A stretch of 21,868 bases of DNA from Frondihabitans sp. Lineage in GTDB: Bacteria; Actinomycetota; Actinomycetes; Actinomycetales; Microbacteriaceae. Location: positions 1 through 21,868 of the forward strand of contig JAODMX010000479.1 in the NCBI GenBank assembly GCA_025464735.1. Direction: 5' to 3'. The notes under the pieces were generated by a model, which searched no databases, was not told where the DNA came from, and saw only the letters and a program-made list of their open reading frames with translations. Within the stretch, counting starts at the first letter, position 1; each line of letters starts with the position of its first letter. The position numbers and the translations under genes were made by a program. Positions 1-21,868 of this stretch are shown here, piece after piece.

Positions 1-12
1 GGCCGTCGCGGT

Positions 13-24
13 GGTCCTAGGACC
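13..24. repeat. 12-bp perfect palindrome upstream of the GH18 gene
   Basis: GGTCCTAGGACC is its own reverse complement. It lies about 45 bp upstream of the likely -10 box of the GH18 lipoprotein gene, a plausible place for a regulator site. Palindromes of this length are not rare in GC-rich DNA, so its role is a guess. Confidence 0.3.
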
Positions 25-67
25 GTTGCGGCGGCCGCCGCCGAGGGTTTAGCCCGGGGCGCTCCGG

Positions 68-73
68 TACCCT
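68..73 (+). promoter_or_regulatory. -10 box (TACCCT) of a probable leaderless promoter for the GH18 gene
   Basis: TACCCT fits the actinobacterial TAnnnT -10 pattern and ends six bases before the ATG at 80. Transcription would therefore begin at or next to the start codon. No Shine-Dalgarno sequence precedes this ATG. The same arrangement recurs at several other genes in the window. No clear -35 box is visible. Confidence 0.5.
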
Positions 74-79
74 CGTCGC

Positions 80-1105
80 ATGATCCGTCAGCGCCGCAGG
101 CGCACCGTCGTGGCCGGGTTCGCGGTCGCCGCCGTTCTCGTCACCGCCGGATGCGCGTCCTCCACCAATGCCAACACGGCCGTCGTCCCGTCGTCGCTGT
201 TCGTCGAGGGCTACGGTGTCGCCGCATCGTCGACTCTGACTGCCCTGGCGCGCGACAAGGGCTCGATCGACATGGTCGGGATCTCGGGCGTCAGCATCAC
301 CCCGGAGGGCGAGGGCGTGGCCGCGTCATCGCAGGAGGCGCTCGCGATCGCGAAGAAGGCGAAAGCGGACGGCGCGCAGTCGGAACTCTTGATTAACAAC
401 ATCGACGCCACCAAGGGTGATTTCAGCGCTGCCATCGCCACCAAGATGCTGTCGAGCGAGGAGAACCGCGAGTTCGTGATCGCGGGTCTTGCCGCCGAAG
501 TCGACCACGGCGGGTACGACGGTATCCAGCTCGACCTCGAGTACCTCACGGCGAAGAATGCCGACGGCCTCGTCTCCTTCGTTTCTGAGTTGCGGGCCAC
601 GCTCCCCGCGAAGGCGACCATCTCGATGGCACTCATGGCCTCGACGACGGCGTCCGGCTACGCGCAGTCCGGTTACGACATCGCGCGCCTGAGCAAAGAC
701 GTCGATCGCTTCGTCCTCATGGCCTACGACGAGCACGGCAGCGGTTTCAGCACGTCGGGCCCCGTCGGCGGCCTGCCCTGGACCACTCAGGCACTCGGAG
801 CCCTCACATCGCTGGTCAAGCCGTCCAAGGTCGTCCTCGGGGTCGCGGGCTACGGCTACAGCTGGCCGACCTCAGGATCCGGTGGGGTCATCTCCCCGGC
901 CGAGGCACGCAAGCAGGCCGGCGGCGGCGCCCGCTGGGTCGCCGCCCAGGGCGAGTGGACGGCCAAGCTGGCCAACGGCACCGTGCTCTGGTGGTCGGAC
1001 GCCAAGTCGCTGACCGTTCGGTCGAACCTCGCCGTCTCCGACAAGCTGCACGGGGTCGCTCTCTGGCAGATGTCGACGGGAGACGTCATCACTCGCTCGA
1101 AGTAG
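80..1105 (+). CDS. Glycoside hydrolase family 18-type lipoprotein
   Basis: A 341-residue secreted lipoprotein with a family 18 glycosidase fold. The N-terminus has an arginine-rich n-region, a hydrophobic stretch and the lipobox VTAGC, with the lipidated Cys at 25. The catalytic GH18 signature is visible as DGIQLDLE (147-154), with the presumed acid/base Glu at 154. The later family positions MAYD (214-217) and GVALWQ (325-330) are also present. It is a compact catalytic domain without LysM or carbohydrate-binding modules, closest in style to the YaaH/SleL-like branch that acts on cell-wall or chitin-type N-acetylglucosamine polymers. It probably works on the outer face of the membrane. The ATG at 80 is preceded by TACCCT and no ribosome site, so the gene looks leaderless. 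Its neighbour is convergent, so it is probably monocistronic. The substrate cannot be told from sequence. Confidence 0.85.
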   Translation: MIRQRRRRTVVAGFAVAAVLVTAGCASSTNANTAVVPSSLFVEGYGVAASSTLTALARDKGSIDMVGISGVSITPEGEGVAASSQEALAIAKKAKADGAQSELLINNIDATKGDFSAAIATKMLSSEENREFVIAGLAAEVDHGGYDGIQLDLEYLTAKNADGLVSFVSELRATLPAKATISMALMASTTASGYAQSGYDIARLSKDVDRFVLMAYDEHGSGFSTSGPVGGLPWTTQALGALTSLVKPSKVVLGVAGYGYSWPTSGSGGVISPAEARKQAGGGARWVAAQGEWTAKLANGTVLWWSDAKSLTVRSNLAVSDKLHGVALWQMSTGDVITRSK

Positions 1106-1170
1106 CGCGCCGCGCCGCGGGGTGCCACACCAGCCCAGGCCGCGGGAGGCCGCGCCGATCGGACAAAACG

Positions 1171-1186
1171 TCGCGCAATTGCGCGA
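1171..1186. repeat. 16-bp perfect palindrome in a convergent intergenic gap
   Basis: TCGCGCAATTGCGCGA is perfectly self-complementary and lies between the 3' ends of the GH18 gene and the response regulator gene. As RNA it could form a six-pair stem with an AATT loop on either strand, so a bidirectional terminator is possible, but no T-run follows on either strand. A protein-binding site is the alternative. The rest of the 150-bp gap shows nothing clear. Confidence 0.4.
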
Positions 1187-1255
1187 AGCCATCCGCACTT
1201 GGGCGAAAGCACCGAGGCTCGATGCGTTCGGGCGTAGCCACAGCACCGCAACACC

Positions 1256-1912
1256 TCACCGCGGCAGCAACCCGAGCTCCATCGCGAGAGTCACGGCGCG
1301 TGTTCGGTCGCTGACGCCGAGTTTCTCGAACGCGTGCAGCAGATGCGTCTTGACGGTGGCCTCGCTGACGAACAGTGCGTCTGCTGCCGTCCGGTTGCTG
1401 TGGCCCTGAGCAACGAGGCTCAGCACCGCGATCTCCCGTTCGGTGAGGGCGACGGCGGGAGTTCGGTCGGCACCTGGGCGAGGGGCGCCGCCTGAGACGG
1501 AGACGCGGCGCACGAGCATGGCGGCGATGGAGGGGGCGAGCGCGACTTCGCCGCGGGCCACTGACCGGAGGCCGGCCAGGATCTCGGCTTCGGGCGCGGC
1601 CTTGAGGAGGTAGCCGTTGGCTCCGGCTTCAATGGCGGCCAGGATATGGTCGTCGGACTCGTAGGTGGTGAGGACCACCACCCGAATGCCCGGGTCGGCG
1701 GCGAGGATCTCGGCGGTCGCCTCGGCTCCTCCGAGAACGGGCATGCGCAGATCCATCAGCACGATGTCGGGCGCGAGCTCGTGTGCCAGCGTGACGACCT
1801 CAGCGCCGTCGGACGCCTCGCCGACGACATCGAGGTCGCCGGCCGCGGTGAGGAGCGCGACGATGCCGCTTCGAACGATGGGGTGATCGTCTGCGACGAG
1901 GATCCGGATCAC
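1256..1912 (-). CDS. LuxR/NarL-family response regulator
   Basis: A 218-residue two-component response regulator. The receiver domain (1-120) has the acidic pair D8-D9, the phospho-acceptor D54 in VLMDLRMP, T82-T83 and K104 in GYLLKA. The LuxR-type helix-turn-helix occupies about 153-215 (LTEREIAVLSLVAQGHSN, then SEATVKTHL). It is the last gene of the ABC-kinase unit. Its GTG start overlaps the kinase stop by four bases (GTGA), so the pair is translationally coupled. It most likely binds as a dimer to promoter DNA after phosphorylation by the adjacent kinase. Candidate sites are the palindromes upstream of the ABC genes. Assignment to the family is firm; the regulon is not known. Confidence 0.93.
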   Translation of the reverse strand: MIRILVADDHPIVRSGIVALLTAAGDLDVVGEASDGAEVVTLAHELAPDIVLMDLRMPVLGGAEATAEILAADPGIRVVVLTTYESDDHILAAIEAGANGYLLKAAPEAEILAGLRSVARGEVALAPSIAAMLVRRVSVSGGAPRPGADRTPAVALTEREIAVLSLVAQGHSNRTAADALFVSEATVKTHLLHAFEKLGVSDRTRAVTLAMELGLLPR

Positions 1913-3120
1913 GTGCGTGCGCCGGAATCGGGCCCGGCTGCGGGCACGGCTGCGGGCACCACGGCGGGCAGGGCAACCGGCAACGTCACGGTCAGCGTCG
2001 TGCCCCGGCCCGGCTCGCTCACGGTCTCCAGGTCGCCCCGCACGAGCGCAAGGCGATCACGCATCCCAGCGAGACCATACCCGTCGGATGCCTCCGCAGG
2101 ATCGAAACCTCGGCCGTCGTCGTGGATGGTGAGGTGGAGGGCATTGCCGACCTCGTCGAGGAGGAGCTCGGCGTTCCGGGCGCCGGCATGCTTGCGGACG
2201 TTGGCCAGGGCCTCCTGGGCACAGCGGAGCAGCACGACCTCGAGATCCCGGTTCATGGTCGAGGCGGCAGGCGCGGCCGCCTCGACTCGGACGGCCACAC
2301 CGGTCTCGCGGGTGAAGCGACGTGCCAGGCGTTCGAGTGCGAACACCAGTCCGGCGCCAAGATCGACCGGCGCGCTCCCGGCGACGAGAGCTCGCGTCTC
2401 GGAGAGTGCATCGCGGGCCGTGTCTTCGAGCAGGCCGAGGCTCTCGTCGGCGGCGCGGCCATTACCCGAGGCAAGCTCTCGGCGAGCACGCTGACCGAGC
2501 AGCACCAGTGCGGTCAGGCTCTGCGCGATCGTGTCGTGAATCTCGCGGGCGAGTCGTTCTCGCTCGCTGGTCGCCCCGGCGTCACGGCTGAGCACCGCGA
2601 GCTGTGCCTGGGCTTCACGGAGCTCGTCGATCAGACGTGCGCGCTCCTCACTTCGATCGGCTATCGCCGAAATCCACAACCCGAGAGCGAGGCTGCCGAC
2701 AAGACTGATGCCTTCGATGAACACGGCCTCGGGCACACCCGTGCCGTGGGGACCGAGGGGGAGGACGAACGCGATTCCGATGGCTACCGTGAGCGCCACC
2801 GTGCCGATGACGGCGTCTCGGGTGCGGGGAAGCAGGATCCAGATGAGCGGACACGCGATGGCCTGGATCGTCGCCATGGCCGGCGAGTACGCAACCGCAA
2901 CGGCGGAGCAGCCGATCAGGACGACGATGAACGGCACCGCGAGGCGCGGCCGAGAAAACGCCGGCCGCCCGATCAGCACGTACGCGACGACGAGCACGCC
3001 GAGGGTGACGAGCGCGCCGAACTGCCCGCTCTGCCCGGCGGCGATCCCGGTGACGGCCAGACCGACCAGCACCAGGATCGTCGCCACGAAGAGAGCGTGC
3101 CACCCCCTGTTTCCTGTCAT
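1909..3120 (-). CDS. NarL-type sensor histidine kinase (HisKA_3)
   Basis: A 403-residue membrane sensor kinase. Residues 8-153 hold about five or six hydrophobic segments with very short loops, so there is no large extracellular sensor and the signal is probably sensed in or at the membrane. The dimerisation/phosphorylation box is ERERLAREIHDTIAQS with the phospho-acceptor H195. The ATPase has the N box at AQEALANVRKHAG (N307), DDGRGF (334-339) and GLAGMRDR (349-356). The C-terminus is an Ala/Pro/Val-rich tail. The ATG at 3120 has GGAAGG eight bases upstream. It lies 81 bp after the permease gene and overlaps the regulator gene by four bases. The layout resembles exporter-linked kinases that sense envelope-active compounds; that role is inferred from context. 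Confidence 0.92.
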   Translation of the reverse strand: MTGNRGWHALFVATILVLVGLAVTGIAAGQSGQFGALVTLGVLVVAYVLIGRPAFSRPRLAVPFIVVLIGCSAVAVAYSPAMATIQAIACPLIWILLPRTRDAVIGTVALTVAIGIAFVLPLGPHGTGVPEAVFIEGISLVGSLALGLWISAIADRSEERARLIDELREAQAQLAVLSRDAGATSERERLAREIHDTIAQSLTALVLLGQRARRELASGNGRAADESLGLLEDTARDALSETRALVAGSAPVDLGAGLVFALERLARRFTRETGVAVRVEAAAPAASTMNRDLEVVLLRCAQEALANVRKHAGARNAELLLDEVGNALHLTIHDDGRGFDPAEASDGYGLAGMRDRLALVRGDLETVSEPGRGTTLTVTLPVALPAVVPAAVPAAGPDSGART

Positions 3121-3162
3121 GGCCTCAGCCTTCCACGGGACGGCGCCGCCCCGCAGAAGTTC

Positions 3163-3176
3163 TCCACAGGGGTGGA
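3163..3176. promoter_or_regulatory. TCCAC-N4-GTGGA inverted repeat before the kinase gene
   Basis: TCCAC (3163-3167) and GTGGA (3172-3176) form a short inverted repeat in the 81-bp gap between the permease and kinase genes. The larger palindrome at 4964-4989 carries the same TCCAC/GTGGA arms with a six-base centre. A second, weaker site for the same regulator is possible, but the spacing differs and the repeat is short. Confidence 0.25.
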
Positions 3177-3201
3177 TCGCAGGATGCCGGATCCATGTCG
3201 A

Positions 3202-4014
3202 TCAGGAGTCCTTGCGGATCCACCGGAACGTGACGATCGCCGCGACGACGCCGACGACGAGCCAGATCCCCAGGGCGATAGCGACACCGGGGAGGTTCCA
3301 GGTGCCGCCCTGCTCCAGCGACTTGAACGACGAGGGCAGGAAGACCGAGCGCGTGCCCTGAGCGATCCACTTCAGCGGGAAGATCGATGCGACGTTCTGC
3401 AGCCAGCTGGGCAGCAGCGAGAACTGCAGGTAGACGCCGCTGATGAACTGCAGCACGAGAACGATCGGGATGATGACGGCGGTGGCGCTCTTGCCCGAGC
3501 GCGGCACCCGCGACAGGGCGATCCCGAGAACGGCCGACGTGGCGATCCCGAGCAGGTAGATCCAGACGAACGTCAACCATTTGGCCGCAGACGTCGGCAG
3601 CGCCACCCCGAAGGCAAAGTGCGCCAGCACGATCAGGAACGCAACCTGCAGCACCGAGGTCGCGAAGACCTGCCCGAGCTTTCCGATGAAGTACGACAGC
3701 ACGGGCAGCGGTGTACCGGCGAGGCGCTTCAGCGTGCCGTCGCCGCGTTCCACAGCGATGTCGACCGCAAGATTCTGGACTCCGGAGAGCAGGATCCCCG
3801 CCGCGATCATCCCGGGAAGGTAGAAGGCGGCCGGAGTGATCCCCCCGCTCCCGTCGGGCGCCGCGCCGATGTTGCCTGCCTTGCTGAACGCCACCGAGAA
3901 GATCGTCAGCATGATGACGGGAAAGAGGAACGTGAAGAGGATGGTGTCGCCCTGGCGGAAGTACACCTTCGTCTCGTAGCGGGCTCGATCGAACCCGAGT
4001 GCGATGGCGTTCAT
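3202..4014 (-). CDS. ABC-2 type transporter permease
   Basis: A 270-residue integral membrane subunit of an ABC exporter. The N-terminus (MNAIALGFDRARYETKVYFR, then a hydrophobic TILFTFLFPVIML) is typical of the DrrB/YadH-like ABC-2 family. Six hydrophobic segments can be traced, at roughly 26-45, 66-88, 108-135, 138-160, 168-188 and 238-260. The ATG start overlaps the ATPase stop by four bases (ATGA), so the two are coupled and should assemble as a 2+2 exporter. Family members export antibiotics, lipids or other hydrophobic compounds. The linked kinase and regulator suggest induction by the exported compound, which is inference. Confidence 0.9.
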   Translation of the reverse strand: MNAIALGFDRARYETKVYFRQGDTILFTFLFPVIMLTIFSVAFSKAGNIGAAPDGSGGITPAAFYLPGMIAAGILLSGVQNLAVDIAVERGDGTLKRLAGTPLPVLSYFIGKLGQVFATSVLQVAFLIVLAHFAFGVALPTSAAKWLTFVWIYLLGIATSAVLGIALSRVPRSGKSATAVIIPIVLVLQFISGVYLQFSLLPSWLQNVASIFPLKWIAQGTRSVFLPSSFKSLEQGGTWNLPGVAIALGIWLVVGVVAAIVTFRWIRKDS

Positions 4015-4910
4015 GCGAGCTGCTCCTTCGTGTGGGTCTCGGGTCCGGGCCGACCGTCCGTGGCCGCCCCGGCCCCGACCAGGCCGAGGTAGATGTCTTC
4101 GAGGCTTGGTCGCACGACCTCGAGCGACCGCAGCTCCGCCCCCGTCTCGGCGTGCAGTCGGGCGACGAGCGCCGTCGGTTCGAGCGTGCGCACCTCGCGA
4201 AGTCCGGTCGAGTCGTGCCAGCGGACGAGCGGGACCCGCGCCTCCTGACCTCCGATCTCGTCGATGCGACCGATGTCGATCAGGCGCCCGTCGGCGATCA
4301 CGCCGGCGCGGTCACTGAGTTGAGCCGCTTCGTCGAGGTAGTGCGTCGTCAGGAGGATCGTTGTGCCCTCGCGTTTGAGGGATCGGATGAGCTCCCAGAA
4401 CTCGCGCCGCGCCTCCGGGTCGAAACCCGTCGTAGGTTCGTCGAGGAACAGGAGTTCGGGTCGACCGATGACGCCGAGAGCGACGTCGACTCGGCGACGC
4501 TGGCCGCCTGACAGGGCCTTGATTCGGGTGCCCGCTTTGTCGGTCAGCCCGACAGCAGCGATGGTCTCGTCGACGTCTCGATGCTTCGGGTAGATGCGAG
4601 CGAAGTGGGCCACCTGCTCGCGGACGGTGACGTTGCCGCTTTCGCCGCTCGACTGGAGCACCATGCCGAGCCGCCCTCGCCAGTCGCGGTCGGCCGTTCC
4701 CGGATCCTGCCCGAGAACGCTGACCTCGCCGGCGGTGCGGTCTCGGTAGCCCTCGAGGATCTCGATGGTCGTGCTCTTGCCGGCACCGTTCGGCCCGAGC
4801 AGGGCGAACGTCTCACCCCGGTGGATGTCGAAGCTCACGCCGTCGAGGGCGTGGAAGCTTCCGTAGGTCTTGCGCAGATCCCGCACTCGGACGTGCTCTG
4901 TCTCGGTCAT
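4011..4910 (-). CDS. ABC transporter ATP-binding protein (DrrA-like)
   Basis: A 299-residue nucleotide-binding subunit that powers the adjacent permease. Counting from the ATG at 4910, the Walker A is GPNGAGKST (39-47), the Q-loop Q86, the signature LSGGQ (133-137), the Walker B LLFLDEP (153-159) and the switch His 190. The C-terminal 90 residues match the extra domain of DrrA-type ATPases. The frame stays open upstream to 5048, but the extension does not resemble the family. MTETEHVRVRDL is the natural N-terminus; an ATG at 4922 is possible. No good ribosome site precedes either. It is the first gene of the exporter/two-component unit. Confidence 0.9.
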   Translation of the reverse strand: MTETEHVRVRDLRKTYGSFHALDGVSFDIHRGETFALLGPNGAGKSTTIEILEGYRDRTAGEVSVLGQDPGTADRDWRGRLGMVLQSSGESGNVTVREQVAHFARIYPKHRDVDETIAAVGLTDKAGTRIKALSGGQRRRVDVALGVIGRPELLFLDEPTTGFDPEARREFWELIRSLKREGTTILLTTHYLDEAAQLSDRAGVIADGRLIDIGRIDEIGGQEARVPLVRWHDSTGLREVRTLEPTALVARLHAETGAELRSLEVVRPSLEDIYLGLVGAGAATDGRPGPETHTKEQLA

Positions 4911-4963
4911 GGGACCAAGCATGTCGCCGTCCGAGCCCCGGGGGAACAGTGGACCGGTCAAAC

Positions 4964-4989
4964 CCGTATCCACCGATCGGTGGATGCGG
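4964..4989. promoter_or_regulatory. 26-bp near-perfect palindrome (candidate operator) upstream of the ABC operon
   Basis: The core ATCCACCGATCGGTGGAT (4968-4985) is an 18-bp perfect palindrome. After one mismatched pair (4967/4986) three further flanking pairs match, giving 26 bp in all. It lies 54 bp upstream of the ATPase start. It is a good candidate site for a dimeric regulator, either the operon's own LuxR-type regulator or the TetR-type protein upstream. Which one binds is not shown. Confidence 0.55.
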
Positions 4990-5029
4990 ATCAGCCAGCC
5001 ACAAACCGACGGTGCATTCTCCGAGAGGT

Positions 5030-5061
5030 GCCGGCGCGAGTCCCCCACGTCTCGCGCCGGC
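5030..5061 (-). terminator. 11-bp stem-loop between the TetR gene and the ABC operon
   Basis: GCCGGCGCGAG (5030-5040) and CTCGCGCCGGC (5051-5061) pair perfectly around a ten-base loop, giving a very stable hairpin in either strand. On the minus strand it follows the TetR gene and precedes the ABC genes. It could end TetR transcription or act as an attenuator in the ABC leader. No T-run follows, so a classical intrinsic terminator is not certain. Confidence 0.4.
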
Positions 5062-5109
5062 CACTCACCCCGGTGTTACTGCAGCCCCTCCGGCCACTGG
5101 CACGATCAA

Positions 5110-5141
5110 ATCATACCCGCGGGTATTTTCATATCCGTCAA
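5110..5141 (-). promoter_or_regulatory. Probable promoter of the ABC operon with overlapping operator
   Basis: Read on the minus strand, TTGACG (5136-5141) and TATGAT (5110-5115) resemble -35 and -10 boxes, in a notably AT-rich patch just after the TetR stop codon. The spacing is 20 bases, longer than optimal, so one box may be misjudged. The 14-bp palindrome at 5113-5126 lies within this stretch, so a repressor bound there would block polymerase. Confidence 0.4.
5113..5126. promoter_or_regulatory. 14-bp palindrome, candidate TetR-type operator
   Basis: ATACCCGCGGGTAT is a perfect palindrome located 27 bases beyond the TetR stop codon and inside the likely ABC promoter. Sites of gamma-butyrolactone receptor homologues are AT-flanked palindromes with ACC/GGT cores, and this sequence is loosely similar. 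Control of the ABC operon by the adjacent TetR protein is the simplest reading and is untested. Confidence 0.45.
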
Positions 5142-5153
5142 AATGAGGACATG

Positions 5154-5831
5154 TTACGGCCCGATCAGATCCGGAAGCCCGAGACAGGCCTCGAGTCGAT
5201 CGGTCGGCACGACAGCGGGCAGCACGATCTGCCACATCTGCCGCACCCGCTCGTACAGGTCGGCCCGGCCGTGCAGCGAATTGGAGACGATCTCGACGCC
5301 CGTGTAGGCGCCGATGAGATACCGAGTCAGGATCGCCGGGTCGAGGTCGGCTCGGATGTCACCCTCCTGGATCGCCTTGACGACGAGCGAGTGAAGGACC
5401 TTCTGCCAGGAGCCGTACGGGAGCTCGATATCGAGATGCGCGACGAGTTCTTCCGTCGTGAGCTTGACCCCTGCGGCGACGACGACGTCCGACAGGAGCT
5501 GCCGCGTGAAGTCGGCGTGCAGCCGGATCATGGTCGCCAACCCCGGGAGCCCTTCGGCCAGGACGTTGCGCAGGCGCTTGCCGGTGAGTCTGGTCTCCTC
5601 GTGGATCACCGCGTTGGCGAGATCGTGCTTCGACGAGAAGTGGAAGTAGAGCGCCCCCTTCGTCACGCCCGCCTCGACGGCGACGACGTCGAGAGTGGCG
5701 CGCGCGTACCCGCGCTGGGCGAACACGGTGGCTGCCGCCTGGATGATTGCGGCCTGGGTGACCTGAGCACGCACCTGTCGCGGACGGTTGGGCTTCGTGC
5801 GCTCATGGTTCGGGCGCTCGTCGTTCGGCAC
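5154..5831 (-). CDS. TetR-family regulator, gamma-butyrolactone receptor-like
   Basis: A 225-residue TetR-family repressor. The N-terminal DNA-binding domain (about 20-75) contains TQAAIIQAAATVFAQRGY and AGVTKGALYFHFSSKHDLA. The latter is almost the textbook recognition-helix block of the ScbR/ArpA branch of gamma-butyrolactone receptors. The remaining 150 residues would form the ligand and dimer domain, which is not diagnostic by eye. The start is GTG at 5831, chosen because GGAG lies seven bases upstream; no ATG is available. It is upstream of, and on the same strand as, the ABC exporter operon and divergent from the glycerate kinase gene. It probably represses the exporter operon, perhaps via the palindrome at 5113-5126. 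The ligand is unknown, and similarity to the lactone receptors covers mainly the DNA-binding part. Confidence 0.85.
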   Translation of the reverse strand: MPNDERPNHERTKPNRPRQVRAQVTQAAIIQAAATVFAQRGYARATLDVVAVEAGVTKGALYFHFSSKHDLANAVIHEETRLTGKRLRNVLAEGLPGLATMIRLHADFTRQLLSDVVVAAGVKLTTEELVAHLDIELPYGSWQKVLHSLVVKAIQEGDIRADLDPAILTRYLIGAYTGVEIVSNSLHGRADLYERVRQMWQIVLPAVVPTDRLEACLGLPDLIGP

Positions 5832-5943
5832 GGGTTACTCCGCCGTCTTTGGTTGTACGAGAAGCCCCCACCCGCAGCTTGAACTGCGCAGGCCAATGCT
5901 ATCCGTGTCGCAGCACGCGATGCCAGGTGACGTGCGGGCACCC

Positions 5944-5949
5944 TAGGCT
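5944..5949 (+). promoter_or_regulatory. -10 box (TAGGCT) of a probable leaderless promoter for glycerate kinase
   Basis: TAGGCT ends six bases before the ATG at 5956, and no ribosome-binding sequence lies between. The same CCTAGGCT string precedes the Old Yellow Enzyme gene at the same distance. Confidence 0.5.
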
Positions 5950-5955
5950 CGAACA

Positions 5956-7047
5956 ATGCACATCGTGGTCGCACCCGATTCATTCAAGGGCTCCGCCGAT
6001 GCCTCTGAGGTCGCCGCGGCGATCTCCCGCGGCTGGCTGAGCGTCGCCCCTGCCGACCGCACGACCCTCGCTCCCATGGCCGACGGCGGCGAAGGAACCC
6101 TCGATGCATTTGAAGCATCCGTCCCGGGTGCCGTTCGTCGGCGAGTGACCGTCACCGGGCCGGTCGGTGCACCCGTCGATGCGAGCTGGCTTCTGCTGCC
6201 GGACGGGACCGCGGTCGTCGAACTCGCCTCGACGAGCGGGATCACCCTCCTCGGGCCGGACGGCCTCCAAGCGCAGGATGCGGGAACGCGCGGCTTCGGC
6301 GAAGCGATCGCGAGCGCGCTGGCCGCCGGGGCGACCCGGCTCCTGCTCGCCGTGGGCTCAAGCTCGTCGACCGACGGCGGGGCGGGAGCGCTGCAAGCGC
6401 TCGGCGCCCGGATCCTGGACGCCGACGGACACGATATCGGCCCCGGATCCCGGGGGCTCGCCCAGGTCGCGTCGGTCGATCTGACCGGTCTGGCGCCACT
6501 CCCAGAACGCGGCGCCATCGTCGTCTCGGACGTCTCGAACCCCCTGCTCGGCACGACCGGAGCGGCCGCTGTTTTCGGCCCGCAGAAGGGTGCCACCGCC
6601 GCCGACGTCACGACCATGGATGCGGCACTGGCCCGGTTCGCCGCACTCCTTCCCGTCGATCCGTCCACGCCGGGGGCCGGGGCCGCGGGAGGCACCGCCT
6701 TCGGGCTCCTCTGCTGGGGGGCCACCCTCGAACCCGGTGCCGCAGTCATCGCGGAAACAACCGGCCTCCGCAGAGCGATCGCCACCGCCGACGTCGTCAT
6801 CACCGGCGAGGGCCGCTTCGACTCCCAGTCGGCAGCGGGCAAGGCGCCGACATTCGTGCTCGGCCTCGCGCGCGAGGCGGGGGCGCGCAGGATGCTCGTG
6901 GCCGGGTCCATCGAGACCGACACGGAGGGCTTCACCGCCGCTGTCTCCCTCGTCGACCTCGCCGGCTCGGTCGAGCGGGCCGTAGCCGACCCGATCCCCT
7001 GGCTCGAGCGTGCCGGGGCGAGGCTCGCCGAGGCCGCCCGAGGCTAG
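5956..7047 (+). CDS. glxK: Glycerate 2-kinase (GlxK/GarK family)
   Basis: A 363-residue cytoplasmic kinase that phosphorylates D-glycerate, feeding it into lower glycolysis from glyoxylate or sugar-acid breakdown. Family motifs are clear: the N-terminal MHIVVAPDSFKGSADASE, MADGGEGTLDAF, the central VGSSSSTDGGAGALQALG, FGPQKGA, and the C-terminal ITGEGRFDSQSAAGKAP. The length is normal for the family. The ATG at 5956 follows a TAGGCT box by six bases and appears leaderless. It is divergent from the TetR gene and convergent with the GH25 gene, with a gap of only 21 bp, so it stands alone. No other glycerate-pathway gene is nearby. The 2-kinase assignment rests on family membership. Confidence 0.92.
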   Translation: MHIVVAPDSFKGSADASEVAAAISRGWLSVAPADRTTLAPMADGGEGTLDAFEASVPGAVRRRVTVTGPVGAPVDASWLLLPDGTAVVELASTSGITLLGPDGLQAQDAGTRGFGEAIASALAAGATRLLLAVGSSSSTDGGAGALQALGARILDADGHDIGPGSRGLAQVASVDLTGLAPLPERGAIVVSDVSNPLLGTTGAAAVFGPQKGATAADVTTMDAALARFAALLPVDPSTPGAGAAGGTAFGLLCWGATLEPGAAVIAETTGLRRAIATADVVITGEGRFDSQSAAGKAPTFVLGLAREAGARRMLVAGSIETDTEGFTAAVSLVDLAGSVERAVADPIPWLERAGARLAEAARG

Positions 7048-7068
7048 CGGGACGCAGGACGTCGGGCT

Positions 7069-7962
7069 CTACGGCAGCTTCGCAGACACAGGATCCAGCC
7101 CGGTCGTCTGCGAGAACGTCGACCGGGCAAGCTTCCGCAGCTCGGGCAGCTGCCCGGCGAACACGTCTTCGTCACGGGCCGTGACGCTGCCGTGTGACTT
7201 GTCGGTGATGTCGGCGAACCGGGTTCCGACGTCCGTGTACTGCCAGAACGTGAACGACGACCAGCCCGCCGGCAGAGGCTCGGCTCCGGCGGTCTCCCCG
7301 AGGCCGCGCGACGCGACGAACCGGGCGATGTAGAGCGGATTCTGCGCGAAGACCCACGTATCGCCGGTACAGGTCTTCCACCAGCCCGCGGTCGTGTAGA
7401 TGGCAGGCACCCGACCCGTCAGCGAGATGACGGTGTCGCTGAACTGGCTGATCCAGTGCCGCATCTCTTTCGGGGTGAGACCCCAGCAGCTGTTCGTGCC
7501 GTCAGACGCGGCGTAGGGATCGTACTCAATATCGAGGAGCGGGGGCAGCGTTGTCGAGCCGTCGACCCGGCCTCCGCCCAGGGAGCGCAGCGAGTGAATG
7601 AAGTAGGTCGCCTGGACGACACCCGACGAGGTGTTCGGCTTGGCGAAGTGGTACGCACCCCGGATGATGCCCACGCGCGCGGCACCGGTGTACTGGTTCT
7701 TGAGGCGAGCACTTGTGTAGGTCGACCCCTCTGTCGCCTTGATGTAGGCGAAGCGGGCGCCGGCGGCCAGGGCTTTGTGCCAGTTCACGCCGTGCTGATA
7801 GGCGCTGACGTCGACTCCGAGCACGTCGAGCGCCTGGGGAACCTGCTTCGACGAGGCCGGCACTCGACCCGATCGGGCTCCGGCACCGGTCACAGACACC
7901 CCGGTCACCAGGACCAGGGCGAGAACGACGGCTACGCCAACCCGCAGACGAGTGCCATTCAT
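7069..7962 (-). CDS. Secreted glycoside hydrolase family 25 lysozyme
   Basis: A 297-residue secreted muramidase-like protein. Residues 1-30 form a signal peptide without a lipobox Cys. The GH25 domain runs from about 47 to 285. It starts with LGVDVSAYQHGVNW (first active-site Asp at 51) and continues with FAYIKATEGSTY and GAYHFAKP. The catalytic D-x-E pair is in LLDIEYDPY (D144, E146), followed by FWQYTDVG (239-246). Family members cut the MurNAc-GlcNAc bond of peptidoglycan. The ATG at 7962 has GAGG about nine bases upstream. It lies 22 bp downstream of the Old Yellow Enzyme stop, so the two may be co-transcribed, an odd functional pairing. No separate cell-wall-binding module is present. 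Confidence 0.9.
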   Translation of the reverse strand: MNGTRLRVGVAVVLALVLVTGVSVTGAGARSGRVPASSKQVPQALDVLGVDVSAYQHGVNWHKALAAGARFAYIKATEGSTYTSARLKNQYTGAARVGIIRGAYHFAKPNTSSGVVQATYFIHSLRSLGGGRVDGSTTLPPLLDIEYDPYAASDGTNSCWGLTPKEMRHWISQFSDTVISLTGRVPAIYTTAGWWKTCTGDTWVFAQNPLYIARFVASRGLGETAGAEPLPAGWSSFTFWQYTDVGTRFADITDKSHGSVTARDEDVFAGQLPELRKLARSTFSQTTGLDPVSAKLP

Positions 7963-7984
7963 TGCCGCGACCTCGGCAGGGAGC

Positions 7985-9070
7985 TCAGGCGTCGGCTGAG
8001 ACGCTCAGGGTCGGGTAGTCGGTGTACCCGTGCGCACCCGGCGAGTAGAACGTCGACGTGTCTGGCTCGTTCTCGTCGGCCTGCTCTCGCCAGCGCTCGG
8101 CGAGGTCGGGATTGGCGAGCGCGAGACGGCCGACGGCGACTGCGTCGGCGTGCGACCCCTCCACGAGGGCGATGGCCTCGGCGCGCGTCGTGACCCTGCC
8201 GAAACCGGAGTTGACGATGAAGCCGCCGTCGAATCGACGGCGGAGGTCTTGCACGAGCGAGCCCTCGAGATCGTGGTGCAGGATGCTGAGGTAGGCGAGA
8301 CCCAGCGGGGCGAGACCGTCGACCAGCGCCTCGTAGGTTGCCCGGACGTCGGCTTCGTCGTTCTCGACGATGCCCTGGACCGCGTGCTCTGGCGAAATTC
8401 GGATGCCGGTGCGGCCGGCCCCGATGGCCTCTCGAATGGCCTTCGTCACCTCGAGCACATAGCGGACGCGGTTCTCCGGCGAGCCGCCGTACCCGTCGTC
8501 GCGCACGTTCGAGACCGGTGAAAGGAACTCGTGCAGCAGGTAACCGTTCGCGGAGTGGATCTCGACCCCGTCGAATCCGGCCCGGATTGCGTTTCTCGCG
8601 CCGAGAACGAGGCCCTCTTTCGTGCTCTCCAGCTCGTCGACCGTGAGCGCATGAGGCACCGGGAACGGCTCTTTGCCCTCGGACGTTCGGGTGACACCGT
8701 CGATGGCGAGAGCACTGGGCGCCACGATGCGATCGGTGCCGGTGATGTGGGGGTGGGAGGCCCGGCCGCCGTGCATCAGCTGGAGGACAATCACGCCGCC
8801 CGCCGCGTGGACGGCATCGGTGACAACGCGCCAAGCTTCGACCTGTTCTTCGGTCTCGATGCCGGGTTGACCCAGGTAGGCCTTGCTCTCTTGGACGGGC
8901 CACACACCCTCGCTGACGATCAGCCCGAGACCGGCCCTCTGCGCGTAGTACTCGACGACGAGCTCACCCGGCACGCCGGTCTCGCTCGAACGCATGCGGG
9001 TGAGGGGTGCCATCACGATTCGGTTGGCAAGTCGGAGGTCGCCCAGAGCGACAGGCGAGAAGAGATCCAT
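7985..9070 (-). CDS. Old Yellow Enzyme-family NADH:flavin oxidoreductase (alkene reductase)
   Basis: A 361-residue FMN-dependent TIM-barrel oxidoreductase. It most resembles NemA-type ene-reductases, which reduce activated C=C bonds, nitro esters or maleimides with NAD(P)H. Visible motifs are the N-terminal VALGDLRLANRIVMAPLTRMR, QLMHGGRASHP (97-107; usually QLWH), and IHSANGYLLHEFLSP with substrate-binding H172 and N175. SNVRDDGYGGSPENRVRY and AVGRLALANPDLAERW at the phosphate end of the barrel are also present. The ATG at 9070 follows a TAGGCT box by six bases with no ribosome site, so it looks leaderless. The GH25 gene follows closely on the same strand. The physiological substrate cannot be told. 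Confidence 0.93.
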   Translation of the reverse strand: MDLFSPVALGDLRLANRIVMAPLTRMRSSETGVPGELVVEYYAQRAGLGLIVSEGVWPVQESKAYLGQPGIETEEQVEAWRVVTDAVHAAGGVIVLQLMHGGRASHPHITGTDRIVAPSALAIDGVTRTSEGKEPFPVPHALTVDELESTKEGLVLGARNAIRAGFDGVEIHSANGYLLHEFLSPVSNVRDDGYGGSPENRVRYVLEVTKAIREAIGAGRTGIRISPEHAVQGIVENDEADVRATYEALVDGLAPLGLAYLSILHHDLEGSLVQDLRRRFDGGFIVNSGFGRVTTRAEAIALVEGSHADAVAVGRLALANPDLAERWREQADENEPDTSTFYSPGAHGYTDYPTLSVSADA

Positions 9071-9076
9071 GGTGCA

Positions 9077-9082
9077 AGCCTA
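9077..9082 (-). promoter_or_regulatory. -10 box (TAGGCT) of a probable leaderless promoter for the Old Yellow Enzyme gene
   Basis: On the minus strand TAGGCT ends six bases before the ATG at 9070. It matches the box before glycerate kinase, including the preceding CC. The start lacks a Shine-Dalgarno sequence. Confidence 0.5.
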
Positions 9083-9085
9083 GGT

Positions 9086-9102
9086 GGCTCGGCCTTCGAG
9101 CC
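9086..9102 (-). terminator. Six-pair stem-loop after the beta-lactamase-like gene
   Basis: GGCTCG (9086-9091) and CGAGCC (9097-9102) pair around a five-base loop, downstream of the serine hydrolase stop at 9141 and just upstream of the Old Yellow Enzyme promoter. It has the position of a terminator but no T-run. Confidence 0.25.
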
Positions 9103-9140
9103 TGCTGCGTTCTCCACAGGCCCGAGTGATCGCCGCCTTC

Positions 9141-10373
9141 TCAGACCAGCGCAGCGCCCACGAGCTTCTGGGTCTCCTCCTGCAGCGCGGGCCCCGTCGG
9201 CGACAGCAGCTGAATCAGGCCGACGAACACCACGTCGTTCTCGGGGTCGACCCAGAACCAGGTGCCGGCCGCACCGTCCCACTGGTACGTGCCACGGCCC
9301 ACGGGCAGCCCTGCCGCCTCAGGATCGGTGAAGACCAGCCCATTGAATCCGTAACCCGTGCCGGGCCTGAGCGACTGGCTGCCGACGCCGAAGCCTCCCG
9401 AGATGATGTCGTCCGAGACATGATTCGAGGTCATCAGGTCGATGCCCTCAGCACTGACGATGCGTACCCCGTCGAGTTCCCCGCGCCCGAGGATGGCATG
9501 CGCGAACCGGGCATAGTCGCCGATCGTGGAGACGAGCCCTGCACCGCCGGCCGGCATCGCGGGCTCGCTCTCGAAATCGGGAAGGAGCGGATTCGCCACC
9601 GGTTGCAGCGTAAGGGGCCGGCCGGATGCCGGATCCGGGCCTGTGTAATAGAGGGTCGCTCGCCGGTCGACCTTCGCCGGATCCGTGAAGAAGGCTGTCT
9701 CGGTCATGCCGAGCGGGCCGAAGATGTTCTCGGCGAAGAACTCGCCGAGCGGCTGCCCGGAGAGGCGCTCGATGAGTGCGCCCTGCAGGTCGACCGACAG
9801 GCTGTAGAGCCACTTCGTGCCCGGCTGGTAGTTGAGCGGCACGGAGGCCATGCGCCGGGAGAACTCCGGCAGATCGGGCGACGACATCACGTCGGCCTTG
9901 GCATAGAAGGCGTCAACGGGGTTCTCGGGGTCGCTGCCGTAGCTGAACCCTGCCGTGTGGGTGAGGAGCTCGCGAAGGGTCGGTGCGTGCGTCGGCGCCA
10001 CCAACAGCGGCACCCCGTGATCGTCGAAGCCGGCGAAGACGCGGACGCCCTCGAACTCCGGAAGGTGCTTCGCGATCGGGTCGTCGAGTTGCCACAGACC
10101 GCGGTCGTGAAGAATTGTCATCGCGACCGCCGTGACCGGCTTGGTCATCGAAAAAATGCGGAACAGCGTATCGGGAGTGAGCGGCTTGCCCGTTGCCAGG
10201 TCGTCGACGCCGAGGATGCTGGTGTGGACCACGCGCCCGTGTCGCGCCACGAGCGTGGAGACCCCCGCGAGCACCCCGGCGTCGACGTACGCCTGGAGCG
10301 CCCTGTCGACCAGGGCGAGACCCTCGGGCGAGACTCCGGCTTCTCTGGGGGCGGCGGTGGGGAGACCCACCAT
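9141..10373 (-). CDS. Class C beta-lactamase-like serine hydrolase
   Basis: A 410-residue serine hydrolase of the beta-lactamase/EstB/D-aminopeptidase superfamily. The nucleophile motif S-x-x-K is SMTK (S75, K78), and the second motif is YSLS (Y190) in the place of the usual Y-x-N. This is the arrangement found in EstB-type esterases and related transferases. The C-terminal part has YQWDGAAGTWFWVDPEND in the region of the third motif. No signal peptide is visible, so it is probably a cytoplasmic esterase or peptidase-like enzyme rather than a true beta-lactamase. The ATG at 10373 shares its first base with the stop of the PRC-barrel gene (TGATG), so translation is probably coupled. The substrate is unknown. 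Confidence 0.88.
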   Translation of the reverse strand: MVGLPTAAPREAGVSPEGLALVDRALQAYVDAGVLAGVSTLVARHGRVVHTSILGVDDLATGKPLTPDTLFRIFSMTKPVTAVAMTILHDRGLWQLDDPIAKHLPEFEGVRVFAGFDDHGVPLLVAPTHAPTLRELLTHTAGFSYGSDPENPVDAFYAKADVMSSPDLPEFSRRMASVPLNYQPGTKWLYSLSVDLQGALIERLSGQPLGEFFAENIFGPLGMTETAFFTDPAKVDRRATLYYTGPDPASGRPLTLQPVANPLLPDFESEPAMPAGGAGLVSTIGDYARFAHAILGRGELDGVRIVSAEGIDLMTSNHVSDDIISGGFGVGSQSLRPGTGYGFNGLVFTDPEAAGLPVGRGTYQWDGAAGTWFWVDPENDVVFVGLIQLLSPTGPALQEETQKLVGAALV

Positions 10374-10729
10374 CAGCGGCGCCCCAGTCGCCGCTCACCG
10401 GAGGCACCCGGAGTGTAGGTCAAGCCGTAGTGCTTGAAGATCTCCGGCTCGCGTGCCGCTTCGAGCTCGCCGTCCGTCTCGATCGACGGGGCGTCTCTCA
10501 CCAGCTTCTTACCGACGGTGACCTTCAGGTATTTCGGGCTTAGGAGGGCGCCCTCGAGGGGAACGAAAGCGAGTCGCCTGCCGCTGAGCAGACCCATCTC
10601 AACAGTTGCGAAGGTCGGCAGCTCACTCGCCGTGTCGTAGTAGTAACTCTCGAGCGTTCCGACTTTGTCGCCGTCGGTGTCGACGACGGCCAAACCCAGC
10701 CAGTCTCGGATGTTCTCGGGCTCGAACAT
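10373..10729 (-). CDS. PRC-barrel domain protein
   Basis: A 118-residue small protein. MFEPENIRDWLGLAVVDTDG, then VGTLESYYYD and the following beta-strand pattern ending at KYLKVTVGKKLV fit a PRC-barrel domain (about 8-80). The helix-prone C-terminal tail (PEIFKHYGLTY) is common in the actinobacterial stand-alone versions. The start is the ATG at 10729, with GAGAGG seven bases upstream; an upstream GTG at 10750 lacks a comparable site. Its stop overlaps the start of the serine hydrolase by one base. PRC-barrels bind RNA or protein partners in ribosome maturation and photosynthetic complexes, but the role of these small versions is not known. Confidence 0.8.
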   Translation of the reverse strand: MFEPENIRDWLGLAVVDTDGDKVGTLESYYYDTASELPTFATVEMGLLSGRRLAFVPLEGALLSPKYLKVTVGKKLVRDAPSIETDGELEAAREPEIFKHYGLTYTPGASGERRLGRR

Positions 10730-10747
10730 GGCGGTGCCTCTCCCTCT

Positions 10748-10765
10748 CACGGGGGTCGACCCGTG
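10748..10765. promoter_or_regulatory. Palindrome upstream of the PRC-barrel gene
   Basis: CACGGGGGTCGACCCGTG is nearly self-complementary, with six-base outer arms CACGGG/CCCGTG and GGGTCGACCC inside. It ends 19 bases before the PRC-barrel start codon, within the probable leader or promoter. A regulator site or a leader hairpin are both possible. Confidence 0.3.
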
Positions 10766-10785
10766 CCTTGGGTATGACGCTAGTA

Positions 10786-10805
10786 CCCCGGGCTACGCCC
10801 GCGGG
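10786..10805 (-). terminator. Stem-loop downstream of the ribokinase gene
   Basis: CCCCGGGC and GCCCGCGGG can pair around a TAC loop, with one bulged base. The structure begins five bases after the ribokinase stop on the minus strand. It is placed like a terminator for the nucleoside operon but has only a poor T-run. Confidence 0.35.
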
Positions 10806-10809
10806 AGGT

Positions 10810-11727
10810 TCAACTCGCCAAAGCGTGAACTTCGTCACGGGTGGGGTACGAGCCCTGGGCGCCTTCCTTCGTGGCGGCGAGGCTGCCGACTCGGACGGCG
10901 AACCGGGCGGCGTCGGCCAGGTCGTCGCCCGCGGCCAACCGGACGGCGAGGGCACCCATGAATGCGTCGCCGCAACCGGTCGTGTCGACCGCCGTGACGA
11001 CCGGAGAAGGCACGGCGACCGGAGGTGTGCCGCCATCGAAGACGACGCAACCGTCGGCACCCGTCGTGATGACGGCCCTGGCCACTCCTCGGGCGGCAAT
11101 CCCTCTGCCCACGGCCGCCGGGTCGTCCAGGGTCGCGCCGAGGAGCTGCGCGGCCTCGTGCTCGTTGACGAGGAGCACATCGGTGAGTCGAACGAGCTCG
11201 TCGGGCACTCGGTCGAGAGGCGAGAGGTTGGTCAGGATGGTCACGCCACGCTCGTGCGCGATGCGGGCCGCCGCGAGGACGACGTCGAGCGACACCTCGA
11301 GGCAGAGACCCAGGACCGCGGCTTGGTCGAAGGCGTCCGTCGTCAGGTCATCAGCCGTCAGAGTGCCGTTGGCGCCGGGCGAGACGATGATCGTGTTCTC
11401 GGCATGGGCGTCGACCGTAATGACCGCCGTGCCGGTCGCCACGGAGGGATCAACTCGCACGCGACCGGTGTCGACACCGGCGGTGCGGGCGGACGCCAGG
11501 AGCATCCTTCCGTTCTCGTCGTCACCGACAGCGCCGACGAGACGGACGTCGCCACCCAGGCGGGCGGCAGCGACGGCCTGATTCGCGCTCTTGCCACCCG
11601 GCAGAGTCTGCAGAGCCGAGCCGCGCAGCGTCTCACCGGGGCGTGGGAATCGTTCGACCCGCACGACGAGGTCCGCATTGAGCGACCCGACGATGACGAT
11701 GCCGCCCGCCACCGACGTGTTGCTCAT
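10810..11727 (-). CDS. rbsK: Ribokinase (PfkB family)
   Basis: A 305-residue sugar kinase that converts ribose to ribose 5-phosphate. The N-terminus IVIVGSLNADLVVRVERFPRPG and the first PfkB signature TLPGGKSANQAVAAARLGG are typical of ribokinase. So are VGDDENGRMLL and SPGANGTL. The second signature is DTTGCGDAFMGALA (248-261) with the catalytic base D254. Position 252 is Cys where GAGD is usual, a mild change in the anion hole. The start overlaps the nucleoside hydrolase stop by four bases (ATGA), so the two act together: free ribose from nucleoside cleavage is phosphorylated and enters the pentose phosphate pathway. No ribose transporter is adjacent. Confidence 0.92.
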   Translation of the reverse strand: MSNTSVAGGIVIVGSLNADLVVRVERFPRPGETLRGSALQTLPGGKSANQAVAAARLGGDVRLVGAVGDDENGRMLLASARTAGVDTGRVRVDPSVATGTAVITVDAHAENTIIVSPGANGTLTADDLTTDAFDQAAVLGLCLEVSLDVVLAAARIAHERGVTILTNLSPLDRVPDELVRLTDVLLVNEHEAAQLLGATLDDPAAVGRGIAARGVARAVITTGADGCVVFDGGTPPVAVPSPVVTAVDTTGCGDAFMGALAVRLAAGDDLADAARFAVRVGSLAATKEGAQGSYPTRDEVHALAS

Positions 11728-12677
11728 GCCGCCACTCCGCCCTCGCCGATCGCGGTGAGAGCGTCGGTGACAAGGCCCCAGAAACGCTCATGGTCGAGCG
11801 TCGTGGCTGCCGAGGTAGTGCAGTCGTCGGGCGCTGGCGCTCGGAAGTCGGCGACAGTCATGCCGAGAGTCAAGGTTCCGGTCAGCTCGATGTCGATCGG
11901 CACTTTGACCGTCTCGACGATCGTCGGGTCGATCACGTAGGCCACGGCGCAGGGGTCGTGCACGGGAGGCGAGTCGAAACCCTGTACCTCACGGTAGGTT
12001 CTGCCGAAGAACTCGAGGAGCTCGCCCACGAACCGCGAGGGCGCCGTGCCGACGGCGGCGATCTGCGCGGCGACCGCCGCGGTGGCGAGCGCCTGATGCG
12101 TCAGGTCGAGACCGACCATGACGACGGGCCAGCCGGCGTTGAAGACGATGTGCGCCGCCTCAGGGTCGATGGCGATGTTGAACTCGGCGACGGCGCTCCA
12201 GTTGCCGACGTGGTACCCGCCGCCCATGAGCACAACCTCCTGCACGAGTTCAACGAGGCGCGGTTCGCGGCGAACGGCCAGGGCCAGGTTGGTCATGGCG
12301 CCGGTGGCGACGAGGGTGACCGTGCCCGGCTCGCGCGATAGGACGGTGTCGATGATGACATCGACCGCGTGCCTCGGATCCAGTTCGAATGTCGGATCCG
12401 GAAGCACCGGCCCGTCGAGCCCGGACTCACCGTGGATGTCGGTTGGATGCTCGATCGTGCGAACGAGCGGACGGTCGGCCCCCGCGGCGAAGGGGACACC
12501 GGAGATGCCGGCGATCGCGGCTACGGACAGCGCGTTTCGCGTCACCTTCGCCAACGTCTGATTGCCGAAGACGGTGGTGACGGCGGCCAACTCGATACGC
12601 GGGTCGCCGTGCGCGAGAAGAAGCGCGACGGCATCGTCATGACCCGGGTCGCAGTCGAGGATGATCGTTCGTGCCAC
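11724..12677 (-). CDS. Inosine-uridine-type nucleoside hydrolase
   Basis: A 317-residue ribonucleoside hydrolase (IunH/Rih family) that splits nucleosides into base and ribose. The calcium-binding N-terminal cluster DCDPGHDD (8-15) is intact, as are HGESGLDG (82-89) and VLMGGGYHVGN. AEFNIAIDPEAA (164-175) and the late active-site PPVHDPCA with H240 and D241 are also present. The start is GTG at 12677, with GTGGAG just upstream (spacing four bases). It is the first gene of a two-gene salvage operon with ribokinase and is divergent from the SUKH-4-like gene. The base preference cannot be read from sequence. It is probably cytoplasmic, as no signal peptide is seen. Confidence 0.92.
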   Translation of the reverse strand: MARTIILDCDPGHDDAVALLLAHGDPRIELAAVTTVFGNQTLAKVTRNALSVAAIAGISGVPFAAGADRPLVRTIEHPTDIHGESGLDGPVLPDPTFELDPRHAVDVIIDTVLSREPGTVTLVATGAMTNLALAVRREPRLVELVQEVVLMGGGYHVGNWSAVAEFNIAIDPEAAHIVFNAGWPVVMVGLDLTHQALATAAVAAQIAAVGTAPSRFVGELLEFFGRTYREVQGFDSPPVHDPCAVAYVIDPTIVETVKVPIDIELTGTLTLGMTVADFRAPAPDDCTTSAATTLDHERFWGLVTDALTAIGEGGVAA

Positions 12678-12746
12678 TTTTGCTCCACTTCGCTGACTAC
12701 GTCTACGTTCTCTCCCTCAAGTGAAGCAGACCCCGGCCCCGCGCCC

Positions 12747-12807
12747 GGCGAGTGTCCACGATCGGCTGCCCAGATGGCGCCGCGGCCGCACAATCTGGAC
12801 ACTCGCC
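12747..12807. repeat. 12-bp inverted repeat with a 37-base spacer in a divergent promoter region
   Basis: GGCGAGTGTCCA (12747-12758) and TGGACACTCGCC (12796-12807) are exact inverse copies. The spacer is itself structured: CCAGAT (12770-12775) pairs with ATCTGG (12793-12798), competing with the outer stem, and a GCGGCCGC palindrome lies within. It sits between the nucleoside hydrolase and the SUKH-4-like gene. It could be a pair of sites for a DNA-looping regulator or an RNA with alternative folds. Confidence 0.5.
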
Positions 12808-12845
12808 GAACGAGCGGGGAGAGACAGAACGAGCGGGGAGAGACA
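12808..12845 (+). repeat. Two perfect 19-bp tandem repeats upstream of the SUKH-4-like gene
   Basis: GAACGAGCGGGGAGAGACA occurs twice head to tail with no mismatch, followed by a degenerate third partial copy. The repeats start immediately after the 12-bp inverted repeat and end about 20 bases before the -10 box of the downstream gene, so the second copy touches the -35 position. They may be iterated regulator sites or a recent duplication. The purine-rich core also resembles a ribosome site. Confidence 0.6.
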
Positions 12846-12864
12846 GCGGGGGCGACCAGCGCAG

Positions 12865-12870
12865 TACCCT
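12865..12870 (+). promoter_or_regulatory. -10 box (TACCCT) of a probable leaderless promoter for the SUKH-4-like gene
   Basis: TACCCT ends six bases before the GTG at 12877. It is identical to the box before the GH18 gene. No separate ribosome site fits this start. Confidence 0.5.
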
Positions 12871-12876
12871 TCGGGG

Positions 12877-13338
12877 GTGACAGCGAGCGACCCGCGGTTC
12901 GGCATCGAGCTCTACGAGGAGCCGGGCGACAGCCAGGACGTCGAGGGTGCGCCCATGACGCTCGTCGGCCACGTCTGGAGCAGGGACGCCGAGCGAATCG
13001 TCACGACAGCCACGGGCGCCGTGCTGATCGTCGACCCGGGCGGCACCAACCCGGCGCCTCTCAACAGCAGCCTCGAGGCGACCCGCGCCTTTCTGGAAGC
13101 ATTCCGCGTGTACTACGCAGGGCACCGGCCCGCCCCGGCACCCCCGATGACGCGCGACGAGGCCCGTGCCCGGCTCCGCGCTCTGCAGCGGGGCGAGCTG
13201 CCGAGCGAACCCGAGCCTGCACCGCCGATCGCGCAGCCCCTGCGCCTCGCGACCCTCACCACGCACCTCACCGCGATCGACCCTGCCGCGGTGACTCCCG
13301 GATCCTGGTGGTCCAGGATCCTGGAGCAGCTCACCTAG
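12877..13338 (+). CDS. SUKH-4-like small protein (putative orphan immunity protein)
   Basis: A 153-residue cytoplasmic protein. Residues about 30-85 carry VGHVWSRDAERIVTTATGAV, then LIVDPGG and LNSSLEATRAFLEAFRVYY. This order of a short strand, an N-S-S turn and a long helix is characteristic of the C-terminal half of SUKH-4 immunity domains. The extreme C-terminus (AIDPAAVTPGSWWSRILEQL) also fits that family. The middle (107-127) is a Pro/Glu-rich linker. SUKH proteins neutralise polymorphic nuclease toxins, but no toxin gene is adjacent, so this could be an orphan immunity gene or a housekeeping relative. The GTG start is chosen from the box at 12865; the frame is open further upstream without family similarity. 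The match was made by eye. Confidence 0.6.
   Translation: MTASDPRFGIELYEEPGDSQDVEGAPMTLVGHVWSRDAERIVTTATGAVLIVDPGGTNPAPLNSSLEATRAFLEAFRVYYAGHRPAPAPPMTRDEARARLRALQRGELPSEPEPAPPIAQPLRLATLTTHLTAIDPAAVTPGSWWSRILEQLT
13300..13321. repeat. 9-bp perfect stem-loop at the 3' end of the SUKH-4-like gene
   Basis: GGATCCTGG (13300-13308) and CCAGGATCC (13313-13321) pair perfectly around a TGGT loop, within the last coding codons. It may stabilise the 3' end or slow the polymerase; it could equally be a coding coincidence. Confidence 0.35.
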
Positions 13339-13377
13339 GACACCCGCAGCGGCCGAACGACCAGCAGCACCAGCCGC

Positions 13378-14922
13378 CTAGTGGCAGCGAAGGCCGGGGG
13401 CCGGCACCGTTTCGTCGATCAGATACGCGTCGATGGCCCGATTGACGCAGCTGTCACCCTTGTCGTAGGCGGTGTGTCCCTCGCCGACGTAGGTGACGAG
13501 GTGCCCGCTGTCGAGCTGTTTGGCCAGTGCGACCGCGCCCGCGTAGGGCGTCGCGGGGTCGCCGGTCGTTCCGACGACGACGATCGGCCCGGCCCCTTTG
13601 GCAGTGACCGGCGCGGGGAACTCGACTGGGCCGACCGGCCATTCCGAACAGAGGATGTCTCCGTAGGCGGAGTAGATGCCGAGCACCGGAGCGGCCTTCT
13701 CGAGTTCTTTCGCCTGGTGGCGCATGTCGGGCAGGTAGTCGTCGGATCCGGATTCGAGGCAGTCGATCGCCGTGCTCGCCGCGTATAGATTGTCTTCGTA
13801 GCGCCCCTTCGAGGAGCGGTCGTTGTAGGCGTCGGCGAGGGCGAACGCGGCGTCGGCCCTGCCCGCGATCGTCTCGCGAAACATCTCCGTGAGATCGGGC
13901 CAGTCCGACGTGTCGTACAGCGGCGTGATGATCGCCAGCGACAGGGTCGCCGCACCGAGCCGGCGGCCGTCGCTCGCGGTGAGCGGATGCGCCGCCACCC
14001 TGTCGAGCAGGGCCGTGACGCTCACCAGGGCGCTGTCGGTCGACCCGAAGAAGGGGCAGGATCCGGCGCCGGTCGCCTCGGCCGAGCCCCGGAGGCATGC
14101 GGTCATATAGGCCTTGAGATCCCCCTCGAAGGCCTTCATCTGAGCGACTGTCCCGTCGCCTCCGCCGGTATCCGCCCAGGGATCGTCGGCGCCATCCAGG
14201 ACGAAGCGGCCGACGCGCCCAGGGAAGAGGCCGGCGTAGATCGTGCCGAGGTAGGAGCCGTAGGAGTAGCCGATGTAGTTCAGCTTCGCCTCGCCGAGAT
14301 CGGCGCGGATGAGGTCGAGGTCGTGGGCCGTGCTCGTGGTGTCCACGTGGGCGAGGAGGCGCCCCGAGTGCTTTTCGCACGCGTCGGCGAATCCGCGGGC
14401 GGCCTTCCGGTCGGCGGCCAGCCAGGCGCTGGATCCGATTTTGCCCGGCAGGATGGTGTAGAGATAGCGGTCCATGTCGGCATCGTCGTAGCACTTCACG
14501 GCGCTCGAGTAGCCGACGCCGCGGGGGTCGAAGCCGATCACGTCGTAGTCCTTCGCCACGGTCCCATCGACGGCTGCCGTCGGCGAGGAGCCGACGAAGG
14601 AGGTGCCCGAGGCTCCTGGCCCGCCGGGGTTCACGACGATCGCGCCGTGGCTGGCTCCGGTTGCCCGATGCTCCAGCAGCGCGAGAGTCACCGAGCCGCT
14701 CGCCTCGTCGTTCCAGTCGAGCGGAGCCTTCACGGATCCGCACCGGTACTCGTGGCCGCAGTTCCACCACTCGATGGGTGCGGTGTACTGCGCCTCGAGA
14801 CTGGCTGCGACGTTGGTGGCAAGCCCGCGCGCCACTCCGAGGCCGGCTGCCACGACACCGACGAGCGTCACAACGATCACGAACCGGTGCGCGCCGAGCC
14901 ACCGTCGAATCGCTGCGATCAC
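13378..14922 (-). CDS. Membrane-anchored TAP-type alpha/beta hydrolase (tripeptidyl aminopeptidase-like)
   Basis: A 514-residue exported alpha/beta hydrolase related to Streptomyces tripeptidyl aminopeptidases (SlpD/SlpE). A short cytoplasmic stretch is followed by one hydrophobic segment at about 14-36, serving as an uncleaved anchor or signal. The substrate domain begins near WWNCGHEYRCGSVKAPLDW. The oxyanion region is NPGGPGASG (98-106) and the nucleophile is S220 in GYSYGS. The charge relay ends with D455 in TTGDPATP and H483 in GEGHTAY, within the C-terminal TAP-like domain. Several Cys suggest disulphides. The start is GTG at 14922, preceded by GGGGAG four bases upstream; an in-frame GTG at 14976 gives an unlikely extension. 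It probably trims peptides outside the membrane. It is convergent with the SUKH-4-like gene. Confidence 0.88.
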   Translation of the reverse strand: MIAAIRRWLGAHRFVIVVTLVGVVAAGLGVARGLATNVAASLEAQYTAPIEWWNCGHEYRCGSVKAPLDWNDEASGSVTLALLEHRATGASHGAIVVNPGGPGASGTSFVGSSPTAAVDGTVAKDYDVIGFDPRGVGYSSAVKCYDDADMDRYLYTILPGKIGSSAWLAADRKAARGFADACEKHSGRLLAHVDTTSTAHDLDLIRADLGEAKLNYIGYSYGSYLGTIYAGLFPGRVGRFVLDGADDPWADTGGGDGTVAQMKAFEGDLKAYMTACLRGSAEATGAGSCPFFGSTDSALVSVTALLDRVAAHPLTASDGRRLGAATLSLAIITPLYDTSDWPDLTEMFRETIAGRADAAFALADAYNDRSSKGRYEDNLYAASTAIDCLESGSDDYLPDMRHQAKELEKAAPVLGIYSAYGDILCSEWPVGPVEFPAPVTAKGAGPIVVVGTTGDPATPYAGAVALAKQLDSGHLVTYVGEGHTAYDKGDSCVNRAIDAYLIDETVPAPGLRCH

Positions 14923-15032
14923 GTCTCTCCCCGTTCCTGCCACCACGGGCTCTCGACACCGTAACGGACCGGCCACCCCGGCTCAAAATGACACGGAGCT
15001 ACCGGGTGGGAGTCCGGCTCCGAACCCGGTGC

Positions 15033-15521
15033 ATGACGATGAGTGCGAGTGCGACGGCCGAGGGCACGACCCGGGCCAACCTCGAGCATGCCTGGACGGT
15101 GGGCACTCCCATGACGCCCGTCGGGTATTACCCGAAGTACGGCCCGCTGCCGGCCGTGATCCGCGTTCGCGACCAGACGGGGCCGTGGGACGCACCCGGC
15201 CAGACCCGCAAGCTGATGCTTTCGGACGGCGGCAGCGTCGTCGAACAGGTCGTGCGGGTCGAGCGACCACACCTCATGGTCTATGAGCTGGGTGATTTCC
15301 AAAAGGTCTTCGGGCGCCTCGTTTCCGGGGCGCGCGCCGAATGGATCTACACCGCCGAGGGCGACGGGGCACGCATCCGGTGGACGTACACCTACTTCGC
15401 GAAGCCGGGCGCTGGGATCCTCGTCAAGGCCATCATCCGCATCTTCTGGGCGCCGTACATGAAGCGAGTGCTGCCCGGAATCCTGTCCGAGATCGACCGA
15501 ACGTCGTCCACGTCTAGCTAG
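15033..15521 (+). CDS. SRPBCC-family protein (START-like fold)
   Basis: A 162-residue protein of the SRPBCC superfamily, whose members bind small hydrophobic ligands in a helix-grip fold. The actinobacterial subgroup signature is clear: TPVGYYPKYGPLPAV (28-42), VRDQTGPWDAPGQTRKL, LSDGGSVVE and AEWIYTAEGDGARIRWTY. The final helix is AIIRIFWAPYMKRVLPGI. It has no signal peptide. The start is uncertain. The ATG at 15033 or 15039 gives the family's usual N-terminal length, while the ATG at 14988 would add an Arg-rich stretch. None has a good ribosome site. Its last eight bases overlap the 3' end of the MFS gene, which runs the other way. The ligand and role are unknown. Confidence 0.8.
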   Translation: MTMSASATAEGTTRANLEHAWTVGTPMTPVGYYPKYGPLPAVIRVRDQTGPWDAPGQTRKLMLSDGGSVVEQVVRVERPHLMVYELGDFQKVFGRLVSGARAEWIYTAEGDGARIRWTYTYFAKPGAGILVKAIIRIFWAPYMKRVLPGILSEIDRTSSTSS

Positions 15522-16770
15522 GGCGTACCCGTTCAGACAGCGCCCGCCGGTGCCCCGCCCGGACGAACACCCCCGTGACGAGCGCGCCGACGACGAGCAG
15601 CGCCGCGCTCAGCGCGATCAGGTGTCCGATGCCGAGCAGCGCCCCGAACACCCCGAGCGAGACGCCCCCGACGACACGGAATCCGCTCGAGAACATGCTG
15701 TAGACGCCGAGCACGCGACCGCGTTCGGCGGACGGTGCCTCGAGTTGCACGATGCTCTGACCGATCGAGGTCGAGGCGATGTTGGCGACTCCGCCGACGA
15801 CGAGGGCGACGACGGCCAGGAGGTAGCTGCCGGTCGAAGCGAAGATGAGCGTCGTTACTCCGAAGAGCGCCGTTGTCACGACGGCGGCGCGAGCGTTGGG
15901 TTTGATCACGCCGGTCGCCTCCAGCAGGAACCCGCCGACCACTCCACCGGCGCCGTTGGCGAAGAGCAGCACGCCGTAGGCCAGCCCCGCCGACCCCGCG
16001 CCGAGGGTGTTCGCAAAGACCGGCATCGAGGTCTGCAGCGCCCCGCCGATGAAGATCGCCGTCAGCGCGGCCAGCACCATCATGCTCATCAGGAGGCGAT
16101 CGGATCCCACCTTCCCCAGCACGCGCAGCGTGTCGAGCATCGTCAGCCGGGCCCGCGAGACGACGGCCTCCCGAGTGTGACCGGTGAACTTCGTGCGGAA
16201 GAGGAAGAGCGTCAACGGCAGGTAGAAGAGCACGTTCGTGAAGATGCCGGCGGTCGACCCGAGGCCGAGCAGGAGCGCCGACCCTACGACCGGGCCGAGC
16301 AGGACCCCGAGGCTCTTGAACGTGGCATTCAACCGAATCGCACTCGTCAGATCTCTACGACCGGCGAAGTCGTGCAGCATCAGCTGCTCCGCCGGCGACC
16401 ACATCGACCCGGCCATCCCGTGCATCACGAGCAGGACGCACGCCATCCAGACCTGGAGCGATCCGGTCGCGAAGAGGATGCCCCAGCTGACCGACACCAG
16501 CATGAACAGCACCTGCGCGCCCTGGATCAGTCGTCGGCAGTCGTAGCGTTCGGCGAGGGATCCGAACCAGATCGAGAGCAGCAGGAACGGCAACCAGTGG
16601 CTCACGACCTCGAACCCGACGAGGGTCGGCGAGTGGAACTTCTGCCAGAGCACCCAGTAGGTGATGACGTGCTCGACATTGTCGGCCATCATCGCAAGAC
16701 CGGCCCCGAAGAGGTAGGGGCGCGACTCACGGTTGCGAAGGGCAGCGAAGCGGAGGGGGATGTCGGTCAA
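15514..16770 (-). CDS. MFS transporter (EntS/MFS_3-like)
   Basis: A 418-residue integral membrane transporter of the major facilitator superfamily. About eleven or twelve hydrophobic segments are visible. The loop motif WFGSLAERYDCRRLIQGAQVLFM after the second helix corresponds to the family's conserved loop 2-3 motif, and NATFKSLGVLLGPVVGSAL to helix 5. These features fit the EntS-like group that exports siderophores, drugs or metabolites. The start is set at TTG 16770 because GGAG lies six bases before it and the phosphatase gene ends 20 bp upstream. A start at 16830 would overlap that gene by 40 bases and add an Arg-rich tail. It is probably co-transcribed with the phosphatase. The substrate is unknown. 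Confidence 0.88.
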   Translation of the reverse strand: MTDIPLRFAALRNRESRPYLFGAGLAMMADNVEHVITYWVLWQKFHSPTLVGFEVVSHWLPFLLLSIWFGSLAERYDCRRLIQGAQVLFMLVSVSWGILFATGSLQVWMACVLLVMHGMAGSMWSPAEQLMLHDFAGRRDLTSAIRLNATFKSLGVLLGPVVGSALLLGLGSTAGIFTNVLFYLPLTLFLFRTKFTGHTREAVVSRARLTMLDTLRVLGKVGSDRLLMSMMVLAALTAIFIGGALQTSMPVFANTLGAGSAGLAYGVLLFANGAGGVVGGFLLEATGVIKPNARAAVVTTALFGVTTLIFASTGSYLLAVVALVVGGVANIASTSIGQSIVQLEAPSAERGRVLGVYSMFSSGFRVVGGVSLGVFGALLGIGHLIALSAALLVVGALVTGVFVRAGHRRALSERVRPS

Positions 16771-16790
16771 TGAATGCTCCGGGCGGGCCG

Positions 16791-17447
16791 TCAGAGCCGG
16801 TCGATCTCGGCGTCGTCGAGCCCGACCCAACGCAGGTATCCGCGCACGGATCCGAAGCGCTCCTCAACATGCTGGACCACGTGAATCGCCGTCTCGGGCA
16901 CGCAGCGATGCATCCGCCTCGTGTAGTCGAGGTCGGTCGACTCGGCGACCTCCCGGCGGAACCGGTCGACGAGCGCGGGCCCGGTCGCCGCGTAATCGGC
17001 GCCGATCGCGTCGAGGTCGGCTCCCCAGAGGCGGGCCAGGAACGCACTGACGATTCCGGTGCGGTCCTTCCCCGCCGAACAGCAGACGAGCACATCACCA
17101 TCGGTCGCGGCAACGGCGCGAAAGACGTCGCCGATCGTGCGGCGGTGACGCTCCAGCCAGTCGACGTACTGCCCCTCGAGCTCGAGGGCGTCGAGGGCGG
17201 TGTCATAAGGGATCAACGGGTCGAAGAGCGGAACGGGCCGATAGCCGAGAGTCGCAGCCAGCGGGTGTTCGAGCGCGCGGATCTCGTCATCGCGGCGAAG
17301 GTCGATCACGGTCTCGACCGAGGCGGGGTACGCGCCCGGCTCGACGTCTTCGGTGTTGGAGCGGAACACGGTGCGTCTGCGGCCGGCCTGCAGGCCGGGG
17401 CCGCCGACTTCGCGAAGATTAGTGAGGGTTGGGGACGGCGACGTCAT
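16791..17447 (-). CDS. Tyrosine-protein phosphatase (PtpB-like)
   Basis: A 218-residue phosphatase of the bacterial tyrosine/serine phosphatase group. LREVGGPGL (11-19), VFRSNTED and TVIDLRRDDEI (46-56) are the usual N-terminal landmarks. The P-loop C-x5-R is CSAGKDRTG with nucleophile C123 and R129, and the later VDRFRREV region holds lid residues. The residue before the nucleophile is Cys 122 instead of the usual His, which normally tunes the nucleophile's pKa. Adjacent cysteines could form a redox-sensitive pair. It shares a 69-bp divergent promoter region with the ammonia-lyase homologue and precedes the MFS gene by 20 bp. The ATG at 17447 has no obvious ribosome site. The substrate could be a phosphoprotein or a phosphoinositide-like compound. 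Confidence 0.87.
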   Translation of the reverse strand: MTSPSPTLTNLREVGGPGLQAGRRRTVFRSNTEDVEPGAYPASVETVIDLRRDDEIRALEHPLAATLGYRPVPLFDPLIPYDTALDALELEGQYVDWLERHRRTIGDVFRAVAATDGDVLVCCSAGKDRTGIVSAFLARLWGADLDAIGADYAATGPALVDRFRREVAESTDLDYTRRMHRCVPETAIHVVQHVEERFGSVRGYLRWVGLDDAEIDRL

Positions 17448-17503
17448 GAGATCGAGTCAAGCACAGGATCCGGGCCGGTCCGGGCGCGACGAGTGCGCTT
17501 GAG

Positions 17504-17509
17504 TAGCGT
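17504..17509 (+). promoter_or_regulatory. -10 box (TAGCGT) of a probable leaderless promoter for the ammonia-lyase homologue
   Basis: TAGCGT ends seven bases before the GTG at 17517. No Shine-Dalgarno sequence is present. The same hexamer occurs at 19083 before the DedA gene. Confidence 0.45.
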
Positions 17510-17516
17510 TGGCCCG

Positions 17517-19031
17517 GTGAGTAGAGACCCGTTCGTCGTCGATCACCCGGCCGATCTCGACGCGCTCGCCTGCCTCCGGGTGGCGGAGGGTCGCCGTCTC
17601 CGCCTCGGGGAACGACTCCTAGCGGACCTCCGGGCCGGACGCAGCGCACTGCTCGAGCGGCTCGAAACCGGCGACGCCGTCTACGGGGTGACCACGGGGA
17701 TGGGAGCGTCGAGCACGATCCGCCTCGACCCCGACGCCCAGGCAGCACACCAGCAGAACCTCATGCGTGCCCGGTCGGTCGGCTCGGCGCCGTGGCTCGA
17801 CGCACGGGAGACCCGGGCCGCAGTGGTCGTGCGGCTGCGCACCCTGCTCAACCCGGAGGCGGGGGTGTCGGCCGAGCTCTGCGAGCGTCTGGTGGAGCTC
17901 CTGAACCGCGACGTGCATCCTGCGATTCCGTCCACGCGGCTCGGAGCGGCCGGCGAGATCATTCCGCTCGCCCACCTCGGTGCTGTCATCACCGGCGAAG
18001 GCGAATGCCTGGGCGAGGCCGGGGTCATCGCAGCTGCCGCCGCCCTCCGCGATGCGGGGCTCGACCGGTTCCGGCTCGGGCCGAAGGAGGGCGTCGCGCT
18101 CATCGAGGGGGTTCCGGTCACCACCGGACTTGCTCTGCTGCGAGCGCAGGAGGCACGACGGCTCGTCGCTCAGGTCACCGCCGCTCTGGCCGCCGAGCTC
18201 CGGCTCGTGGGTGCGAGTCGTGACCCGTTCCAGTCGGAGCTGGCCCGTGAGGATCCGGAGTTGGCGATCATCCTCGCCGACATTCGGCGGCTTGCCGGGG
18301 AGGAGACCATGCCGTCCGCCCTGCAGGCGCCGCTGTCGTTCCGCGTGGTCGGCCCGGCGCTGGCCCAGGTGCTGCGGGCGACGTCGGCCGTCGACGCGGC
18401 GCTTCACCGCGCCCTCGCCGGAGTCACCGACTCCCCCGCTTTCCTCGACGGAGCCTTCGTCGGGACGGCCGGCTTCGACGGTTTCGACCTCGCGGGCGCG
18501 CTCGACGGCCTTCGTGTGGCGACGGTGCACGTGGCCGAGGTGGGCGCCGCGCGACTGCACCGGCTGCTCGACGACCGCGTCACCGACCTGCCACGGCAGC
18601 TCTCCGATCGGCCGGGGCTGGATGCCGGGATGGTCACGGTGCACAAGCGGGCCGCAGGCGTCGTCCACGAGCTCGTCCGCAACGCGCAGCCGGCGAGTCT
18701 TGGCGCTATCGAGACGTCGCTCGGCCAGGAGGACGTCCAGTCGTTCTCGGTCGAGGCTGCGGTGGCGCTGGCTCACGCGCTCGACGGGGCACGCGATGTG
18801 CTGGCCTGTGAGCTGCTCGCGGTCGTGCACGGTCGTCGACTTGCCGTCGGGCGCGACGACGTCGGGCGCGACGACGTCGGGGGCGGGGCCGTCGGGGGCG
18901 GGGCCGTCGGGGCGCCCGTCGACGCCCTGATCGACCGGCTCGACGCGATCCTTCCGGCCGGAACGTCCGACCGGCCCTTCGGCCGCGACATCGTGGCGAT
19001 CCTCGACGTGCTCGACGAGGGGTGGGGATAA
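17517..19031 (+). CDS. Histidine/phenylalanine ammonia-lyase homologue lacking the MIO triad
   Basis: A 504-residue member of the aromatic amino acid lyase family, near the normal length for bacterial HAL. The fold is recognisable: AVYGVTTGMG (54-63), QQNLMRARSVG, GAAGEIIPLAHLGAVITGEGE, PKEGVALIEG, and QPASLGAIETSLGQEDVQSFS. Active-site changes are striking. The Ala-Ser-Gly that cyclises to the MIO electrophile is Ala144-Ala145-Gly146. The usual Asn in the ALxNG motif is Glu197. The His after QxNL is Arg. The Tyr of the QDxYSLR motif is Leu273, while its Arg (276) and the Glu of QED (405) remain. It is therefore unlikely to be a classical lyase and may bind a ligand or catalyse something else. 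A 5-residue repeat lies near 446-465. The GTG start is set by TAGCGT. Confidence 0.85.
   Translation: MSRDPFVVDHPADLDALACLRVAEGRRLRLGERLLADLRAGRSALLERLETGDAVYGVTTGMGASSTIRLDPDAQAAHQQNLMRARSVGSAPWLDARETRAAVVVRLRTLLNPEAGVSAELCERLVELLNRDVHPAIPSTRLGAAGEIIPLAHLGAVITGEGECLGEAGVIAAAAALRDAGLDRFRLGPKEGVALIEGVPVTTGLALLRAQEARRLVAQVTAALAAELRLVGASRDPFQSELAREDPELAIILADIRRLAGEETMPSALQAPLSFRVVGPALAQVLRATSAVDAALHRALAGVTDSPAFLDGAFVGTAGFDGFDLAGALDGLRVATVHVAEVGAARLHRLLDDRVTDLPRQLSDRPGLDAGMVTVHKRAAGVVHELVRNAQPASLGAIETSLGQEDVQSFSVEAAVALAHALDGARDVLACELLAVVHGRRLAVGRDDVGRDDVGGGAVGGGAVGAPVDALIDRLDAILPAGTSDRPFGRDIVAILDVLDEGWG
18846..18905 (+). repeat. Four in-frame 15-bp tandem repeats inside the ammonia-lyase homologue
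   Basis: Two copies of GTCGGGCGCGACGAC are followed by two of GTCGGGGGCGGGGCC, with a partial fifth unit after 18905. They encode VGRDD twice, then VGGGA twice. All four share the GTCGGG head. The block lies between the last conserved helix and the C-terminal helices, as a flexible linker. Its length is a multiple of three, so copy-number change would preserve the frame. Confidence 0.75.
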
Positions 19032-19038
19032 CCCCACC
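19021..19038 (+). terminator. Seven-pair stem-loop spanning the stop codon of the ammonia-lyase homologue
   Basis: GGTGGGG (19021-19027) and CCCCACC (19032-19038) pair perfectly around an ATAA loop, and the TAA stop lies in that loop. It is a likely transcription-ending or 3'-stabilising hairpin, although no T-run follows. Confidence 0.45.
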
Positions 19039-19082
19039 AGAAGAGGTCAGGTACCCGGCTCGTCGCCGGTGACCCGGATCCG

Positions 19083-19088
19083 TAGCGT
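19083..19088 (+). promoter_or_regulatory. -10 box (TAGCGT) of a probable promoter for the DedA operon
   Basis: TAGCGT lies 68 bases upstream of the DedA GTG start and 45 bases past the preceding hairpin. Unlike the leaderless genes it would give a leader of about 60 bases containing the AAAGG ribosome site. No convincing -35 box is seen. Confidence 0.35.
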
Positions 19089-19156
19089 CGAACAAGTCGG
19101 ATCGGCGCACCGTGATCACACTGTCGCGCTGGATCCGCTCTCCGAAAGGTACTCCC

Positions 19157-19834
19157 GTGGATCAGCTCAACGCGATCGTCGTCGCACTCGCCGCCTCGCC
19201 CTGGGCTCTCGTCGTCCTGGCACTACTGGTCGCGCTCGATGGCTTCTTCCCGCCGATCCCGAGCGAGTCCGCCGTGGTCGCCCTGGCAGCGATCGGCGCG
19301 GCGACGGGCTTCCCCAACCCCTGGCTGGTGCTTCTGGCTGCCGCCGTCGGGTCCTTCGTCGGCGACAACGTGGCGTACCTCATCGGGCGGCGGCTCGGCC
19401 TGTCGAGGATCCGGTGGTTGCGTCGTCCTCGAATCGCGGCACTCCTCAAGACCGCCCAGTCGAACCTTGAGCGGCGCCCGGCATCCGTCGTGCTCACGGC
19501 GCGGTTCATCCCGGTGGGCCGAGTCGCGGTGAACATGATGGCGGGCGCGAGCGCGCTCTCGCATCGCCGATTCGTCATCCTGACAGCCCTGTCGGGCGCG
19601 GCCTGGGCGGCCTACTCCATCCTGGTCGGTGTCGTCGCCGGTTCGTGGGTCCGTGACAACCCGCTTCTCGGGGTTGTCGGTGCCGTCGTCGTAGCCTTGC
19701 TCGTCGGGGTGGTTCTCGATCGCGTGTCGAGCCGCCTGAGTCGCCGCTCGGCACGGTCTGCCCCGCGGGCGACGCATCGAGAACAGACCGGCACCGCGGT
19801 CCGCGCCGACTCAGCCACGAGAATGTCCTCATGA
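19157..19834 (+). CDS. DedA-family membrane protein
   Basis: A 225-residue integral membrane protein of the DedA (SNARE-associated/VTT) family, which in bacteria includes polyprenyl-phosphate and phospholipid flippases. Hallmarks are FFPPIPSESAVVALAA after the first helix, VGSFVGDNVAYLIGRRLG, and TARFIPVGRVAVNMMAGAS with the conserved Arg of the F-x-R-x-x-P-like motif. The C-terminal hydrophobic segment is GVVGAVVVALLVGVVLD. A basic cytoplasmic tail of about 35 residues ends the protein. GTG at 19157 is chosen because AAAGG lies eight bases upstream; the in-frame GTG at 19112 lacks such a site. It overlaps the kinase gene by four bases (ATGA), so the two are coupled. This suggests a shared envelope or lipid-stress function, which is inference. 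Confidence 0.9.
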   Translation: MDQLNAIVVALAASPWALVVLALLVALDGFFPPIPSESAVVALAAIGAATGFPNPWLVLLAAAVGSFVGDNVAYLIGRRLGLSRIRWLRRPRIAALLKTAQSNLERRPASVVLTARFIPVGRVAVNMMAGASALSHRRFVILTALSGAAWAAYSILVGVVAGSWVRDNPLLGVVGAVVVALLVGVVLDRVSSRLSRRSARSAPRATHREQTGTAVRADSATRMSS

Positions 19835-21126
19835 CCGGTTATCTGAAGGCGTGGCAGCGTCTGCCCGGCGAGCTCGGGTTCCTCCTCGCTGCCCTCCCGG
19901 TCTCGATCGCCGCCTTCGCGACCGTCTGGGTCGTCATCGCCGTCGGCGTCGGCCTGAGCGTCCTCTGGATCGGCATCCCGATCGTCATCGGCGCGCTCCT
20001 GGTCGCCCGCCGCTTCGGGAGCTTCGAGCTCCACCGCCTCGAGCGGGCGGGACGTCCCCCGGTCGAGCGGCCCGACTGGTCTGACGGTCCGGAGGTGCCG
20101 GCCACGGAGAGGTCGACCAGCTTCGCGCGCTTCAGGAGGCGTCTCTCCGACGGCCGCTCCTGGCTCGCCTTCGTCCATTCCGCCGTCGTCGAACTGGCCC
20201 TCAGCTGCGTCACATTCACCCTCGCGGTGCCCTGGGTGATGCTCGCCGTAGCAGGCACCACGTATCCGGCCTGGATCCGGCTCGTCCCACCACCCGATCT
20301 CTCGTCGCTGGGCGAGATCTCCGCGGAGAATCTCGGCACAGTCGACCTCGGAGTCGTCGCCGCGACCGCAGCCGGGATCATCGCACTCATCACGCTCCCG
20401 CTCGTGGTCCACGGCCTCGTCCTCCTCCACGACCTGGTCGCCCGCGCGATGCTCGGCGAATGGTCGTCCGCCGCCCTTCGTCGCGAGATCGCCGCGTCGG
20501 AGGCCTCCCGGGAGTCGGCGCTCCTCGCCGAGGACACCGCGCTGCGCCGCCTCGAACGGGACATCCACGATGGGCCACAGCAATCCCTCCTGCGCATCCA
20601 ATACGACCTCGCCTCGGCCGGGCGACGACTCGGCGACGACCACGAGGCCAAACCCCTTGTCGACGGCGCCCTGCAGCTGACCAAAGAGACGCTGAAGGAG
20701 CTCCGCGAGATCGGACGTGGTCTTGCACCACCCCTCCTGCAAGACAGGGGGCTCGTCTCGGCCGTCACCGCCCTCGGCGCCCGCAGCGTGATCCCGGTGA
20801 CGACGACGGTCACCCTTGACGGCGACCCCGACACCCTCGTCGACGTCGAGCGCAGCGCCTACTTTGTCGTCTCCGAGCTCCTCGCGAACGTCACGAAGCA
20901 CTCGGGCGCCTCCGAGGCGACCGTCGCCCTGCAGACGCGGTCGACCGCTCTCGGCCGCGACCTCTGTATCGACGTCACCGACAACGGCGAGGGAGGTGCA
21001 GTCGACATGCCCGACCACGGCCTCGCCGGGCTCCGCCAACGACTCGACGGCCTCCGGGGCACGCTCGACCTCACCAGCCCTCCGGGCGGCCCCACCCGGG
21101 TCACGGTCGTGATCCCCCTACGCTGA
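19831..21126 (+). CDS. Sensor histidine kinase with putative membrane sensor domain
   Basis: A 431-residue NarL-type kinase. Residues 1-205 form a membrane module with paired hydrophobic segments (about 15-58, 113-143 and 174-205) and a short cytoplasmic insert. It resembles the 'putative sensor' domain common in actinobacterial kinases, whose N-terminus reads LxxLPxxLxxF. The phosphorylation box is LERDIHDGPQQSLLR with H246. The ATPase has SELLANVTKHSGAS with N353, DNGEGG (384-389) and HGLAGLRQRL (396-405). The ATG overlaps the DedA stop by four bases, and the response regulator follows four bases after the stop. The kinase should phosphorylate that regulator. The signal is unknown but, given DedA, could be envelope or lipid state. 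Confidence 0.93.
   Translation: MTGYLKAWQRLPGELGFLLAALPVSIAAFATVWVVIAVGVGLSVLWIGIPIVIGALLVARRFGSFELHRLERAGRPPVERPDWSDGPEVPATERSTSFARFRRRLSDGRSWLAFVHSAVVELALSCVTFTLAVPWVMLAVAGTTYPAWIRLVPPPDLSSLGEISAENLGTVDLGVVAATAAGIIALITLPLVVHGLVLLHDLVARAMLGEWSSAALRREIAASEASRESALLAEDTALRRLERDIHDGPQQSLLRIQYDLASAGRRLGDDHEAKPLVDGALQLTKETLKELREIGRGLAPPLLQDRGLVSAVTALGARSVIPVTTTVTLDGDPDTLVDVERSAYFVVSELLANVTKHSGASEATVALQTRSTALGRDLCIDVTDNGEGGAVDMPDHGLAGLRQRLDGLRGTLDLTSPPGGPTRVTVVIPLR
21119..21124 (+). promoter_or_regulatory. Possible internal -10 box (TACGCT) before the second response regulator
   Basis: TACGCT overlaps the end of the kinase gene and ends six bases before the regulator ATG at 21131, the same geometry as the leaderless promoters elsewhere. 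It could give extra regulator expression independent of the operon. Since it lies in coding sequence, chance cannot be excluded. Confidence 0.25.
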
Positions 21127-21130
21127 GGGC

Positions 21131-21808
21131 ATGCCGACCGAGACGGATATCCCCCGGATCCGGGTCGTCCTCGCCGACGACTCCACCCTCCTCCGCGAAG
21201 GGCTCGCACGACTCTTCGACGAAGCAGGATTCGAGGTCGTGGCCCTCTACGACTCGGCCGAGCCGCTGCTCGCCGAGCTCGACACCACGCATCCCGATGT
21301 GGCGGTCCTCGACATCCGCATGCCGCCGACGTTCCGTGACGAGGGCGTCCGTGCGGCCGTCGCCCTGAAGCGCGACCATCCTGCCGTGGGCGTCCTCCTG
21401 CTCAGCCAATACGCCGAGGTCGATTACGCCACCGAGCTGATGGAGAACGGTCACGGCGGCGTCGGCTACCTCCTGAAAGACCGGGTCTCGTCACTCACTG
21501 CGCTGCGTGATTCCGTGCTGCGGATCGTCGACGGCGGCACCGTCATCGACGAGGACATCGTGCGCGAACTACTGGCTCGACGACGCGATCCGCTCGAGTC
21601 ACTCTCTCCGCGCGAGCTCGAGGTGCTCTCGCTGATGGCCGAGGGCAAGACGAATCAGGCCATTGCCGACGATCTCCACGTGGTCGTCGGCTCGGTCGAG
21701 AAGCACAGCACCGCGATCTTCCAGAAGCTCGGCCTCGATGCCGGAGGCAGCTCGCACCGTCGCGTGCTCGCCGTGCTCGCGTGGCTGCAGCATCGCCCTC
21801 TGCGGTGA
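21131..21808 (+). CDS. LuxR/NarL-family response regulator (second two-component system)
   Basis: A 225-residue response regulator. The receiver has D16-D17, the phospho-acceptor D61 in VAVLDIRMPP, S92 and K116 in GYLLKDRV. The LuxR-type helix-turn-helix is near 158-215, with LSPRELEVLSLMAEGKTNQAIADDL and SVEKHSTAIFQKLGL; the VEKH recognition-helix form is common in this actinobacterial subgroup. It is the last gene of the DedA-kinase-regulator unit and should be the partner of the kinase directly upstream. It starts at ATG 21131, four bases after the kinase stop. Target promoters are unknown. The inverted repeat just downstream is more likely a TetR-type site. Confidence 0.93.
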   Translation: MPTETDIPRIRVVLADDSTLLREGLARLFDEAGFEVVALYDSAEPLLAELDTTHPDVAVLDIRMPPTFRDEGVRAAVALKRDHPAVGVLLLSQYAEVDYATELMENGHGGVGYLLKDRVSSLTALRDSVLRIVDGGTVIDEDIVRELLARRRDPLESLSPRELEVLSLMAEGKTNQAIADDLHVVVGSVEKHSTAIFQKLGLDAGGSSHRRVLAVLAWLQHRPLR

Positions 21809-21816
21809 ACTCCTCG

Positions 21817-21849
21817 TCACGAACACGTTCGTGACGAACGTGTTCGTGA
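21817..21849. promoter_or_regulatory. 33-bp inverted repeat (double operator) over the promoter at the right edge
   Basis: Two 16-base arms, TCACGAACACGTTCGT (21817-21832) and its exact reverse complement (21834-21849), flank a single G. Each arm is also a palindrome around a two-base centre: CACGAAC-AC-GTTCGTG and ACGAAC-GT-GTTCGT. The array thus looks like two adjacent dimer sites. It ends directly at the TATAGT -10 box and covers the -35 position, so a bound protein would block transcription of the gene starting at 21862. The pattern is typical of autoregulated TetR-type repressors. Confidence 0.7.
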
Positions 21850-21855
21850 TATAGT
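21850..21855 (+). promoter_or_regulatory. -10 box (TATAGT) of a probable leaderless promoter at the right edge
   Basis: TATAGT, close to the ideal -10 sequence, begins right after the 33-bp inverted repeat and ends six bases before the ATG at 21862. The position 17 bases upstream lies inside the repeat (around 21827-21833). Confidence 0.6.
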
Positions 21856-21861
21856 GAAGTC

Positions 21862-21868
21862 ATGGCAA
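21862..21868 (+). CDS. Start of a gene cut by the window edge
   Basis: ATG at 21862 followed by GCA (Met-Ala) is the likely start of a further plus-strand gene, placed six bases after a strong -10 box. Only seven bases are visible, so nothing can be said of the protein directly. The operator over its promoter suggests a tightly regulated gene, perhaps a TetR- or MarR-type repressor controlling itself or an efflux gene. Confidence 0.45.

Follow-up and report, generated by a model that had tools for sequence, protein, structure and literature searches.

A Subfamily of Actinomycete Ammonia-Lyase Homologues That Lacks the MIO-Forming Serine and May Act as a Different C-N Lyase

Introduction

The ammonia-lyase fold is a textbook example of a self-made cofactor, and the locus described here raises the question of what a member of this family does once the residue that forms the cofactor has been replaced. 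The window (the whole stretch of Frondihabitans sp. DNA that was analysed, 21,868 nucleotides) encodes a protein, here called lyase A, in which a first-pass annotation had noticed Ala-Ala-Gly where histidine ammonia-lyase (HAL) and its relatives have Ala-Ser-Gly. That annotation favored a new function, either another eliminase chemistry or ligand binding, over decay, and suggested a distinct actinobacterial subfamily. Loss of MIO in the PF00221 (aromatic amino acid lyase) fold was already known before lyase A: ergothionase has the same fold as HAL and no MIO (PMC13405746). In the openly licensed papers searched, no description of the lyase A subfamily or of a trimethylhistidine lyase was seen.

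Results

A full-length frame with a replaced active-site triad

Positions 17517-19031 of the forward strand translate into 504 codons free of internal stops, in agreement with the intact frame first described, and GTG is likely the start codon, the listed homologues being similar in length. The product exceeds the PF00221 cut-off of 27.3 with a score of 304 bits, obtained on a longer frame (16770-19031), in which the match covers residues 269-691 and falls inside 17517-19031. Residues were compared in two sets. A genome scan gave 56 loci, of which L011, L052 and L053 were dropped for want of a clean frame and L054 proved to be a canonical HAL, leaving 52 genome orthologues; a protein search gave 1536 homologues at E≤1e-20, and residue counts were made on the best 120 of these (the listed homologues). 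The HAL residue numbers used below are those that we take to correspond to lyase A positions (for example, Tyr53 to Tyr56), and all codon coordinates are on the forward strand.

Ala144-Ala145-Gly146 (17946-17954) stands in place of the MIO-forming Ala-Ser-Gly. Ala145 is found in 52/52 genome orthologues and in 112 of the best 120 homologues, the others having Ser (6), Thr (1) or a gap (1). Where HAL reads GASGDLA, lyase A reads GAAGEII, so that HAL Asp145 is replaced by Glu147 (17955-17957; Glu in 51/52 and 119/120), a change additional to those in the first-pass annotation, and HAL Asn195 is replaced by Glu197 (18105-18107). Asp145 and Asn195 are helpers of MIO. Residues at position 197 differ (E 37, A 9, Q 5 and G 1 among the 52 genome orthologues; E 88 and Q 32 among the 120 listed homologues); thus, of the two features whose conservation the first-pass annotation proposed to check, Ala-Ala-Gly is conserved and Glu197 is not.

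The alignment also confirms two further replacements claimed at the outset: Arg86 (17772-17774; Arg in 52/52 and 118/120) for HAL His83, and Leu273 (18333-18335), within the motif LQAPLSFR, for HAL Tyr280, a position occupied in the genome set by V 46 times, L 5 times and T once. Three residues persist, as had been noted. Tyr56 (17682-17684), Arg276 (18342-18344), presumably the carboxylate-binding Arg of the family, and Glu405 (18729-18731), the equivalent of HAL Glu414, each occur in 52/52 genome orthologues and 120/120 listed homologues. A subfamily-specific pair, His376-Lys377 (18642-18647), takes the place of Gln-Tyr in the L054 HAL (each residue 51/52 and 120/120), and H348, K377 and Q408 are nearly invariant among orthologues. 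That the triad serine is needed for MIO, as the annotation held, is seen in a related enzyme: the S153A variant of Rubrobacter PAL lost MIO absorbance and practically all activity (PMC3903478).

A fixed lineage under purifying selection

In a tree of 69 rows, all 37 lyase A rows, including that of the window, fall on one side of a branch with support 97/95, a monophyletic Actinomycetes clade that bears out the suggested subfamily. The window protein is sister to P0004 and close to Arthrobacter and Microbacteriaceae rows; the root of this tree is distorted by row L073, which was entered in the wrong frame and encodes a canonical HAL when read correctly. Six of the 120 listed homologues have Ser145 (P0012, P0013, P0032, P0041, P0042 and P0093), all with Glu147, Glu or Gln at 197 and Lys377 unchanged. 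The four that are in the tree (P0012, P0032, P0041 and P0093) nest within the Ala clade in two separate places, for which reason Ser145 looks regained or tolerated, not ancestral. The six offer a natural test of whether Ala-Ser-Gly alone is enough for MIO.

Across four close lyase A pairs dN/dS was 0.10-0.32, and between the window gene and two orthologues it was 0.28 and 0.42, values which indicate that the family is under purifying selection and functional. A canonical HAL (ASG or CSG) separate from lyase A was found in 18/25 genomes examined. Because Ala-Ala-Gly is fixed, selection is purifying and a separate HAL is present, lyase A represents neither decay nor a single-strain mutation. Both were rejected on the orthologue counts, the tree and dN/dS; this is not a family of Ala-Ser-Gly orthologues in which one strain alone is altered, and a new function rather than decay is supported.

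Relatives within the fold

Lyase A shares the PF00221 fold and domain with MIO-dependent HAL, PAL, TAL and aminomutase but lacks their triad Ser and the equivalents of Asp145 and Asn195. Relative to HAL HutH (7tqr, 1gkj), the equivalents of His83 and Tyr280 are missing as well, and its score against NCBIfam TIGR01225 is 222.6 bits, below the cut-off of 539.15. Ergothionase likewise has the HAL fold without the MIO-forming Ser, yet the enzyme of Treponema denticola (6s7j) is 21% identical to lyase A in structural alignment and is not the nearest by sequence (92 bits versus 163 for HAL 7tqr); for the C-terminal active-site part, ergothionase scores 30 bits versus 52-61 for HALs.

Plasmid homologues were of several kinds: L059 and L061 are canonical HALs, and L057, L058 and L060 are other types without ASG. 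L058 (3893-5386) and L060, both on Sinorhizobium plasmids, represent a further such PF00221 type, with GSAGYLTH in L058, where the neighbors encode an ABC transporter set and a HutC-type repressor, together with a gene labeled solA (N-methyl-L-tryptophan oxidase). L057, from Sinorhizobium meliloti pSymA, and L119, from a member of the Geodermatophilaceae, have GQADM or GAADL for GASGDL and a V-E-D-x-G-T-x-A-P motif; the N-terminus of L057 resembles a signal peptide by eye. These sequences suggest several losses of MIO within PF00221.

A recurrent gene island around lyase A orthologues

In the window, lyase A is flanked by genes for an MFS protein, a tyrosine-phosphatase-family protein, a DedA/VTT protein and a two-component pair. 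Elsewhere in the window, a ribokinase-like gene and a UriH uridine-preferring nucleoside hydrolase gene (above the NCBIfam cut-off) overlap by 4 bases at 10810-12677 on the reverse strand and are read from their sequences as an ordinary nucleoside salvage pair; a SUKH-4 immunity-domain protein (40.8 bits) is encoded at 12877-13338 on the forward strand, and no toxin gene was recognized among the window genes scanned.

Gene calling and clustering revealed a recurrent island in orthologous loci. Its parts are an RpiR-type regulator, a cyclodeaminase-family gene, lyase A, a LacI-type regulator, a gene of about 295 aa with no Pfam match, a cysteine-dioxygenase-like gene, a second PF00221 paralogue (lyase B), an ABC ATPase, two permeases and an OpuAC binding protein. 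Gene and domain scans of the 21.9-kb window found neither the island nor its dioxygenase, the 295-aa partner or the cyclodeaminase.

The cyclodeaminase gene lies directly upstream of lyase A in at least 44/57 sequences (56 loci plus the window, where it is absent), a lower bound given that the simple gene caller missed at least one (L002; it is visible beside the lyase in L089). All 44 are on the lyase strand, with ends that range from 234 bases ahead of the start of the lyase match to 6 bases beyond it. A match was present in 19/25 lyase A genomes, with 69-94% identity between genomes, and absent at E≤1e-40 in the other 6/25. The top NCBIfam score of the cyclodeaminase was to archaeal alanine dehydrogenase, under that model's cut-off.

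Smaller arrangements also occur. Cyclodeaminase, lyase A and transporter form compact loci in L015, L047, L038 and L022; lyase A and transporter occur without the cyclodeaminase in L034, L043 and L127, and in L006 with a LacI-type gene in between. An Opp/Dpp-type transporter set adjoins lyase A in L033, and L056 resembles it in gene order only. In the compact Streptomyces operon of L015, the OpuAC gene matches in two pieces, one with an internal stop (G007:C9:235584-236423), which may reflect a sequencing error or a broken gene.

An ergothioneine dioxygenase homologue and its partner

A profile of the island's dioxygenase-like proteins scored 261-265 bits against seven PDB entries (8qfl to 8qfr) and 37 bits or less against other cysteine dioxygenases. 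These entries are titled ergothioneine dioxygenase of Thermocatellispora tengchongensis, and the predicted dioxygenase model, which was poor (pLDDT 51), served only for reading such titles. The close homologue of 8qfl (265 bits) is thus the island neighbor, not the window gene, and its fold is unrelated to that of lyase A. The 295-aa partner bears a weak likeness (E 0.003-0.02) to metal-dependent hydrolases and decarboxylases. In a 2024 paper, a metal-dependent desulfinase reportedly converts ergothioneine sulfinate to trimethylhistidine, and the 295-aa gene would be the natural candidate for this desulfinase.

Dioxygenase and partner are adjacent in all 19 mapped dioxygenase loci (L126 and L128-L145, that is, 17 of 24 class-wide matches plus G018 and G008). 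A strong dioxygenase match (≥226 bits) occurs in 13 of 25 lyase A genomes, and the partner in the same 13; the other 12 lack both, nine of them giving only weak or partial dioxygenase matches and the match in G025 being cut by a contig end. In a class-wide sample of 394 related genomes, the dioxygenase was found at E≤1e-50 in at least 24 and lyase A in at least four: G001, G011, G103 (full island, L126) and G053 (transporter only, L127). Both counts are lower bounds, with 8 and 3 candidates scored per genome, respectively, and both include the center genome, G001.

A binding protein with an altered pocket

EgtUC is an ergothioneine binder whose binding residues include Asn339, Tyr341, Glu375, Arg379 and Tyr443 (PMC9732360). 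The binding residues are mostly altered in the 24 binding proteins compared from islands, 22 of which have letters at every compared position: Asn339 and Tyr341 are replaced by Asp and Tyr443 by Glu or Gln, while Glu375 and Arg379 are kept. The alignment therefore speaks against a classical trimethylammonium cage. As the aromatic cage of EgtUC is not kept, what is imported may be something other than a betaine, and a reading of the set as an ordinary betaine transporter is weakened.

The pocket is nearly identical in binding proteins that adjoin lyase A alone (L006, L034, L043 and L127), in L133, which has the dioxygenase without lyase A, and in full islands; L131, also with the dioxygenase and without lyase A, shares it in part, and L015 and L047 have no letters at these positions. 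Given this near identity, lyase A and dioxygenase gene sets probably have one imported compound in common, whatever its identity. As a control, 25 of 30 OpuAC loci from the same genomes were taken: 8 gave no match and were dropped, 9 were island or lyase-adjacent proteins, and 8 were others. Five of these eight keep the usual Asn-Thr-Tyr plus Tyr cage and three do not; one of the latter, L168, partly resembles the island pocket.

Canonical HAL, urocanase and lyase B in the same genomes

Urocanase was matched in 21/25 lyase A genomes. There was no match in G010 (Blastococcus), G012 (Kineococcus), G015 (Marisediminicola) or G021 (a MAG), all drafts that keep lyase A. Lyase A is the sole PF00221 match in G010, G012 and G015, and likewise in G020, which has urocanase. 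In the first three it sits beside the transporter, and no dioxygenase, HAL, second lyase or urocanase was matched; these three named isolates argue against a simple feed into Hut.

Lyase B (for example, L025:4518-5954) also lacks ASG, having IGTGDL or IGTADL in most members, and forms a separate clade with support 100/100 in the 69-row tree. HAL, lyase A and lyase B occur together in 14/25 genomes. Lyase B keeps the equivalent of HAL His83 (His86) in 25/29 rows, the other 4 being gaps, together with an E-E/D-H motif; urocanase was matched in 16/16 genomes where lyase B was recognized; and lyase B adjoins the dioxygenase pair also in L129, L131 and L132, loci in which no lyase A was detected. 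With His83 kept and urocanase always present, lyase B appears a better candidate than lyase A for the conversion of trimethylhistidine to urocanate. If so, lyase A probably acts on ergothioneine, on an oxidized form of it or on another substrate together with the cyclodeaminase.

Discussion

We put at about even the chance that lyase A is a working, MIO-independent C-N lyase for an ergothioneine-family betaine. Catalysis, substrate, leaving group and residue roles are what we infer; they start from the observed family, fold model, fixed Ala-Ala-Gly with its companion residues, selection, cyclodeaminase, and linkage to dioxygenase and transporter. In this proposal, the α-amine of ergothioneine, or of an oxidized or desulfurized derivative, would leave as trimethylamine through acid/base catalysis. 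The substrate carboxylate would be held by Arg276, and removal of the β proton and steadying of the ring would fall to Tyr56 and Glu405, possibly assisted by Lys377 and Arg86. MIO would be needless because the quaternary trimethylammonium is already a leaving group by itself, by analogy with ergothionase. Against an ergothioneine-betaine substrate stands the cyclodeaminase, found in 19/25 genomes, for which no step following the loss of trimethylamine is apparent; also against it are the island-less window, the 12/25 genomes without a strong dioxygenase match, the altered cage and the greater nearness of HAL than of ergothionase.

A possible, though less likely, alternative is a MIO-free eliminase for some other imported amino-acid-like substrate, in which the cyclodeaminase reduces or oxidizes the resulting imine or enamine and the link to ergothioneine reflects shared transport or regulation. 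It would account for a conserved same-strand cyclodeaminase with a best score to alanine dehydrogenase, for a binding pocket without a quaternary-ammonium cage, and for the three isolates in which lyase A and transporter occur without dioxygenase, HAL, second lyase or urocanase matches; the Opp/Dpp-type neighbors in L033, with L056 similar by gene order only, point the same way. However, the same binding-protein class lies beside the dioxygenase homologue at loci with no lyase A detected, and the cyclodeaminase itself was not matched in 6/25 genomes (E≤1e-40) or in the window.

That lyase A is a trimethylhistidine (hercynine) lyase, passing urocanate into Hut after dioxygenase and desulfinase steps, we regard as unlikely. 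The gene content of the island would suit it, together with the reported desulfinase step, and lyase A retains the Arg and Glu of the HAL pocket. Lyase A nevertheless occurs without a urocanase match in four genomes, drafts that include one MAG, which makes a simple conversion of trimethylhistidine to urocanate less likely, and lyase B suits the role better.

We think it very improbable that lyase A is devoid of catalysis and serves instead to bind a ligand or as partner to another protein, such as the cyclodeaminase. MIO is gone and residue 197 is variable, but the catalytic Tyr, Arg and Glu are invariant, the new Lys and His almost so, and lyase A occurs without the cyclodeaminase. On these residues an eliminase appears likelier than a ligand binder, so that of the two new functions first suggested the former has gained ground and the latter has lost it. 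A decaying or mis-sequenced HAL, or a MIO enzyme after all, is scarcely credible: Ala-Ser-Gly does appear in six of the 120 listed homologues, but these six keep Glu147 and Glu or Gln at 197, the four in the tree sit inside the Ala clade, and Ala is found in 52/52 genome orthologues, under purifying selection and with a separate HAL in 18/25 genomes.

For a MIO-independent lyase of an ergothioneine-family betaine, a wider role can be sketched tentatively: lyase A may be the first step of a hitherto undescribed, urocanase-independent branch of the catabolism of ergothioneine or a related betaine in Actinomycetes, with a redox partner of the cyclodeaminase family and a transporter whose pocket is unlike that of the known ergothioneine binder, in a fold that would have lost MIO several times, perhaps whenever a leaving group is already part of the substrate. 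Ergothioneine is an antioxidant that animals obtain from the diet, and the island around the relatives of lyase A provides a concrete gene set for its possible uptake and breakdown in soil actinobacteria. Lyase A is easily mis-annotated, since many of the listed homologues carry the source name histidine ammonia-lyase. With the scaffold kept and the loss of the cofactor fixed, the subfamily shows how the ammonia-lyase scaffold has been re-used.
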